From: Mucinivorans hirudinis | GTDB taxonomy: Bacteria; Bacteroidota; Bacteroidia; Bacteroidales; Rikenellaceae | Direction: 5' to 3' | Length of the DNA stretch: 64,000 bases | Assembly: GCA_000723505.1 (NCBI GenBank) | Contig: HG934468.1 | Span: 2,078,798-2,142,797, forward strand | In this document: positions 1 to 64,000 of the stretch, piece by piece | How the letters are laid out: each line of letters begins with the position of its first letter | Position numbering within the stretch: the stretch's first letter is position 1 | Position numbers and translations under genes: made by a program | The notes under the pieces: generated by a model | Database searches by the model: none | The model's input: only the letters and a program-made list of their open reading frames with translations | Told to the model about the DNA's origin: nothing

Positions 1-60
1 GAATCACCGTCTTGGGTTTGTTCAGAGGGATGTTTAGCTGTTCTTTTCTTTTTTTATCAA

Positions 61-116
61 AATCAAAAGATGTTGGCTGCAAATTTCAAAATAACCAACG
101 GCTAATTTTTAGAAGC
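61..116 (+). repeat. 56-base intergenic repeat, copy 1
   Basis: This stretch aligns without gaps to 3724-3779, 47 of 56 positions matching by eye. Shorter relatives lie at 40948-40983 (opposite strand) and 60311-60335. The shared core is CAAAATAACCAA followed by GGCT and a T-run. All copies are intergenic. I see no open frame or known element in it. The rest of 1-131 holds nothing else I can support and is probably the 3' flank of a gene left of the window. Confidence 0.6.
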
Positions 117-131
117 ACCCTTAAAAAAACG

Positions 132-168
132 AAGGTGGTGGGAGAGGCTCTTCCACCACCTTTACTTT
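132..168 (+). terminator. Hairpin terminator upstream of the first gene
   Basis: AAGGTGGTGG (132-141) pairs with CCACCACCTT (153-162), extended inward by GAGAG/CTCT with a G-T pair, and is followed by a T-rich run (161-170). This is a typical intrinsic terminator for a plus-strand gene left of the window. It lies only about 14 bases before the next start codon, so it could also attenuate that gene. Confidence 0.6.
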
Positions 169-181
169 ATAATATGATAGA

Positions 182-1048
182 ATGAAAAAAAACATACTTA
201 TATCTTTGGGGATTTTGATTTCGCTATCCTCCTCGGCTCAACTACTTTGGAAAGTGTCGGGCAATGGCTTAAAAGAGAGTTCTTATGTTTTCGGAACTCA
301 TCACCTTTCCTCGGCAGAAATTTGCGAGAAAATAGAGGGATTTAATGATGCCTTTTCCTCTTGCGAGCAATTCTATAACGAGACCGATATGGACTATATG
401 TATGCCAATGTTATGTCATTGGCAAAACATATGATGTTGCCTAAGGATAGCTTGCTCAATACTTTATATTCGGAGCAGGATTATCGCCTGATAGACGATT
501 GCTTGAAAGCAAATCTCGGTGTAGGGGTTGATATGTTGAAAGTTATGAAACCATTTGCAATTTCTGCACAACTGAGCCTTGCTATGGTAACCAAAGATAT
601 GAAGGATTTCGATGCTAAAAGGGCTGTTGATTATACTTTGGAGAAGCGCGCGCGCAGTGCCGGCAAAAAGATGAACAGTTTTGAGACGGCTGATTTTCAG
701 ATGGGTATTCTGATGGGAGAGCCATTGGTTGAACAAGCTCAGGCGCTGCTGAAGATTGTCAAGAACATAGATAGGAGTAAGGAGGTGGCATTGAATATGG
801 CTGTGAATTATAATAAACAGGATATTGAGGCACTCTACCAAATGTTTTTCGATGAGGAGTTCGGTACAACCCCCAAACAACTGAATGTAATTCTATTCAA
901 CCGCAATCGAAATTGGGCTGCCACACTAAAGGAGGCAATGAAAGAGAGATCCACCTTTGTTGTTGTCGGAGCAGGACATTTGGCCGGCGAACAGGGGTTG
1001 CTTGAACTGTTACGAAAGGATGGTTTCACTGTTGAAGCGGTAAAGTGA
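182..1048 (+). CDS. TraB/GumN family protein
   Basis: A 288-residue exported protein of the TraB/GumN (Tiki-like) family, whose members are possible metal-dependent hydrolases with no settled bacterial role. Residues 1-19 look like a signal peptide ending SSSAQ. The N-terminal signature LLWKVSG followed by YVFGTHHL, and the C-terminal block FVVVGAGHLAGEQGL near residues 258-272, carry the conserved GTHH and GAGH histidines. The middle is helical and less conserved. Its stop overlaps the start of the RNase III gene as TGATG, so the two are likely translated together. The family call is firm; substrate and function are unknown. Confidence 0.8.
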   Translation: MKKNILISLGILISLSSSAQLLWKVSGNGLKESSYVFGTHHLSSAEICEKIEGFNDAFSSCEQFYNETDMDYMYANVMSLAKHMMLPKDSLLNTLYSEQDYRLIDDCLKANLGVGVDMLKVMKPFAISAQLSLAMVTKDMKDFDAKRAVDYTLEKRARSAGKKMNSFETADFQMGILMGEPLVEQAQALLKIVKNIDRSKEVALNMAVNYNKQDIEALYQMFFDEEFGTTPKQLNVILFNRNRNWAATLKEAMKERSTFVVVGAGHLAGEQGLLELLRKDGFTVEAVK

Positions 1049-1752
1049 TGATAGGTTTTCTCCGGCGACATATAGGCAAAAATAGCTACTATTATTCATT
1101 CATACATTCCATTTTCGGCGTAACGCCGTCTAATGTAGAGTTATATAAATTGGCATTGGTGCATCGCTCCTCATCCATCGTGTTGGAGGATAGGAGCGTG
1201 ATTAACAACGAACGGTTGGAGTTTCTTGGCGACGCCGTAATCGAAACCATAGTTTCGGAGTTGCTATTTATCGACTATCCCGAAATGAATGAGGGTGGGC
1301 TGACTCAGCTCCGCTCGCGTATAGTTAGTCGTTACACCTTGAATAATTTAGCAATCGAGCTTGGTATCGACACGCAGGTGGTGGCTAATCCGGCAAGCAT
1401 AAATGTGCACAAAAATAACCTTTATGGCGATGCCTTCGAGGCGTTGGTAGGGGCGCTATATTTGGACAAGGGTTATAACTTCACCAACCGCACGCTCATC
1501 AAGTTATTTAGTGAAAATCTTGATATTGAGGGTATGACGGTTACCGAGCACGACTTTAAGAGTCGTATTATCGAGTGGTGTCAGAAGCATCGTAAGAGTG
1601 TTGAATTCAAGAGTGTAGCATCTTCAAATTCATCGTTCATTTCGACTCTGATTATTGAGGGCGTAGTAGAGGGGCACGGCGAAGGGCGCTCCAAGAAGGA
1701 GGCGGAGCAGTCTGCCGCCTCTAGATTCTATGAGACTCGAATATGTGAGTGA
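1048..1752 (+). CDS. rnc: Ribonuclease III
   Basis: A double-strand-specific endoribonuclease that processes rRNA precursors and structured mRNAs. The catalytic domain shows the family signature NERLEFLGDAV near residue 54 and the second acidic site YGDAFEALVGALYLDKG near residue 128. A double-stranded RNA binding domain fills the last 70 residues and ends GEGRSKKEAEQSAASRF. Length (234 residues) is normal. I chose the ATG at 1048, which shares one base with the preceding stop; an in-frame GTG at 1045 is the alternative. Overlap suggests co-transcription with the TraB/GumN gene. Confidence 0.95.
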   Translation: MIGFLRRHIGKNSYYYSFIHSIFGVTPSNVELYKLALVHRSSSIVLEDRSVINNERLEFLGDAVIETIVSELLFIDYPEMNEGGLTQLRSRIVSRYTLNNLAIELGIDTQVVANPASINVHKNNLYGDAFEALVGALYLDKGYNFTNRTLIKLFSENLDIEGMTVTEHDFKSRIIEWCQKHRKSVEFKSVASSNSSFISTLIIEGVVEGHGEGRSKKEAEQSAASRFYETRICE

Positions 1753-1881
1753 TGCTATTTTATAGCGTTATATGCGGGCAGGTAGAAAGGGTGCAACTAA
1801 AAATTGAAAAGCAAAATTTAAACAGTTTCTAACGGCGAAAACCATTTCAAAAATTCTTTTCTCCGCTTAAATAATACAACA

Positions 1882-3555
1882 ATGGAAAATAGAACAACTG
1901 AAAATCAGACTCTTCCCGATAAATTGAATTTTATAGAGGAGATTATTGAGGAGTCCATCCGCCAGGGCGAGCCCCGCATACACACCCGCTTTCCGCCCGA
2001 ACCAAATGGCTACCTCCATATCGGACACGCTAAATCTATCTGCCTGAATTTCGGTCTGGCAAAGAAATATAACGGCAAGTGTAACTTGCGTTTCGACGAC
2101 ACGAACCCAGTCAAGGAGGATGTGGAGTATGTGGATTCTATCAAGGAGGATATTCAATGGCTTGGTTTCCAATGGGATGGTGAATATTATGCTTCAGATT
2201 ATTTCGAGAAGCTCTACCTATGGGCTGAGGAGTTGATTTGCAAGGGTTTGGCTTATGTTGATAACCAAACTCAGGAGGAGATTCGTCTGAATCGCGGCAC
2301 GGTGCAAAAAGCCGGCGTGGATTCTCCATATCGCAATCGTACGGTTGAGGAGAATTTACAACTTTTTCGCGATATGCGTGCGGGTAAATATGCTGATGGA
2401 GCGATGGTTCTGCGTGCCAAGATTGATATGGCGCACCCCAATATGCTCTTGCGTGACCCGCTGATGTATCGCATCATTCACACCGACCACCACCGCACCG
2501 GTAGCAGCTGGTGCATCTATCCGATGTATGACTATGCCCACGGACAGAGCGATTCGATTGAGCGTATCACTCACTCAATATGCACGTTAGAGTTTGATGT
2601 GCATCGTCCTCTCTATGATTGGTTTATCGAGAAGTTGAATATTTTTCCGTCGCACCAATATGAGTTTGCGCGCTTGAATCTCAACTACACGGTGATGAGC
2701 AAACGCAAGCTGCTTCACCTTGTGCAAGAGGGTTATGTTAGCAGTTGGGACGACCCTCGAATGCCTACAATTTGTGGACTTCGCCGCCGTGGTTATACAC
2801 CCGCATCGTTGCGTCTGTTTGCGGAGAAAGTGGGAGTTGCAAAGCGCGATAATGTCATAGATTTGGGGTTGTTGGAGTGGTGCGTGCGTGAGGATTTGAA
2901 CAAGTCGGCTCAGCGCAGAATGGCAGTTTTGGACCCTATTCGTGTGGTGATTACCAACTATCCGCAGGAAAAAGTCGAGTATATAGAGTGTGTAAATAAT
3001 CCCGAAGATGTCCAAGCAGGCACGCGTTCTGTTCCATTCTCGCGTAATCTTTATATCGACCGAGATGACTTTATGGAAAATCCGCCCAAGAAGTATTTCC
3101 GCCTGCAACCGGGTGGTGAGGTGCGTCTGAGATATGGCTATCTGATTAGGTGCGAGGAGGTGATAAAAGAGGCTGATGGTAAGGTTGTTGAGTTGCGCTG
3201 TAGTTACGACCCGCAGTCGGCTCACGGCGAGAGCTCGGATGGACGCAAGGTAAAGGGTATCATCCACTGGGTGGAGCAAAAGGCGGCTGTGGAGGCAGAG
3301 GTTCGCCTTTTTGACAGACTCTTTGTGAGCGAAGACCCCGAAGAGGGCGATGGCTACTTGGCAAACCTGAACCCCGACTCGCTGAAAGTCGTTAAAGGAT
3401 ACCTTGAACCATCATTGGCTCAGGCTATTGTGGGCGAAAAGTTTCAGTTTGAGCGTATCGGCTACTTTACGGCAGATTACGACCATACCAAGGAGCGCCC
3501 TATATTCAATCGCACAGTCGGCTTAAAGGACTCTTGGAGCAAGATTGCCAAGTGA
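1882..3555 (+). CDS. glnS: Glutaminyl-tRNA synthetase
   Basis: Class I aminoacyl-tRNA synthetase charging tRNA-Gln with glutamine in the cytosol. The HIGH motif appears as [15 protein letters not shown] (HIGH at residues 46-49) and the KMSKR-type loop as VMSKRKLL near residue 272. DDTNP and [15 protein letters not shown] blocks are typical of GlnRS rather than a non-discriminating GluRS. The C-terminal anticodon-binding beta barrels are present, ending in [11 protein letters not shown]. Full length at 557 residues. It starts 129 bases after rnc and a strong hairpin follows its stop. Confidence 0.97.
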
Positions 3556-3571
3556 TGATTTTTTAGAATAA

Positions 3572-3609
3572 CAGAGTGTCATTGCAGTGAAAACGGCAAT
3601 GACACTCTG
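3572..3609 (+). terminator. Terminator after glnS
   Basis: CAGAGTGTCATTGC (3572-3585) and GCAATGACACTCTG (3596-3609) form a perfect 14-pair stem with a 10-base loop just after the glnS stop. No long T-run follows, only an AT-rich stretch, so its strength is uncertain. Confidence 0.7.
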
Positions 3610-3723
3610 CTAATATATTGATTTAGAGATAAGTTTTCACTGTATCAAACCTATTTTGGGATATATCGCTGCGTTATAAAACTTATCCCGAAGTCAGGTT
3701 ATTACGCCCGCAATGTTCACGAC

Positions 3724-3779
3724 AATCAAAATCTGATGGCTGAAAATTCCAAAATAACCAATGGCTGATTTTTTGGAGC
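3724..3779 (+). repeat. 56-base intergenic repeat, copy 2
   Basis: Second full copy of the repeat at 61-116, in the same orientation and without gaps. Here CCAAAAT and ATTTTTTGG inside the unit could pair as a small stem. It occupies the middle of the 354-base gap between glnS and the DUF4837 gene. Confidence 0.6.
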
Positions 3780-3821
3780 TTTATAATTTTGTTTTATTAA
3801 AAAATTAATTGTAATTTTGTT

Positions 3822-3829
3822 GGGAGTAA
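3822..3829 (+). promoter_or_regulatory. Possible -7 promoter element for DUF4837 gene
   Basis: TAATTTTG fits the Bacteroidota -7 consensus TAnnTTTG about 80 bases before the start codon. No good TTTG -33 element is seen at the usual spacing, and a second TAATTTTG lies at 3784-3791, so this is a weak call. Confidence 0.3.
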
Positions 3830-3909
3830 AAGTAAGTTTTGCACGCTTTTTGTACTGTCTCTTGTGTGAGGAATCTAACAATCTGAAAAGAACATAAAAA
3901 ACCAACGAA

Positions 3910-4899
3910 ATGAAAAAGTTACTATTTTTTCTATTTGCTATCCTCGTTATGACCTCTTGCGAGAGTTCGGGTGGCGGCATTAGGAGTTTGCCGCCGGCAA
4001 CGGGCACTCCTTATAGCCTTTTAGTTGTCTCATCCAAAGCCGTTTGGGATTCTTCGGTGGGCGATACGGTCAAGTCGATATTCGCTCAAGATGTGGAGAT
4101 GCTCAATATTCCGGAGCCCCTCTACTCCATAATTAACGTTGCACCGTCTCAGGTTACTTCCGTTTTGGATCGCTATCGCAACATCTTCTACCTGATTGTG
4201 AACAAAGAGAAGTACGATAGGACACATATCAATGTGGAGTTTGATAAAAAGGCTGAAGAACAGACGATTATCACCATCTACTCCCCATCTATCGACTCGA
4301 TGACCAACTATATCGGAACCAACGGCGATGTGCTACTAGCGCTTTTGGACAAGAGCGAGCGTGACCGTTATATAACTCGTGCTAAAAAGTATAGCAGCGA
4401 AAGTCTCAAAAAGCAAATTTACGAAAAGTTCGGTTTTCTCATCGACATCCCCTCTAACTATAAGATTCGTAACGAGAAGGATGACTTTATTTGGATATCC
4501 TATGACCCGAGCAGCCTCTCCAATATCGGTTTCACGATATACACTTTCGAGAGTGGCGACGGGTTGGATGTTGTCCGTCCATTGGTTGCTCGTAACGAGG
4601 CTGTTATGAATATCCCCGGCGGAAACGAGGGTTCTTATATGACTACGGAAATGGAGATTGAACCCACCTATAAACGTGTGATTATCAATGGGCAGCCTTG
4701 GATAGAGATGCGCGGTTTTTGGAAAATGCACAAAGATTTCTTGGGCGGACCATTCGTCAATTTCACAACCCAAGACCCGGCAACCGGAAAGATGGTTGGT
4801 ATAGATTGTTACGTGATGTCTCAATCCTACAAGGACGGTATGCGTAACTACATTCGCCAGCTCGAGGCGATGGTGCTTACTCTTAAATTCAAGGAGTAG
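3910..4899 (+). CDS. DUF4837 family lipoprotein
   Basis: A 329-residue predicted lipoprotein of the Bacteroidota-restricted DUF4837 family, function unknown. The signal peptide ends in a lipobox (VMTSC, Cys at about residue 17), so the mature protein is lipid-anchored, probably periplasmic or in the outer membrane. The remainder is soluble, with conserved blocks such as FWISYDPSS and GQPWIEMRGFWKM. It stands alone between two terminators, so it is probably monocistronic. Confidence 0.85.
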   Translation: MKKLLFFLFAILVMTSCESSGGGIRSLPPATGTPYSLLVVSSKAVWDSSVGDTVKSIFAQDVEMLNIPEPLYSIINVAPSQVTSVLDRYRNIFYLIVNKEKYDRTHINVEFDKKAEEQTIITIYSPSIDSMTNYIGTNGDVLLALLDKSERDRYITRAKKYSSESLKKQIYEKFGFLIDIPSNYKIRNEKDDFIWISYDPSSLSNIGFTIYTFESGDGLDVVRPLVARNEAVMNIPGGNEGSYMTTEMEIEPTYKRVIINGQPWIEMRGFWKMHKDFLGGPFVNFTTQDPATGKMVGIDCYVMSQSYKDGMRNYIRQLEAMVLTLKFKE

Positions 4900-4919
4900 A
4901 TATTCGCTTTACTTACACG

Positions 4920-4964
4920 AGGCTGTTCTCTAACTTATTATCTCGAGAACAGCCTTCTTCTTTG
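4920..4964. terminator. Bidirectional terminator between convergent genes
   Basis: AGGCTGTTCTC (4920-4930) pairs with GAGAACAGCCT (4945-4955) around a 14-base loop, followed on the plus strand by TCTTCTTT. It sits between the ends of the DUF4837 gene (plus) and the antiporter-like gene (minus) and probably serves both. Confidence 0.75.
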
Positions 4965-4999
4965 GAAAGCCCTCATTGAAAGGTGATTAGCCTTCATCA

Positions 5000-6415
5000 T
5001 CACGCAATCACCAACTGCCCAATAAATTCCGTCAGCCACTCTGTGCTGACAAATCCGAAGAAGAAGAGGGCGAGCATCATCGCCAGCAGCACCCAAGTCA
5101 CCACTTTGCCCTGTGGCGGATTTTCTATGAGCCGTGTTCTGTCAATGGGTTTTGTAAAAATAGGTAAAACTTTGGCACACAGCCAATAAACAATCGCAAT
5201 TAGAAAGAGTGCTATTGGAAATATAAGCCACCATCTACTTCCCTGAATTAGCTCCGTAAGCATCATATATTCTGAGCGGAATAGCAGCGAAGGCGGCATT
5301 GCAACCAGCCCTATGAATCCCAGCATCAACACTAATGAGCCAAAACGGTTCACAGCGAAGTAGTCACCTATTTTGCCGATTTTGTACGTTCCGTAGCGTT
5401 TGCCTATGTCGCTAAGTTGAAGGAATACAACGGATTTAATCACCGTATGCGCTAGAGAGTGGAGTAGTGCTGCCCACACCCCGATGCCGCCAATTCCGAG
5501 CCCAAGAATCGTCAGCCCGCTATTTTCTACTGTTGAGTATGCAAATAGTCTCTTATAGTTCTGAGTGCGCCCCATATAGACAGCCGCCACCAACAGCGAC
5601 AACACACCGGCAATTAAAAGCACGCTACGTACCCATCCGAAAACCTCGCCATTACCGCTCATCACCCCGTAGACGCGATAGATAGCCACAAAGCCGCCTG
5701 CCACCATTGCCGAGGAGATGAATGCGGCGGCGGGTGCCGGCGCGGCGTGGTTAGCATCCACCCCCACGGTAAAGAGCGGAAAAAGTTCCATCTTTGCTGT
5801 GTAACCGGCTAATATAAAGATAAATGAAAGTTTAAGGTATAGCGAATTGCCTCCGGCAACTGCGGTTTTCAGGGAGTCGTAAGAGAGATTCATCTCCCCA
5901 TTCTTTGCTAGTGATGCGCCGAGCATCAATATCCCGAGGTAGGCGATGGCTATGCCTACTGAGCTGATAAAGATATACTTCCAAGTAGCTTCGAGGGAGC
6001 GTACCGAGCGGCGGTGGTAGGTGAGTGCCGCTGCTGCCAAGGTGGTAGCCTCTAAGAAAATCCAGGTGACAGTGATGTTATTGCTCAAAAAAACACCTAT
6101 CAATGCTATTGCAAGAGCAACGAGCGAACAGTAGTATATTCTTAGTTGGCGGATGTTCTCCTCGTCTAGGTAAATGGCTGATTGAACGACTGTAAGCACT
6201 CCAATCATAGCGGTAAGCACAAGATATGTGATTCCCAGTTTATCGAAATTAAAGAACCAAAGTTCGGTGCTCGCCTCGCCAAAGGCAGCAGCAAGGGAAC
6301 AGCATACCAAAGTTGCAAAGAAGATGGCAGCCGGCAACGAAATGCCTTTTTTACTTTTGGCAAGCAGTGTAGTAGTGCAGCATATTGCTGCAAGTATTAC
6401 TATTATGATGAGCAT
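5000..6415 (-). CDS. Proton-conducting antiporter-like membrane subunit (HyfF/NuoN type)
   Basis: A 471-residue polytopic protein of the proton_antipo_M family, which includes NuoL/M/N, HyfB/D/F and MrpA/D. Conserved features are the buried glutamate in IFLEATTLAAAALTYHRR (near residue 122), the lysine stretch LAGYTAKMELFPLF near residue 205 followed by VDANHAAPAPAAAF, and the later YKRLFAYSTVENSG block. These best match hydrogenase-4 subunit F-like proteins. Such subunits normally sit in clusters with other complex I-like genes. Here none is present: the gene is last in a minus-strand run after rsmI, 58 bases away. Partner complex unknown. Confidence 0.75.
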   Translation of the reverse strand: MLIIIVILAAICCTTTLLAKSKKGISLPAAIFFATLVCCSLAAAFGEASTELWFFNFDKLGITYLVLTAMIGVLTVVQSAIYLDEENIRQLRIYYCSLVALAIALIGVFLSNNITVTWIFLEATTLAAAALTYHRRSVRSLEATWKYIFISSVGIAIAYLGILMLGASLAKNGEMNLSYDSLKTAVAGGNSLYLKLSFIFILAGYTAKMELFPLFTVGVDANHAAPAPAAAFISSAMVAGGFVAIYRVYGVMSGNGEVFGWVRSVLLIAGVLSLLVAAVYMGRTQNYKRLFAYSTVENSGLTILGLGIGGIGVWAALLHSLAHTVIKSVVFLQLSDIGKRYGTYKIGKIGDYFAVNRFGSLVLMLGFIGLVAMPPSLLFRSEYMMLTELIQGSRWWLIFPIALFLIAIVYWLCAKVLPIFTKPIDRTRLIENPPQGKVVTWVLLAMMLALFFFGFVSTEWLTEFIGQLVIA

Positions 6416-6473
6416 CTATCGATACTTAATTGTGCGGTGCTTGATGCTCCGTTTTCTATTTGTGCGTAATGCG

Positions 6474-7145
6474 TCATTCTTTCAACCCTTTAACCACCAC
6501 CACAATCTCCCCGCGAGGGTCATTATTTGAAAAATATTCCGCAACTTCGGTGAGTGTGCCGCGAATGGTTTGTTCAAATTTCTTACTGATTTCGCGGCTC
6601 ACTGAACACTCCCGCTCAGCACCGAAAAACTCGGCGAATTGCTGCAAAGTTTTCACCAAGCGGTGGGGCGACTCATAGAAAATCATTGTCCGCTCCTGTG
6701 TACAGAGTTTGGCAAGCAGCGTTTGCCGCCCCTTTTTCACGGGTAAGAACCCCTCGAAAACAAACTTATCCGAGGGTAATCCGCTCACAACCAATGCCGG
6801 AACAAAAGCTGTGGCTCCGGGTAGGCACTCAACGGTGATGCCGGCATCAACGGCACGGCGAACGAGCAGGTAGCCGGGGTCGGAAATGGAGGGTGTTCCG
6901 GCATCCGAAATCAACGCAACGGTCTGCCCCGCCGACATCCGCGCCACAACTGCATCCACCGTTCCGTGTTCGTTGAACTTGTGGAATGAACCCATCGGTT
7001 TGTTCACATTTAGGTGCTTGAGCAGCACTCCGCTTGTGCGCGTATCTTCGGCAACGATATAATCCACCTCGCCCAGCAGTCGCGCCGCCCTCAGAGTTAT
7101 ATCCTCCAGATTGCCCACAGGCGTTGGTATGACATAGAGTTTCAT
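6474..7145 (-). CDS. rsmI: 16S rRNA 2'-O-methyltransferase RsmI
   Basis: SAM-dependent tetrapyrrole-methylase-fold enzyme that 2'-O-methylates C1402 of 16S rRNA. Diagnostic blocks are YVIPTPVGNLEDITLRA at the N-terminus, VAEDTRTSG, ALISDAGTPSISDPGY and FYESPHRL. At 223 residues it is short compared with many RsmI proteins, which carry an extra C-terminal domain, but it ends normally in GEIVVVVKG. Its ATG overlaps the aroA stop as TAATG, which indicates translational coupling. Confidence 0.95.
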   Translation of the reverse strand: MKLYVIPTPVGNLEDITLRAARLLGEVDYIVAEDTRTSGVLLKHLNVNKPMGSFHKFNEHGTVDAVVARMSAGQTVALISDAGTPSISDPGYLLVRRAVDAGITVECLPGATAFVPALVVSGLPSDKFVFEGFLPVKKGRQTLLAKLCTQERTMIFYESPHRLVKTLQQFAEFFGAERECSVSREISKKFEQTIRGTLTEVAEYFSNNDPRGEIVVVVKGLKE

Positions 7146-9064
7146 TAAGATAGCTTTTGCGCCAGCAACTCTATGAAATCAAGTGCCGCTTTATTATCGG
7201 GCTTCCAACGGTAGGTCTCACTTATATATATAAGTGCTGCGTCCAAATCGGGCATATTGCCGAGCTTGGCAGCTTCGCGGAAGAAAAATTGCTCTTCGTT
7301 CAAAAATAGTTCGCGGATATATTGAGCCTTTTGAGTGGCAGGAATCATCTGTCCGAAAAGTTCTTCAAGCTCTTCTTGCTCCTCGTCCTCTTCTTGCTCC
7401 TCGTCCTCTTCTTGTTCCTCGTCCTCTTCTTGCCCTTCCTCCTCTTCTTGCCCTTCCTCCTCTTCTTGTTCCTCGTCCTCTTCTTGTTCCTCGTCCTCTT
7501 CTTGTTCCTCGTCCTCTTGCTCCTCTTCAATCACCCCCATAGCAACATCTTCAATCTCTTCTCCTTCCTCCTCCTTTTCAATCTTCTCCTCTATTTCCAC
7601 CTCTTTCTCCTCAATAATCCCCACTTCCTCCTCTTCAATCATCTCCACCTTCTCAACCATTTTCCCCATCCCCAACACCTCACAATAGAGCTCGCGCAGC
7701 TTTTCGAGCACAATATCCTTTTCGATTTGCGTTACCGTGCCACCCTGTTGCCAACTGTCCATTATCGAAGTTATTACCTCCAAACTACTCCGGTTTTTCA
7801 TCTCCGTACTATTTTTAATTGTCAATAAATCCAAATCGTCCCAAAATTGCGGGTAGGACTTTCCTACAGCCTCTGCCCGTTGGATTGTAATTGTAACAGG
7901 GAGTATCAGTGCCGCCACAGCCGTAGCCATCGCAATGCGGTGGTCGTTGTGGCTGTCCACCTCCACATCTCCCCTAACAGCAGAACCGCCTCTGACCAAC
8001 ATCACATCTTCGCCCGAAATATCCACCGCAATACCCATCTTGCCAAACTCAACTGCCAGAGTCGTTGCGCGGTCGCTCTCCTTGTGGGTGAGGCGATTAG
8101 TGCCCACAATGCTACTCTCGCCCCGGCAGGCGGAAGCCAGTGCCACCAATGCCGGAAAGAGGTCGGGACAGTGCGTGGCATCAAACTCGAAGGCGCGCAA
8201 ATGCTCGGGTTTAGATATTGTAACATCGTTACCCCGAATATCAATTACAGCCCCTGCCGCCGCAAGTGCCTCCATAATTTTGCGGTCAGCCTGCCGAGAT
8301 TGGGGGTTGAGGTTTTTGACAGTAACCTTGCCCGCTATTGCCCCCGCAACCAGCAGGCACGAAGCCCCGCTCCAATCACCCTCCACATCATAAACTGTCG
8401 GTACATATTTCTGTTTCCCCTCTATTCTGAAAATTTTGTACTCCTCGTTATCAATCTCTATGCCGAATTTTCCGAGCATTTCCAGGGTCATATCTATATA
8501 TGGAATGCTTTGCAGATTATTGACCCTCAACACACTATTACCCGATACCACGGGCAGAGCCATCAGCAGCCCGGTGATAAACTGTGAGCTTAGCGAGCCG
8601 TCCACCTCCACATATCCCCCGCGCAACTTTCCCCGCACCCGAATCGGGAGATGGTCATCGTTGGTTGCTACCTCCACCCCCAACTTCTCGAGCGTGGGGG
8701 CGATGCCCACCATCGGGCGCGAGAGAATCGACCCCTTACCCTTGATGGTAATCTGCTCGCTGCCGAGCGAAGCAATCGGCGCGAAGAGGCGGGCTGCGAG
8801 TCCCGACTCTCCAACATTAATAGTGTCGTGCACGGGGGCAAAACCGCCCTCAATGGTGTAAGTCGTGCCATTGTTGCGAATCTTTGCGCCGAGTATCTCC
8901 GCTACTGCAAGAGCCGCTTCGGTGTCGTTGCAGAGCGCCACGTGGTTGAGTGTTGTTGTCCCTCCGGCGAGCAGTGAGGCGGCTATGGCGCGCTGTGCGT
9001 AACTCTTGGAGGTGGGGGCGGTAACCGTGCCGCCGACCTCTGCTCTACTGATTTGCTTTTTCAT
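7145..9064 (-). CDS. aroA: EPSP synthase with acidic repeat and C-terminal extension
   Basis: Residues 1 to about 418 are a complete 3-phosphoshikimate 1-carboxyvinyltransferase (shikimate pathway): TSKSYAQR near residue 18, GESGLAARLFAPIA, LTHKESDR and NDHRIAMATAVA are all there, and the domain closes at SYPQFWDDLDLL. The frame continues without a stop into about 220 more residues: a helical piece from Met422, a Glu/Asp/Gln-rich tract near residues 485-575, and a helical tail containing AALIYISETYRWKP. That tail resembles a separate small Bacteroidota hypothetical protein, so this may be a natural fusion; a second start at Met422 (7801) is possible. It overlaps the aminotransferase gene by 20 bases. 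Confidence 0.93.
   Translation of the reverse strand: MKKQISRAEVGGTVTAPTSKSYAQRAIAASLLAGGTTTLNHVALCNDTEAALAVAEILGAKIRNNGTTYTIEGGFAPVHDTINVGESGLAARLFAPIASLGSEQITIKGKGSILSRPMVGIAPTLEKLGVEVATNDDHLPIRVRGKLRGGYVEVDGSLSSQFITGLLMALPVVSGNSVLRVNNLQSIPYIDMTLEMLGKFGIEIDNEEYKIFRIEGKQKYVPTVYDVEGDWSGASCLLVAGAIAGKVTVKNLNPQSRQADRKIMEALAAAGAVIDIRGNDVTISKPEHLRAFEFDATHCPDLFPALVALASACRGESSIVGTNRLTHKESDRATTLAVEFGKMGIAVDISGEDVMLVRGGSAVRGDVEVDSHNDHRIAMATAVAALILPVTITIQRAEAVGKSYPQFWDDLDLLTIKNSTEMKNRSSLEVITSIMDSWQQGGTVTQIEKDIVLEKLRELYCEVLGMGKMVEKVEMIEEEEVGIIEEKEVEIEEKIEKEEEGEEIEDVAMGVIEEEQEDEEQEEDEEQEEDEEQEEEEGQEEEEGQEEDEEQEEDEEQEEDEEQEELEELFGQMIPATQKAQYIRELFLNEEQFFFREAAKLGNMPDLDAALIYISETYRWKPDNKAALDFIELLAQKLS
7372..7530 (-). 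repeat. 18-base tandem repeats encoding the acidic tract of AroA
   Basis: About nine near-identical 18-base units (plus-strand form TCCTCGTCCTCTTCTTGT with small variants) encode Glu/Asp/Gln hexapeptides in the aroA frame. The unit length is a multiple of three, so copy changes would keep the frame open. Such a tract is prone to slippage. Confidence 0.85.
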
Positions 9065-10214
9065 TTCTTGCTCTCTCTAATTGGTTCATAGCCTTCTCTA
9101 TAACCGCTCTTGGCGAGCCTACATTCATCCGCTGAAAGCCCCTGCCGCCATCGCCGAAAATCACACCGCTCGTAGTTCCCAACCCCGCTTTCTTGACAAT
9201 AAATTCATTAAGCTCGGCTTGTGTCATTCTCCACGCCGAAAAATCCAACCACATCAGATATGTGGCTTCTGGACGGTGGCACTTAACCTCAGGGAGATTT
9301 TTACGTAGGAAATCAATCACGTAGTCGATATTACCACACAAGTACTCTTTCATCGAATCCATCCACTCATCCCCATCGTTATATGCCGCCATAAGTGCCT
9401 CTATACCAAAAATATTTCCGCTATCCAAATGAATTTTGTGTAACTCCTGATTATACTCTTTCAGAATTTTTTCCGACGAAGAGATAGCAACGGCTGTCGA
9501 GAGTCCCGCCAAGTTGAAACTCTTGCTCGGGGCAATAAAAGTTATCGTATTGTCGGCTATTTCCCGCGAAATTGATGCTATATGTATATGTTTATAAGGC
9601 TTATAGACAAAATCAGAATGTATCTCGTCCGAAATAATCCTAACGCCGTATTTTACGCACAAATCCCCCATTCGTTTTAGCTCTGCCTGCGAAAAACATC
9701 TGCCCGTTGGGTTGTGCGGATTGCAGAGAATGAAGGCTTTGGAGTGCTTTAATTTTTCTTCAAAATCCTCGAAATCAATTCTATAACCTTGCTCTGTGTT
9801 TAGTAACTCGTTATTTATTACTTGGCGATTATTAGCCTTAATCACCATTGCAAAGGGGTGATAGACAGGTTGTTGAATCAGTATGCCATCGCCCTCACTT
9901 GTGCAGGAGAGCATTGCGAATGTCACCCCCACCACCACGCCGGGTGAGAATGCCAACCATTCGTCCTTGATTTGCCATCCGGCACGCCTTGCGACCCAAC
10001 CCTTAATGGCATCGTTATATGCCTGTGAGCGGTAGGTGTAGCCGAAAACGCGGTGCTCGACTCTGCGTTTAAGTACCTCAACTATAACATCTGCCGAAGC
10101 AAAATCCATATCTGCAACCCATAGGGGTATCACATCATCAGTGCCGAAAATGCGCTCAAGGCTGTCAAACTTTTCGCAACTTGTTCCGCTACGGTCAATA
10201 ATTTCGTTAAACAT
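9045..10214 (-). CDS. MalY/PatB-type PLP aminotransferase
   Basis: A 389-residue fold-type I PLP enzyme of the MalY/PatB family, typically a cystathionine beta-lyase-like C-S lyase. The N-terminus has IPLWVADMDFASADVI, the substrate loop has the LCNPHNPTGRCFS block, IISDEIHSDFVY carries the PLP-interacting aspartate, and APSKSFNLAGLSTA carries the Schiff-base lysine. It is first in the minus-strand run with aroA (20-base overlap). It could supply a sulfur-amino-acid step or act as a general aminotransferase; the substrate cannot be read from the sequence. Confidence 0.88.
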   Translation of the reverse strand: MFNEIIDRSGTSCEKFDSLERIFGTDDVIPLWVADMDFASADVIVEVLKRRVEHRVFGYTYRSQAYNDAIKGWVARRAGWQIKDEWLAFSPGVVVGVTFAMLSCTSEGDGILIQQPVYHPFAMVIKANNRQVINNELLNTEQGYRIDFEDFEEKLKHSKAFILCNPHNPTGRCFSQAELKRMGDLCVKYGVRIISDEIHSDFVYKPYKHIHIASISREIADNTITFIAPSKSFNLAGLSTAVAISSSEKILKEYNQELHKIHLDSGNIFGIEALMAAYNDGDEWMDSMKEYLCGNIDYVIDFLRKNLPEVKCHRPEATYLMWLDFSAWRMTQAELNEFIVKKAGLGTTSGVIFGDGGRGFQRMNVGSPRAVIEKAMNQLERARNEKANQ

Positions 10215-10235
10215 AATTTGGAGTAATATAATCTA

Positions 10236-10243
10236 CAAAAATA
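10236..10243 (-). promoter_or_regulatory. -7 promoter element for the aminotransferase-aroA-rsmI run
   Basis: On the minus strand TATTTTTG matches TAnnTTTG, 22 bases upstream of the aminotransferase start. It lies back to back with the plus-strand element at 10256-10263 in a 77-base divergent gap. Confidence 0.45.
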
Positions 10244-10255
10244 GAAAAAATTCCG

Positions 10256-10263
10256 TACCTTTG
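10256..10263 (+). promoter_or_regulatory. -7 promoter element for the pseudouridine synthase gene
   Basis: TACCTTTG, an excellent match to the Bacteroidota -7 box TAnnTTTG, lies 28 bases before the ATG at 10292. The same TACCTTTG octamer occurs before the yitT-like, rsfS, cobalamin-riboswitch and yicC transcription units in this window. Confidence 0.7.
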
Positions 10264-10291
10264 TGGCGTACAAAATAATAATTTCTAAAAA

Positions 10292-11911
10292 ATGTCAATC
10301 GAAAGACCAAAAGGTAGTTTTTTCCGTCGCGATGACTCAAAAGCTACGCCCGAAAGCCGCCCCGAGAGAGCGGAACACAAACCCCGTTTCAATGATGGCG
10401 AGAAACGCGAGTGGAAGCCACGTAACAATGACGACCGTCCCCGTTTCAACGACGGCGAAAAGCGCGAGTGGAAACCCCGCTCGAACGACGACCGCCCACG
10501 CTTCGGTAGCGATAAACCACGCTTCAACGATGGCGAAAAGCGCGAGTGGAAACCCCGCTCGAACGACGACCGCCCACGCTTCGGTAGCGATAAACCACGC
10601 TTCAACGATGGCGAAAAGCGCGAGTGGAAACCCCGCTCGAACGACGACCGCCCACGCTTCGGCAGCGACAAACCACGCTTCAATGATGGCGAAAAGCGCG
10701 AGTGGAAACCGCGTAACAATGACGACCGCCCACGCTTCGGCGGCGACAAACCACGCTTCAACGACGGCGAAAAGCGCGAGTGGAAACCGCGTAACAATGA
10801 CGACCGTCCACGCTTCAACAGCGACAAACCACGCTTCAACGATGGCGAAAAGCGCGAGTGGAAACCGCGTAACAATGACGACCGTCCACGCTTCAACAGC
10901 GACAAACCACGCTTCAACGATGGCGAAAAACGCGAGTGGAAACCCCGCTCGAACGACGACCGCCCACGCTTCGGCAGCGACAAACCACGTTTCGGCGGCG
11001 ACAAACCACGCTTCAACGATGGCGAAAAGCGCGAGTGGAAACCCCGCTCGAATGACGACCGCCCACGTTATCCACAAAACTCACAAAATTCTCAACCCAC
11101 CGAATCCAAGCCCCGCACTTTCCTCACCCGCGAACGCAAACCACAAATCAATGAAAAACACGTTAGCCCCAAGCAGGAGAGTATCGGACCGGATACTCCG
11201 ATAAGGCTCAATAGATTTATCTCTATGTCGGGTGTATGTTCGCGCCGAGAGGCTGACGAGTTGATTACGGCTGGTCAGGTTACTGTCAATGGTCAGGTTG
11301 TAAGCGAGATGGGTGTGAAGGTGACCAAGCGCGACGAGATATGCCTGAACGGCGAGCGTCTCAAGGGCGAACGTAAGGTCTATATTATTATGAATAAGCC
11401 CAAGGGGTATGTTACCACAACGGAAGACCCCAATGCCGACAAGACGGTCATAGACCTATTGAAGGGGCAGGTCAAGGAGCGGGTCTATCCTGTGGGGCGT
11501 TTGGATAAGAATACCACCGGTGTGTTGTTGCTCACCAACGATGGCGAGCTGACCAATCTACTCACCCACCCGAGCTATAATAAGAGTAAGATTTACCACG
11601 TTTTCTTGAACAAACCCTGCACGGACGAAGATATTGTAAGCCTCAAACGCGGTTTCGAGTTGGAGGATGGCTTCATCAAGGTCGATAGTGCGGAGTTTGT
11701 TGAGGGGGCAAAGGCTGACGAGGTTGGCATCGAGATACACTCGGGACGTAACCGCATCGTGCGTCGTATGTTCGAGCACTTGGGATACGACGTTGTGAAG
11801 TTAGACCGCGTATTCTTTGCAGGTTTCACTAAGATGGGTCTGCGCCGCGGTTTTTGGCGGCATCTGACCACTCGCGAGGTGTCCAATCTGCTTTCGGATA
11901 ACTATAAATAG
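10292..11911 (+). CDS. rluB: RsuA/RluB-family pseudouridine synthase with repeat-rich N-terminus
   Basis: The C-terminal ~235 residues form a normal rRNA pseudouridine synthase: an S4 RNA-binding domain (IRLNRFISMSGVCSRREADE, near residue 304), then the catalytic domain with the aspartate at residue 405 in VGRLDKNTTGVLLL and the HSGRNRIVRRMFEHLG block. Family members make a pseudouridine in rRNA. Residues ~30-265 are a disordered, Arg/Lys/Asp/Trp-rich array with nine copies of the core NDGEKREWKPR, normally in a 26-residue unit. Basic low-complexity N-termini are common in Bacteroidota homologues, but this array is unusually regular. RluB is the closest subfamily; RsuA-like specificity is not excluded. 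Confidence 0.9.
   Translation: MSIERPKGSFFRRDDSKATPESRPERAEHKPRFNDGEKREWKPRNNDDRPRFNDGEKREWKPRSNDDRPRFGSDKPRFNDGEKREWKPRSNDDRPRFGSDKPRFNDGEKREWKPRSNDDRPRFGSDKPRFNDGEKREWKPRNNDDRPRFGGDKPRFNDGEKREWKPRNNDDRPRFNSDKPRFNDGEKREWKPRNNDDRPRFNSDKPRFNDGEKREWKPRSNDDRPRFGSDKPRFGGDKPRFNDGEKREWKPRSNDDRPRYPQNSQNSQPTESKPRTFLTRERKPQINEKHVSPKQESIGPDTPIRLNRFISMSGVCSRREADELITAGQVTVNGQVVSEMGVKVTKRDEICLNGERLKGERKVYIIMNKPKGYVTTTEDPNADKTVIDLLKGQVKERVYPVGRLDKNTTGVLLLTNDGELTNLLTHPSYNKSKIYHVFLNKPCTDEDIVSLKRGFELEDGFIKVDSAEFVEGAKADEVGIEIHSGRNRIVRRMFEHLGYDVVKLDRVFFAGFTKMGLRRGFWRHLTTREVSNLLSDNYK
10379..11066 (+). repeat. 78-base tandem repeat array in the pseudouridine synthase gene
   Basis: Nine near-perfect units of about 78 bases (26 codons), the first two shortened and the last lengthened by an extra DKPRFGG. 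Neighbouring units match almost base for base, not only at the protein level, which points to recent duplication or gene conversion. Variation is concentrated at GS/GG/NS and RSN/RNN positions. Confidence 0.95.
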
Positions 11912-11977
11912 TGGCGTGGGGGTGGTTGGTGTTACATCAACCACCCTGATGTTATTAATAATAAACCAAATAATAGG

Positions 11978-12949
11978 ATGGGAATTTTCGACCTCTTTAA
12001 GAAGAAAGACCGCGAGCAGGATGCCCGGCAAACACTCGACCAAGGGCTTGAAAAAAGTCGCGAAGGACTCTTAGGTAAACTCACACGTGCCGTTGCCGGC
12101 AAATCTAAAGTCGATGAAGAGGTGTTGGACAATCTCGAAGAGATGCTCATCACCTCGGACGTGGGCATCGAAACAACCCTGCGCATAATCGAACGTATCG
12201 AAGAGCGGGTTTCTCGCGACAAGTATCTTAATACAAGCGAATTAAGTTCCATACTGCGCGAAGAGATAATCGCTCTGCTTAGCGAGGGAGAGAAGAAATC
12301 CGAGCACGGTTTTTTGTTCGAGAAACAGGGAGATAACCCCTTTGTGGTGATGGTTGTCGGGGTGAATGGGGTGGGGAAAACCACTACCATCGGCAAGATA
12401 GCTTCGCGTCTGCAAAATGCCGGCAAGAGGGTCTATATCGGTGCGGCGGATACTTTCCGTGCTGCGGCTATCGACCAGTTGGAGGTGTGGGCTGTACGTG
12501 CCGGAGCGAAATTGGTCAAACAGCAGATGGGTTCTGACCCTGCCTCGGTGGCTTTCGACACTCTGAGCGCGGCAAAGGCTGCCGGAGCAGATGTCGTGAT
12601 TATCGACACAGCCGGGCGACTCCACAACAAAGTGGGGCTGATGAACGAACTCACCAAAATCCGTAACGTGATGCAGAAGGTTGTGCCCGATGCACCCAAC
12701 GAGGTGCTGCTTGTTTTGGACGGCTCCACCGGGCAGAATGCCTATGAGCAGGCACGGCAATTCTCTGCCGCAACTCAGGTTACATCGTTGGCTGTCACCA
12801 AATTGGACGGCACGGCAAAGGGTGGTGTCGTCATTGGTATATCCGAGCGTATGTCCATTCCGGTTCGCTATATCGGTGTGGGGGAGAAGGTCGAAGATTT
12901 GCAGATTTTCGACTCTCGCAGCTTTGTGGAGAGTCTCTTCAGGGGGTAA
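11978..12949 (+). CDS. ftsY: Signal recognition particle receptor FtsY
   Basis: SRP GTPase that receives ribosome-SRP complexes at the inner membrane. It has a short charged N-terminus, the NG-domain helical bundle, P-loop GVNGVGKTT (residues 128-136), AADTFRAAA, IIDTAGRLHNK, TKLDGTAKGG and the closing FIGVGE-type motif YIGVGEKVEDLQIF. At 323 residues it lacks the long acidic A domain of E. coli FtsY, as is usual in this phylum. It follows the pseudouridine synthase by 66 bases. Confidence 0.97.
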   Translation: MGIFDLFKKKDREQDARQTLDQGLEKSREGLLGKLTRAVAGKSKVDEEVLDNLEEMLITSDVGIETTLRIIERIEERVSRDKYLNTSELSSILREEIIALLSEGEKKSEHGFLFEKQGDNPFVVMVVGVNGVGKTTTIGKIASRLQNAGKRVYIGAADTFRAAAIDQLEVWAVRAGAKLVKQQMGSDPASVAFDTLSAAKAAGADVVIIDTAGRLHNKVGLMNELTKIRNVMQKVVPDAPNEVLLVLDGSTGQNAYEQARQFSAATQVTSLAVTKLDGTAKGGVVIGISERMSIPVRYIGVGEKVEDLQIFDSRSFVESLFRG

Positions 12950-13004
12950 TCACCATTTTGTGTAGTCTCACTACCGGCAATCCCTAAAATAATATAAACA
13001 GAGT

Positions 13005-14285
13005 ATGCACCGAAAAATCCTCCGCCTTGCCATACCCAACATCATCTCCAATATCACTGTCCCTCTGTTGGGAATGGTCGATTTGGCGATAGTGGGGCAC
13101 TTGGGCGGTGGAGAGTTGTTGGCGGGTATAGCCATAGGGACGGCAATTTTTAATCTGCTATATTGGAACTTCGGTTTTCTGAGGATGGGTACAAGCGGCT
13201 TCACCTCACAGGCTTACGGGCGACGAGATTTTGCGGAGGCGTTCAGAACACTATTTCGTGCTTTGTCGTTATCTACGGGTATAGCGCTGTTGCTCATTGC
13301 ACTGCAACGCCCTCTGCAAGTGGGGATTCTAGCGCTGATGAACGGGTCGGATAGCGCCGAAGAGCTGGCATCGCAATATTTTTACATACGGATTTGGGCG
13401 GCACCGGCAACCCTCGGGCTCTATGCCCTCAAGGGGTGGTTTATCGGTATGCAAAATGCTCGCACACCGATGTGGATAGCAATCATTATCAATGGCATAA
13501 ACATAGTTGCGAGTCTCGCCTTTGCCCTTTGGCTCGGTATGGGAATAGGCGGTGTTGCCCTTGGAACGGCTATTGCTCAGTGGAGCGGATTGGCGATTGC
13601 AATATTATTTCTGATAAGATATTACGGAAAACTTTTCAAAAAGGAGTTTTTGCGAAATACGTTTATTATTACCGCTCTCAGGCGGTTTTTCAATGTCAAT
13701 GGTGATATTTTTATACGGACTATCTGCCTGGTGATTGTCTTCACATTCTTCACCTCCGCATCCTCGAAAATGGGCGATAGTATTCTCTCTGCCAATACGT
13801 TGATGTTGCAACTCTTCACGCTCTTCTCCTATATTATGGATGGCTTTGCCTACTCGGGTGAGGCACTTGCGGGGAGATACTACGGGGCGGGTAATCGCTC
13901 AATGCTGCGCCGCACCATTGGAGGGATATTCCTCTGGGGTGCTGCCGTAACTGTTCTTTTCACTGCCGCCTACGCACTATTTGGCGAGGCGATTCTAGCT
14001 ATCTTCACAGACGATGCCGCCGTTATTGCCGTAACGCGCCAATATGTGTGGTGGGCGGTTGCTGTGCCGCTTTCGAGCTTTGCGGCGTTCCTTTTGGACG
14101 GAATACTCATAGGAATTTCGCGTGCCGCGGTAATGCGTAACGTGATGATAGTGTCGAGCATAATCTTTTTTGCAGTCTACTATCTGCTTGTCGGTACGCT
14201 TGGTAATAATGCACTATGGTTGGCTTTTATCATCTATTTGTCCGGTCGCGGCGTGGGGCAGTTGTTGGTCATCCGCAGGTTGTAG
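13005..14285 (+). CDS. MATE family efflux transporter
   Basis: A 426-residue protein with about 12 membrane segments, of the MATE family (DinF-like branch), which exports organic cations or drugs using H+ or Na+. The N-terminal IPNIISNITVPLLGMVDLA, the GTSGFTSQAYGRRD loop and the DGFAYSGEALAGRYYGAG block of the second half are characteristic. It is 55 bases after ftsY and may be in the same transcript. A strong palindromic terminator follows. Substrate unknown. Confidence 0.9.
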   Translation: MHRKILRLAIPNIISNITVPLLGMVDLAIVGHLGGGELLAGIAIGTAIFNLLYWNFGFLRMGTSGFTSQAYGRRDFAEAFRTLFRALSLSTGIALLLIALQRPLQVGILALMNGSDSAEELASQYFYIRIWAAPATLGLYALKGWFIGMQNARTPMWIAIIINGINIVASLAFALWLGMGIGGVALGTAIAQWSGLAIAILFLIRYYGKLFKKEFLRNTFIITALRRFFNVNGDIFIRTICLVIVFTFFTSASSKMGDSILSANTLMLQLFTLFSYIMDGFAYSGEALAGRYYGAGNRSMLRRTIGGIFLWGAAVTVLFTAAYALFGEAILAIFTDDAAVIAVTRQYVWWAVAVPLSSFAAFLLDGILIGISRAAVMRNVMIVSSIIFFAVYYLLVGTLGNNALWLAFIIYLSGRGVGQLLVIRRL

Positions 14286-14317
14286 TGCAAGTTTCGTTAT
14301 TCTGTAAGTATATATAG

Positions 14318-14358
14318 AAATTGATGGGCTCGGAAATAATTTCCGAGCCCATCAATTT
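14318..14358. terminator. Bidirectional palindromic terminator
   Basis: A 20-base perfect inverted repeat (arms 14318-14337 and 14339-14358) separated by one base. In RNA the centre would open to a small loop. It lies between the convergent MATE and CDGSH genes, with A's on one side and TTTAT on the other, and can act in both directions. Confidence 0.85.
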
Positions 14359-14431
14359 ATCTAATCCTCAGCCTCAGTTGTTTGTCGTCTTGCCTTGAAA
14401 CGGCTTAATACTGAGTTAATAATACACTGCT

Positions 14432-15184
14432 CTAGATTCGTTCCTGTTCATTAATTTGGTGAGATAGTCCATCGCTCCACTTTGCCGAGGCGTGCGTTCC
14501 ATCGCAGAAGGGCTTGTTTTCGGAATAGCCACACCTACAAAGTGTTACTCGATTGCGAACCTCATAGACGTAGCCCTCGTACGTTTCTACCGGGATGCCG
14601 CCCATAGCCCAAATTCCGCCACTCACCCTCAGTGCGGGGTCTTCAATTAAGCCTATCATAGGTTTGAGCTCCAATTCAAACGGTTTGCCCGTGCCTTTAT
14701 CCCACGCCTTGAGTCTGCCGGCTGGGCAGTGGTTTGCCGTGTAGATTGCATCGTGGCGATTTTGCTCATCGGCAGAATTTTCCACCAAGTTCCACGTGCG
14801 TCCCTTTGCGTCGCAGAAACGTGCAAAGGCACAATATTTCTCATTGTCGGTTAGTGTTAGCTCACTACCCTCTGTGATTTCTGCGCCATCCAAGAGAGAC
14901 TTATGCTCAGCCGTGAGCGCATCCTCCCAATCAACTCTTAGATGTGTGCCATCGCAATAGGGCTTGTTTGCCGACTGTCCGCAACGACACAAGGCTACCG
15001 GTTCACTGCCTGTGTTATAATCCTTCTCTCCCGCTACAAAGTACCAAGAGTTGCCCTCGCGGTTGGGCATAATGAACTGCTGTTTAATGGGTAAGTTTCC
15101 GAAAATCAAATAAGGACCGCGGGGAGCAACCTTGATTTTTATCTTGTCATCTAGATGTGGCGTGCCCTCTTCGTACTTTTTCAT
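14432..15184 (-). CDS. Double CDGSH iron-sulfur domain protein
   Basis: A 250-residue predicted Fe-S protein. Two CDGSH motifs of the 3Cys-1His type are present, CRCGQSANKPYCDGTH near residue 86 and CRCGYSENKPFCDGTH near residue 224, each expected to hold a [2Fe-2S] cluster. Between them is a region with CAFARFC and HCPAGRL resembling a divergent ferredoxin-like (Fer4_19-type) domain. Such proteins are thought to work in redox or cluster transfer. I placed the start at 15184 (MKKYEEG); the open frame continues upstream to 15334 but that part overlaps the divergent gene and its promoter and reads as random sequence. Confidence 0.85.
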   Translation of the reverse strand: MKKYEEGTPHLDDKIKIKVAPRGPYLIFGNLPIKQQFIMPNREGNSWYFVAGEKDYNTGSEPVALCRCGQSANKPYCDGTHLRVDWEDALTAEHKSLLDGAEITEGSELTLTDNEKYCAFARFCDAKGRTWNLVENSADEQNRHDAIYTANHCPAGRLKAWDKGTGKPFELELKPMIGLIEDPALRVSGGIWAMGGIPVETYEGYVYEVRNRVTLCRCGYSENKPFCDGTHASAKWSDGLSHQINEQERI

Positions 15185-15220
15185 TGTGGTAGGTTTTATT
15201 ACAATGTTTATGTAGCAATT

Positions 15221-15246
15221 TTTGTGCCAAATTTTCACTATCTTTG
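15221..15246 (+). promoter_or_regulatory. Promoter of the PQQ-propeller gene
   Basis: TTTG (15221-15224) and TATCTTTG (15239-15246) match the -33 and -7 elements of the Bacteroidota housekeeping promoter at near-normal spacing. The -7 box lies inside the 5' end of the longest open frame, so translation must begin at the ATG at 15255. Confidence 0.7.
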
Positions 15247-15254
15247 CGGGAGCA

Positions 15255-16994
15255 ATGAAAAAACATATTATAAGGAACATAGCTCTACTCTCCGCTATTT
15301 TTGCGGTGGTGTTCGGCGCGATGTTGTTGTTCAATTTCTTTACGATACGGGGCGCACAGCCGTTAGAGACCGTTGAAAAGATAAAGCAACTGGCAGAGGC
15401 GAACCCTGACCTCGTGGAGAGCCTGCGCGAAATAGATCTGCTTGCCCGCCGTGCCTATTTCGTTAGCCGCGACCACCTGATGGTGGGCGTATATATCTTA
15501 ATTGCCACCCTTGCCACGTTTGTTACCGCTCTCAGGCTATATTTTGCTGACCTCAAACATCTGCCCGACAAGGATATCGACCCTATTGACGAATGGGCTG
15601 TAAAGAGTCTTTCGCGCCGCTGGGTTATTGGCGCAAGCGTTGCCATCGTTGCTGTAATAGTCTGCCTCTCGCTTTTTACCTTCGAGAGAGATGTTGCCCT
15701 ACCGGCTGAGCAGACAGAGTTGGCGCAAGTGGAGCAAATCTCTGTTGAGAAGTCATTTGAGCCGGTAAGCGACCAGATTAAAGAGGAAGTTATCGAGGAA
15801 CCGCCCCGGCATTCCGCCGAGCAGACCACAGGTGAAGAGCCACAAGTTGTAGTCTCTAAAATCACCTCAGACGCCTTTCGTGGCAACAACTCTCTGGGGC
15901 AATCTGCCGCACAAAATGTGCCGACCAAGTGGAGTGTAGTCACGGGCGAAAATATACTCTGGAAGGTTGATATTCCGCGACGTGGTTATAGCTCACCCGT
16001 TGTCAATGGCAACCGCGTCTTTGTCACCGGTGCAGACGATCAGGCGCGCGAGCTCTACTGCTATGAGTTGAGTAGCGGCAAGTTGTTGTGGAGTTTGCGA
16101 GCCGACAACATACCGGGCTCACCAGCCACTATGCCCAAGACCACGGGCGACACCGGATTGGCAGCCTCCACCTGTGCCACAAACGGCACACAGGTTGCGG
16201 CAATATTTGCCTCGGGAGATATTATCGCCGCCGATATGGAGGGTAAACGGCTCTGGGCAAAGAACCTCGGAGTGCCCGACAACCACTATGGCTATGCCTC
16301 TTCGTTGTTAATCAATGGAAATACTCTCTATATTCAATATGACAATGCCAAGAATGCGCAGGTCATAGCGCTCGATGCCGCCACCGGCAGCCAGAGGTGG
16401 AGCAAAACGCGAACAAAGGATAAAATAGCGTGGTCTTCCCCTATAATTTCGCCCGACAATCAGCTGATTTTGATGGGCAACCCTGCCGTTACGGCATATA
16501 ATCCCGCCAATGGGGCAGAGCTCTGGCGGGTGGAGTGTATGAGCGGCGAGGTGGGGTCATCGCCCGTTGCCGTAAAGGGAGTTGTCTATGGGGCAAGCGA
16601 GTATGCAACATTGATAGCCATTAGCGCGGCGGATGGCTCGACCCTGTGGAAGGCGGATGACTACCTGCCGGAGGTTGCTAGTGTGGTGGCGACAAAGGAT
16701 TTTGTGTTTGTGGCAACAAGCTATGGCGTTGTTGCCTGCTATGGGGCGGTAGATGGTTCGTTGGTTGGGGAGAGGGATTTGAAAGAGGAGTTTTATTCTT
16801 CGCCTATGTTGGTGGGCGGGCGAATGTTTTTGGTTTCTAACTCAGGGAAAATGTATGTTTTGAGCGCAAACGAGAAGTTGGACATTGTAAGTAATTTTGA
16901 TACCGGTGTTAAGACCTTTGCAACACCTGCCTTTACTGATAATATAGTTGTTGTCAGGGGGGACGGGGTGCTTTACTGCGCCCAAAGGCAGTAG
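15255..16994 (+). CDS. Membrane-anchored PQQ-like beta-propeller protein
   Basis: A 579-residue protein. Three predicted membrane segments (about residues 6-26, 76-95 and 121-140) are followed by a Glu-rich linker and, from about residue 215, a propeller of PQQ-type repeats with the tryptophan-docking pattern (GKLLWSL, GKRLWAKN, GSQRWSK, GAELWRV, GSTLWKA). The propeller would lie outside the inner membrane. It resembles BamB or PQQ-dehydrogenase propellers, but the multi-span N-terminus is unlike BamB. No dehydrogenase active site is evident, so I make no enzymatic claim. Start chosen from the promoter position. Confidence 0.78.
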   Translation: MKKHIIRNIALLSAIFAVVFGAMLLFNFFTIRGAQPLETVEKIKQLAEANPDLVESLREIDLLARRAYFVSRDHLMVGVYILIATLATFVTALRLYFADLKHLPDKDIDPIDEWAVKSLSRRWVIGASVAIVAVIVCLSLFTFERDVALPAEQTELAQVEQISVEKSFEPVSDQIKEEVIEEPPRHSAEQTTGEEPQVVVSKITSDAFRGNNSLGQSAAQNVPTKWSVVTGENILWKVDIPRRGYSSPVVNGNRVFVTGADDQARELYCYELSSGKLLWSLRADNIPGSPATMPKTTGDTGLAASTCATNGTQVAAIFASGDIIAADMEGKRLWAKNLGVPDNHYGYASSLLINGNTLYIQYDNAKNAQVIALDAATGSQRWSKTRTKDKIAWSSPIISPDNQLILMGNPAVTAYNPANGAELWRVECMSGEVGSSPVAVKGVVYGASEYATLIAISAADGSTLWKADDYLPEVASVVATKDFVFVATSYGVVACYGAVDGSLVGERDLKEEFYSSPMLVGGRMFLVSNSGKMYVLSANEKLDIVSNFDTGVKTFATPAFTDNIVVVRGDGVLYCAQRQ

Positions 16995-17142
16995 GGGGAG
17001 GTGACAATAAATGCTATTGCGCAAAATATAATTGAGTTAAGGAATCCTCTAGCAATCCCAAGATGGTGGTTTACTAAGTTTTAGATGCCCACCCCCCCCC
17101 TTGACTTCAAAAAAGTAATAACAAATTACTCATATACAAAAA

Positions 17143-18915
17143 TTGAAATACAAAAAACTATACCTGCGCTTGGTGCAGATGATGCACCGCCTCTCGGAGA
17201 AACAGCTACTCTTTGTGCTCGCCGTGGTGGTGGGTATAGTGGTTGGCATTACGGGGCATATCCTCAAAGAGAGTATCCATATTGTACAAAATATTGTGAC
17301 AAACTTTGGTAACGCTGCCAATGTAAACTACCTCTACCTTTTTTTCCCGGCAACGGGCATTACCCTCACTGTACTTTTTGTGAAGTATTGGGTCAAGGAC
17401 GACATTTCGCACGGGGTGACCAAGATTTTCTATGCCATCTCGCGTAAGGATTCGCGCATCAAGCCGCACAACTGCTATTCATCGGTGGTTAGTAGCTCCG
17501 TAACAATCGGCTTTGGCGGTTCGGTCGGAGCGGAAGCACCTATCGTGCTGACGGGGGCGGCGATAGGGTCTAATGTTGGGCAGTTTCTCAGGCTCAAGTA
17601 TAACTATATCACTCTGTTGCTAGGATGTGGTGCGGCGGCAGCCATCTCAGCGGTCTACAAAGCACCCATCGCCGGATTTGCCTTTGTCTTAGAGGTACTT
17701 ATGCTGGAGCTTACCTTCACCTCGGTTGTACCTCTGCTTATAGCATCCGTAACTGCTGCCACCACTACGTTTATTTTGGTGGGTATCGAGCCCTTTTTCG
17801 CGGGCATCACCCCGCCCTTTGTCCTTGGAAATATACCTTATTATGCACTGCTGGGCATTGCAGGAGGTGTTGTGAGCTACTTCTTTTCTCAAACCACGAT
17901 GAAGATTGAGGGTCGCTTTGCAAAAATCAAGAATCGAACGCATAAAATTATCTTCGGAGGCACAATTCTCGGACTATTAATATTCATCTTCCCACCACTA
18001 TATGGTGAGGGCTACAATTCGATACAAACCCTTTTGGAGGGGCATACGGGCAATATTTTCAAGCACTCACTATTCTACGGCATTCAGGACCAGTTTCTGA
18101 CACTGTTTCTCTATGCTCTTGGTATATTGCTCTTCAAGGTAATTGCAATGACGATGACCAACGCCTCGGGTGGTGTGGGTGGTACGTTTGCCCCTTCGTT
18201 ATTTATAGGGGCGATGTTGGGTTTTATATTTGCAATTACCGTAAATCATCTTTTCGACGCTGACCTGCCCGTGAGTAGCTTTACTCTGGTTGGTATGGCA
18301 GCAGTGATGAGCGGCGTTATGAAGGCGCCTATCACATCGATGTTCCTTGTGGCGGAGCTCACGGGTGGCTTCCAACTCTTTTTGCCATTGATGTTGGCAG
18401 CGGCAGTCTCCTTTGCTCTGAGCTACTATTTTGACCCCTATTCTATCTACACTAAACGCCTTGCCTCACGCGGCGAACTTCTCACCCACAACAAGGACGA
18501 GAATACGCTTCAGTTTATGAAGACCGCAGAGTTGATTGAGCGTGATTTTGGTACAGTCCCCTTTGATGGCAAGTTGCGTGATATGGTCGTTGAGGTGGAG
18601 CGTTCGCAACGCAACCTTTTCGCCGTTGTCGACCAGGAGGGTTGTCTGGCGGGAATAATAACTTTAGACGATATTCGCGGCGATATGTTCAAGCCCGACA
18701 AGTGGGACAAAATGCCACTCACAGACTATATGTGGGAGCCGCCCGAGAAGATATATGAGCAGGAGGATATGCGCTCGGTCGTCGAAAAATTTGAGATAAC
18801 GGGAGCCTGGAATTTGCCCGTTGTCGGCTCGCGCGGCGAGTATGTCGGTTTTGTGAGCAAATCGAGATTGATGACCGCTTATCGCCGTCAGCTTCAAAAA
18901 CTTACTCAGGAGTAA
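17143..18915 (+). CDS. ClC family chloride channel/transporter with CBS domains
   Basis: A 590-residue ClC protein: about residues 20-430 form the membrane domain and about 455-580 a pair of CBS domains, which usually bind adenine nucleotides. The region equivalent to the selectivity motif GxEGP reads GSVGAEAPIVL near residue 130, keeping the gating glutamate but with Ala for the usual Gly. The helix N motif is GGTFAPSLFIGAMLG near residue 348. Upstream, a run of nine C (17092-17100) lies 43 bases before the start. The stop abuts the stop of the convergent YitT-family gene with no gap. Confidence 0.92.
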   Translation: MKYKKLYLRLVQMMHRLSEKQLLFVLAVVVGIVVGITGHILKESIHIVQNIVTNFGNAANVNYLYLFFPATGITLTVLFVKYWVKDDISHGVTKIFYAISRKDSRIKPHNCYSSVVSSSVTIGFGGSVGAEAPIVLTGAAIGSNVGQFLRLKYNYITLLLGCGAAAAISAVYKAPIAGFAFVLEVLMLELTFTSVVPLLIASVTAATTTFILVGIEPFFAGITPPFVLGNIPYYALLGIAGGVVSYFFSQTTMKIEGRFAKIKNRTHKIIFGGTILGLLIFIFPPLYGEGYNSIQTLLEGHTGNIFKHSLFYGIQDQFLTLFLYALGILLFKVIAMTMTNASGGVGGTFAPSLFIGAMLGFIFAITVNHLFDADLPVSSFTLVGMAAVMSGVMKAPITSMFLVAELTGGFQLFLPLMLAAAVSFALSYYFDPYSIYTKRLASRGELLTHNKDENTLQFMKTAELIERDFGTVPFDGKLRDMVVEVERSQRNLFAVVDQEGCLAGIITLDDIRGDMFKPDKWDKMPLTDYMWEPPEKIYEQEDMRSVVEKFEITGAWNLPVVGSRGEYVGFVSKSRLMTAYRRQLQKLTQE

Positions 18916-19806
18916 TCACAACATTTTTTTCTCCGAAAATATTGCGAATCCCTCTCCTAATGTTTCGTGTGCGTTGACAACAACCATAAAAGCCCGAGGG
19001 TCGGTTTTGCGTAAAAAATCTTGGATGGCGGGTAGTTCGCGCCGAGTGACGACCAAAAAAATCATCTCGCGTTCTGCATTGCTATACATACCCGCCGCCT
19101 TGATAAAAGTTCCTCCGCGCTCCATATCGTTGATAATGTATTCTTTAATTTGCTCCTTTTTTTCCGAGAGTATAAAGAGTAGTTTATCACCCGATCCCCC
19201 CTCGATGAAAAAGTCTACCACCTTTGTTGCTACAAAAATCGTAACCAAAGAGTAGAGTGGTATCTTCCAACTTCCAAAGACTATAAGCCCAAAAAGCACT
19301 ACCAAAGAATCTACCATCATCAGCGAGCGCGAGATGGGTTGGTGGGTAAATTTCGTTATAATCATTGCCAAAATGTCTGTCCCCCCCGATGTGGCGTGTG
19401 ATTTAAGTATCATACTCATACCCACTCCTAGTAGTACTCCTCCAAAGAGGCAAGCCAGCAGTACATCGTCCGTAAGGTTAATCGAGCCCCCAAGCATTGT
19501 TGCCGGGTCTTTGCCCACAATCCAAGTGAGCGTATCCATAACCGTGGGGCACACTAATGCTGCCACAATGGTCTTCGTGCCAAATTTTCCGCCAAAAATC
19601 CAAAACGAGATAAGCAGTAGCGGAATATCCATAAGCAGACCGTAGCTACCTACTTCCAAAACCGGAAAAAGGTAGTTCAGAACAACGCCCATACCGTAAA
19701 CACCACCCGGCACAATTTGATAGGGGGTTATGAAGAGCACAAACGCGGCAGCGATAAGTACCGAGCCTGCAATGACATAGAGCCAATGTTTAATCTTCTG
19801 AAACAT
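18916..19806 (-). CDS. YitT family membrane protein
   Basis: A 296-residue protein of the YitT (DUF161) family, with about five or six membrane segments in the first 200 residues and a cytosolic DUF2179 domain (GGTFIKAAGMYSNAERE) at the end. Conserved blocks include ITPYQIVPGGVYG and ATSGGTDILAMII. The family role is unsettled. I set the start at 19806 (MFQKIKHW) because a TACCTTTG promoter box lies at 19832-19839, inside the longer open frame that reaches 19890. Confidence 0.88.
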   Translation of the reverse strand: MFQKIKHWLYVIAGSVLIAAAFVLFITPYQIVPGGVYGMGVVLNYLFPVLEVGSYGLLMDIPLLLISFWIFGGKFGTKTIVAALVCPTVMDTLTWIVGKDPATMLGGSINLTDDVLLACLFGGVLLGVGMSMILKSHATSGGTDILAMIITKFTHQPISRSLMMVDSLVVLFGLIVFGSWKIPLYSLVTIFVATKVVDFFIEGGSGDKLLFILSEKKEQIKEYIINDMERGGTFIKAAGMYSNAEREMIFLVVTRRELPAIQDFLRKTDPRAFMVVVNAHETLGEGFAIFSEKKML

Positions 19807-19831
19807 AATTCTATCCACGTGTGATTTTCTA

Positions 19832-19839
19832 CAAAGGTA
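19832..19839 (-). promoter_or_regulatory. -7 promoter element for the YitT-family gene
   Basis: TACCTTTG on the minus strand, 25 bases upstream of the chosen ATG at 19806. It fixes the gene start downstream of it. Confidence 0.65.
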
Positions 19840-19841
19840 GT

Positions 19842-20129
19842 AAAAAATGTTAAATATCAACAACTTTACGTTTGATTCTTCAATCAACACTCTGCTATAT
19901 TTTTTAACCTAAGTTCAGAGGAAAGTTTTGTAAGGCAGCAATAACTATTTTTCACCACTTAAACCCTATACTGAGCCTATTTACCAATGCCGGTTGGATA
20001 AAATCCCTGGTCTGAATTAGCAAAATATTTACATAAGTAAACAATTTTACTATTTTTTAACATTTACGTTGCAGTTCGGGGTGGTAAAATGTCGTTTCGT
20101 CCTCCCAAAAATGTTGTTCATCGGAAATT
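19842..20129. other. Non-coding gap before the sus-like operon
   Basis: I find no gene in this AT-rich stretch. A small inverted repeat, TTTAC/GTAAA with a 4-base spacer (20028-20041), lies about 90 bases upstream of the -33 box and could be a regulator site, but it is short enough to arise by chance. No SusR-like or LacI-like regulator is in the window. Confidence 0.3.
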
Positions 20130-20161
20130 TTTGCTGCCCCCTTTTTTATGGAATAAATTTG
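20130..20161 (+). promoter_or_regulatory. Promoter of the sus-like operon
   Basis: TTTG (20130-20133) and TAAATTTG (20154-20161), 20 bases between them, match the Bacteroidota -33/-7 pair. Transcription would start near 20168, giving a leader of about 130 bases. Confidence 0.6.
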
Positions 20162-20182
20162 TATAAGAGAATTTGAAAATTA

Positions 20183-20249
20183 TGTGTCGCCGGAAACATA
20201 GTATGTTGTCCGAGTCATTGGGGTTAATTTGGGCGCAAACGGCGACACA
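20183..20249 (+). promoter_or_regulatory. Structured 5' leader of the sus-like operon
   Basis: TGTGTCGCC (20183-20191) pairs perfectly with GGCGACACA (20241-20249). Inside, AACATA/TATGTT (20095-offset positions 20195-20200 and 20202-20207) closed by GG/CC makes a second stem, leaving a GU-rich unpaired strand before the outer stem closes. A U-rich run follows the outer stem. It matches no riboswitch class I know. It could be an attenuator, an mRNA stabiliser or an unrecognised cis-regulatory RNA. Confidence 0.45.
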
Positions 20250-20295
20250 ACTTTTCAAATGCTATTTTTAATTTTTCAACTTTCTTTTAATCAAT

Positions 20296-21606
20296 ATGAA
20301 CAAACCGAACCTATCTTTTTGGCAAATCTGGAATATGAGCTTCGGCTTCCTTGGGGTGCAGATTGGCTACTCGCTCCAAAATGCCAACACGAGCCGTGTG
20401 CTCCAATCCTTGGACGCCGACGTGGAGCATTTGAGCTATTTTTGGCTGGCTGCCCCCGTGGCGGGACTTATCGTGCAGCCCATCGTCGGACTCTTCTCCG
20501 ACCGTACTTGGACTCGCTTTGGGCGACGCATACCATTCATTTTGGGTGGTGCGTTGTTGGCAGGTCTGGCACTCTTTCTGATGCCCAATGCCGAGATGTT
20601 TGTAAACATTATGCCCGCCCTATTCTTTGCCGGCATAATGCTCCTGTTTATGGATATGGCTTTCAATGTTACGATGCAGCCTTTTCGCGCACTTGTGGCA
20701 GATATGGTCAATGATAAGCAACGCACCAAGGGGTATGCGGTGCAGACCTTCTTGGTCAATGTCGGTGCGGTGGTTGGCTCGGTGCTGCCCTTTGTGTTGG
20801 TGCACTTCTTCGGGATGTCCAATGCCTCCACGCCCGAGGCGAAGATTCCTCAGTCGGTTGCTTGGGCTTACTACATAGGCGGTGCGATATTGATTGGTAC
20901 GGTTCTTGTTACGGCATTTATGACAAAGGAGTACCCCCCGAAGGATTACAACAGATATAATAATGCAGGTACAGCTCCGGCACGTCCTAAATTCAAGGAA
21001 CTTATCACGGGCATACCCAAAGTTATGTGGCAGTTAGCTGTTGTGCAATTCTTTTCGTGGTTCTCGTTATTTTTGTTGTGGACTTACACTACTCCTGCCG
21101 TTGCCCAAAACGTGTGGAGAACTACAGACACCTCCTCATTAGAATATAATGAAGCCGGAGATTGGGTTGGCATAATTTTTGCTACATACTCCGTATTCTC
21201 GGCACTATTTTCATTGGTTATCGTATGGCTCTCGAATAGGATTGGTAATAAGGGTGTGTATTCGGTGTCGTTGCTGCTTGGTGGATTGGGTTTTATCGGG
21301 ATGATGATGTGCACGGACAAATACGCATTACTTGTGCCGATGGTTGGTCTTGGCGTAGCGTGGGCGGCGATTTTGGCGATGCCCTATACTATACTCAGTA
21401 AATCCATTAAGGCAGACCGTATGGGGGTTTATATGGGTATTTTTAACTTCACGATAGTTATTCCGCAGATTATTAGCGGTATTATTGGCGGAACGATAGT
21501 AAAATATGTTTTCGACTCCAATGCAACAGGAATGATATACTTGGCAGGCTTTTCGTTACTTGCTGCCGCCGCCTCGGTGTTTATAGTAAAGGAGAAACAA
21601 TATTAG
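20296..21606 (+). CDS. MFS sugar transporter of the sus-like operon
   Basis: A 436-residue, 12-span major facilitator of the SLC45/GPH-like sugar:cation symporter type. The N-terminal FWQIWNMSFGFLGVQIGYSL and the DRTWTRFGRRIPFILGG loop between helices 2 and 3 are typical of bacterial maltose/sucrose-type carriers. Being first in an operon with SusC/D and GH13 enzymes, it probably carries maltose or short maltodextrins over the inner membrane (inferred). It is followed by 150 bases of nonamer repeats before susC. Confidence 0.85.
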   Translation: MNKPNLSFWQIWNMSFGFLGVQIGYSLQNANTSRVLQSLDADVEHLSYFWLAAPVAGLIVQPIVGLFSDRTWTRFGRRIPFILGGALLAGLALFLMPNAEMFVNIMPALFFAGIMLLFMDMAFNVTMQPFRALVADMVNDKQRTKGYAVQTFLVNVGAVVGSVLPFVLVHFFGMSNASTPEAKIPQSVAWAYYIGGAILIGTVLVTAFMTKEYPPKDYNRYNNAGTAPARPKFKELITGIPKVMWQLAVVQFFSWFSLFLLWTYTTPAVAQNVWRTTDTSSLEYNEAGDWVGIIFATYSVFSALFSLVIVWLSNRIGNKGVYSVSLLLGGLGFIGMMMCTDKYALLVPMVGLGVAWAAILAMPYTILSKSIKADRMGVYMGIFNFTIVIPQIISGIIGGTIVKYVFDSNATGMIYLAGFSLLAAAASVFIVKEKQY

Positions 21607-21610
21607 CCCC

Positions 21611-21740
21611 GTCCCAAAATTCCCAAAATTCCCAAAATTCCCAAAAGACCCAAAAGACCCAAAAGACCTAAATGTCCTAAAAGTCCTATAAGTCCTAAAA
21701 AGTCCCAATAGGACAGCAAAGAAATCACAAATCACAAATC
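21611..21740 (+). repeat. Nonamer tandem repeats plus AAATCACA repeats
   Basis: About eleven 9-base units drift from CCCAAAATT through CCCAAAAGA to CCTATAAGT between 21611 and 21708, then two and a half copies of AAATCACA lie at 21722-21740, ending 15 bases before the susC start. The same two repeat types are adjacent at 57557-57674. No start-to-stop frame in it is convincing. It fills the leader between the MFS and SusC genes. Confidence 0.85.
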
Positions 21741-21755
21741 AATAAACCAAACATT

Positions 21756-24743
21756 ATGACAAAGAGAATTTTACCTATGTTCTGTATGTTGCTTATGTGC
21801 GTCTGTTCGTTTGCACAGAGCAAGTATACGGTTAAGGGTACCGTTATCGACTCCCAACGCCAGCCTATGATTGGTGTTACGGTTGCCGAAAAGGGTACCA
21901 ACAATGCCACCCTTACCGACTTGGATGGTAACTTTACACTCAGTGTCGCTTCGGCTAAGTCCGAAGTCGAACTCTCCTTTATGGGTTATATTACGGTATC
22001 TTACAGTGCCGATAATTCTGTCTGGCAGCAGCCCGTGATTATGGCGGAGGATGTTAAGGCTCTCGAGAGTGTGGTGGTTATCGGTTACGGTACCACAACA
22101 AAGCGAGATGCGACCGGTTCGGTGGTGGCAATCAAATCCGACATCAAGGACCGTGGACAAGCCACCAATGCTTCAGACCTTCTTTTGGGTAAAGTTCCCG
22201 GTGTGCAGATAACACCGGGGGATGGTGCTCCGGGTAATACGGGTACTATTCGTATTCGTGGCGGTGCTTCTCTCTCGGCGAGCAATGACCCATTAGTTGT
22301 GGTTGATGGTGTGCCTGTTGAGAGTGGTGGTTTGGGTGTGGTCAATCCTAATGACATTGCAACTTTCACCATATTGAAGGATGCGTCGGCAGCCGCAATT
22401 TATGGTTCGCGCGGCTCGAACGGTGTAATCATCATCACGACCAAAAAAGGTTCGGGAGCATTCCGTTTGAACTATAACTCTACTTACTCGATGGCTCAAA
22501 ACTCGCGATTGGTACAAAATCTCTCCGCGGCGGAGTACAAATCAATTTTAGACCAATACTACCCTGTGGGAACTCCCATCGGAGACGAGGCACACTCGTT
22601 GATGGGTAAGAGCGCGACAAATTGGCAGGAGCAGATCTTCCGTCCCGCCTTCGGAACAAACCAATACCTCTCAGGCTCGGGTATGGTCAAGAATATGGGA
22701 TACCGCGTGGGTTTGGGTTACGACAATGAAAACGGAACTCTTAAAACCTCAAACTTCGAGCGATTTACAGCCTCAGCCGCAATCGCTCCCAAATTCTTTG
22801 ACAATCATCTGAGCGTCGACCTAAATGCAAAATACTCTAGTACAAAAAACACAAACGCAGATGCAGGCGCTGTAGGCTCAGCCTCTTTCTTTGACCCCAC
22901 ACAGGACATTTGGATTAGAAGACCCGACGGCTCAATCAATACCGACAAATTCAACGGATACTACACTTGGGTAAACAGCTCGAACAATCCCAATATCCTT
23001 GCTGCAACAAATCCTGTGGCGCTCTTGGAGCAGGTGTGGAACAAGAACAATTCGACTCGTTTCTTGGGCAATGCTCAGATTGATTATAAGATGCACTTCC
23101 TGCCCGAGTTGCGTGCAAACCTCAACGTGGGTATGGACTTAAACACCGGCAATGGTAACAATGGTGCTCTGCAAAACTCGCCACAAGCTTGGCGTGATAA
23201 CGACTTTATGGGCATTGGTCGCAATAACAACAATCAATGGCTAAACCGCAATAGCTTGTTGGACTTCTATTTGAACTACAATAAAGAGTTGAGCTCAATC
23301 CGCAGCCGAATAGATGCAATGGTTGGGTATTCCTGGCAACACTTCTATTCTCAGAACTCATCTCAGACCTATGGCAACAATGCCGATAAAAACGCTAAGC
23401 CATTTAGCGAAAACAGCTTTGCAACAGAAAACTATTTGGTCTCTTTCTTTGGTCGTTTGAACTATGTGTTCAACGAAAAGTATTCACTCACCGGTACGGT
23501 ACGTTATGATGGGTCGTCTCGTTTCTCGCCCAATACTCGTTGGGGTCTCTTCCCTTCGATGGCGTTTGCTTGGGATATAAAGGGGGAGAATTTCTTAAAA
23601 TCCGCCCAAGACCTCTCAACCCTAAAACTCCGCCTGGGATACGGTACAACAGGGCAACAAGATTTGGGTCTGAATGACTACCCATACATTGCTCGATATA
23701 ATATGTCAAACGAATTTTCGATGTATCAATTTGGCGATAAGTTTTATAACGTATTGAAACCAAATGCCTACGACGAGAATATCAAGTGGGAAGAGACAAC
23801 CACATACAACGTGGCACTCGACTTTGGATTGTGGGACGACCGCCTAAGCGGCTCCATTGACCTCTACTACAAAGAGACAAAAGACCTGCTCAACACAATT
23901 CCTGTTCCTGCCGGTGCAAACTTCTCGAATATGATAGTTACCAACATTGGTAATCTCAATAACCGAGGCATCGAAATTAGCCTGAACATCATTCCGGTAA
24001 AAAGTGAAGATTGGAATTGGACAATCGGATTGAATGCAACTTTCAATTCCACAAAAATCACCAAACTTACCGCCAACGCAGACCCCAATTATCTTGGAGT
24101 GACCACAGGTAATGTACCGGGTTCAACGGGGGCTTACTCTCAACTTCATACGGTTGGGTATGCTCCGAATACTTTTTATGTGTTCCAACAGGTTTACGGA
24201 GCAGACGGTAAACCGCTCCAAAATACATTTGTGGACAGAAATGGAGATGGTGTCATCACCGATGCAGACCGCTATCTTCACCGAAAACCTGCTCCTGATG
24301 CCTACTTCGGCTTATCCTCACAGTTGAGTTACAAGAATTGGTACTTTGCTTTCAACGCACACGCCAATGTGGGCAACTATATGTACAACGCTTATGCGGC
24401 TAACAACTCAACAATCTACTCGGCTTACGGCGGACAGGGTTTCTTGACCAATTTGGATAAGACCATCTTCCGCACCGGCTTCACAAACTCGAACACCATT
24501 AACCAACGTATCTCTGACTATTGGATCGAGAACGCCTCATTCTTCCGTATGGACAACCTGACATTGGGATATGAAATTCCAAAATTTTTCGGTTCAAAAA
24601 TGAGTGGTCGCCTTTCGTTCACAGCTCAGAATGTATTCGTAATCACAGACTACCAAGGGCTTGACCCCGAAGGTTGGGGCATCGACAATGTGATGTGGCC
24701 TCGTCCTCGAACATTCGTACTTGGTTTAACTCTTAACTTCTAA
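21756..24743 (+). CDS. susC: SusC-family TonB-dependent outer membrane transporter
   Basis: A 995-residue receptor forming the outer membrane barrel of a glucan importer. Signal peptide residues 1-20; carboxypeptidase-D-like domain about 22-108 (YTVKGTVIDSQRQPMIGVTV); a TonB-box-like stretch SVVVIGYG; plug domain about 115-225 with ILKDASAAAIYGSRGSNGVI; then a 22-strand-type barrel ending in TFVLGLTLNF with the terminal Phe. Full length for the family. SusD follows after 15 bases, the normal pairing. Starch or maltodextrin specificity is inferred from the GH13 neighbours. Confidence 0.95.
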   Translation: MTKRILPMFCMLLMCVCSFAQSKYTVKGTVIDSQRQPMIGVTVAEKGTNNATLTDLDGNFTLSVASAKSEVELSFMGYITVSYSADNSVWQQPVIMAEDVKALESVVVIGYGTTTKRDATGSVVAIKSDIKDRGQATNASDLLLGKVPGVQITPGDGAPGNTGTIRIRGGASLSASNDPLVVVDGVPVESGGLGVVNPNDIATFTILKDASAAAIYGSRGSNGVIIITTKKGSGAFRLNYNSTYSMAQNSRLVQNLSAAEYKSILDQYYPVGTPIGDEAHSLMGKSATNWQEQIFRPAFGTNQYLSGSGMVKNMGYRVGLGYDNENGTLKTSNFERFTASAAIAPKFFDNHLSVDLNAKYSSTKNTNADAGAVGSASFFDPTQDIWIRRPDGSINTDKFNGYYTWVNSSNNPNILAATNPVALLEQVWNKNNSTRFLGNAQIDYKMHFLPELRANLNVGMDLNTGNGNNGALQNSPQAWRDNDFMGIGRNNNNQWLNRNSLLDFYLNYNKELSSIRSRIDAMVGYSWQHFYSQNSSQTYGNNADKNAKPFSENSFATENYLVSFFGRLNYVFNEKYSLTGTVRYDGSSRFSPNTRWGLFPSMAFAWDIKGENFLKSAQDLSTLKLRLGYGTTGQQDLGLNDYPYIARYNMSNEFSMYQFGDKFYNVLKPNAYDENIKWEETTTYNVALDFGLWDDRLSGSIDLYYKETKDLLNTIPVPAGANFSNMIVTNIGNLNNRGIEISLNIIPVKSEDWNWTIGLNATFNSTKITKLTANADPNYLGVTTGNVPGSTGAYSQLHTVGYAPNTFYVFQQVYGADGKPLQNTFVDRNGDGVITDADRYLHRKPAPDAYFGLSSQLSYKNWYFAFNAHANVGNYMYNAYAANNSTIYSAYGGQGFLTNLDKTIFRTGFTNSNTINQRISDYWIENASFFRMDNLTLGYEIPKFFGSKMSGRLSFTAQNVFVITDYQGLDPEGWGIDNVMWPRPRTFVLGLTLNF

Positions 24744-24758
24744 TTTCCTGAAAAGACG

Positions 24759-26384
24759 ATGAAAGCAAAATATATAATACTTTCGGTGGTTGCGGCGACG
24801 CTGAGTTTGACCTCTTGTGTGGATAACCTCAACACCAAACCTCTCGACCCACGAGAGGTGACAGCAGATGTGGCTTATGATACCCCCGAGAGCTACGTAC
24901 AGGGTTTGGCAAAAGTTTACGGAGCACTTGCGCTGACGGGGCAAAGTGGTGCCGGCAGCGGCGAAATTGATGGTGCCGACCCCGGCGCAAGTCAGTTTAT
25001 CCGTGCATTATGGTACTTGCAGGAGTTCCCCACAGACGAAACTAAAAATGCGTGGCCCGACCAAGAGGTGCCCGAGTTGAACTATATTACTTGGTCGGCT
25101 TCTCCCAACAAAGCCATCTCGGGTATGTATTATCGCCTAACTTTCTCTGTTTCGATTGTCAATGAATACCTCAGACAAACATCACCGGAGAAATTAAGCA
25201 CTCGCAAAGTGAGCGAGGCACTCAAAGAGGAGATACAACAATATCGCACCGAGGCTCGTTTTATTCGTGCATTGGTATGGAGTTATGCTATTGACCTATT
25301 TGGCAATATGCCATTCTTTACCGAGAATGACCCTATTGGTAAGTACTTCCCAGACCAAATCTCTCGCAAGGATTTGTTTGCTTATGTCGAAAAAGAGCTC
25401 TTGGAAATCGAACCTTTGATGGCAGCACCTCGCACTCAAGTGTTTGGTCGTGCCGACAAGGCGGCAGTGTGGACAGTGCTCTCTCGTCTGTACCTCAACT
25501 CTGAGGTCTACACGGGCACAGCAAAATATAGTGAGTGTATTACCTATTCAAAGAAGGTGGTAGATGCCGGATATGGTCTGACCCCAAACTATTCGCACCT
25601 TTTTATGGCGGATAACGACTACACCAATCCCAATACCTTCAAAGAGATGATTTTCACAGTAAACTTTGACGGCGCACACACACAATCTTACGGTGCAACA
25701 ACATTCCTCTGCGTGGGTTCTCGCTCAGGCTCGGACTCTTCCACACCCGAGAGCGGAATGAATGGAGGATGGGATGGTAATCGTGCACTTTCTACGCTTG
25801 TAGACCTATTCCCAAATAACGACAAAACGGATGCAAATGGATACCTCATTAGCGAGGACAAGCGTGCGATAATTTACACCAAAGACCGCCTCAAGAACGG
25901 ACCCGCCGTGGAGAAAGCCTTCAAGGATGGGTATAGTGTCTATAAATTCCGTAACGTGAAATCGACAGGCGGTATGGGTAAGAACCAAGGATTTGCCGAC
26001 ACAGACTTTCCTCTGATGCGTCTACCTGAACACTATTTGAACATTGCCGAGGCGGTTGCTCGCGGCGGTCAGGGTGCTACAAAAGCCGAAGCTATCGGAT
26101 ATATCAACAAGCTACGCGAGCGTGCATATGGCAACCAAAGTGGAAATATCACTGACTATACACTGCAATTTGTACTGGATGAACGCGGTCGCGAATTGTA
26201 TTGGGAGGGCTTTCGCCGCACTGACTTGATTCGTTACGGTCTCTTTACATCAGGTGTATATTTGTGGCCTTGGAAGGGTGGCTCGAACACAGGGCGCGGA
26301 GTGGACGCAAAGTTCAACCTCTATCCAATTCCTGCTGCCGACATCACTGCCAATCCTAAACTTAAACAAAATCCGGGATATTAA
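24759..26384 (+). CDS. susD: SusD-family surface glycan-binding lipoprotein
   Basis: A 541-residue RagB/SusD protein that caps the SusC barrel. The lipobox is LTSC (Cys20). Typical blocks include the TPR-like helices around YRTEARFIRALVWSYAIDLFG and the C-terminal LYWEGFRRTDLIRYG followed by LYPIPAADI. Full length. It would be exposed on the cell surface and bind glucan for delivery to SusC. The SusE-like gene follows after 26 bases. Confidence 0.94.
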   Translation: MKAKYIILSVVAATLSLTSCVDNLNTKPLDPREVTADVAYDTPESYVQGLAKVYGALALTGQSGAGSGEIDGADPGASQFIRALWYLQEFPTDETKNAWPDQEVPELNYITWSASPNKAISGMYYRLTFSVSIVNEYLRQTSPEKLSTRKVSEALKEEIQQYRTEARFIRALVWSYAIDLFGNMPFFTENDPIGKYFPDQISRKDLFAYVEKELLEIEPLMAAPRTQVFGRADKAAVWTVLSRLYLNSEVYTGTAKYSECITYSKKVVDAGYGLTPNYSHLFMADNDYTNPNTFKEMIFTVNFDGAHTQSYGATTFLCVGSRSGSDSSTPESGMNGGWDGNRALSTLVDLFPNNDKTDANGYLISEDKRAIIYTKDRLKNGPAVEKAFKDGYSVYKFRNVKSTGGMGKNQGFADTDFPLMRLPEHYLNIAEAVARGGQGATKAEAIGYINKLRERAYGNQSGNITDYTLQFVLDERGRELYWEGFRRTDLIRYGLFTSGVYLWPWKGGSNTGRGVDAKFNLYPIPAADITANPKLKQNPGY

Positions 26385-26410
26385 TATCCTCCGCAAAAAA
26401 AAGATAAGCA

Positions 26411-27478
26411 ATGAAAAAGATAAAGATTTTCACTTTAATGGCTCTGGTTGTCTCAACACTATTTTCGTGTAAGGACAATGGCAAAGAGATTGTCGAGATT
26501 AATCCCGACAAGGTGGCTGCTGCTCAATTTGTAGACCTGCCCACGGCTCCCGTAATACTGGATGAGAACAATCCGGACGGTATGGCTCCGATTCTCTTCA
26601 CTTGGAGCAAAGCACAGTATGGATATGCGGCAGCCGTTACCTACACCGTTCAGGCAGCCGCCGCAAATTCCGAGGTTTATTCAGAAATTCTGCAATCTTC
26701 TCTCAACTACAATGTGATGACCAACAAGGCGCTCAACAACAAATTGTTGGGTATGAAGATTAAAGCAAACGAAGTTTCCAACATCAAGCTTCGCGTAATC
26801 TCTTCCATTGGCAAGAGCTACCGCGATACCATCTCACAGGTTCGCCAGATTGCTATCCGTCCCTATAAGACGGTTATCGTCTATCCGTCGTTGGGGCTTC
26901 CCGGTAATTATCAAGGTTGGAGTCCCGGCAATGAGGCTACGCGTATATACTCCACTGCCAACAACGGCAAATATGAGGGCTGGATAGACTTTACATCATC
27001 CGATGCGATTGAGTTCAAATTTATTGATGGTTTCGAGTGGGGCAAGCCCGACAAGGGCGGTCCGGCGGTAACGCCCGAGTCAAATGGCACAATCAACGGT
27101 ACGCTCGCGGGCGGGGACAACATCAAGGGAGTGCCTTCGGGATACTACCGCGTGGAGTGTAACTGGACAGGCAACACATTCAAGATGACACCTATCTCAA
27201 CTTGGGGATTAATCGGCTCGGCTACTCCGGGCGGTTGGGACAACTCAACGGCACTGAGATACGACAAAGCTACAAATGTGTGGACAGTGGATGTTACCTT
27301 GACAGCAGGCGAATTTAAGTTCCGTGCCAATAACGGTTGGGACATCAACCTCGGGAAAAGTGAGGAAGATGGTGAGCTATCTTTGGGTGGCGGCAACCTG
27401 CCTGCTACTGCCGGCAATTATACAATCAAATTGATGCTTGGCGGAGCAATCCCAATGTACGAAATGATAAAGAAATAA
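26411..27478 (+). CDS. SusE/SusF-family starch-binding lipoprotein
   Basis: A 355-residue lipoprotein (STLFSC, Cys20). Residues ~40-150 form the SusE-type N-terminal Ig-like domain (LFTWSKAQYGYAAAVTYTVQ). Two carbohydrate-binding modules follow: one beginning GNYQGWSPGNEATRIY near residue 163, the other GLIGSATPGGWDNSTAL near residue 268. The aromatic-rich modules resemble the starch-binding domains of SusE/SusF. The length is close to SusE, shorter than SusF. Most likely it holds starch on the cell surface for SusC/D and the GH13 lipoproteins. Confidence 0.85.
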   Translation: MKKIKIFTLMALVVSTLFSCKDNGKEIVEINPDKVAAAQFVDLPTAPVILDENNPDGMAPILFTWSKAQYGYAAAVTYTVQAAAANSEVYSEILQSSLNYNVMTNKALNNKLLGMKIKANEVSNIKLRVISSIGKSYRDTISQVRQIAIRPYKTVIVYPSLGLPGNYQGWSPGNEATRIYSTANNGKYEGWIDFTSSDAIEFKFIDGFEWGKPDKGGPAVTPESNGTINGTLAGGDNIKGVPSGYYRVECNWTGNTFKMTPISTWGLIGSATPGGWDNSTALRYDKATNVWTVDVTLTAGEFKFRANNGWDINLGKSEEDGELSLGGGNLPATAGNYTIKLMLGGAIPMYEMIKK

Positions 27479-27498
27479 GAAGAACCACTATCAGGATT

Positions 27499-27528
27499 TA
27501 GCCCCTTGTGGAAAACTACAAGGGGCTA
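27499..27528 (+). terminator. Intra-operon hairpin between susE-like and first GH13 gene
   Basis: TAGCCCCTTGT (27499-27509) pairs with ACAAGGGGCTA (27518-27528). A competing pairing CTTGTGGAA/TTCCACAA shares bases with it. No T-run follows, so it may lower read-through, protect the upstream mRNA or be processed, rather than be a full stop. Confidence 0.5.
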
Positions 27529-27547
27529 TTCCACAAATAACCACTCA

Positions 27548-29437
27548 ATGAAACAGAAACTTTTGCTTTGTGCCTCGCTTCTGCTGCTCATCCTTGCCTC
27601 TTGTAAAACAGGTGATGGTAATAACAATTCCGCTACACCCGACCCAATCCTTGCACGGATTGAGCTGAGTGGCGTGGAGCTTAATTTCGAGGGGGATGCA
27701 GCCGAAAAAACATTGACACTTAGTTCTAATGTTGCGTGGCAAATCAAGGGTTCAAATGATTGGTGTACGGTTACTCCGGACAGAGGAGCGGCTACCGGCT
27801 CTGTCACTTTGACGGTAACGGTCAAGGATAACAATACAAATAAGAATCGAAGCATAGCTTTGGTGGTTTCCCCTACGGAGCAGACCTCTATTTCGACCTC
27901 AAAGTCCATTGCCGTAATTCAAACAAAAGGTGGGCAAGTGATGCCTGAGACTCCGGCTGAGTGGGACGGAGTTCGCCGCGGCGATATTTTCTATGAGATT
28001 TTCGTGCGTTCTTTTGCCGACAGCAACGGCGATGGAATCGGTGATTTGAGAGGTGTTACCGCAAAGTTGGACTACTTGGTTTCGCTCGGTGTTACAGGCA
28101 TCTGGCTCACGCCCATAAACCCCTCGCCCTCCTATCACGGCTACGATGTTGATGATTATAAGGCTGTAAATCCCCAGCTGGGCACACTCGCCGATTTTGA
28201 CGATTTGGTCGCCAAAGCACGGGCTAAGGGTATAAAAGTTGTGCTTGACTTTGTCATCAACCACTCCTCGAAAACTCACCCGTGGTTCGTAAAAGCATTG
28301 GCAGACCCCGCAAGTAAAGAGCGTGGATACTACTCATTTGCCAAACGTGCCACCGTAAAAGCCGATTGTGAGGCGGGCAAAATAGCAATGGTGGACAACA
28401 ATAAATATGTTGCCGATTGGTGGCGCGTGGTTGATTCCGAAAATTGCTACTATGGAATGTTTTCGGATTGGATGCCCGACTTTAACTATGGGCGCGTGCC
28501 AAAGCTCAATGCTGTTTATGATGAGATTTTGGGTGCGGCAAAATTCTGGATGGAGCGTGGCGTGGCGGGACTTAGATTGGATGCTGTGAAACATATCTAT
28601 CAGGATGAGTGGGGGCAGGAGAACATAAAATTCCTGAAACGTTTTTATGAGGATTTGAAGAAGGATTATGCCGACATCTATATGATTGGCGAGGTGCTGG
28701 GCTCAACTGAGCAATCTTCGATGTTTTTACAGGCTATACCCTCGGTATTCCACTTCGACTCGTGGTGGAAGTTAGAGGATGCCTTGGCAAACTCGCGCGG
28801 ACGCTACTATGCTAAGGATATGGCGGAGTGTCTCGCTAAATTCGGTGGCAATGCTGCACGCGTGGGCACGAAACTGAGCAACCACGACGAAGACCGCGCA
28901 ATGAGCAAACTTGACCAGAGCATTCCAAAGGCGAAGATAGCCTTTGCCGCAATAATGGCAACCCCCGGACAGCCCTATATATACTATGGCGAGGAGACCG
29001 GAGCGTGGGGAACAAAGAGCGGCGGCGACGAAAATGTGCGTGAACCTCTCATTTGGGGCGATAGCTACACCACAACTTGGCGCACAGGGCGCAAACCGGC
29101 AACCGTTATGGCACAGCAGGCAGATGCAAATTCACTGTTGAATTTTTACAGAGACTTTACAAAGCTAAGAAACACCTATGCTGCATTAGCCGAGGGGACA
29201 ATGAGTTACCCCGACCCTGCTACAACTCCGAACGAACTAATGGTGGTAACACGCGAGAAGGGTTCTGAGAAAATTATGGTCATTGCCAACTTTGCCAACG
29301 CGTCATTAGATTATCAGATAACCACCCCCGTCAAGAGTCTAATAAAAACTCATAACGGAGCGAAGGTATTGAAATTTGCGGACGGTGGGTATATAGCTCA
29401 GATGGAGCCCTATTCGATTGTGATTGTTGAAATATAA
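27548..29437 (+). CDS. GH13 alpha-amylase with N-terminal BACON domain
   Basis: A 629-residue lipoprotein (ILASC, Cys19). Residues ~38-128 form a BACON/Ig-like domain with the NVAWQI and WCTVTPDRGAATGSVTLTV hallmarks. The GH13 barrel follows: region I DFVINHS, nucleophile Asp345 in GLRLDAVKH, acid/base Glu382 in MIGEVLG, stabiliser Asp447 in LSNHDED. A C-terminal beta-sandwich closes the protein. It should cut alpha-1,4-glucans at the surface or in the periplasm. I started it at 27548 (MKQKLLL), since the upstream in-frame ATG at 27506 lies inside a hairpin and would mask the signal peptide. Confidence 0.9.
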   Translation: MKQKLLLCASLLLLILASCKTGDGNNNSATPDPILARIELSGVELNFEGDAAEKTLTLSSNVAWQIKGSNDWCTVTPDRGAATGSVTLTVTVKDNNTNKNRSIALVVSPTEQTSISTSKSIAVIQTKGGQVMPETPAEWDGVRRGDIFYEIFVRSFADSNGDGIGDLRGVTAKLDYLVSLGVTGIWLTPINPSPSYHGYDVDDYKAVNPQLGTLADFDDLVAKARAKGIKVVLDFVINHSSKTHPWFVKALADPASKERGYYSFAKRATVKADCEAGKIAMVDNNKYVADWWRVVDSENCYYGMFSDWMPDFNYGRVPKLNAVYDEILGAAKFWMERGVAGLRLDAVKHIYQDEWGQENIKFLKRFYEDLKKDYADIYMIGEVLGSTEQSSMFLQAIPSVFHFDSWWKLEDALANSRGRYYAKDMAECLAKFGGNAARVGTKLSNHDEDRAMSKLDQSIPKAKIAFAAIMATPGQPYIYYGEETGAWGTKSGGDENVREPLIWGDSYTTTWRTGRKPATVMAQQADANSLLNFYRDFTKLRNTYAALAEGTMSYPDPATTPNELMVVTREKGSEKIMVIANFANASLDYQITTPVKSLIKTHNGAKVLKFADGGYIAQMEPYSIVIVEI

Positions 29438-29476
29438 TTTATGGTGATGTATACCAATATGATAACACAATTTGTG

Positions 29477-31810
29477 ATGAGAAAATTAACACTACTCTTT
29501 TTACCTTTATTAATTGTTGCTTGCTCGGGCAGTCAATTAAAATACGATGTGGCGTATAACCGAGATTTAGCATCGGTAGTAAAGTATGCCAAGGATACCA
29601 ACCACCTCTATCTCACGGACTTCTTTCCGACAATGGGCAGTGCTGACTCTGTCACGAGCAGCGTGGTGGAGGTTACTTCTCTTGGGGACGATTGGAGCGA
29701 ATTTCAGGCAGTTGTCAAAGAGAATACACCTTGGTTGTCGGTGCTCAAAATTTGGAAAAACGGCACAGCCACCGACCTTTTGGCTTATAAACAGGAGGTT
29801 ATCGCTGCAACGATAAACTATAATGGTAAGGCAAAAGAGGTTTTTGTGACAGGACAAATGAGTGCTTGGCAGCGCAATGTATTACCATTGGGCACAACTG
29901 ACGGCGAGAATTGGAGCATTACCCTCAAACTACCCGCGGGTAACTATCAATACCTTTTGGTGGTGGATGGCAAGGATATGCTCGACCCCTCGAACCCCGA
30001 CCGCGAAAGCAACGGCAGCGGCGGATTTAACTCGCTCTTGAAGTTGCAGGGAGTAGACCCCGCAAAAGCCCCCATCATTACAACCGACCGCCTTGTGGGT
30101 AACAACATCAGCATAATCACTGCCAACAACCCTACGCAGGCAATCGCCTTTTGGCAAAATATTCAGATAGAAACAAAAATTGAAGACGGCAAGATTATTG
30201 TAGCTATTCCCGACAACAGTTTGGAACGCTCCTTTATACGCGTTTGGGCAAGCAACGAAAACGGCATTGCCAACGATGTGTTGATTCCCCTGAAAAACGG
30301 CAAAGTGGTGGCGCAAGCCGATTCTTTGGACAGAAAAGATAAGCATCGCAATATACTCTACTCGTTGATGATTGACCGCTTCAATAATGGCAATGTGGCG
30401 AATGACAAGAAGCTAAACCAAGCTGATGTACTACCCATTGTCGATTATATGGGTGGTGATATTAAGGGTATTACCGAGAAAATCAATGCCGGTTTCTTTG
30501 ATGATTTGGGCATAACCACCATATGGATTTCGCCAATCACCCAAAACCCGTATGATGCTTGGGGGTTGAACCAAAATCCGGCGACCAAATTTTCGGGCTA
30601 TCACGGCTATTGGCCCATCTACGTTACGGCGATTGACGAACGTTTTGGTACAAAAGAGGAGCTGGAGGAGCTTTTGGAGACGGCGCACAGCCACGGTTTG
30701 AATGTGATTCTGGACTATGTAGCCAACCACGTCCATATCAACAGCCCCATCCTCAAGGAACATCCCGACTGGACTACACCTGCAAAAACCCCCGACGGGC
30801 GCGACAATCTGGAGCTTTGGGACGAGTTCCGCCTGACAACGTGGTTCGACAAACATATTCCCACGCTCGATTTGGAGCGTGCCGCCGTCTATGAGCCTAT
30901 GACCGATTCGGCACTCTACTGGATTGCAAACTTCGACTTCGACGGTTTTCGCCACGATGCCACAAAACATATCCCCGAAACCTACTGGCGAACTCTAACC
31001 GCCAAAATGAAACAACGTTTTCCGGATAGGGATTTGTACCAAATCGGAGAAACCTACGGCTCGCCCGAATTGATAAACAGCTATGTGAAGAGTGGTATGC
31101 TCGATGCGCAGTTCGACTTCAACGTCTATGACGCGGCAACCTCGGCAATCGGCAGCTCGCAGGGCTCTATGCGCTCGTTAGCCTCTGCCCTGCAAAGTTC
31201 ATTGGATACTTATGGTTATCACAACCTTATGGGCTATATAACGGGCAATCACGACCGTGCACGTTTTATATCCCTTGCGGGAGGCTCGCTCTCTTTTGAC
31301 GAAAATGCCAAGGCGGCAGGCTGGACACGCAAAATCACGGTTGGTGACTCCTCGAGCTACGATAAACTCTCTCTCTTAGAGGCGTTTATATTTACCATAC
31401 CGGGTGTCCCCACTGTTTATCAGGGTGATGACTATGGCATCCCCGGAGGCAATGACCCCGACAATCGCCATATGATGATTTTCAATGACTACAACCCTCG
31501 CCAGCAGAAGGTCAAGGATAATCTCAAAAAATTGGCAACACTGCGCAAAGGTAATTTGGCGTTGATTTACGGAGATATGGTGCCCCTTTATGCAGACGAC
31601 AATGTGATGGTCTTTGTGCGCAACTATATGGGAAATGTCGCCGTGGTTGGTCTCAATAAGTCCGACAAAGAGCAGGTGGTGGATGTGACAATTCCCATCG
31701 GTTTGGATTTGTCGAAAGTAAGCGCTAACTTTGGCAATGCGCTCAATATTAGTAATAACAATATTAAAATTACCCTTGCGCCACTCTCGTTCGAAGTAGC
31801 AACAAACTAA
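29477..31810 (+). CDS. GH13 glycosidase with CBM48-like module
   Basis: A 777-residue lipoprotein (LLIVACSGS, Cys about 16). Around residues 115-185 a starch-binding, CBM48/AMPK-like module is visible (VFVTGQMSAWQRN, GNYQYLLVVDG). The GH13 catalytic domain follows: LDYVANHVH, nucleophile Asp494 in GFRHDATKH, acid/base Glu525 in IGETYGS, Asp593 in GNHDRARF. Arrangement and size suggest a cyclomaltodextrinase/pullulanase-like or maltogenic enzyme; exact bond specificity is not readable. Start set at 29477 so that the signal peptide begins MRKLTLLF. Confidence 0.88.
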   Translation: MRKLTLLFLPLLIVACSGSQLKYDVAYNRDLASVVKYAKDTNHLYLTDFFPTMGSADSVTSSVVEVTSLGDDWSEFQAVVKENTPWLSVLKIWKNGTATDLLAYKQEVIAATINYNGKAKEVFVTGQMSAWQRNVLPLGTTDGENWSITLKLPAGNYQYLLVVDGKDMLDPSNPDRESNGSGGFNSLLKLQGVDPAKAPIITTDRLVGNNISIITANNPTQAIAFWQNIQIETKIEDGKIIVAIPDNSLERSFIRVWASNENGIANDVLIPLKNGKVVAQADSLDRKDKHRNILYSLMIDRFNNGNVANDKKLNQADVLPIVDYMGGDIKGITEKINAGFFDDLGITTIWISPITQNPYDAWGLNQNPATKFSGYHGYWPIYVTAIDERFGTKEELEELLETAHSHGLNVILDYVANHVHINSPILKEHPDWTTPAKTPDGRDNLELWDEFRLTTWFDKHIPTLDLERAAVYEPMTDSALYWIANFDFDGFRHDATKHIPETYWRTLTAKMKQRFPDRDLYQIGETYGSPELINSYVKSGMLDAQFDFNVYDAATSAIGSSQGSMRSLASALQSSLDTYGYHNLMGYITGNHDRARFISLAGGSLSFDENAKAAGWTRKITVGDSSSYDKLSLLEAFIFTIPGVPTVYQGDDYGIPGGNDPDNRHMMIFNDYNPRQQKVKDNLKKLATLRKGNLALIYGDMVPLYADDNVMVFVRNYMGNVAVVGLNKSDKEQVVDVTIPIGLDLSKVSANFGNALNISNNNIKITLAPLSFEVATN

Positions 31811-31814
31811 TCAA

Positions 31815-31852
31815 TATCGAGCAGGCGGGGAGAGTGCCCCGTCTGCTCGATA
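31815..31852 (+). repeat. Large intra-operon hairpin between GH13 genes
   Basis: Arms 31815-31830 and 31837-31852 form a 16-pair stem with one G-T pair and a 6-base loop; eight A's follow. The A-run is on the wrong strand for a plus-strand terminator, so it looks like an mRNA processing or stability hairpin, or a minus-strand terminator. Confidence 0.55.
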
Positions 31853-31866
31853 AAAAAAACAATATT

Positions 31867-33192
31867 ATGCAAAAAATATTTCTCATTGCCGCCGCATTCT
31901 TAGTAGCCTGCACCGGCACACCAAAAACCGTCGAGGCAGACCCCAACTGGGCTGTGGACGGGACTATCTACGAGCTAAATACACGTCAATTTACCCCCGA
32001 GGGTACTTTCAAGGCGGCAACGGCTCAATTAGAAAAGATTAAAGATTTGGGCGTGGATATTATCTGGGTTATGCCCATTCAGCCCATCGGCAAGAAAGAC
32101 CGTAAGGGCACTCTCGGCTCGTACTACGCAATCGCGGACTACACCGCCTTTAACCCCGAGTTTGGCACACGTGCCGATTTCGAGGAGTTTGTCGCCAAGG
32201 CTCACTCACTGGGAATGAAGGTTATCTTGGATTGGGTGGCTAACCACACCTCTCCCGATAATGTTTGGGCAGCGAACCCCGGCTGGCACAAGCGCGACTC
32301 GCTCGGGCAGATGAAGATTCAGTACGACTGGTACGATATTGTGGAGCTCGACTACGAGAATCAAGATATGCGCCGTGCAATGATTGATGCGATGCTCTTT
32401 TGGCAGGACTCAATGGGCGTGGATGGTTTCCGCTGCGATATGGCAATGCTCGTTCCCACCGACTTTTGGGAAAGTGCTGTCGGGGAGCTTAAAGCCAAGA
32501 ATCCTAACCTCTTTATGCTCTCCGAGGCAGAGGAGGTAGACCTCACCGAAAAGGCTTTCGATATGCACTATGCGTGGGATTTACACCACACTATGAACGC
32601 TCTGACTCAGGGTAAAATCGCAGCCGACTCCCTATGGCGTTATTTCGACAAGAAGAACGGCAACTTCCCCAAACGCGCCTATCCGATGGTCTTTACCTCT
32701 AACCACGACGAAAATAGCCACGCCGGCACGGAGTTTGCGCGTATGGGCGAGAAAGGTGCCCGGGCGATGGCTGCATTTACATATATTGTGCCGGGTATGC
32801 CGTTGATTTACACCGGGCAGGAGTTTGGTTCAGACAAGCAGCTACGCTTTTTCGATAAAGATACCATCCTCAGAAACGAAAATGCTCCACAGTTCAAGAT
32901 GTATCAGGATTTGAATAAGTTGCGCAAATCAAATAAGGCTCTTTGGAGCGGCGAAGCAGGTGGCGATTTGGTACGTTTGGAGAATGACAAACCCTCACAG
33001 GTATTCTCGGCAAAGCGCTCCGTAGAAGGTGATGAGGTAATGGCGGTATTTAATTTTTCTAATGAGCCTGTCACGGTTACCGTAAATGGTCTTACAGGAA
33101 AAATGAAGCAATTTCCTATGGGTGAGCAAGTCGAGCTAAAAGAGACAATGGATTTACAACCGTTCGAGTATAAAATCTATTCGACTCTATGA
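31867..33192 (+). CDS. GH13 alpha-amylase family lipoprotein
   Basis: A 441-residue lipoprotein (LVACTGTP) consisting of little more than the GH13 barrel and a short C-terminal sandwich. Region I LDWVANHTS, nucleophile Asp191 in GFRCDMA, acid/base Glu220 in MLSEAEE, Asp281 in TSNHDEN. The short form resembles small periplasmic or surface alpha-amylases and glucosidases of Bacteroidota. Start at 31867 (MQKIFL); the longer frame begins in the hairpin. Its stop overlaps the next start as ATGA, indicating coupling with the esterase gene. Confidence 0.9.
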   Translation: MQKIFLIAAAFLVACTGTPKTVEADPNWAVDGTIYELNTRQFTPEGTFKAATAQLEKIKDLGVDIIWVMPIQPIGKKDRKGTLGSYYAIADYTAFNPEFGTRADFEEFVAKAHSLGMKVILDWVANHTSPDNVWAANPGWHKRDSLGQMKIQYDWYDIVELDYENQDMRRAMIDAMLFWQDSMGVDGFRCDMAMLVPTDFWESAVGELKAKNPNLFMLSEAEEVDLTEKAFDMHYAWDLHHTMNALTQGKIAADSLWRYFDKKNGNFPKRAYPMVFTSNHDENSHAGTEFARMGEKGARAMAAFTYIVPGMPLIYTGQEFGSDKQLRFFDKDTILRNENAPQFKMYQDLNKLRKSNKALWSGEAGGDLVRLENDKPSQVFSAKRSVEGDEVMAVFNFSNEPVTVTVNGLTGKMKQFPMGEQVELKETMDLQPFEYKIYSTL

Positions 33193-34076
33193 AAAAGTTA
33201 TTAGCAGCAACGATGCTTTTGGCAACATTTGCACTTAAAGCTCAAAAAATCGAATATCACAACGCCCTTGCGTCGGAGTATGTGGCGACGCGAAATGTGG
33301 AGGTCTGGTTGCCAAAGGAGTATGCTAATGAGCCGGAACGAAGATTCCCCGTGCTGTATATGCACGACGGGCAGAATGTCTTCAACCCGGCAACCTCTTA
33401 CACCGGTACAGCTTGGGAGGCTGACTCGACGGCAGGGGCAATGATAGCTGCGGGCAGAATCGAACCTATGATTATTGTGGCGGTGTGGAATTCGCCCAAG
33501 CGTTTTCAGGAGTACTGCCCTCAAAAACCTGTTGCCGAGGCTGATTTGGAAGTGCGTGATTATCTGAACAATCTTCGCAAAGATTATCAAAAAGAGTTGG
33601 TTGCGGATGAATATCTCAAATTTTTGGTGACTGAACTTAAACCATTCATAGACAAAACATACCGCACAAAGACCGATGCGAGAAACACCTCGATTTGCGG
33701 CTCGTCTATGGGCGGCTTGATTTCGATGTATGCCATTTGTGAGTATCCCGACGTTTTTGGGCAGGCAGCCTGCGTTTCGACACACTGGCCCCTTGGATAC
33801 AACAATGATAATCCGGCAGTGAGTCAAGTTCTCAAAAACTATTTCAATAAATACGTCCCCTCGCCCCTGAACCATCGTCTCTACTTCGACCACGGCACGG
33901 CAACCTTAGATGCCCTCTATGAAGTACACCAAAACCAAGTGGATGAGATTATGGTGGCAAAGGGTTACGAAAGGGGTAGAAATTGGGATACAAAAAAGTT
34001 TGAAGGAGCTATTCACACTGAATCTGCTTGGCGCGACAGATTTGATATAATCCTGACCTTTCTCTACGGGAAATAA
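33189..34076 (+). CDS. Esterase D-type alpha/beta hydrolase
   Basis: A 295-residue exported hydrolase of the putative esterase family (Esterase D/feruloyl-esterase-like). Signal peptide about residues 1-19 (FALKAQ). Nucleophile Ser173 in CGSSMGGLIS, an oxyanion/strand block FPVLYMHDGQNVF, and a late histidine in HTESAWRDRF. Translationally coupled to the preceding amylase. An esterase inside a starch operon is unusual; it could remove acyl groups from modified glucan or sugars, or act on another substrate. Function inferred only from location. Confidence 0.82.
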   Translation: MKKLLAATMLLATFALKAQKIEYHNALASEYVATRNVEVWLPKEYANEPERRFPVLYMHDGQNVFNPATSYTGTAWEADSTAGAMIAAGRIEPMIIVAVWNSPKRFQEYCPQKPVAEADLEVRDYLNNLRKDYQKELVADEYLKFLVTELKPFIDKTYRTKTDARNTSICGSSMGGLISMYAICEYPDVFGQAACVSTHWPLGYNNDNPAVSQVLKNYFNKYVPSPLNHRLYFDHGTATLDALYEVHQNQVDEIMVAKGYERGRNWDTKKFEGAIHTESAWRDRFDIILTFLYGK

Positions 34077-34105
34077 GTGGGGAAAAATAATACTTTTGAA
34101 AAAAA

Positions 34106-35986
34106 ATGAAAATACTACTACCCCTTATGGCTGCTGCACTACTTTTAGCTTGCGGTGAAACCAAAACAGTTGATGCTCCCCTTGCAACCAAAGAGCAACT
34201 CTCACGCGTTGAACCACTGAATTGGTGGGTTGGTATGGCTAACCCCGTTGTACAAATTATGTTCTATGGAAGTGATTTGGCGGGGTCTGAGGTTGCCATC
34301 AACTCCAAAGATTTTACGATAGAAAAAGTTTCATCGTCCACCACCAGCAAGAATTATCTCTTTGTGGATGTGCGCGTTGGAAAGAACGCAAAGGCGGGGG
34401 AGTACGATTTTATCTTGACCAAAGGGGGCGAGTCAATAAAAGTGCCATATCAATTCCTCGAACGGCGCGAGGGTTCTGCTCAGAGGGAGAGTTACACTTC
34501 GGCAGATGCGGTCTACCTGCTTATGCCCGACAGATTTGCACAAGGAAAAATTGACACCTCAGAAATTGTCGATCTACTCACCGACCGCAGCGAACCCTAT
34601 GCCCGTCACGGTGGCAACCTTCAGGGTATGATAGACCGATTGGACTATATAGCCTCATTGGGTATGACTGCCATTTGGAGTACTCCGCTGTGGGACGACC
34701 GCGAAAAAGGGGGCTCGTATCACGGCTACGCCTCTTCAGATTTTTATAGGATTCACCCCCTCTATGGCACAAACGAACTCTATAAAACTTATGTAGCGGA
34801 GGCACATAAAAAAGGACTAAAAATTATTATGGACTTAGTGCCCAACCATAGCGGCATCGACCACTGGTGGATGGCGGATTTGCCCTTTGAGGATTGGGTG
34901 AACAACGGCGGTGAGTATAAGCAGACCCGCTATGCTCAGACTTCGCAATTCGACCCGCACGCCTCGCTATCCGACCTCGAAAATAATACGGACGGATGGT
35001 TTGTTGCCAATATGCCCGACCTGAATCTACGCAACGATTTTATGCTTAACTATCTGGCGCAAAATGCCATCTGGTGGGCTGAGTACTCGGACTTAGACGG
35101 ATTCCGCGTGGATACATACCCCTATAACGACAAGTGGAAGGCGGCAGAGTGGACACAGAAGATTTTGGACGAATACCCCCGAATTAATATCGTGGGTGAG
35201 TGCTGGGTGAATGAGCCTGCCTTTGTAAGCTATTGGGATTCACGTACAAAGAACAATGACGGGTATAACTCTAAGTTGCCTTCTGTTATGGATTTCCCGT
35301 TGCAGGGGGCAATAAATAATGCCATTCAGTTGGACGAGGTTCAGGGTTGGAATCAGGGGGCAATGGAGATATATTTCATTCTGGCTCACGATTTCCTATT
35401 CCAAGACCCCAATACGTTGATGATTTTTGCCGAAAATCACGACACCGACCGCTTGGCTCACTTCACCAAGTCGAACGCCGCCAAGCAGATGATTGTCTAT
35501 TCACTGTTGGCAACTATGCGTGGCACGCCTCAGCTCTATTACGGCTCGGAGGTTCTCCTACGTGGCGACCAAAAGCGTGGACACGGCGGACAACGCGTCG
35601 ATTTCCCCGGTGGGTGGGCATCAGATGCGCGTAATCTCTTCACCGGTGATGGTATCACAGCAAGCGAAGATAGCGTTTTGCAACACGTGCGCAAACTATT
35701 TAATTGGCGTAAAGATGTCAAAGCAATCCATACGGGCAAAATGACCCAATTCTTTCCCGAAGTTCCCGAGAACCTATATGTCTATGGACGTTATAATGAC
35801 AATGAATTGGTCTTTGTGGTTCTGAATATGAATGCCGCAGCACGCGATGTGAAGTGGGAGAAATATATGGAGCTATTCGATGGCTACACCACAGGTAATG
35901 ACATTGTTAGCGGCAACCAAGTGAGAGTGGGCGAGCCACTAACGCTCTCCGCCCGTTCCTCGGCGGTGGTGCATTTCAAAAAGTAG
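34106..35986 (+). CDS. Neopullulanase/cyclomaltodextrinase-like GH13 (SusA-like)
   Basis: A 626-residue lipoprotein (ALLLACGE). Residues ~30-120 match the cyclomaltodextrinase N-terminal beta-sandwich (LNWWVGMANPVVQIMFYG), followed by GH13: MDLVPNHSG, nucleophile Asp336 in GFRVDTYPY, acid/base Glu365 in VGECWVN, Asp446 in AENHDTDRL, then a C-terminal sandwich. This layout is that of SusA-type neopullulanases, which in Bacteroides cut maltodextrins in the periplasm. It is the last gene of the operon. Confidence 0.9.
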   Translation: MKILLPLMAAALLLACGETKTVDAPLATKEQLSRVEPLNWWVGMANPVVQIMFYGSDLAGSEVAINSKDFTIEKVSSSTTSKNYLFVDVRVGKNAKAGEYDFILTKGGESIKVPYQFLERREGSAQRESYTSADAVYLLMPDRFAQGKIDTSEIVDLLTDRSEPYARHGGNLQGMIDRLDYIASLGMTAIWSTPLWDDREKGGSYHGYASSDFYRIHPLYGTNELYKTYVAEAHKKGLKIIMDLVPNHSGIDHWWMADLPFEDWVNNGGEYKQTRYAQTSQFDPHASLSDLENNTDGWFVANMPDLNLRNDFMLNYLAQNAIWWAEYSDLDGFRVDTYPYNDKWKAAEWTQKILDEYPRINIVGECWVNEPAFVSYWDSRTKNNDGYNSKLPSVMDFPLQGAINNAIQLDEVQGWNQGAMEIYFILAHDFLFQDPNTLMIFAENHDTDRLAHFTKSNAAKQMIVYSLLATMRGTPQLYYGSEVLLRGDQKRGHGGQRVDFPGGWASDARNLFTGDGITASEDSVLQHVRKLFNWRKDVKAIHTGKMTQFFPEVPENLYVYGRYNDNELVFVVLNMNAAARDVKWEKYMELFDGYTTGNDIVSGNQVRVGEPLTLSARSSAVVHFKK

Positions 35987-36006
35987 GATGGGTAGTTATG
36001 CAAAAA

Positions 36007-36032
36007 TAGGGGTGGAGCTCTCTCTGCCCCTA
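36007..36032. terminator. Hairpin between convergent GH13 and nhaC genes
   Basis: TAGGGG (36007-36012) pairs with CCCCTA (36027-36032), with GAG/CTC inside. It overlaps the last bases of nhaC and is the only terminator-like structure at the end of the sus-like operon. It is weak. Confidence 0.4.
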
Positions 36033-37463
36033 ATCCCTTCTTGTGCTCTTGACAACCCCAATTCCGCTCCAAGCCAAAAATAGCGTCATCAGCGGCGAGA
36101 GCCAACAGAAGAAGGCAAAGGGCAGGTAGGTGAGTGTGGCAACGCCGAGCACCGAGGCTTGCGTTGCACCGCAGGTGTTCCAAGGAATGAGCACCGAGGT
36201 TGCCGTTGCCCCATCCTCAAGCGTTCGACTGAGCAGGCGGCTCTCTAATCCCGAACGTCTGAAGGCATTAACAAACATCTTGCCCGGAACAACAATGGAC
36301 ATATATTGGTCGCCGGCAGTTATGTTGAAGAGCAGGCAAGAGCCCGTAGCCGTTGTTACCAATCCCCCGCGTGATTGCACCCGTGAGAGTATAGCTTCCG
36401 TGATTCGCTCCAAAAAGTGCCCTGCTTCCATTATGCCGCCAAAAATCATTGCCGTTAATATCAGCCATATAGTGCCCATCATTCCACCCATACCACCCGT
36501 TGTGAGCAGCTTATTTACCTCTCCGTTTGCGGTCTGTGGTTCGGTCGTCCCATACATCGAACGCATCAATATTTCATAGCCTTTCTCTACGGTCAAGTCT
36601 CCTTGGCAGAGCGTTGAGAGAAACTCCTGCTGAAATAGTGCCGCCACTAAAATAGCCATCAGTGAGCCTATGAGCAGTACGGGCACTGCCGGTATTTTCT
36701 TGATTATCAAATAAATTGTTAGTATAGGAACTATGAGCAGCCCCCAATGAATGTTATATGTGGAGGCTATGATACTCTGAAATTCATCGACCTTCGACAC
36801 TTCAGCCGTGCCTCCCTCCGTGAAGATGGTTATTGCCACAAAAGCCAAGATAGTGAGCACGATAGTGGGAATTGTGCTCTGCATCATATAGCGTATGTGT
36901 GCAAAAAGTTCGGTATCCGTAACTGCCGAGGCTAGGTTTGTGGTGTCTGACAGTGGCGAGACCTTATCTCCGAAGTATGCACCGGAAATAATCGCGCCCG
37001 CCGTGTAAGCCTCATTGAATCCCATTGCCGAGCCTATGCCCAGCAGTGCCACCCCCACCGTTGCCACCGTGCTCCACGAGCTGCCCGTCGCCACCGACAC
37101 TGCCGCGGTAATCACCACACAGGCAGGCAGAAAAAACTCCGGACGCAGAACATTCAATCCATAGTATATCATCGTGGGAATCACTCCACTAACCATCCAC
37201 GAGCCCGACAATATCCCTACCATCAGCAGTATCATCATCGCCGGCAGTGCCGCCGTGATGGTGTGTACAATGCCCTGCATCAACATCGTCCAGCTCACCC
37301 GATTATATATCGCAATCACCCCCGCCACAAACGATGCCAGAAGCAATGATAGTTGATTTGCCCCCGCAAGAGTGTCATCGGGCACGACGAAAACATTAGA
37401 CATAATCAACCCCAACAGTAGAACTATTGGGGTGATAGATTGTATTATGGTAGGGTTTTTCAT
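36030..37463 (-). CDS. nhaC: NhaC family Na+/H+ antiporter
   Basis: A 477-residue polytopic protein of the NhaC family, exchanging Na+ (or another small solute) for H+. Characteristic blocks are ATGSSWSTVATVGVALLGIG, GAIISGAYFGDKVSPLSDTTNLA and the C-terminal SVLIPWNTCGATQASVLGV. It is last in a minus-strand series after tsaC, 64 bases away, and converges on the sus-like operon. Some NhaC-like proteins carry organic acids, so the substrate is not certain. Confidence 0.9.
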   Translation of the reverse strand: MKNPTIIQSITPIVLLLGLIMSNVFVVPDDTLAGANQLSLLLASFVAGVIAIYNRVSWTMLMQGIVHTITAALPAMMILLMVGILSGSWMVSGVIPTMIYYGLNVLRPEFFLPACVVITAAVSVATGSSWSTVATVGVALLGIGSAMGFNEAYTAGAIISGAYFGDKVSPLSDTTNLASAVTDTELFAHIRYMMQSTIPTIVLTILAFVAITIFTEGGTAEVSKVDEFQSIIASTYNIHWGLLIVPILTIYLIIKKIPAVPVLLIGSLMAILVAALFQQEFLSTLCQGDLTVEKGYEILMRSMYGTTEPQTANGEVNKLLTTGGMGGMMGTIWLILTAMIFGGIMEAGHFLERITEAILSRVQSRGGLVTTATGSCLLFNITAGDQYMSIVVPGKMFVNAFRRSGLESRLLSRTLEDGATATSVLIPWNTCGATQASVLGVATLTYLPFAFFCWLSPLMTLFLAWSGIGVVKSTRRD

Positions 37464-37527
37464 ATTCTGGTTGAGGTTGAGCGGTGGAATTATCGAGAGG
37501 AGTTCTAAAAATTTTAATGCTCCCCCC

Positions 37528-38088
37528 CTAATTTCTAATTATCTCCACTTCGCCTGTTAATCCGAGTTTAATGATACTCGAGGGCTTACCGGTGGCTCCA
37601 CGCTCAAATTTTCTATCAACAATTAAATCTACACCGTCCTTAATAATTTGTGTAATCTCATTGAAATTGGCAGGGCTTTTTTCGCCCGAAATATTAGCCG
37701 AGGTCGAAACCAGCGGACGGCGCAGCTTGCGTATCACCTCACGACAGAAGTCGTTGTCGGGAATACGAATGGCAATTGTCTTCTCGGGTGGCAGCAGATT
37801 TTGCGCAACACCTACACCCTCAGGCATAATCAGCGTCAAAGGCTTGTCCGATAGGTTCAGTAAATCCCAAGCCACCTCGGGCACTTGGCGCACATAACGC
37901 ACAATATTGTCTGCGGAATCGACAAGAACTATCATCGAAAGTTTGTCTGTCCGTTTTTTTAGTGCATAAATTTTCTCAACCGCCTCCCCATTTGTGGCAT
38001 CGCATCCCACTCCCCAAACCGTATCCGTAGGGTACAGAATTATGCCTCCGCGCTTTAGCACCTCTACCGCTTGTGTAATCTCATCCAT
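37528..38088 (-). CDS. tsaC: L-threonylcarbamoyladenylate synthase (TsaC/Sua5)
   Basis: A 186-residue YrdC-domain enzyme that makes threonylcarbamoyl-AMP from Thr, bicarbonate and ATP for the t6A37 modification of tRNA. Visible blocks: GGIILYPTDTVWGVGCDATN near residue 15, KRTDKLSMIVLV, and RRPLVSTSANISGEKSP. It is the short TsaC form without the Sua5 C-terminal domain. Its ATG overlaps the DUF59 gene stop as TAATG. Confidence 0.94.
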   Translation of the reverse strand: MDEITQAVEVLKRGGIILYPTDTVWGVGCDATNGEAVEKIYALKKRTDKLSMIVLVDSADNIVRYVRQVPEVAWDLLNLSDKPLTLIMPEGVGVAQNLLPPEKTIAIRIPDNDFCREVIRKLRRPLVSTSANISGEKSPANFNEITQIIKDGVDLIVDRKFERGATGKPSSIIKLGLTGEVEIIRN

Positions 38089-38408
38089 TATATCAATCCC
38101 AATTCAAGCATAGCCTCCTCGGAAATCAGACTTCTGTCCCAAGCCGGCTCAAATGTTAGTATCACATCTACCTTCTCTACTCCCTCCACCTTAGCCACAT
38201 CGTCATTCACCTGCTGCAGTAGCTCGTCCGCCATCGGGCAGTTGGGCGCAGTGAGGGTCATACGAACAGTGGCTACCCGCTCGGGCGAATAGTCAATCTC
38301 GTATATCAACCCCAGGTCATAGATATTGACCGGTATCTCGGGGTCATAAATATTTTTAAGTGTGTAGATTATATTTTTTTCTACTTCAATAATCTCAGCT
38401 GCAGTCAT
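38088..38408 (-). CDS. DUF59 / SufT-like Fe-S assembly protein
   Basis: A 106-residue MIP18/DUF59 protein. Conserved NIYDPEIPVNIYDLGLIYEI near residue 18, LTAPNCPMAD with the invariant cysteine, and the C-terminal FEPAWDRSLISEEAMLELG. Relatives (SufT, PaaD, yeast Cia2) help mature Fe-S proteins. It is coupled to tsaC and lies 45 bases after ftsH. The usual suf operon is not here, though sufE is at 46.4 kb. Confidence 0.9.
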   Translation of the reverse strand: MTAAEIIEVEKNIIYTLKNIYDPEIPVNIYDLGLIYEIDYSPERVATVRMTLTAPNCPMADELLQQVNDDVAKVEGVEKVDVILTFEPAWDRSLISEEAMLELGLI

Positions 38409-38453
38409 TTGCTTGAAACAATGGGTATAGGTCTCATCCTTGCCCCTTAGTAT

Positions 38454-40373
38454 TTATTCGCCTGTTTCTCGTTTACCGAAAATCTCTTCGAGGTCTTCGG
38501 TGAAGATAACTTCGCGCTCGAAGAGCATATTTGCCAAGTTGTCAAGCCCCTGGCGGTGCTCTTTCAAAATATTCTTAGCTATGGCGTAACAATCATCAAT
38601 CAAAGCCTTCACCTCGCGGTCAATCTCAATGGCTGTGTTTTCGGAATAGGGTTTAGAGAAAGCCATCTCTGCCTGTCCCGAACTATCGAAATAGCTCACA
38701 TTACCCAACTTCTCGCTCATACCGTAGTATGCAATCATTGCGTAAGCCATCTTCGAGGTTCGCTCCAAGTCGTTGAGTGCACCGCTGAACATCTGCCCGA
38801 AAACTAAATCCTCAGCCGCACGTCCGCCCAACAGCGATGCCATCTCGTGGGTGAGCTGCTCACGAGTAGTAATCTGGCGCTCATCAGGCAGATACCACGC
38901 CGCACCAAGTGCCTTACCGCGCGGGATAATAGTAACCTTGATGAGTGGATGTGCATACTTCAAAAACCAACTAACCGTTGCGTGTCCTGCCTCGTGATAG
39001 GCAATGGCGCGTTTTTCAGCCTCTTTGTAGACCTTATTTTTACGCTCCAAACCGCCAATAATTCGGTCGATAGCATCTAAAAAGTCCTGTTTTTCGACTT
39101 GAGCCTTATTATTGCGTGCAGCAATCAATGCTGCCTCGTTGCAGACATTTGCAATATCCGCACCCGAGAAACCGGGAGTCTGCTTTGCCAAAAAGGCTGT
39201 GTCCAATGCGGGGTCTAATTTGAGCTTTTGAAGGTGAACCCCAAAAATCGCTTCACGCTCCTTAATCTCAGGTAAATCTACCTGAATTTGTCTATCAAAA
39301 CGTCCGGCACGAAGTAGCGCCTTATCCAAAATATCGGCACGGTTTGTTGCGGCAAGGATAATTACTCCCGCGTTTGTGCCGAAGCCGTCCATCTCTGTAA
39401 GAAGCTGGTTAAGAGTGTTTTCTCGCTCGTCATTCGATGACCATCCATTGTTTTTGGAGCGGGCACGACCGATAGCATCAATCTCATCAATAAAAACGAT
39501 ACAAGGGGCTTTGTCCTTCGCCTGCTTGAACAAGTCGCGAACCCGCGAAGCACCCACCCCCACGAACATCTCCACAAAGTCCGAGCCACTCATCGAGAAG
39601 AACGGCACGTTAGCCTCACCCGCCACAGCCTTCGCCAGCAGCGTTTTACCCGTTCCCGGAGGTCCCACAAGCAGTGCGCCCTTTGGAATCTTACCTCCTA
39701 GCTCACTATATTTTTGCGGGTTTTTCAGAAAGTCCACAACCTCCATTACCTCTACCTTTGCCTCCCCCAATCCTGCTACATCTTTGAAAGTCACTTTGGT
39801 ATCGTTCTCTTTATCAAAGATTCGCGCCTTAGATTTGCCTACGTTCATCACTCCTCCCGGTCCGCCTCCGCCGGACATACGGCGCATAATAAATATCCAA
39901 AAGCCAATCATCGCCGCGATAATCAACACATTGAATATTATGTCGCTCCAGCCGTTATCCTTCTCCACAAAGGTCAAATCGGGAGCATTAATCAACCCCT
40001 TCTCTTCGACCAATCTATCGTAGTCGTTCTGAAATTTTTCGAGCGCGCCTACAGTGAAGTAGAATTGCGCACCCGACTCGGGGATATTTTTATATTTATC
40101 TTCTTTCTGATAGATGGCTATTTTATCGTGTTTAACATATATCTCAACAACGCGTTGATTTACAACTACTATCTTCTCTACATTTCCGCTTGGGAGAATC
40201 TTTTCGCTGAAATCTCGCCACGTAATTTCGCTCTGAGCCGTTGAAGGGCTCATAAACGACCAAATAACCAACCCCGCCGCAATAATACCCCACACCCACA
40301 TCATATTGAAACGTGGTGAGGGGGCATTACCCAGCGGCGACTTATTGCCACCTGTCATATTATTGTTTCCCAT
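38454..40373 (-). CDS. ftsH: ATP-dependent zinc metalloprotease FtsH
   Basis: A 639-residue inner membrane AAA+ protease. Two membrane segments (about 25-42 and 144-163) flank a periplasmic domain. The AAA module has Walker A GPPGTGKT (237-244), Walker [12 protein letters not shown] and a second region of homology around [20 protein letters not shown]. The zinc site is HEAGH at 460-464. The cytosolic protease domain is complete. The N-terminal Asn/Gly-rich cap is common in Bacteroidota. Preceded by rsfS on the same strand, 187 bases away. Confidence 0.97.
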
Positions 40374-40449
40374 ATCAGTTAGTTATGAATTATGAATTAC
40401 GAATCCGCAAATCCGAAAACCCACAATTACAATAGTTCTTTATTTTTTT

Positions 40450-40496
40450 CTTAGTTCCTGTCACCCTGCGTCAAGCGCGGGGTGATAGGAGCTAAG
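40450..40496. repeat. 21-pair hairpin between rsfS and ftsH
   Basis: Arms 40450-40470 and 40476-40496 pair along their full length with three G-T pairs around a 5-base loop; the core is TGTCACCC/GGGTGATA. A shorter related hairpin with TTGTCA and GGGGTGACAA is at 43324-43346. These look like REP-type intergenic palindromes. A seven-T run lies at its left, giving A's rather than U's on the minus-strand RNA, so it is not a standard terminator for rsfS. The rest of 40374-40560 holds a small GTTAATAA/TTATTAAC inverted repeat (40508-40536). Confidence 0.65.
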
Positions 40497-40560
40497 GTGA
40501 TGCGTTAGTTAATAAGTTGTTAAATGAATTATTAACAAACCATTCTAATTATACTCTGTT

Positions 40561-40899
40561 TTAATATTTTGTAATCGGAGCATCGCCCCATAGCTCCTCT
40601 AAACGGTAGTAATCACGCATTTGCGTTTGGAAAATATGGACAACAATATCACCATAGTCCATTGCAATCCAAAGGCTGTTTTCGCGTCCGTTCACACGCC
40701 ACACCTTCTCGCCGAGTTTTTTGCGAACATCCTGCTCAACGCCGTCTGCAATGGCACTGACCTGTACCGTTGATTCGGCATTGCAAATCACAAAATATTT
40801 GCAGATAGCACCGTCGAAGCGGCTCAAATCCAAGCTAATAATATTGTTTCCCTTCTTATCCTCAATCGCCTCTACGATAGTTTTTAGTAGTGTACTCAT
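40561..40899 (-). CDS. rsfS: Ribosome silencing factor RsfS
   Basis: A 112-residue Iojap/RsfS protein that binds L14 of the large ribosomal subunit and blocks subunit joining when nutrients are low. The family blocks are DLSRFDGAICKYFVICNAES near residue 24, WRVNGRENSLWIAMDYGDIVVHIF, and YYRLEELWGDAP. Normal length. It starts 24 bases after a clear TACCTTTG promoter box and is followed by ftsH, as is typical in Bacteroidota. Confidence 0.94.
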   Translation of the reverse strand: MSTLLKTIVEAIEDKKGNNIISLDLSRFDGAICKYFVICNAESTVQVSAIADGVEQDVRKKLGEKVWRVNGRENSLWIAMDYGDIVVHIFQTQMRDYYRLEELWGDAPITKY

Positions 40900-40922
40900 T
40901 ATTTTTAATAATTTTCAAAGCG

Positions 40923-40930
40923 CAAAGGTA
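40923..40930 (-). promoter_or_regulatory. -7 promoter element for rsfS
   Basis: TACCTTTG on the minus strand, 24 bases upstream of the rsfS ATG, the same octamer as in front of four other units in the window. Confidence 0.7.
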
Positions 40931-40947
40931 GTAAAAATTCCTAAGGG

Positions 40948-40983
40948 GTTTCCAAAAATTAGCTGTTAGTTATTTTTGAATTT
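40948..40983 (-). repeat. Intergenic repeat, copy 3 (minus strand)
   Basis: Read on the minus strand it matches the core of the 61-116 repeat (ATTCAAAAATAACTAACAGCTAATTTTTGG). It directly abuts the long inverted repeat at 40981-41067. Confidence 0.5.
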
Positions 40984-41067
40984 TTTACGGGTATCTTCGT
41001 ATTTTAATAGTCACTAGTATAGTTGGCCTGATGACTTAGTATTAAAATCCGAAGATGCCGATAAAAA
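40981..41067. repeat. Long imperfect inverted repeat
   Basis: Left arm 40981-41009 and right arm 41039-41067 match over almost 30 bases with a few mismatches and one shift (cores ATCTTCG/CGAAGAT and ATTTTAATA/TATTAAAAT); GTCA/TGAC extends it inward. It fills the gap between a DUF4251 gene and rsfS. The size and ends recall a MITE or a large terminator, but no target duplication is evident. Confidence 0.6.
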
Positions 41068-41156
41068 ATAACAAAGAACAACGGAGCATTCAGGCGAACA
41101 ACTCCAAGATGATGGTTTTTAATTTTTTGGAAGCCCTCAAATTTTCAGAAGCCCAC

Positions 41157-41642
41157 CTAAGGTAGTCGCTCTAGGTTACCATAAAAAGTTATGCTCGATA
41201 GGTCGTTCGAGCGAACATTCATCACAGCACTGCCATTCTCGGAGACCTCTATTGTAGTATCCACTGTTCCGTTGCGCCGAGGTGCTTTTGCCTTGATGGT
41301 TACGATTATAGTTTCGGAGCGGCGTCCCTTTTTCACCTTTTTTTCTATTTTGAAGTCGGTGGAGGTGTAGCTCAGTGGTGATTCATTGCTGAAACTTGCC
41401 GAGTAGGCACGTCCGTAGAATGGTAAATTACTTGTCAGAGAATCGGTTGTAACGCTCAATCCGTAGTCGGGTGTGAGGTCTACCGAAGGTTTTTGAGCCA
41501 GGTTTGTTATGGCTCGCGTGGCAACTATCTTGTACCTACCCCCATCAATTAGCTCATTTACCTGCTCCTTGGATAGTTCTTGAGCCAGTACAGCTACGCT
41601 ACTCAGCAATAACATTGTTACTGCAAAAATCATCTTTTTCAT
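41157..41642 (-). CDS. DUF4251 domain protein, second of a pair
   Basis: A 161-residue exported protein of the Bacteroidota DUF4251 family, function unknown. Signal peptide about residues 1-20 (SSVAVLAQ). Typical blocks are NLPFYGRAYSASFSNESPL and the C-terminal SITFYGNLERL. I chose the start at 41642 (MKKMIFAV); the longer frame would overlap the preceding gene. It lies 37 bases after its paralogue, so the two probably form an operon. Confidence 0.82.
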   Translation of the reverse strand: MKKMIFAVTMLLLSSVAVLAQELSKEQVNELIDGGRYKIVATRAITNLAQKPSVDLTPDYGLSVTTDSLTSNLPFYGRAYSASFSNESPLSYTSTDFKIEKKVKKGRRSETIIVTIKAKAPRRNGTVDTTIEVSENGSAVMNVRSNDLSSITFYGNLERLP

Positions 41643-41679
41643 AATCTTTTTTATTTTAGGAACGTCTTTTTTGCTGCAA

Positions 41680-42195
41680 TTAGTCTTGTAGTGCAACAAG
41701 TTTTGCATCATAATTTACGTTGATGCTGCGGAAATTTAGTGCTAAATTGACAGCCCCGTCCCTATAAGCGGTAATGATAAGCATCACGGGAAAGGTCAAT
41801 GTGCCGCTTGTGCCGTATGTTTCGATGCGCATAATGTAACTCTTTCCTCTCTTGTCCAGAGCCGAGCGTGTAACCTTCACGTTATCACTCTTGAAGGAGA
41901 GCATTCGCCCCCAGGTGCTGAAATTGTCAATGTTCTGGTGAATATTTTTCTTGTCGTAGAACGGCAGGCGAACGTCTAAGCTATTGTCGTCCAGTGTTAT
42001 ATTGGATATTGGAATAGACTCCGTATTTGCAATTCGCGGATCTAAGCCCACAATTTTACTGACCTCGACAGCGAACCTCTTAGACTCCAATAAACTTATT
42101 ATGTTCTTAGGAAACTCACTGTTTTTAGCTTGAGCGGCGGCGGTAATAGACATCACTGATGCCAAAATTACTAATAAAACCGATAACTTTTTCAT
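41680..42195 (-). CDS. DUF4251-like exported protein, first of a pair
   Basis: A 171-residue exported protein with signal peptide 1-21 (SITAAAQA). It shares a layout with its neighbour: VRLPFYDKKNIHQN corresponds to the LPFYGRAY block and it ends with a LNFRSINVNYDA stretch. Sequence identity between the two is low, so duplication is old. Function unknown. The cobalamin riboswitch unit is divergent to it. Confidence 0.72.
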   Translation of the reverse strand: MKKLSVLLVILASVMSITAAAQAKNSEFPKNIISLLESKRFAVEVSKIVGLDPRIANTESIPISNITLDDNSLDVRLPFYDKKNIHQNIDNFSTWGRMLSFKSDNVKVTRSALDKRGKSYIMRIETYGTSGTLTFPVMLIITAYRDGAVNLALNFRSINVNYDAKLVALQD

Positions 42196-42318
42196 TGCTT
42201 ACAACTTTTTTTAATTTTAATGTGCAATAAGCGTGCCAATCTTCCCTACTGCCATTATGGCACTAGGGGTTAGTTCTACCCGCTTGTGCGTGGAAATTGT
42301 TTTAAGTCGAGTTAATAC

Positions 42319-42349
42319 TTGGTGAAATCCATAATAAGATGTACCTTTG
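42319..42349 (+). promoter_or_regulatory. Promoter of the cobalamin-riboswitch unit
   Basis: TTGG (42319-42322) and TACCTTTG (42342-42349), with 19 bases between them, resemble the -33 and -7 boxes. Transcription would begin just before the riboswitch aptamer. Confidence 0.65.
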
Positions 42350-42357
42350 CGCTGCGA

Positions 42358-42545
42358 TGGTTTCCGAATCATACTCTTTCGTTGTGATTAGGAATTAAAT
42401 GGGAATGCCGTGAAAGTCGGCAACAGTTCCCGCTGCTGTAAGTTTCAATCCTTTTTCGAGGATTATTTGTTTTGACAATCTTTGCCACTGGCTTTTCGGA
42501 GCCGGGAAGGCGTTAAAACAGAAACGAGTCAGAAGACCTGCCTTC
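42358..42545 (+). promoter_or_regulatory. Cobalamin riboswitch
   Basis: The conserved core is plain: GGGAATGCCGTGAAAGTC (from 42401) with CAGTTCCCGCTGCTGTAA, then GCCACTGGC (from 42484), GGAGCCGGGAAGGCG, and the B12 box AGTCAGAAGACCTGCC (42527-42542). It would bind adenosyl- or methylcobalamin and lower expression of the downstream genes. A possible expression platform is AAGGCAGG (42597-42604), which can pair with CCTGCCTT of the B12-box end (42537-42544). Confidence 0.95.
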
Positions 42546-42710
42546 GCCTTTCAGATTTTGCAGTCTACGGGAAATGGACATTTTGAATCAACAAATAAGG
42601 CAGGAGCTTCATATACTTTTACGTTTAGAAAATTCCGGCGCTTCGTTTGCTGTAAAGTCTGATTATTATGATTTTTAATCAATTAACAATAGTCAAACTT
42701 AAATACAGAA

Positions 42711-43298
42711 ATGATGAAAAAGGAAAAACTAACCCTTAGATTTGGAGCAATCACTCTTATCGTATTGTTTGCCGCACTGAGCAGACTCATTCCGCACCCG
42801 AGCAATTTCGCACCTATCGGTGCTATGGCGCTTTTCGGAGCGGCCTACTACTCGAAACGCTATCTTGCGTTCCTAATTCCTATTTTCTCTATGTGGATTA
42901 GCGACCTCATCCTTAATAATGTGGTATACGGTGCATATTTCGACCATTTCGTTTGGTTTTACAGTGGCTCAATTTTTACGTATGGTGCTTTTGCTTTAAT
43001 CGTGGTTTTTGGGATGTTTTCACTTAAAAAAATCCGTGTAATGAACCTTGCTTTATCTGCTCTTTCCGCATCGGGGATATTCTTTGTTGTATCCAATTTT
43101 GGAGTATGGTTGTCGTCAGGAATGTACCCTCACACTTTTGGCGGATTGACTGCTTGCTATGCCGCGGGTATTCCATTTTTCCACAACACCATACTCGGTG
43201 ATTTTGTCTACACGGGAGCTATGTTCGGCATCTTTGAATGGTGTGTAAGAAGAGTCCCTCAACTGAGACCATTTCCTATCGAGCCAAGTAATAAGTAG
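42711..43298 (+). CDS. DUF6580 family putative transport protein
   Basis: A 195-residue integral membrane protein with about five or six hydrophobic segments and no large soluble domain. The N-terminal SRLIPHPSNFAPIGAMALFGAAYY and SMWISDLILNN blocks are typical of DUF6580, and the size and small-residue-rich helices recall ECF-transporter substrate-binding (S) subunits. It is the first gene after the cobalamin riboswitch, so a role in uptake of B12, a B12 precursor or cobalt is a reasonable inference. No ECF ATPase or T subunit is in the window. A double ATG leaves two equal starts (42711, 42714). Confidence 0.82.
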   Translation: MMKKEKLTLRFGAITLIVLFAALSRLIPHPSNFAPIGAMALFGAAYYSKRYLAFLIPIFSMWISDLILNNVVYGAYFDHFVWFYSGSIFTYGAFALIVVFGMFSLKKIRVMNLALSALSASGIFFVVSNFGVWLSSGMYPHTFGGLTACYAAGIPFFHNTILGDFVYTGAMFGIFEWCVRRVPQLRPFPIEPSNK

Positions 43299-43323
43299 AA
43301 TAGTCTGCTCAAAATTTTCGGTT

Positions 43324-43346
43324 CTTTGTCATCCGCCCCTGTTATG
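43324..43346. repeat. Small REP-like hairpin
   Basis: TTTGTCA followed by CCCC pairs with GGGG and TGACAA around a short loop, with a bulge of four bases. Related to the 40450-40496 hairpin. It lies between the DUF6580 and propeller-lipoprotein genes, where no promoter is visible, so the riboswitch probably controls both. Confidence 0.5.
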
Positions 43347-43450
43347 GGGTGACAAGGAGGTGTATTATGTCTAATAATAAGTGTGTTAAGTGAATCATTG
43401 GCGGGCTTTTGCGTAGGCACGCGAAGAATAAATTAATTACTAATCAAAAA

Positions 43451-45175
43451 ATGAGAAAAATGAAAACGAGATTTTTATGGCTATTAGTCATTGCACTATG
43501 TATCGGATTGACTGCTTGCAGCAAAGGGGAGAATCCAAACATTGAAATCCCCAAGGAGTTTACCGAAGTAACATTCACCGAGGGTATAACTAATCAGACA
43601 GTAACCTTTGAAGCCAATAAATCGTGGGCGATTGTTGTAACGGATACTAAAGCGGATGAGGTCACTTGGTTGACAGTCTCTCCCACTAAGGGGGATGCCG
43701 GGAAGGCAACACTAACGGTTACGGCTCAGCATAACTATTCACGACATCAACGTAACACCTATCTTAAGATAGCAGTTGATGGCTTAGTAAGAACCATTCC
43801 GATAACGCAACTTGCCGCAATACCGGTAATCGAGGACGACAAACCGTCGGCGGTAGTTCAGTCAAAAGGCTTCTTTGTTGTCAATGAAGATTGGTTTGGT
43901 CGCGATAACGGCACGGTTAACTATTTCCAAAAAGAGGGCAATAATTACACTGCCTCATATCGTGCTTATCGTGCAGCCAATCCTGCGCAGAGCGATTGGC
44001 TCGGTGTCACTTCTGAGCATGCTATTGTATGGGGTGATAATGTTTACTTTAGCTCCAAAACGGGAAATAGTTTTGTTGTTGCCGATGCCAAAAGTTTGAA
44101 AAAGAAAGCAATCGTCACCACCATTGGCGGTGACGGCAGGTCGTTTGTAGGTATTGACGATACCAAAGGATATATAGGGCATTCCGCAGGTATGACCGTG
44201 TTTGATATCTCGAGGCTGCAAATTGGTAAAAAGATCGATGGAGTGAGCGGTCAAATTGGAACAATGGGTTCTATTCAAGGACGAGTATTTGCTATTTCAC
44301 AACAAAACGGGTTATATGTCATCAACGCGAAGACAGATGTTTTGGAGCAGACCATTTCGGGTTCATACAACACATTAGCCATAAGCAAAGATGGTAATGT
44401 GTGGGTTGCCGGCTCTTCGAAATTGATAAAATTGAATCCATCGACACTCGATAAAGAGGAGTTTGACTATCCGGAAGGTGCAAAAATAGGTGGCAGCTGG
44501 GGGGCTTGGAACGCGGGCAGTATGTGTGCCAGTACTCAGCAAAATGCATTGTATTGGGTTGCAAGCGGTAAAGTTGTCAAATATGATATTGATGCCAACA
44601 CAACCAATCCATCTCTATACACCTTGGGTAAAAGCGAATACGGCACTCAGTTGTCTATATATGGAGCCGGACTGCGTGTCGATCCATTGACCGACGAATT
44701 AATATTGACTGTAAAACACAGTGGTTGGGGCGAAAATGGAGCTTATAATTGGATATACAAACTCAATCCAGATGGACGGGAGCTTACCAACTTCAAAGTC
44801 AAAGGTGACAACGGTACCGCTGCAAGCTGGGGTGGCAGTGCAAAGGACTGGGACGGTAAATATTTTTGGTTTCCGGCTATGCCTTTCTTCGAGGATGCCA
44901 ACAAGCCACAAATTCTAATCAATCAGATTTTGCTAAAAACAAATGGGAAGTACGAAGTAGATTTAAATGAGAAAATAGTGGATTACGACAACACCAAAGC
45001 CTCGATTCTAAAATCTATTGTTTTGGAAAATACCGATTTGGCTACTGCTGTTCTTGATGGTGGTAAACTAACTGTAATTTCAGGGGCTAAGCCGGGTGTA
45101 ACCTCTGCCACACTTACAGTTATTTCTAACGGAGTGCGTGTAAGCAAAACGATACGAGTTGACGTGGAAGAGTAG
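43451..45175 (+). CDS. BACON/beta-propeller lipoprotein, BtuG-like
   Basis: A 574-residue lipoprotein (GLTAC lipobox about residue 22). Residues ~35-125 are a BACON domain (ANKSWAIVV, WLTVSPTKGDAGKATLTV). From ~135 to 500 lies a YncE/DUF5074-type propeller (FFVVNEDWFGRDNGTVNYF, VWGDNVYFSSKTGNSFVVAD, DPLTDELILTVKHSGWGENG). The last ~65 residues form a strand-rich Ig-like end. In Bacteroides, BtuG surface lipoproteins with this propeller bind B12 very tightly beside BtuB. Riboswitch control and fold make this a likely surface B12 binder, though no BtuB is adjacent. Start chosen at 43451; 43460 is equally possible, 43409 less so. Confidence 0.8.
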   Translation: MRKMKTRFLWLLVIALCIGLTACSKGENPNIEIPKEFTEVTFTEGITNQTVTFEANKSWAIVVTDTKADEVTWLTVSPTKGDAGKATLTVTAQHNYSRHQRNTYLKIAVDGLVRTIPITQLAAIPVIEDDKPSAVVQSKGFFVVNEDWFGRDNGTVNYFQKEGNNYTASYRAYRAANPAQSDWLGVTSEHAIVWGDNVYFSSKTGNSFVVADAKSLKKKAIVTTIGGDGRSFVGIDDTKGYIGHSAGMTVFDISRLQIGKKIDGVSGQIGTMGSIQGRVFAISQQNGLYVINAKTDVLEQTISGSYNTLAISKDGNVWVAGSSKLIKLNPSTLDKEEFDYPEGAKIGGSWGAWNAGSMCASTQQNALYWVASGKVVKYDIDANTTNPSLYTLGKSEYGTQLSIYGAGLRVDPLTDELILTVKHSGWGENGAYNWIYKLNPDGRELTNFKVKGDNGTAASWGGSAKDWDGKYFWFPAMPFFEDANKPQILINQILLKTNGKYEVDLNEKIVDYDNTKASILKSIVLENTDLATAVLDGGKLTVISGAKPGVTSATLTVISNGVRVSKTIRVDVEE

Positions 45176-45179
45176 TGAT

Positions 45180-45235
45180 AAGTGGTGAAAAATTATTGCC
45201 GCAAAAAACATTACAGCAATAATTTTTCACCACTT
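45180..45235 (+). terminator. Terminator after the propeller lipoprotein gene
   Basis: A perfect 20-pair stem (45180-45199 with 45216-45235) and a 16-base loop, then AAATTTTTATTT. It ends the riboswitch-controlled unit before meaB. Confidence 0.85.
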
Positions 45236-45262
45236 AAATTTTTATTTCCCCCCATATTATAC

Positions 45263-45270
45263 TATATTTG
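45263..45270 (+). promoter_or_regulatory. -7 promoter element for meaB
   Basis: TATATTTG matches TAnnTTTG 48 bases before the meaB ATG, just after the preceding terminator, so meaB has its own promoter and is not under the riboswitch. Confidence 0.6.
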
Positions 45271-45317
45271 CGCGTAGAAACTTTCCGTATCCCACTTTTC
45301 ATCTCCACCTAAAAATT

Positions 45318-46415
45318 ATGGCTCATTACGAAGAACATCATAGAGAGACTTTTGCAGATTCAGCACTCGTTGTCAATCACGGCATAGAGCAGCCGCCTGT
45401 GGTTAATCCTAAATTCCATCGTCGGCAACGGGCGCAATATACTGTTGATGAATTTGTTGATGGTATTCTTTCGCGCAATATGGCAATACTTTCTCAGGCT
45501 ATCACAATGGTCGAGAGCTCGCGCGAGGAGCATCAACTCATCGCCCAGCAGATTATTGAGCGTTGCTTGCCTTACACTCGAAACTCCATAAGGATTGGTA
45601 TTACGGGTGTGCCGGGTGCGGGTAAATCCACGTTTATTGAGGCTATCGGCACAAAGGTTACCGCTCTCGGGCATCGGCTGGCGGTGCTTGCCATTGATCC
45701 ATCCTCGGAGCGGAGCAAGGGGTCGATTCTGGGAGACAAAACTCGTATGGAGACCTTGGTGCACAATCCCGATGCCTTTATCCGTCCCTCTCCTTCGGCG
45801 GGGTCGCTGGGTGGGGTGGCACGTAAGACACGTGAAAGTGTGGTGCTTTGTGAAGCAGCCGGTTATGATGTTATATTTATTGAGACCGTGGGTGTGGGGC
45901 AGAGTGAAACGGCAGTCCACTCGATGGTGGATTTGTTCTTATTGTTGCAGATTTCCGGTGCGGGCGATGAGTTGCAGGGTATCAAGCGCGGCATTATGGA
46001 GATGGCGGATTTGATTGCCATCACCAAGGCGGACGGCGCTAACCTCCAAAAAGCAGAACTTGCAAAAGCGCAAATTTCCAATGCGCTGACACTCTTTCCG
46101 ATGCCGGCTTCCGGCTGGAAGCCGCGCGTATACACAACCTCATCCACCGAAGGGGCGGGTCTGATGGAGCTATGGCTTGGTATTGAGGATTTCTTGAAGC
46201 ACACCAAGGTTAATGGATACTTCTATTCCAACCGTGCGCGCCAATCTAAGTGGTGGATGTATGAGACTGTAAACGCTTCTCTGCGCGATAGCTTTTATAA
46301 CTCTCCGGTCATCGAACCTCTCCTGGCTCACTATGAAGAGCAGATTTTGGGCGAAGAGATTAGCAGCTTCGTTGCGGCAAATAGGCTGCTGGAAACCTAT
46401 TTCGGCAGTCGTTAG
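45318..46415 (+). CDS. meaB: Methylmalonyl-CoA mutase-associated GTPase MeaB
   Basis: A 365-residue G3E-type GTPase of the MeaB/ArgK family, the chaperone that gates cofactor loading and protects adenosylcobalamin-dependent methylmalonyl-CoA mutase. Walker A is GVPGAGKST (97-105); further blocks are IDPSSERSKGSILGDKTRM, RPSPSAGSLGGVARKT, FIETVGVGQSE and ITKADGANL. Complete, with the C-terminal dimerisation helices. The mutase genes are not in the window. A run of nine C follows the stop (46416-46424). Confidence 0.95.
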   Translation: MAHYEEHHRETFADSALVVNHGIEQPPVVNPKFHRRQRAQYTVDEFVDGILSRNMAILSQAITMVESSREEHQLIAQQIIERCLPYTRNSIRIGITGVPGAGKSTFIEAIGTKVTALGHRLAVLAIDPSSERSKGSILGDKTRMETLVHNPDAFIRPSPSAGSLGGVARKTRESVVLCEAAGYDVIFIETVGVGQSETAVHSMVDLFLLLQISGAGDELQGIKRGIMEMADLIAITKADGANLQKAELAKAQISNALTLFPMPASGWKPRVYTTSSTEGAGLMELWLGIEDFLKHTKVNGYFYSNRARQSKWWMYETVNASLRDSFYNSPVIEPLLAHYEEQILGEEISSFVAANRLLETYFGSR

Positions 46416-46445
46416 CCCCCCCCCTCTATTTGTTGGTGGTGCGAG

Positions 46446-46856
46446 CTATCGATTGACAAACGCTATTGCGAAATTACGCATTTGTCTAATCATAGCCACC
46501 AAGCCGTTGGCGCGTGTGGGTGAGAGGTTTTCTCGAAGACCGATTTTGTCTATGAAATATAGTTCGGTGTCGATAACCTCCTGCGGTGTTTTGCCGCCCA
46601 ATACCTTTACCAGGAGCGAAGCAATCCCCTTGGCGATAATTGCGTCGGAATCAGCCGTGAAGTATAGTTTCCCATCGCGCAGCTCGCCGTCAATCCAGAC
46701 TCGTGATTGACAGCCCTGTATCAGGTATTGATCGCTCTTGTGCTCGGGAGCAATGAGCGGGAGTTCGGGACTGAGCTCGATAAGGTAGTTGTACTTGTCC
46801 ATCCAGTCGTCGAAAATCGAGAATTCGGCGATAATATCTTCTTGAATCTTATCCAT
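46446..46856 (-). CDS. sufE: SufE family cysteine desulfurase accessory protein
   Basis: A 136-residue SufE protein that accepts persulfide sulfur from SufS for Fe-S cluster assembly. The acceptor cysteine is Cys49 in LIQGCQSRVW; the family blocks DSDAIIAKGIASLLVKV and GLRENLSPTRANGL follow. Normal length. It is convergent with meaB and divergent to uppS; no sufS or sufBCD genes lie near. Confidence 0.94.
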   Translation of the reverse strand: MDKIQEDIIAEFSIFDDWMDKYNYLIELSPELPLIAPEHKSDQYLIQGCQSRVWIDGELRDGKLYFTADSDAIIAKGIASLLVKVLGGKTPQEVIDTELYFIDKIGLRENLSPTRANGLVAMIRQMRNFAIAFVNR

Positions 46857-47158
46857 ATCAACTTAGCATAAAATGTGAGTGCGAAATTACGAAAGTTTTT
46901 TAAATGTAGCGAAAAAACGCTCAATATATTGATTATCTGAAAAGTACTTTCAGCTGTTATTGAGTGCTCAGTATTGGGTGCTGAGGCGGGTAATGTTTTG
47001 TATGTCAGCGTATTTATATTCAATAACTTGCTACACGGCAGCGGAAAATGTGAAAAATCAGCTGTGAATAGAACCACTTTTTTTAGTAAAGTTCGCAATA
47101 GATAGTAACTTTTTGTCGTTTTGGATTGCGGAGTGGTCTATATTTCTGAAAAAATAAT
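46857..47158. other. Divergent intergenic gap sufE/uppS
   Basis: I see no gene here. CGAAATTA (46882-46889), read on the minus strand as TAATTTCG, is one base off the -7 consensus and could serve sufE. The remaining sequence is AT-rich with no clear hairpin or repeat. Confidence 0.3.
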
Positions 47159-47166
47159 TAACTTTG
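47159..47166 (+). promoter_or_regulatory. -7 promoter element for uppS-bamA-ompH
   Basis: TAACTTTG matches TAnnTTTG 17 bases before the uppS ATG, which gives a very short leader. Confidence 0.55.
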
Positions 47167-47183
47167 CGGTTTGATAGAGCGTT

Positions 47184-47885
47184 ATGGAAAAGTTTGAAAA
47201 AATTCCGCGCCACGTTGCCGTTATTATGGATGGTAACGGGCGCTGGGCTCGGGGTGAGGGGCAGCAAAGACTCTTCGGACACCATCGCGGTGTCGATTCG
47301 GTGCGACAGGTGGTTTCCGCTGCGCGCGAGTTGGGGGTTGAGTATCTGACGCTTTACGCCTTCTCCACGGAAAACTGGGGTAGGTCTGCAGAGGAGGTGG
47401 ACGGGTTGATGGAGCTTTTGGCTTTCTCGATACTTAACGAGTTGCCGCAACTTACGCAGCAGCAGATTAAGTTTCGATTTATAGGTGACACAACAAAGTT
47501 GCCGTCCAAGACGCGCCAGAGTATCGAGCTTGCAGAGCAAACCGTAGTGGAGGATGTGAAGATGCACTTGGTGATTGCTGTGAATTACTCGTCACGGTGG
47601 GAGATTGTTGAGGCTGTCAAAAGTATTGTCAGAGAAGGTATTGCCGCCGGGGATGTGACGGTTGATACCATATCCGACCGCCTGCAAACCGTCTCGATGC
47701 CCGACCCCGACCTAATGATTCGCACCAGTGGAGAGCAACGTTTGAGTAACTTTTTGCTTTGGCAGTTGTCCTATGCGGAGCTATATTTTACCCCCGTTTT
47801 GTGGCCTGAGTTTGATGGTGAACAATTTCGTGAGGCTATCAAAGAATATAATAGTAGAGATAGACGTTTCGGATTAGCAAAATAA
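47184..47885 (+). CDS. uppS: Isoprenyl transferase (undecaprenyl diphosphate synthase)
   Basis: A 233-residue cis-prenyltransferase that makes the C55 lipid carrier for peptidoglycan and surface glycans. The catalytic aspartate is Asp16 in VIMDGNGRWARG; then LTLYAFSTENWGRS, NYSSRWEIVEAV and PDLMIRTSGEQRLSNFLLWQ. Complete. First gene of the uppS-bamA-ompH run, 14 bases before bamA. Confidence 0.96.
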   Translation: MEKFEKIPRHVAVIMDGNGRWARGEGQQRLFGHHRGVDSVRQVVSAARELGVEYLTLYAFSTENWGRSAEEVDGLMELLAFSILNELPQLTQQQIKFRFIGDTTKLPSKTRQSIELAEQTVVEDVKMHLVIAVNYSSRWEIVEAVKSIVREGIAAGDVTVDTISDRLQTVSMPDPDLMIRTSGEQRLSNFLLWQLSYAELYFTPVLWPEFDGEQFREAIKEYNSRDRRFGLAK

Positions 47886-47899
47886 CCCCAAATCTGATT

Positions 47900-50389
47900 A
47901 TGAGAATAACAAAAACAGTAATTTTTCTGACACTCCTTTGTGTATTGAGTGTGGCTAAGGCTCAGATTATCGAGCGTATGAATTTGACCCAAAAACCACG
48001 CTACTACGTAATCGGCAACATTATCTCCAACGATTTGGAATATATTCACAAGGACTATCTTATCAACTCTCTTAATTTGGTTAAGGGTGATTCTATTTTA
48101 ATTCCGGGCGATAAAATAAGGGATGCTTACAGACGGTTGTGGGATTTGCGTCACTTCTCGGATGTGAAAATAGAGACTGATTTTCGTGGCGACACTGTCG
48201 ATATATCAATTCTCCTCAAGGAGAATCGCCGAGTGGCGCAGTGGAAGTTCAACGGTGTGCCCAAGAACGAGGAGAAGGAGCTCGTCGAGAAGATGAGACT
48301 TAAACGTCACCAGGCATATACGGACTATCTGATGGAGACTAATGTACGCCTGATTCGCGAATACTACAACGAAAAAGGGTTTAGAGGTGCTAAAATCGAC
48401 TTTACCCTCGAGCGTGATACCACAAAGTGGGCGAGTTATATCGTAAATTTCGATATTTCAAAGGGTAGGCGAATGCGTATCAAGGAGATTGTAGTCGAGG
48501 GTAACGACAATGTGCCTACCAAGGGAATAGTGAAGGCTATGAAAAATACCAATAAATTGGGTATTAATATTTTTGCCAAGACCAAGTTTAACGATAAGGA
48601 GTTTGCGAACGATTTGATTTCTGCGGAGGAGTATATGCACTCAAAGGGTTATCGGGACGCTGTGGTGTTGGAGGATTCTATTTTTGTGATTAACGATAGG
48701 CGAATCGGGGTCTGGATGAAGGTGAAAGAGGGTCAAAAGTACTATTTCCGCGATATTAAGTGGCTTGGCAACTCTGTACATACGGATGACGAGCTCAATA
48801 TGATGCTTCAAATAGATAAGGGAGACGTATATGACAGTGAGGCACTCAACAAACGCCTAGGTACAAAAAGCAACCCGATGGAACAATCGGTGTCGGTGCT
48901 TTACCGTGACAAAGGTTACCTTGCCTATATAATTGAGCCCATAGAGAAGGTTGTGGGAATAGACTCAATCGATGTTGAGATTCGTATGATAGAGGGTAAA
49001 CAGTTCCGTATCAACGATGTAACGTTTAACGGAAACACACGTACCAACGACCACGTTATCCGACGCGAGCTCTACACTGACCCCGGCGAACTCTATAGTC
49101 AGTCGCTGCTAATGCGCACCTATCAACGTTTGGCATCGATGGGGCAGTTTGACGTAACAACAATCAATCCCGAACCCATACCTAACTTTCATAATGAGAC
49201 GGTGGATATACGCTATTCGTTCAAGGAGGTGACCAACGACCAATTGGAGCTATCAGGCGGTTGGGGCGGCGGTATGTTTATTGCGTCGGTGGGTCTTAAG
49301 TTCTCTAACTTTGCGGTGCGTAAATTCTTTGAACCCAAGTCGTGGAGACCATATCCGGCTGGAGATAATCAAACACTCGAATTGAAGATTCAGAGTAATG
49401 GTACTTATTACCAGGCATTTTCAGCATCTTTTACCGAGCCGTGGCTCGGGGGGCGTAAACCGAACTCTCTAAGTGTGTACTTCCATAGCTCGCGCGAGTC
49501 GAATGCATATATTTTGGGTCAGGTAGCCTCTAAGTTTTTCTCCACAACGGGTGCAGGGGTGTCCTTCGGCAAGCGTTTGAATTGGCCCGACCCATACTTC
49601 ACATTCTCCTCGGGTATCTCGGCGACCTCATATAGGATGCAAGACTGGGACTACTTTCTCTTCAAGAATGGCTTTTCGAGCACGGTGGCTCTGAACCTTT
49701 CAGTGGGGCGTAACTCCATTGATGACCCATATCAGTATGCGACTCAGGGCTCTAATATATCTGTATCATTGGCACTTACACCTCCATTTTCGGCTATTGA
49801 CGGTCAGGACTACGCCAACAAAAATATGAGCGAGCAGGAACGTTACCGTTGGATTGAGTACCATAAGTGGAAACTTAACGCGCAGTGGTTTTTTCCTTTG
49901 TATAATAGGAAGTTAGTGTTGATGGCGCGTGCGCAGTTGGGATATTTGGGCTACTATAATGAGAACAAGCGTTCGCCGTTTGAGGGTTTCATCGTTGGTG
50001 GTGACGGTCTGTCCGGATACAACGTTTACGGCACGGAAAATATCGGTTTACGTGGTTACGAAAATGCGTCACTCACCCCCTCTTCTGGATATGGTGTTTA
50101 TGCTTCGGTATTTTCCAAGTATACTGTGGAGATGCGTTATCCGTTCGTACGTGAGGGGTCAACGTTGGTGTATGGTTTGGCGTTCTTGGAGGCGGGTAAT
50201 GCCTTCGAGCACCAGCGAGACTATAAACCATTCAACCTTAAACGTTCAGCCGGTGTGGGTGTTCGCATCTTCCTTCCTGTGCTTGGTATGCTTGGTATAG
50301 ATTGGGGATACGGTTTCGATAAAGCCTCGCCCACACAAGCTAACATAAGTGGTAGTCAGTTCCACTTCTCAATAGGTGCGCAGCTTTAA
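47900..50389 (+). CDS. bamA: Outer membrane protein assembly factor BamA
   Basis: An 829-residue Omp85 protein, the core of the beta-barrel assembly machine. Signal peptide 1-21 (VAKAQ); five POTRA domains to about residue 430 (e.g. IKEIVVEGNDNVPTKGIVKAM, NDVTFNGNTRTNDHVIRREL); then the 16-strand barrel ending HFSIGAQL. Size and gene order are standard for the phylum. The accessory BamB/C/E genes are absent here, as expected for Bacteroidota. Confidence 0.95.
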   Translation: MRITKTVIFLTLLCVLSVAKAQIIERMNLTQKPRYYVIGNIISNDLEYIHKDYLINSLNLVKGDSILIPGDKIRDAYRRLWDLRHFSDVKIETDFRGDTVDISILLKENRRVAQWKFNGVPKNEEKELVEKMRLKRHQAYTDYLMETNVRLIREYYNEKGFRGAKIDFTLERDTTKWASYIVNFDISKGRRMRIKEIVVEGNDNVPTKGIVKAMKNTNKLGINIFAKTKFNDKEFANDLISAEEYMHSKGYRDAVVLEDSIFVINDRRIGVWMKVKEGQKYYFRDIKWLGNSVHTDDELNMMLQIDKGDVYDSEALNKRLGTKSNPMEQSVSVLYRDKGYLAYIIEPIEKVVGIDSIDVEIRMIEGKQFRINDVTFNGNTRTNDHVIRRELYTDPGELYSQSLLMRTYQRLASMGQFDVTTINPEPIPNFHNETVDIRYSFKEVTNDQLELSGGWGGGMFIASVGLKFSNFAVRKFFEPKSWRPYPAGDNQTLELKIQSNGTYYQAFSASFTEPWLGGRKPNSLSVYFHSSRESNAYILGQVASKFFSTTGAGVSFGKRLNWPDPYFTFSSGISATSYRMQDWDYFLFKNGFSSTVALNLSVGRNSIDDPYQYATQGSNISVSLALTPPFSAIDGQDYANKNMSEQERYRWIEYHKWKLNAQWFFPLYNRKLVLMARAQLGYLGYYNENKRSPFEGFIVGGDGLSGYNVYGTENIGLRGYENASLTPSSGYGVYASVFSKYTVEMRYPFVREGSTLVYGLAFLEAGNAFEHQRDYKPFNLKRSAGVGVRIFLPVLGMLGIDWGYGFDKASPTQANISGSQFHFSIGAQL

Positions 50390-50498
50390 TTTGTTTTTTG
50401 ACAGACATTGGATTGTGAAAAGTTTTATAACTCAACTCCACCCGCGTCCGTCGCAAATTCACAACCACAATAACGACAACAAACCAAAAAATAAAATA

Positions 50499-51014
50499 AT
50501 GAAAACACTAAAAATTCTTTTTATCGCAGCATTTGTACTTGTCGGTGCTACGACTATGGCTCAAAATCTGAAACTGGCTTACCTTAATTCTAACGAAATA
50601 ATGGCGGCTCTGCCCGAGATGGAGGAGTTTCAGAAGAAGGCGCAGGCTTATCGCCAAGAGATGTTAGACCAACTGGAAGAGATGCAGGTTGAGTATAGCA
50701 ACAAAATGAATGACTATAAGAATAAGTTTGAGGGTTGGAGTGACGCCGTTCGCCAGCAGAAACTTAAAGAGGTTCAAGATCTTCAGTCGCGTATAGAGGC
50801 TTTCGCACAGGATGCCGAACAAGATGTGGCGAAGAAGAATCAGGAGTGGATTAAACCTATTGTAGACAAGGTTCAGAACGCCATCAAGGAGGTTGGCAAG
50901 GAGCACGGTTTTACATATATTTTTGATACCGTGCAAGGCTCAATCGTCTATATGGATGAAGCTACGGCTACCAATGCGGGTCCGCTTGTAAAAGGTAAGC
51001 TTGGAGTTAAATAG
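50499..51014 (+). CDS. OmpH/Skp family periplasmic chaperone
   Basis: A 171-residue Skp-like chaperone that carries unfolded outer membrane proteins to BamA. Signal peptide 1-21 (GATTMAQ), then a strand KLAYLNSNEIMAALPEM and long coiled-coil helices (about 45-125), ending GSIVYMDEATATN. Start set at 50499; the open frame runs back to 50376 but the extension lacks a signal and is basic random sequence. Many Bacteroidales have two ompH genes in tandem after bamA; only one is here. Confidence 0.93.
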   Translation: MKTLKILFIAAFVLVGATTMAQNLKLAYLNSNEIMAALPEMEEFQKKAQAYRQEMLDQLEEMQVEYSNKMNDYKNKFEGWSDAVRQQKLKEVQDLQSRIEAFAQDAEQDVAKKNQEWIKPIVDKVQNAIKEVGKEHGFTYIFDTVQGSIVYMDEATATNAGPLVKGKLGVK

Positions 51015-51080
51015 GTCTCAAATGAAAAGTGAGAGATGAAAAGTGAAAAGTGGATTACTCTAACTTTTGAGACCATTTTT
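51014..51080 (+). terminator. Terminator after ompH
   Basis: GGTCTCAAA (51014-51022, starting in the stop codon) pairs with TTTGAGACC (51066-51074), followed by ATTTTTT. Its loop of 43 bases is large. A second stem overlaps its left arm (see the inverted repeat at 51020-51106). Confidence 0.6.
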
Positions 51081-51106
51081 TGCTTTTCATCTCTTACTTT
51101 TCATTT
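51020..51106 (+). repeat. 24-base inverted repeat overlapping the ompH terminator
   Basis: AAATGAAAAGTGAGAGATGAAAAG with one mismatch to its partner at 51083-51106. The left arm shares bases with the terminator stem, and the right arm holds its T-run, so the two foldings exclude one another. Confidence 0.65.
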
Positions 51107-51164
51107 CGGTGCTATTCCGATTCGTGTTATATAGTTGCATACTTTTTATTTTTCATTTCCCTAA

Positions 51165-51923
51165 ATGTTTGGCGTAATAGACTCCGGTATCGGCGGTTTG
51201 ACCGTTTGGCGGGAGGTTGTAAAACTTCTCCCTGGTGAGGATATTGTCTATTATGCAGATTCGGCAAATTGCCCCTATGGCAATCGCACCAAGGAGGAAA
51301 TTACTACATTGACAGATGCGATTGTTGGAAAGTTGATAGACCGAGGGGTGGGGTTGATTGTATTGGCTTGTAATACGATGACAGCCGCTGCCGTGACCTA
51401 TCTAAGGGAAAAGTACCCACATATCCTCTTTGTGGGGATGGAGCCGGCGGTTAAGCCTGCCGTGCAAATCACAAAGAGCAACGTTATCGGCATCCTTGCC
51501 ACCCGTGCCACCCTAAGCGGAGAGCACTATCACCGCACCGTGGATAGCTTCAGACCGAGGGTGGAAATAGTTGAGCAGGCGGGAGAGGGGCTCGTAGAGT
51601 TCATCGAAAGAGGCGAAGTCGATTCACCGCAGTGCCGCTCCCTGATAAGGAGTTATATAGACCCAATGGTGGCACGCGGAGCGGATTGCGTAGTATTGGG
51701 CTGTACTCACTATCCTTTCTTAGTACCTGTGATAACCGATATTTACGGTAAAGGTCTTGTAATTGTAGACCCTGCGGCAGCCGTCGCACGACGTGTGATG
51801 GAGCTAGCCCGCACGCACGGCTTGATAGAGAACTCCAAGCCTTGCCACCAATTCCTCACAAGTGGATCTAAGGAGGATTTGCAACATATTATCTCTCTAG
51901 GCAACACTCTTTTGCGCTCATAG
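51165..51923 (+). CDS. murI: Glutamate racemase
   Basis: A 252-residue racemase giving D-glutamate for peptidoglycan. The two catalytic cysteines are Cys69 in VLACNTMTA and Cys180 in VLGCTHYPF; the N-terminal VIDSGIGGLTV and YADSANCPYGNRT bind the substrate. Complete. Its last 35 bases overlap the end of the convergent GT87-like gene, which is unusual for an essential gene. Confidence 0.96.
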   Translation: MFGVIDSGIGGLTVWREVVKLLPGEDIVYYADSANCPYGNRTKEEITTLTDAIVGKLIDRGVGLIVLACNTMTAAAVTYLREKYPHILFVGMEPAVKPAVQITKSNVIGILATRATLSGEHYHRTVDSFRPRVEIVEQAGEGLVEFIERGEVDSPQCRSLIRSYIDPMVARGADCVVLGCTHYPFLVPVITDIYGKGLVIVDPAAAVARRVMELARTHGLIENSKPCHQFLTSGSKEDLQHIISLGNTLLRS

Positions 51924-53037
51924 TCCTCCATAGTATGCTACCCCACAGCATTAGCAAAAGGTACTTATTCAAATCGAGCGAATCAAATACGAAGTGCATT
52001 ACTGATGGAGGACAAAGAAGGTCGATTGGCATCACCACAACGACTACAAATACCGCCCAATAGAGCGCCTCAATAAGTTTGCTTTTCTTGGGTTGAGTGT
52101 AGTACCACAGCGCAAAGCCACTCAGAAAAATCAAGTATGTGTGCGTCTCTGTTGAATTTCCAAAAACCACGCACCAGCCCATTATCGAAGCCAAAATTCC
52201 AGCCCTAAAGCTGAAAGACTGCCATAATTCCCTCTTTATAAGTACAAATAGGGCTACGACCATAAAAACACCTACTTGGATATAGGGCATAATTTCGAAG
52301 CGCATTCCGTTCCACTGTATTACCGAGCAGTCGAAAATCGTCTGCCACGTTCTTGATGCCTTGTGCTCTGCGAGGGCTGCAAACCACCCTTGCACATATG
52401 ACCCATACTCCGACACGCTCAACTTTACAAGAGGAAGTGCAGCCAAAATCGCTCCGAAAATTGCGGTATACGCTATGTTGCGCCAAAAACGCGGGTAGAA
52501 GGCGAGGATTGCGAGTTCGGCTACTCCATAAATTTTCGTAAGAGCCGACACCATTATTATCAGTACTGCCAACATCCCCTTGCCTTGTTCCAGCAGGCTG
52601 AATGCCAGTAAGAAAAAGGCGGCTATGGCGGGGTTAAACTGGAATGATAGTTGCGAGGGAGCGATAATAAGCATCAGATAGAGAAGTGCGCGTGCCTTCT
52701 GTTCGGGGGTGATTTGCGGAAATTTGTAGACGGCATATGCCAAGAGGAGGTAGTTGAATAGATTCCAAGCGAACTCTCCGCACGGTTTGGGTAGATAGGC
52801 AAAGGGGGTGAAGAGGACGTTGAAGATGGGCGAGTAGAGGTAGTAGTCGTAGCCGTGGCTGAACCACTGCTCGCCATAGGGCATCACCCCATTCCAAAAA
52901 TCGAGTGTCGAGAGCTTGAATATAAAGAAGTTGAACTGTTTGTCACGCACTACCTCGCATAGGGTCACCCCCAGGCACACTACCAAACCGAAAGTAAAGG
53001 CATTTTTGAAGTTTACTAATTCAGTATTTTTTTGCAT
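51889..53037 (-). CDS. GT87-like (DUF2029) polytopic membrane glycosyltransferase
   Basis: A 382-residue protein with about 9-10 membrane segments. The periplasmic loop YDYYLYSPIFNVLFTPFAYLP matches the GT87/DUF2029 family, whose known members use polyprenyl-phosphate sugars to decorate envelope polymers. Start at 53037 (MQKNTEL), which overlaps the upstream gene's end by 17 bases; the longer frame to 53103 overlaps it more. It shares strand and tight spacing with the PHP-like and sulfatase genes, so a joint envelope role is likely (inferred). Confidence 0.75.
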   Translation of the reverse strand: MQKNTELVNFKNAFTFGLVVCLGVTLCEVVRDKQFNFFIFKLSTLDFWNGVMPYGEQWFSHGYDYYLYSPIFNVLFTPFAYLPKPCGEFAWNLFNYLLLAYAVYKFPQITPEQKARALLYLMLIIAPSQLSFQFNPAIAAFFLLAFSLLEQGKGMLAVLIIMVSALTKIYGVAELAILAFYPRFWRNIAYTAIFGAILAALPLVKLSVSEYGSYVQGWFAALAEHKASRTWQTIFDCSVIQWNGMRFEIMPYIQVGVFMVVALFVLIKRELWQSFSFRAGILASIMGWCVVFGNSTETHTYLIFLSGFALWYYTQPKKSKLIEALYWAVFVVVVVMPIDLLCPPSVMHFVFDSLDLNKYLLLMLWGSILWRTMSAKECCLER

Positions 53038-54214
53038 AGTAGTTGTCACCACTGCTACTGCGTGCTCCTCTAGGGCTGCGCAAAAGTTTGATTCCAACTG
53101 CACAGATTAGAAGTGATAATGCACCCCAAGCTATTGAGTTAATGATTGTTAGTTTTGTGTTGATTATAGCGGTTTCTCGTTGGTTACCTCCTACTCGGTA
53201 GAATGGGTTTGTCCAAATTTCGTTCTCCCCCTCGAAGTAAGATTTTGTGCGGATGTATGTGTCGTCGGTTGCAAAGATGTAGGATGCCGTTGAGTCTGTT
53301 GATACTATCTCGGCTTTAATGCTGCCGTCCTGCCCGATGAAGAGTGTTTTTTGGGGTTGTTGGGAAAATTTTAGAAATATTGTGTCGCCCGTGAGGGAGA
53401 TTTGCTCTATTGCGGGCAGGTTTTCGTGTGGTTTTGGGCGATTGTTGGTGTGTAGACCTACGGCAACACCATAGGCACGCCCCTCTTCGAGTGCCTCGAA
53501 AATATCATCCTTGTTGGTTGAGGGTGCATTCACCATCGTGAAACAGGCTTGAATCCAGCGTTTGCGGTTGCTGATGCTGTGGGCATCGTCATTGGCGATA
53601 AGGTTGGAGTGGATGCCGGCAGAGAGTGCCAAATCCCAAGCCGTATCATCGCGGTCGGGGTTCATCTCCATTAGGTCGTAGCCCTGTAAGTTGCGGAAAT
53701 CATCCACATTAGTAAACCTATGGCGTGATGGGTGATTCATCACCAGTAGCTCTGCTTGAGGCTTTAGCCTATCTAACTGCCACTGCATTTGGTGTGCCGG
53801 CAGAACCATTATAGGATAGTCAATCCATTCAATTTTGTCTGCCCCGAGCATCAATTTGTGAAAATTGTTTGCTCCCCAGCCGTGTTCATAGACCGGAATC
53901 GGGCTGTATGGGTTGATATATTGGTGGTCGGAAATAAGCTGCAAATCATATCCTTGGTCGCGGTAGACCTGTTGCATTTCGGCTTCGGTATACTCAAAAT
54001 CCATTGCCCCGTACATTAGCCGTTGGTGGCAGTGGAAATTGGCTTTGAGCCATTTAGCTGAATCTATACCATTGTATGGATTGTGTATGGTATCACCGCT
54101 GAATTTCACAGGCTCTGAGAAGTCGTAAATGGCAGTATATGCCTGCAAAGCAGCAGTTATCGCAAAGGCGAAAGTGATGATTACCAATAGTGGTTTGATG
54201 AAATATCTGTACAT
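53021..54214 (-). CDS. Membrane-anchored PHP-like metal-dependent protein
   Basis: A 397-residue protein with hydrophobic segments at about 7-25 and 361-383 bracketing a soluble domain. The soluble part has PHP-type motifs: ANFHCHQ near residue 58, LISDHQYI, LVMNHPSRH and IANDDAHS, enough ligands for a di- or trinuclear metal site. PHP domains hydrolyse phosphoesters. With both ends in the membrane, the domain would face the periplasm. Homologues are mostly unannotated. Function may be trimming of a phosphorylated envelope polymer; this is inference. Confidence 0.7.
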   Translation of the reverse strand: MYRYFIKPLLVIITFAFAITAALQAYTAIYDFSEPVKFSGDTIHNPYNGIDSAKWLKANFHCHQRLMYGAMDFEYTEAEMQQVYRDQGYDLQLISDHQYINPYSPIPVYEHGWGANNFHKLMLGADKIEWIDYPIMVLPAHQMQWQLDRLKPQAELLVMNHPSRHRFTNVDDFRNLQGYDLMEMNPDRDDTAWDLALSAGIHSNLIANDDAHSISNRKRWIQACFTMVNAPSTNKDDIFEALEEGRAYGVAVGLHTNNRPKPHENLPAIEQISLTGDTIFLKFSQQPQKTLFIGQDGSIKAEIVSTDSTASYIFATDDTYIRTKSYFEGENEIWTNPFYRVGGNQRETAIINTKLTIINSIAWGALSLLICAVGIKLLRSPRGARSSSGDNYYAKKY

Positions 54215-54250
54215 TGTGTATAAATTAAGGGGTGTAAAACTAATAACTCT

Positions 54251-56074
54251 TTACGGAAGAAACTCACCTCTCTCCATTTGCTCATAATACCTCTGAATGA
54301 ATGCCTTAACTGCGCTGTCAGCTCTTGCCGTGCCCGTAGTCGTCTCGTCGAAGTAGTATGACACGCTGTCGGTAATCCACTGAAATTGAGTTCCGGTATA
54401 GTTCACGGCAAAACCTCTATCGCGCTGCCGGAAAGCATTGCGCCCAAAGGCGAAATAGGGTTTGTCGTATCCAATCAATGCTAACAATGTGGGCATCAGG
54501 TCTATTTGTTGTGTGGTAACAGTGTCGTGCATCGGTGCAAGCGTGCCGTCGGGCGTATATATAAACTGTATAATGTGCGAATTACCCTTGTCTGTGCGTG
54601 CCTGCTGAGAGAAAGTTTCCGAGCTGACGTGGTCGGCAACCATCACAAAAACGGTATTCTCGTACCAAGGCTCTGTTTTTGCATAATCGAAAAATCGCCT
54701 CATTGCCAAGTCTGTATATGCAACCGGTTGATGTACTTTGGTTTTGCCCTTCGGCAAAACGTCTCTATACTTCTCGGGCACAACAAATGGGTGGTGCGAG
54801 CTGAGTGTAAAGGTTGCTGCCACAAAGGGTTGCTTTGCCGTGGATAGCTCGTGTGCCATAAAGTTCAAGAAAGGCTCATCCCAAATTCCCCAATAACCAT
54901 CATAATCACCACTGCCACGTGCTGCCTCATAGCTCTCCATTGTGCGTATATTGTTGAATCCTGCGCTCTTAGCGAATGCCACAAAACCCATCGACCGCTC
55001 CTGAGACCCATTGAAAAACCAACTCTCATATCCCTGTTTGTTTAGTATTGTTCCCAGCCCCTCCATCGGTGCAAGTGCTTGTGGAGTAAGGGCGAATGGG
55101 GTCTTGAATGAAGGAATGGAGGCGAGTATCGAGGGTAGGGCATCAATGGACTTGCGCCCGTTGGCATAAGCGTTATCAAATACGTAGGAGTGTTGCATCA
55201 GAGAATCCAAAAACGGCATATAACTCTGTGTGGGGTATAGCTGAGGATTGAGGTATTGCGAATGCTCGTGCGAGAAACTTTCTAAGATAAAGATTACTAT
55301 ATTCTTGTGATTGAGAGTCTGCGATTTGTGATGATGAATAGGGGAGTAGAGCGAATCCAAAGTAGTGGCGTCGTAATACTTCGTATAACGAATTTTGCTG
55401 TTGCCTATTGTGCGAAATATGCAGAAAGGGTTGCTCAGAACCAAACTTGCCTTTAGCGGTGTGGTAGCAAATTGTGCCGCATTACCCAGAGTTATGGGAC
55501 GAATTTGTCGCCCTATGCCGCCGCGCATTGCGGTGATGAGCAGAAAAACGGACAGTCCAAAAACTAGTGAATTGACTAAGTATCTTGGTTTTGCGGGCTT
55601 CACGATTTTGATTTTCTTGTAGAGATACCCTGCCCCCATTAATATGGCAACTCCCAGTAGCAGTAGATACCAATTCTCCAAGGCAGCCTTTATCATCACC
55701 CACGCCGTGTTGTCGTTATCGGCATAGCTGAACTCGTCGATAGTGCCCCGCTTGCGGGCATAGTGGAAATAGATGGTGTCGCTCAGATTGAAAAAGAGCA
55801 GAGCCACAACGCCGAGTACAAAGTACCAATATAGAATTTTTTGATATACTTTTGAGTAACGGAACGGGAAGGGCACAAGAGACAGTAGCACGAAAAGCCC
55901 GAAGGTGTAGGCAAGATTGGCAGCGTCGAATATGAGTGTACCACGCAGCAAATCAGGTATCTCACCCCAAGTAAGCGCACCCAAAAGGTCGCTGTTGTAG
56001 AGGTAAAAGACCACCCTTAGCACCCACACAACGGCGTAGGCAATCGTTAAACGCAACAATAATGCTCTCTTCAT
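54251..56074 (-). CDS. LTA synthase family sulfatase / phosphoglycerol or phosphoethanolamine transferase-like
   Basis: A 607-residue protein with five N-terminal membrane segments (to about residue 182) and a periplasmic alkaline-phosphatase-superfamily domain. Metal and nucleophile residues can be placed: Glu265 in FILESFSHE, Ser309 in ANGRKSIDALPSI (where LtaS uses Thr), and late VMVADHVS and SHIIQFIYTPDG blocks. Members of the family move phosphoglycerol or phosphoethanolamine onto glycolipids or polymers. The gene lies 36 bases upstream of the PHP-like gene and 54 bases downstream of panB. Confidence 0.83.
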   Translation of the reverse strand: MKRALLLRLTIAYAVVWVLRVVFYLYNSDLLGALTWGEIPDLLRGTLIFDAANLAYTFGLFVLLSLVPFPFRYSKVYQKILYWYFVLGVVALLFFNLSDTIYFHYARKRGTIDEFSYADNDNTAWVMIKAALENWYLLLLGVAILMGAGYLYKKIKIVKPAKPRYLVNSLVFGLSVFLLITAMRGGIGRQIRPITLGNAAQFATTPLKASLVLSNPFCIFRTIGNSKIRYTKYYDATTLDSLYSPIHHHKSQTLNHKNIVIFILESFSHEHSQYLNPQLYPTQSYMPFLDSLMQHSYVFDNAYANGRKSIDALPSILASIPSFKTPFALTPQALAPMEGLGTILNKQGYESWFFNGSQERSMGFVAFAKSAGFNNIRTMESYEAARGSGDYDGYWGIWDEPFLNFMAHELSTAKQPFVAATFTLSSHHPFVVPEKYRDVLPKGKTKVHQPVAYTDLAMRRFFDYAKTEPWYENTVFVMVADHVSSETFSQQARTDKGNSHIIQFIYTPDGTLAPMHDTVTTQQIDLMPTLLALIGYDKPYFAFGRNAFRQRDRGFAVNYTGTQFQWITDSVSYYFDETTTGTARADSAVKAFIQRYYEQMERGEFLP

Positions 56075-56128
56075 CCTTTACTCACTTTGTGTGGGGGCGG
56101 GGTTTGCTCGCGCCCCTTACACGAAAAT

Positions 56129-56944
56129 TTAATATTGCTCCCCATCATTGGGGAAATCACCACTCTTAACGTCTGCATTGTATCGTGTTATGGCATCCGT
56201 AATAATTGTATGCAGGTCTGCATAACGGCGAAGGAAGCGTGGTGAAAACTCCTTGTTTATACCCAACATATCGTGCAGAACCAACACCTGACCATCGCAG
56301 CCGCTCCCTGCTCCGATGCTTATAACAGGAATCGAAAGTGCGCGCGAAACTCGCTCACCGAGTGCAGCAGGAATTTTTTCCAGAACTATTGCAAAGCAAC
56401 CTGCCTTCTCCAGTAGTAGTGCATCGGTGACCAACTTCTCCGCCTCATCTTCTTCCGTTGCGCGCACAGCATAAGTGCCGAACTTGTTTATTGATTGCGG
56501 AGTGAGTCCCAGGTGTCCCATTACGGGAATCCCGGCGGTGAGGATACGTTCCACCCCCTCGACAATCTCTGCGCCCCCCTCCATCTTTACTGCGTCCGCC
56601 TCCGTCTCCTTCATAATGCGGATTGCCGAGGCTAATGCCTCTTTCGAGTTGCCTTGATACGTTCCGAAAGGCATATCAACCACAACCAGAGCGCGTTCCA
56701 CCGCACGCGTGACGGAGCGTCCGTGATAAATCATATTATCGAGCGTAAAGGGGACGGTGGTTTTGTGTCCGGCGATAACGTTACTCGCCGAGTCGCCCAC
56801 CAAAATTATATCAATGCCCGCCGAATCCACAATCCCTGCAAAGGTGTAGTCATAGGCTGTGAGCATTGATATTCGTTCGCCACGAGCCTTCATTTCCGAC
56901 AGGCGATATGTTGTGACCACGCGGGTCTTAGATTGAATTGACAT
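56129..56944 (-). CDS. panB: Ketopantoate hydroxymethyltransferase
   Basis: A 271-residue TIM-barrel enzyme making ketopantoate from 2-oxoisovalerate and methylene-THF (pantothenate/CoA synthesis). Seen: [66 protein letters not shown] and [18 protein letters not shown]. Complete. Start at 56944 (MSIQSKTR): the longer frame to 57187 reads through the nonamer repeats and into the next gene. Confidence 0.96.
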
Positions 56945-56950
56945 CGTTTC

Positions 56951-57003
56951 AGGACTTTTTTTAGGACTTTTCCAGGACTTGTAGGAGATTTGGGACTTAT
57001 AGG
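56951..57003 (-). repeat. Nonamer tandem repeats before panB
   Basis: Five degenerate units of AGGACTT(TT) type on the plus strand (AAGTCC on the coding strand). They end only 7 bases from the panB start codon and so occupy its ribosome-binding region. Confidence 0.75.
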
Positions 57004-57018
57004 TTGTGGGGAAAGTTG

Positions 57019-57552
57019 TTACCAGATTTTTTCTTCTATCTTTTTTTGCGCGACTGTGTTTCTGCCAAAGGCGTAGAGGTAGTCGGAAAGTCGATTGAGA
57101 TATATTACCACATTTTCGGGTATTTCTGGGTGTTGGCGGCAGGCGGTGATAACTCTGCGTTCGGCACGGCGACAGACAGTGCGACATATGTGGCAGAAGC
57201 TCAGCTCGCTATCACCCACGGGCAGAGTGAAATTACGCAAAGGAGCAACCGCTGCCATCAACTCATCCGTCCACCTCTCAATCTCGAAAATATCCTCATC
57301 GTTCAACTTTGGCAACTTAGCGATAGTCTGGTCTTCGGATGCAATCAGCGCCCCGACATCAAATAGTTTTTTCAGAACCACCAAAAAAAACTCTTTTGAT
57401 GGATTTGTTGAAATATCATAGAGATAACCAACGTGCGCCGAAAGCTCATCGACCGTGCCGTAAGCCTCAATTCGCACATCATCCTTTGCCGCCCTTGTTC
57501 CTCCCACGAGCGACGTAGTGCCCTTATCTCCTGTTTTTGTGTAGAGTTTCAT
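57019..57552 (-). CDS. PduO-type cob(I)alamin adenosyltransferase
   Basis: A 177-residue ATP:cob(I)alamin adenosyltransferase (PduO/MMAB family) producing adenosylcobalamin. The ATP-binding N-terminus [19 protein letters not shown], the block [17 protein letters not shown], the CRRAERRVI arginine cluster and the end [11 protein letters not shown] are all present. It lies alone among pyk and panB, but meaB 11 kb away needs its product. No riboswitch precedes it. Confidence 0.94.
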
Positions 57553-57556
57553 TTTT

Positions 57557-57674
57557 TTGTGATTTGTGATGATGTGATTTGTGATTTGTGATTTTCAGAA
57601 CCGACCTATAAGTCCTAAATGTCCTATAAGTCCTAAACGTCCTATAAATCACAAATCACAAATCACAAATCACC
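57557..57674. repeat. Composite repeat: octamers / nonamers / inverted octamers
   Basis: 57557-57595 carries GTGATTT-type repeats, 57604-57648 five nonamers (GTCCTATAA and variants), 57646-57674 the AAATCACA repeats that are the reverse complement of the first block. The two flanks can pair into a long stem with the nonamers in the loop. It fills the whole gap between pyk and the adenosyltransferase gene. Confidence 0.85.
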
Positions 57675-57675
57675 A

Positions 57676-59103
57676 CTATATCGTCTTGTTAATCACGTGA
57701 ATAACCTTGCCGACTTCCAGGTATGACGCACCGTTTTCGGGACCGAATGTGCCGCCGATGATACAAATCAAATCATTGTTCGACAGTTTGCCGTCCCGTT
57801 CAAGGTTAGTAAGCATCTTATATGTGTACTTTTCGTGTATCAATGTAGGTTCACCATACTGAGCCTCAATGCCATAAGACAGTGCCAATTCGCGCATCAC
57901 GTGTTTGCGATAACACATAGCGTAGACAGGTTTCAACCCGCGGAATGCCGACAGGTAACGCGCCGTACGTCCCGATAGCGAGTCTATGATTATTGCTTTG
58001 ATTGGCAGGTTTATAGAGGCGCGCACAGCCGAGCGCGACAGTTGCGCCGTAATTTCGTTGTTGATACGCACCATATTAATATCAATTATGGGTTGTACCT
58101 CCTGTTCTATGCGGCGGGCAATTGTGGTCATCGTCTTGATAGCCTCTACGGGATACTTGCCGTTGGCAGTCTCGCCGCTGAGCATAATGGCATCAACACG
58201 TTGATAGATAGCATTTGCCACATCACTCACCTCGGCACGTGTCGGGCGAGGGTTGTCAATCATCGAGTGAAGCATCTGCGTTGCGATAATCACAGGCTTC
58301 TTGCTCTCGATACATTTTTTGACTAACTGACGCTGCGTAATGGGGATTTGCTCCGCCGGCAGCTCTACGCCAAGGTCTCCGCGAGCAACCATCACGCCGT
58401 AGGCGTAGTCCAAAATCTCGTCTATATTATCCACACCCTCCTGATTCTCAATCTTTGCGACAATCTTAATGGAGCTGTCACACTCATCCAAGATGTTTTG
58501 AATGGCAATCAAATCGTGTTTATTGCGCACGAAGGAGTGGGCAATGAAGTCCAAATTGTAGTGCACCGCCCAATGGATATAATCAACGTCCTGTTTGGTG
58601 AGCGAGGGTAGGTCTATATGCACTCCCGGCACATTGACGCTCTTTTTACCCTTAATAACACCGCCGTTACGAACCTCGGTAACGAGCGCGTCACCCTCAG
58701 CAGCAGTAACAACAAGCTCAATTTCACCATCATCAATCAAAATGGAGCTCCCCACTGGAACTTCCTTTGCGAAATTCACATCGTTAATCCAGAGGCACTC
58801 ACGGCTCGAGGGGGTATCCTTCTTGTCCGTACCTTTCACAATCACGGTCTCGCCTATCTCCACTCTGAAGCCGCCATCCTCCATCAGGGTGGAGCGGATT
58901 TCCGGACCCTTGGTATCCACCAGAATCGCTATCTTATCACTCACCTTACGTACATTTTCGACAATGGCGGTAGCCCCCTCAAAGGTAGAGTGTGCCGAGT
59001 TTATACGCACCACATTCATCCCTGCCTCGTAAAGCTCGGTCAATAATTCAACGCTACAATTCCTATCTGAAATGGTGGCTACTATTTTTGTTTTCTTTTT
59101 CAT
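57676..59103 (-). CDS. pyk: Pyruvate kinase
   Basis: A 475-residue glycolytic enzyme converting PEP and ADP to pyruvate and ATP. Active-site blocks: VVRINSAHSTFEGA, VDTKGPEIRST, IVAKIENQEGVDNIDEIL with the catalytic lysine, VMVARGDLGVELP and IATQMLHSMIDNPRPTRAE; HFINDER of the phosphate loop is IMLSGETANGKYPVEAI. Complete, with the C-terminal regulatory domain. Repeat tracts flank it on both sides. Confidence 0.97.
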   Translation of the reverse strand: MKKKTKIVATISDRNCSVELLTELYEAGMNVVRINSAHSTFEGATAIVENVRKVSDKIAILVDTKGPEIRSTLMEDGGFRVEIGETVIVKGTDKKDTPSSRECLWINDVNFAKEVPVGSSILIDDGEIELVVTAAEGDALVTEVRNGGVIKGKKSVNVPGVHIDLPSLTKQDVDYIHWAVHYNLDFIAHSFVRNKHDLIAIQNILDECDSSIKIVAKIENQEGVDNIDEILDYAYGVMVARGDLGVELPAEQIPITQRQLVKKCIESKKPVIIATQMLHSMIDNPRPTRAEVSDVANAIYQRVDAIMLSGETANGKYPVEAIKTMTTIARRIEQEVQPIIDINMVRINNEITAQLSRSAVRASINLPIKAIIIDSLSGRTARYLSAFRGLKPVYAMCYRKHVMRELALSYGIEAQYGEPTLIHEKYTYKMLTNLERDGKLSNNDLICIIGGTFGPENGASYLEVGKVIHVINKTI

Positions 59104-59119
59104 ATTTTTTCTCGTCTAT

Positions 59120-59160
59120 TGGGACATATAGGACATATAGGACTTATAGGACTTATAGGT
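59120..59160 (-). repeat. Nonamer tandem repeats between yicC and pyk
   Basis: Four to five units of GGACATATA/GGACTTATA on the plus strand (TATAAGTCC on the coding strand), about 16 bases upstream of the pyk start codon. Confidence 0.8.
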
Positions 59161-59174
59161 CGGCTATAGGTTGG

Positions 59175-60050
59175 CTATAAAATATTGAGGAGTTGCTCCT
59201 TGATTTTTTCTAATTCGTCCTTCATCTCCACCACAATCTTTTGAATATCCGCGTGGTTAGCCTTCGACCCCATAGTGTTTATCTCGCGCCCCATCTCCTG
59301 CGCAATAAAACCGAGCTTTCTGCCGCCTCCTTCGCTCTGGGCAGCCACCTCGCGGAAGTAGTCGCAGTGATGCTTGAGGCGGACTTTCTCTTCGGTAATA
59401 TCGAACTTTTCGAGGTAGTAGATTATCTCCTGCTCGAAACGGTTGTTATCTATGCTAACGTTAATCTTCTCTAAGTTATTGCTAATACGCCCCTTTACGG
59501 TCTCTATTCTCTCTGCCTCATAGGGCGCAACTCTACTCATAAGCTCCTCGATCATACTCACGCGCGCCAATAGGTCAGCCATCAGCACAGCCCCCTCTTG
59601 CTCACGAAATTCATTGATTGCCCCCAGAGCCTCTTCCGTCGCCCTCATCACCGCTTCAAGCTCCTGGGCAGGAGTTGCCACAACCTCATTCTGCATCACC
59701 TCGGGCATACGCAATAGTGTGGGTATCATCTTCTCGCCCTCGGCATTGATGCCTAGGGTTTTTGCTGCCTCAACTATTTGGTTGTAGTAGCTCTCAAATA
59801 GTTCCATATTGATGGAGCCACCGCGAGGGGTTGCCTGCAAATTTTCGTAATTTACGGTCATATCCACCTTCCCGCGATTCAGCGAACGAGCCACCACGTT
59901 ACGAATCTCGTACTCTTTCTCGCGGTAGAGTGATGGTATTCTTATTGAAAAGTCTAATTGTTTGCCGTTTAGTGATTTGATTTCTACTGTTATTTTACGT
60001 CCGTCGGTTTGTGCTTCGCCGCGCCCGTAGCCGGTCATTGATTTTACCAT
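59175..60050 (-). CDS. YicC family endoribonuclease-like protein
   Basis: A 291-residue YicC/YloC protein, a conserved family now linked to RNA cleavage. The N-terminus MVKSMTGYGRGEAQ, the middle helical region and the C-terminal DUF1732 block (RLKHHCDYFREVA, GRKLGFIAQEMGREINTMGSKA) are typical. Start chosen at 60050, where the universal SMTGYG motif begins; 60074 is the in-frame alternative. First of the minus-strand group reaching to the GT87-like gene. Confidence 0.9.
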   Translation of the reverse strand: MVKSMTGYGRGEAQTDGRKITVEIKSLNGKQLDFSIRIPSLYREKEYEIRNVVARSLNRGKVDMTVNYENLQATPRGGSINMELFESYYNQIVEAAKTLGINAEGEKMIPTLLRMPEVMQNEVVATPAQELEAVMRATEEALGAINEFREQEGAVLMADLLARVSMIEELMSRVAPYEAERIETVKGRISNNLEKINVSIDNNRFEQEIIYYLEKFDITEEKVRLKHHCDYFREVAAQSEGGGRKLGFIAQEMGREINTMGSKANHADIQKIVVEMKDELEKIKEQLLNIL

Positions 60051-60145
60051 ACTAAATTTTGTTTTGGCTGGCAAATAGTTGCCTGTTTGAGTAAGTGGTT
60101 TAATGCCGAGTTAATACACACCATCGCCCCGAATAACTTAGGCAA

Positions 60146-60153
60146 CAAAGGTA
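60146..60153 (-). promoter_or_regulatory. -7 promoter element for yicC
   Basis: TACCTTTG on the minus strand, about 95 bases upstream of the yicC start, the same octamer as at other units. Confidence 0.6.
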
Positions 60154-60230
60154 CGAAACTTTTTTCAATGCCGAAACTTTTTGTCGTCACACCATCGCTC
60201 CTCTTTTTGTTGCGTTTGGTGCAAAAGCAA

Positions 60231-60260
60231 GCGTGGGACGAGAATATTTCCCGTCCCCGC
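60231..60260 (-). terminator. Possible hairpin terminator after the TIM-barrel gene
   Basis: On the minus strand GCG-GGACG pairs with CGTCC-CGC around an AT-rich loop, downstream of the gene ending at 60342. No U-run follows, so it is weak. Confidence 0.35.
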
Positions 60261-60310
60261 GCCTATCTTTTTTTCAAGTTTTCTATCGAGAGGTCTCCTA
60301 AGCCGAGTTA

Positions 60311-60335
60311 ATAACCAACAGCTACCTTTAGAAGC
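60311..60335 (+). repeat. Intergenic repeat, copy 4 (partial)
   Basis: ATAACCAACAGCTACCTTTAGAAGC is in line with the right half of the 61-116 repeat, differing mainly in one AT-rich triplet. It sits just beyond the end of the TIM-barrel gene. Confidence 0.4.
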
Positions 60336-60341
60336 CCCCCT

Positions 60342-61247
60342 TTATGCCCTTTGCCACTGTTCTCGCAACAATTTGAGTGCTGCGGGTACTGCTACGGAGC
60401 GCTCAGACTTGCAACCGCATTCAAAACTTACCCAGTGGGGATATCCGAGCCGTTTGAGGGCGCTAAATCCACCCACGTAATTGTCAGCCTGCCCATCCTC
60501 TCCGGGAGTATTTCGTGTGCCGCGGCTTGCTATATGTACGTGTTTTAGATACTTGCCTGCCGCTAGGAAGGCAGCTTCGTCCGAGGTCTCCTCCGACATA
60601 TGCCAGAAGTCGCCCATACACATAACTCCGGCACTTTTCGTGTCACGGCAGATGGAGGCAGCATCACCCACCTGACGTAGATAGAACGCCTCGCGGCGAT
60701 TGAGGGGCTCTAGAATGACTGTCGTCTTATTTTTCAATGCAAATTCGCCGAGCGCTGCCAACTCTTCCACAAGATATTGACGCGTCTCTGCCGTATGCGG
60801 TCTACACGGCTTATTGCCGTTGAAGGCGGGCACCATAATTACGCCAACCGAACCGAGCTCACCGGCAGCGATGATAATTTCGCGCATTGTGTGGTCGAAT
60901 TCGGCTTTTACTGCAGGGTCTTCAGCCAAAATGAAGCCTTTGAATCCGGCACATATTGCCGACACTTTTATGTTGCGACCCTTGCACAGCTTTTGAATCT
61001 CCTCCACCCTTGCCGGCAGGTTTGCACCCCAGGGCTCAAAACCCGTTACTCCGTTTGCCGCCATAAAGTCAAACTTCTCTTCGAGAGTTTTACCGGGAGC
61101 GGTACTCTCTTGAAAAGATATTTTTATATCGGAGGCTGAGCTGATGGGAGGTTTGCCTGTGAGTTTAGAGGCGAAAGAGTCTAAGGGTGAAACTGCCAGT
61201 GCGGCAGCACCTGCCATTGTCGCCTGAAGGAAATCTTTTCTTTTCAT
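60342..61247 (-). CDS. Exported TIM-barrel sugar isomerase/epimerase-like protein
   Basis: A 301-residue AP-endonuclease-2-fold protein, related to hydroxypyruvate isomerase and sugar-phosphate epimerases. Metal ligands can be assigned as Glu in VILEPLNRREAFYL, Asp in CMGDFWHMSEE, His in HVHIASRGT and Glu in WVSFECGC. The N-terminus MKRKDFLQATMAGAAALAVSP looks like a Tat-type signal with KRK in place of the twin Arg. Substrate unknown; no neighbouring sugar genes. Confidence 0.8.
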   Translation of the reverse strand: MKRKDFLQATMAGAAALAVSPLDSFASKLTGKPPISSASDIKISFQESTAPGKTLEEKFDFMAANGVTGFEPWGANLPARVEEIQKLCKGRNIKVSAICAGFKGFILAEDPAVKAEFDHTMREIIIAAGELGSVGVIMVPAFNGNKPCRPHTAETRQYLVEELAALGEFALKNKTTVILEPLNRREAFYLRQVGDAASICRDTKSAGVMCMGDFWHMSEETSDEAAFLAAGKYLKHVHIASRGTRNTPGEDGQADNYVGGFSALKRLGYPHWVSFECGCKSERSVAVPAALKLLREQWQRA

Positions 61248-61314
61248 CGTGTGGTGGTTAGTTTAGGGTTTGTAGTTTATTAGTGACGAGTTAATAAAAT
61301 AATTTATTCGCCAT

Positions 61315-62760
61315 TTACTTCCAGCTTCGGAGGAAGAATAGATGAATCAATCCGAATAGCTCTAGACGCCCAAAGAGCATTATAAATGTAATCCACAGCT
61401 TCTGAATATCGTTGAAGAAGGACATATTCTCTAGGTTACTGACGCGTCCAAAACCGGGTCCGACATTACCAATGGCGGCTACCGTGGTTGTGAAGGAGGT
61501 CAGTATGTCCAAGTCCCAAAAGGTTAAAAAAAGGGTGGAGACAAAAAGACATAAGATGTAGAATGTTATGAGCAATATCGCACCATTCACAGCCGTATCC
61601 TCCTGCGCCGTGCCACTGAGTTTGATGCGTACGACTGCTTTGGGGTGTTGCAAGGTGAGCACCTTAGCACGCAAAGATTTGAATAGCAAAATCACACGGT
61701 CTGCCTTCATACCCCCCGAGGTGGAGCCTGCCATTGCGCATTGTATGGCAAGAAAAGTCATTATTAATATAGATAGTGATGGCCACATCGCATCGTTTGC
61801 CGAGGCGAAACCTGTTGTGGAGCTGTACGATATAACTTGAAAGGTGCTGTAACGCAATGCCTCGGGAATGGTTGTGTAGATATTGTTGGAGATAAGGTTG
61901 GCGGCGACCAAAATACTACACGCTATGAGCAATATATAGTAGTATCGTACCACTTCGCTGCGCCAAAGATTGTTGCGTTTGCCCACAATCGAAGAGTAAA
62001 TCAGCCCGAAGTGTGTTCCTCCGGCAACCATAAAGACCATAATGACAATCTCTATCCAGACATTGTCATAGTACATAATACTCAGATTCTTAGTCGAAAA
62101 TCCCCCCGTAGCCAAAGTGGAGAACGAATGACAGACCGCATCGAACCAATCCATTCCCGCGATTTTCAGCAGTATAGTTTCGGCGAAGGTCAGTCCGCAA
62201 TAGGTGAAGAGTATGATTCTTAGGATTGTGCGTGTTGTGTAGCGAAAATTCTCCTTTGCTATGGTTGATAGTTCGACACTCGAAAGGGTCATCTTGGTTT
62301 TGCCGATGGCGGGCAGAATCACCAGTGCGAATAGCACAACTCCGACACCACCAATCCAGTGGGTCGTGCAACGCCAAAAGAGCAGGCTCTTGGGCAGTGC
62401 CTCCACATCTTGTAGAATCGTTGCCCCGGTGGTTGTATAGCCCGACATACTCTCGAACCACGAATTTGTAATGGTAAATTCGCCACCCCAAATCAGATAT
62501 GGCAGCATCCCCACCAAAGGGGATAATATCCACGAAATGACCACTATAAGATACCCCTCCTTGGCAGACATATTCTGGTCTGCGGGGACGAAAATGAGTG
62601 GGAAGTATCCGAGTATTGTCGTGAAGAGGAAGCTCAGAAAGAGGGGGTAGAATCCCGTGTCGAAGTCATTGAAGAGAGCTATAAGTGCCGATACAAACAT
62701 AAAGAAGGCGTTGAGCATCAACACCTCCCCCACATAACGGAGCACCACGGGAGTTTTCAT
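61315..62760 (-). CDS. trkH: TrkH family potassium uptake protein
   Basis: A 481-residue K+ channel-like transporter subunit with four pseudo-repeats of a membrane-pore-membrane unit; selectivity-filter-like glycines are in MSGYTTTGATI, LATGGFST, YSSTTGFASA and VAAIGNVGPGFG. It normally works with cytosolic TrkA, which is not next to it here. Its ATG overlaps the stop of the HAMP-protein gene upstream as ATGA, a tight translational coupling. Confidence 0.93.
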   Translation of the reverse strand: MKTPVVLRYVGEVLMLNAFFMFVSALIALFNDFDTGFYPLFLSFLFTTILGYFPLIFVPADQNMSAKEGYLIVVISWILSPLVGMLPYLIWGGEFTITNSWFESMSGYTTTGATILQDVEALPKSLLFWRCTTHWIGGVGVVLFALVILPAIGKTKMTLSSVELSTIAKENFRYTTRTILRIILFTYCGLTFAETILLKIAGMDWFDAVCHSFSTLATGGFSTKNLSIMYYDNVWIEIVIMVFMVAGGTHFGLIYSSIVGKRNNLWRSEVVRYYYILLIACSILVAANLISNNIYTTIPEALRYSTFQVISYSSTTGFASANDAMWPSLSILIMTFLAIQCAMAGSTSGGMKADRVILLFKSLRAKVLTLQHPKAVVRIKLSGTAQEDTAVNGAILLITFYILCLFVSTLFLTFWDLDILTSFTTTVAAIGNVGPGFGRVSNLENMSFFNDIQKLWITFIMLFGRLELFGLIHLFFLRSWK

Positions 62761-63491
62761 TTGCGATTACTTTGTATCAAACGGGAAATGTCATCACGAA
62801 GCTCCGAAATCTCATCATTGGCTGTGAGCGACACATCGAAGGCAAGTCCCACCTTCAGGTAGCGCGACAGGGCGTTTTGAACCAAAAGGATTGGTTTAAC
62901 CAAGTAGCTATTAATCATATAGTAAAACAATACGATAAGAATCAACCCTGCCATAAGGGCGATGATGGCAACCATCGTGGCTCGATAGGCATTACCCTCT
63001 AACTTGGAGGTGTACTCCACGATTTGTTGCTGAGTATCAATCATAAACTCTTTTATGGAGTTAGTAAGTTTATAATACGAAGTCTTATAAACTTTCGAAA
63101 ACCACTGAATGGTGAGCGTGTCCGAGATGTTGTCCACCAACTCTCGATACTCTTCGCTTGCTGTGTGCAGGTCTGCCCAGCGGGGATAGTTGGCAAATTC
63201 GGCTTTCGCTTTGTCGAGCGTGGCGTTGAACATTGCGCGGTTTATCATTATCAACGAGTCGTACAACGGGCTTGATGTAGTATCTGCCACGCGCATCAAC
63301 AGTACCGTATTTTGCTCCTGAACAGCATCTAACATTTCCTTGCTCAGTGCAATGTTGGTGCGGTTGAGTTGCAACTGAGCATAGGTAGCCCTATTGAAAC
63401 GCACCAACTCCACCGTGGAAATCACCCCCGATAGGAAGAGCAAAAACCCGATGGAGAGAAAGCCTAAGATTATTTTTTTCTTTAGTTTCAC
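62757..63491 (-). CDS. HAMP-domain membrane sensor-like protein without output domain
   Basis: A 244-residue protein: membrane segment 5-26, a helical periplasmic domain of about 145 residues resembling four-helix bundle sensors of chemoreceptors and histidine kinases, membrane segment 173-193, then a HAMP domain (LVKPILLVQNALSRYLKVGL, ANDEISELRDDISRL) at the very end. There is no kinase, methyl-accepting or cyclase domain. The ATGA overlap with trkH indicates the short form is genuine rather than a truncated kinase. It may sense ionic or envelope conditions and act directly on TrkH (inferred). Confidence 0.75.
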   Translation of the reverse strand: MKLKKKIILGFLSIGFLLFLSGVISTVELVRFNRATYAQLQLNRTNIALSKEMLDAVQEQNTVLLMRVADTTSSPLYDSLIMINRAMFNATLDKAKAEFANYPRWADLHTASEEYRELVDNISDTLTIQWFSKVYKTSYYKLTNSIKEFMIDTQQQIVEYTSKLEGNAYRATMVAIIALMAGLILIVLFYYMINSYLVKPILLVQNALSRYLKVGLAFDVSLTANDEISELRDDISRLIQSNRK

Positions 63492-63503
63492 TTTGATTAG
63501 GTG

Positions 63504-63612
63504 TAGGACTTTTTAGGACTTTTAGGACTTTTAGGACTGGTGGGACTGGTGGGACTTGTGGGACTTGTGGGACTTGTGGGACTTGTGGGACTTGTGGGAC
63601 TTGTGGGACTTG
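63504..63612 (-). repeat. Nonamer tandem repeats upstream of the HAMP gene
   Basis: About twelve units, starting as AGGACTTTT on the plus strand and becoming uniform GGACTTGTG. They lie between pdxA and the HAMP-trkH pair. On the coding strand they read CACAAGTCC. Frames through it encode Val-Pro-Gln repeats only. Confidence 0.9.
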
Positions 63613-63622
63613 GGCTAGGCAA

Positions 63623-64000
63623 TCAGAGTTGCAAATCCTCCACGTTGGCATCCTTACCAAGTCGATTCTCGGTCTTCGGGTAGAACGGTAGCGGGTTAGC
63701 CGAAATCTCATCAAAGACCCGGCGGCTACGCAAAATATCCATTGCCGCATATATTGCCGCACGCATCGGCGAGGCATCTGCAACATTCTTGCCTGCAATG
63801 TCATATCCCACACCGTGAGCGGGCGATGTGCGCACAGCCGACAATCCGGCAGTAAAATTGACACCATCCCTAAAAGCAATAGCCTTGAACGGAGCAAGCC
63901 CCTGGTCGTGGTACATAGCCAGTACGGCATCAAATTTTGTGTAAGCGCCACTGCCAAAGAAGCCGTCAGCGGCAAAGGGACCATACGCCAAAATATTTTC
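63623..64000 (-). CDS. pdxA: 4-hydroxythreonine-4-phosphate dehydrogenase, 3' end
   Basis: The C-terminal 125 residues of PdxA, an NAD-dependent enzyme of pyridoxal phosphate synthesis; the gene continues past the right edge. The frame is open to the last base (reading [16 protein letters not shown]). Motifs: [14 protein letters not shown] with a metal-binding histidine and [19 protein letters not shown] with another. It is in line with the HAMP gene beyond the repeat tract. The apparent internal start at 63991 is not a real start. Confidence 0.93.

Follow-up and report, generated by a model that had tools for sequence, protein, structure and literature searches.

The window, a 64-kb stretch of Mucinivorans hirudinis DNA (HG934468.1), carries a cobalamin riboswitch aptamer on the + strand at 42341..42559, which matches RF00174 at full length (cmscan 104.3 bits, gathering score 31.5 bits, E 5e-25, model positions 1-189) and is the sole Rfam match in the window to pass its gathering threshold. 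It is followed on the same strand by a DUF6580 gene (42711..43298; 195 aa, six transmembrane helices; PF20221, 188.4 bits, cut-off 27), which is single-copy in the M. hirudinis genome, and by a gene for a 574-aa lipoprotein (43451..45175, +) in which Pfam, scanned from 43448, finds a BACON domain and a DUF5074 propeller (DUF5074, 322.6 bits, cut-off 27.2). The unit closes with a hairpin resembling an intrinsic terminator (45179..45236, +; MFE -27.4 kcal/mol, z -8.46 vs 200 shuffles), and an AT-rich tract that includes a run of five T comes directly after it. All four elements had been described in an earlier note on this DNA, and the Rfam, Pfam, and hairpin results bear that description out. 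The neighbor past the terminator, absent from the earlier note, is meaB (45318..46415, same strand; PF03308, 333.8 bits; NCBIfam NF006958, 467.6 bits vs 329). MeaB is a GTPase helper for the B12 enzyme methylmalonyl-CoA mutase and belongs to B12-linked metabolism. Within the riboswitch-DUF6580-lipoprotein unit itself, neither BtuB, BtuFCD, nor any TonB receptor is encoded.

The AF2 model of DUF6580 (pLDDT 96.3) was compared with solved structures by two methods. Foldseek places BtuM (8ovv and 8c7p) at ranks 1 and 2 with a probability of 1.00, although the E-values are merely 0.066 and 0.14. VIA-align also puts BtuM at the top, with a Z of 14.0 and an rmsd of 3.5 over 167 residues, where a top Z of 14 is typical of predominantly helical models even when nothing matches clearly; FolT is second (Z 12.6), and ranks 1-21 are without exception S-components or their metal-transporter relatives. 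As modeled, DUF6580 has the fold of an ECF S-component, and the earlier proposal that it resembles an ECF S subunit holds up in these searches. BtuM of Thiobacillus denitrificans, the best structural match, shares this six-helix fold, and the two are alike in being found in an organism without an ECF module (CbiQ/EcfT gave zero matches at E ≤ 0.001 across the complete M. hirudinis genome, the sole genome searched) and in the presence of btuB beside some members of the DUF6580 family.

There are also clear differences between the two proteins. No sequence similarity between BtuM and DUF6580 was detected at E ≤ 10, whether by phmmer or with profiles A1 and A3. The invariant cysteine that ligates cobalt in BtuM, as described in passages of PMC6072759, is not conserved; the 76-row DUF6580 alignment contains no invariant Cys, 13 of its rows have no Cys whatsoever, and the most frequent one, C149 at the start of TM6, is present in 60. 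Those passages give H28, D67, Y85, and R153 as BtuM pocket residues, and we rejected H29, D65, and Y91 of DUF6580 as evidence of a shared pocket, as they resemble these in numbering alone. Conserved DUF6580 residues lie modestly toward the periplasm (22/30 vs 96/173 positions by our own side assignment, p 0.02). According to the same source passages, BtuM occurs mostly in proteobacteria, whereas the DUF6580 relatives that we fetched are mostly from Bacteroidota. Across the titles, abstract openings, and passages covered by our literature search, whose reach left subscription journals mostly outside, we found no paper on DUF6580 or PF20221, nor was the family named among the BtuM papers.

The S-component fold would also suit a conventional ECF S-subunit that shares a module encoded elsewhere. 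Group II S-components work with EcfT and EcfA, whereas the M. hirudinis genome is devoid of an EcfT match and the helix-1 AxxxA motif appears in just 6 of the 76 DUF6580 rows; we regard this assignment as very unlikely. Slightly less probable again is a B12-controlled, CbiM/NikM-like transporter for cobalt. Genes for cobalt import are among the recognized targets of cobalamin riboswitches, and CbiM/NikM-type chains do align to the DUF6580 model (Z 9.7-10.0), but they rank well below BtuM, the genome has no CbiQ match, and kin of known cobamide-binding lipoproteins share operons with DUF6580. Cobalt and cobalamin transporters are both named in passages of PMC2211319.

The product of the second gene begins like a lipoprotein, with Cys at residue 23 (signal and lipobox judged by eye), and on visual inspection its C-terminal tail is Ig-like. 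The earlier note had likened its propeller to BtuG, a comparison that the sequence does not sustain. When the protein was searched against solved chains with phmmer, just 9s6c, titled BtuK1 (E 6.5e-20), and 8va4 were reached at E ≤ 1, and no BtuG chain was among them; judged by sequence, the lipoprotein stands nearest to BtuK1, a B12 binder, and not to BtuG. BtuK1 of Bacteroides thetaiotaomicron (BT_1486) is a related propeller lipoprotein, likewise encoded in a B12-riboswitch operon (PMC12751083), with about 22-24% identity to the M. hirudinis protein, which adjoins DUF6580 rather than a btuB operon. The best fold neighbors are B12-binding lipoproteins, as compared with a weak model (pLDDT 62.1 overall, poor outside the propeller core, 12 divergent alignment rows), and the structural match to BtuG1/2/3, which are also propeller lipoproteins, is high (Z 30-33). 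The BtuG proteins are, however, encoded beside btuB, whereas the unit here has no TonB receptor, and M. hirudinis encodes a separate BtuG1-type protein at another locus (L008), which matches BtuG1 at about 1e-38. We propose that the lipoprotein is a BtuK-like cobamide binder; cobalamin is bound by BtuK1 and not by its close relative BtuK2 (PMC12751083).

The complete 3.15 Mb genome contains six cobalamin riboswitches, five of them besides that of the DUF6580 unit. One of these precedes genes for a BtuB1-type receptor (8blw_A, E 6e-134) and a BtuG1-type lipoprotein. Another leads a locus encoding CobO, a BtuF-like protein, a FecCD permease (BtuC-like), an ABC ATPase (BtuD-like), another TonB receptor, CobU, and CobT. 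M. hirudinis itself has both systems, DUF6580 and a BtuFCD-like set. The genome's second TonB receptor (L009) could not be assigned as a BtuB; among solved structures it best matches proteins such as the colicin I receptor, and BtuB ranks lower. The phrase "without BtuB" in the earlier note is thus correct for the locus and wrong for the genome, and its picture of a minimal uptake system gives way to these two riboswitch-led loci. A stand-alone uptake system independent of BtuB would fit the lack of BtuB in the two-gene unit, but M. hirudinis has a BtuB1-type receptor and its BtuG partner at a different riboswitch locus, and the two genes provide no passage through the outer membrane, which makes such a system extremely unlikely.

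We then considered the gene neighborhoods of DUF6580 relatives, locating riboswitches with the covariance model R1 (13 sequences, only 16 base pairs) in place of a B12-box regular expression that was too strict. Among the named loci (the best 80 of 560 candidates), a riboswitch lies near DUF6580 in 27, a riboswitch or B12 marker gene is found in 38, and the remaining 42 have no B12 marker. In the order set, 6/63 loci have a riboswitch near DUF6580, where fewer than one would be expected by chance on a rough estimate that was not computed exactly. No riboswitch was seen in the other 57, with ~11 kb viewed on average and many loci clipped by contig ends. The earlier note had held that DUF6580 genes lying mostly away from B12 riboswitches would count against its reading, and taken literally this is what the order set presents. 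On these same counts from the named and order loci, we rejected riboswitch proximity as the main, general argument. Over whole genomes, at least one cobalamin riboswitch occurs in 55 of the 61 DUF6580-positive members of the order set. When the named and order sets are pooled into 132 distinct loci, protein clusters of BtuB-like receptors are represented in 16, BtuG-like propellers in 11, MetH in 10, CobT in 4, and CobS in 4, and in 26 of the 132 it is mutL that lies close to DUF6580 instead. DUF4465 adjoins DUF6580 in two loci (L055 and L060), and one locus (L050) repeats the pairing of DUF6580 with a BACON/DUF5074 protein.

The presence of CobT/CobS beside DUF6580 in L063, L084, L119, L176, and L185, together with the CobU, CobT, and CobS encoded by M. 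hirudinis, would suit a transporter for a B12 precursor, for example cobinamide or a lower-ligand base, and not for the complete cobamide. BtuB-like, BtuG-like, and MetH neighbors nevertheless outnumber CobT/CobS, the best fold match is cobalamin-bound BtuM, and the exclusion with the BtuC family described below indicates a whole cobamide. We consider precursor import quite unlikely.

FecCD is the permease family that includes BtuC. We counted the whole family, because a more distant BtuC would group with other FecCD proteins, and scored it as present at E<1e-40. The strong matches and DUF6580 nearly exclude one another in the phylum set (296 genomes: 19 with both, 100 with DUF6580 only, 174 with FecCD only, and 3 with neither, p 8e-55), in the order set (247 genomes: 8, 53, 169, and 17, respectively, p 3e-30), and with one genome per family (n=117: 4, 29, 80, and 4, p 6e-19), although shared ancestry among the genomes means that these p-values overstate independence. 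FecCD matches of low significance (E 1e-4 to 1e-9), scored as absent in the main order-set count, occur in 25 order genomes, of which 22 are DUF6580-positive and 14 have a match that passes the Pfam cut-off; with all 25 scored as FecCD, the order split becomes 30/31/172/14 (p 2e-12). The phylum-set search could not reveal FecCD matches so weak, and in that set the DUF6580 match of one genome (G062) fell below the cut-off and was scored as absent. Defining BtuC orthologues through the M. hirudinis BtuC was too narrow and was rejected, as at least 300 bits was reached in 21/247 genomes, overlapping DUF6580 in two (G000 and G390). By eye, in the visible rows, some FecCD genes lie a few kb from a riboswitch (e.g., in G463, G368, and G517).

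FecCD permeases import siderophores and haem too, so the exclusion is not proof about B12. It could instead mark lineages that have lost siderophore or haem import, with DUF6580 mostly unrelated to B12 and serving, for example, in sensing. The loci distant from riboswitches or without B12 markers counted above are compatible with this, the FecCD count covers the whole family rather than BtuC itself, and sensors and MreD also have S-component folds, as stated in passages of PMC11109136. However, five families (f69 and f77 in the order set; f3, f15, and f24 in the phylum set) each contain both DUF6580+/FecCD- and DUF6580-/FecCD+ genomes, neither gene is present in merely 3 of the 296 phylum genomes, and B12 neighbors recur across several settings. 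We judge a lineage effect of this kind unlikely, while giving it some weight. A B12-binding domain of MetH is found in 18 of the 27 DUF6580+/FecCD- family representatives.

With BtuM as the top structural match, B12 neighbors in some relatives, and the FecCD exclusion, a corrinoid is the best reading of the DUF6580 substrate, in keeping with what the earlier note had suggested. In our view DUF6580 is probably a cobamide importer resembling BtuM, its transport activity being putative, that would sit in a B12-repressed operon here and elsewhere mostly stand in for BtuFCD. With somewhat less assurance, we lean toward a broader view in which DUF6580 proteins are widespread single-protein cobamide importers that operate without an ECF module, have repeatedly replaced BtuFCD in the phylum, and bind their ligand by a chemistry unlike the cysteine ligation of BtuM. 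BtuFCD is a three-part ABC system for which the same step, cobamide import across the inner membrane, is proposed, and DUF6580 seems to stand in for this usual B12 pump in about one-third of the sampled phylum genomes. Most genomes with riboswitch-distant DUF6580 loci lack a strong FecCD permease, and for this reason we do not hold such loci to refute a B12 role; in genomes of that kind DUF6580 would be needed constantly.

In M. hirudinis, the unit would act as a B12-repressed operon providing a second cobamide route beside the existing BtuB, BtuG, and BtuFCD-like set. At low intracellular B12, the riboswitch would permit expression of DUF6580 and the lipoprotein, an OFF-logic of the kind reported for Bacteroides cobalamin riboswitches in passages of PMC8941943 and PMC6143338. 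The BtuK-like BACON propeller lipoprotein, presumably on the cell surface, would capture extracellular cobamides, and a TonB receptor from another locus of the genome would hand them over into the periplasm. There DUF6580 would take the cobamide at the periplasmic face and move it across the inner membrane in a BtuM-like manner, without an ECF module. In most other genomes with DUF6580, the protein would act in place of BtuFCD.

The BtuM fold, the frequent B12 company, and the exclusion with the BtuC family make DUF6580, a family of unknown function, a concrete importer candidate. If this is true, DUF6580 would fill much of the gap in inner-membrane B12 transport among bacteria that depend on B12 yet lack BtuCD, and predictions of B12 uptake capacity in microbial communities would change. 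The mechanism by which an S-component on its own transports a molecule of this size is described as unclear in passages of PMC11109136, and a family as large as DUF6580 would aid the study of solitary S-component transport.

The unit opens with a full-length cobalamin riboswitch (42341-42559, 104.3 bits), followed 3' by a gene for a 195-residue DUF6580 protein (42711-43298; PF20221, 188.4 bits) and, on the same strand, by a gene for a 574-residue lipoprotein that combines a BACON domain with a DUF5074 propeller (43451-45175). It ends in a hairpin (45179-45236; -27.4 kcal/mol, z -8.46), which bears out the earlier note's description of a riboswitch, two genes, and a strong terminator. Beyond the terminator, on the same strand, meaB (45318-46415), encoding the methylmalonyl-CoA mutase helper and thus a helper gene of a B12 enzyme, adjoins this putative B12 uptake unit.

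A structure model of the DUF6580 protein, based on its alignment with 75 relatives, has six helices and a pLDDT of 96.3. Foldseek places BtuM first (8ovv and 8c7p; probability 1.00, yet E values of only 0.066 and 0.14), with ThiT and other S-components below. VIA-align likewise puts BtuM (Z 14.0, rmsd 3.5, 167 residues) ahead of FolT (12.6) and ThiT (11.1). Taken alone, this Z is weak because, according to the tool's note, mostly helical models with no clear match typically reach a best Z of 14; the likeness rests instead on ranks 1-21, which are all S-components or CbiM/NikM relatives with BtuM at the top. The resemblance to an ECF S subunit noticed earlier therefore holds for the fold. Of the 30 most conserved positions, 22 fall in the periplasmic half, versus 96 of 173 overall (p 0.02), where the periplasmic and cytoplasmic halves are our assignment from helix order and charges; N32, F124, N129, W133, and P155 are invariant. 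DUF6580 thus shares the S-component fold with BtuM, its best structural match, but the two differ in that no BtuM was found by sequence in searches from DUF6580 and the cobalt-binding cysteine of BtuM has no counterpart, no cysteine being invariant across the 76 aligned rows (the commonest, C149, is present in 60). For these two reasons we do not file DUF6580 as BtuM; judged from the model, it may work like BtuM.

The lipoprotein had been described as a BtuG-like propeller. Its sequence match is instead 9s6c (E 6.5e-20), titled "B12 Binding protein - BtuK1" in the fold search, while no BtuG was found by sequence at E ≤ 1, and on this basis we class it as BtuK-like. With the model, which is good in the propeller core only, the top 17 chains of the fold search are all BtuG or BtuK1 structures, with BtuK1 showing the highest identity among them (22%); 3dsm is counted here as BtuG, as it is in PMC6143338. 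In VIA-align, BtuG-type chains score Z 30-33 and BtuK1 30.3, but many unrelated propellers exceed 26, so the propeller fold alone says little about identity. PMC12751083 describes BtuK1 as a tight binder of cobalamin and BtuK2 as a non-binder; cobalamin binding by the lipoprotein is therefore likely, though not certain.

The genome is a single contig of 3,149,227 bases (99.96% complete) with one DUF6580 copy and six cobalamin riboswitches, five of them outside the unit; no EcfT was found in it. At L008, a riboswitch precedes a TonB receptor matching BtuB1 of B. theta (6e-134), a DUF5074 lipoprotein matching BtuG1 (~1e-38), and two fimbrillin-like proteins, one of which (3594-5159) joins an Mfa_like_1 domain to DUF4465. 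The reading of the unit as a B12 system lacking BtuB is thus unlikely. A second locus, L009, runs from a riboswitch through CobO, a diphthamide-synthase-like protein, a BtuF-like protein, a FecCD permease, an ABC ATPase, a histidine phosphatase, a TonB receptor whose type is unclear from its matches, CobU, and CobT, with CobS close by on the opposite strand. L010 has a riboswitch (10985-11238) ahead of a lone DUF5074 lipoprotein (9735-10892), a one-gene surface-binder unit with neither receptor nor permease seen adjoining, and L007 has a riboswitch with an anaerobic ribonucleotide reductase and, farther along, MetH. The fifth, weaker riboswitch (L011; 47 bits, 11302-11494) precedes a cluster of SusC/SusD type that includes a GH18-like protein (4008-11132). 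B12 switches are not usually met in such a setting, and the match could be false or the site decayed.

Among 80 DUF6580 loci from titled records, which are the top-ranking 80 among 560 confirmed candidates and hence a biased sample, 27 contain a cobalamin riboswitch. When B12 marker genes are counted as well, at thresholds we set, 38 loci contain one or the other and 42 neither. Layouts include riboswitch-BtuB-BtuG-two lipoproteins-DUF6580 (L047), riboswitch-BtuB-DUF6580-BtuG (L056), riboswitch-DUF6580-BtuB (L053), and riboswitch-TonB receptor-DUF4465-DUF6580 (L060). Known cobamide binders occur among DUF4465 proteins (PMC12751083). L050 repeats the pair in the window, DUF6580 followed by a BACON and DUF5074 lipoprotein, and MetH immediately follows DUF6580 in five loci (L077, L088, L094, L104, L111). 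Two divergent cobalamin riboswitches stand back to back upstream of DUF6580 in L052 (7350-7644, minus; 7699-7892, plus). Short cobalamin-riboswitch-like matches of ~90-100 nt in two Fibrobacterota loci with DUF6580 (L046, 1932-2028; L048, 687-781 and 3948-4037) are possibly a reduced riboswitch variant, and a Balneolaceae locus carries a whalefall-1 RNA (RF01762; L059, 2352-2407). By record titles, DUF6580 reaches Bacteroidota groups, Planctomycetota, Fibrimonas of Fibrobacterota, Arenimonas, Thermomonas, and others.

The unbiased sample takes in every DUF6580 match above the cut-off among 247 genomes of the order, giving 64 matches spread over 61 genomes; 63 were fetched as loci, the window's own genome being left out. 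Only 6 of these 63 have a riboswitch nearby so that, taken literally, DUF6580 occurs mostly away from B12 riboswitches, a pattern that the earlier note had named as refuting its reading. Across the 132 distinct loci of both sets, mutL lies near DUF6580 in 26 (all between L156 and L212) and a rhomboid protease gene in 24, a housekeeping setting in part of the order.

The FecCD family includes BtuC, and in the order some of its genes lie near riboswitches. In 296 genomes of a phylum that we take from the named relatives to be Bacteroidota, DUF6580 exceeds the cut-off in 119 and FecCD (E ≤ 1e-40) occurs in 193: 19 have both, 100 DUF6580 only, 174 FecCD only, and 3 neither (Fisher p 8e-55). The corresponding counts are 8, 53, 169, and 17 in the order (n = 247, FecCD E < 1e-40; p 3e-30) and 4, 29, 80, and 4 with one genome per family (n = 117; p 6e-19); all these p-values are inflated by shared ancestry. 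In another 25 order genomes, 22 of them with DUF6580, FecCD is matched only weakly (E 1e-4 to 1e-9), and 14 of the 25 pass Pfam's cut-off (191 genomes over it, 177 strong). When all 25 are counted as FecCD, the exclusion is weaker yet persists (30, 31, 172, and 14; p 2e-12). Five families (f3, f15, and f24 of the phylum; f69 and f77 of the order) each hold a DUF6580-only and a FecCD-only genome; the swap has therefore occurred more than once. DUF6580 genomes are not B12-free: in the order, a cobalamin riboswitch is present in 55 of 61, and 18 of 27 DUF6580-positive, FecCD-negative family representatives have the B12 domain of methionine synthase (E < 1e-20; G389 and G396, absent from the output, and G313, E 1.1e-5, were scored as lacking it).

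Solitary S-components for B12 (BtuM) and surface binders (BtuK, BtuG) are machine kinds already known. As far as our searches of the open-licence literature go, the role proposed for DUF6580 as a solitary S-component for B12, its reach, and its exclusion with FecCD are new; we infer the ligand, transport itself, the energy source, and the surface location. Passage through the outer membrane would fall to a TonB receptor from another locus, for which the BtuB1-type receptor is the first candidate. In most DUF6580 genomes the gene lacks a riboswitch close by, perhaps since DUF6580 would be the sole route there; in M. hirudinis, whose genome encodes a FecCD-type BtuC as well, DUF6580 would be an extra route, turned on in scarcity along with a surface catcher.
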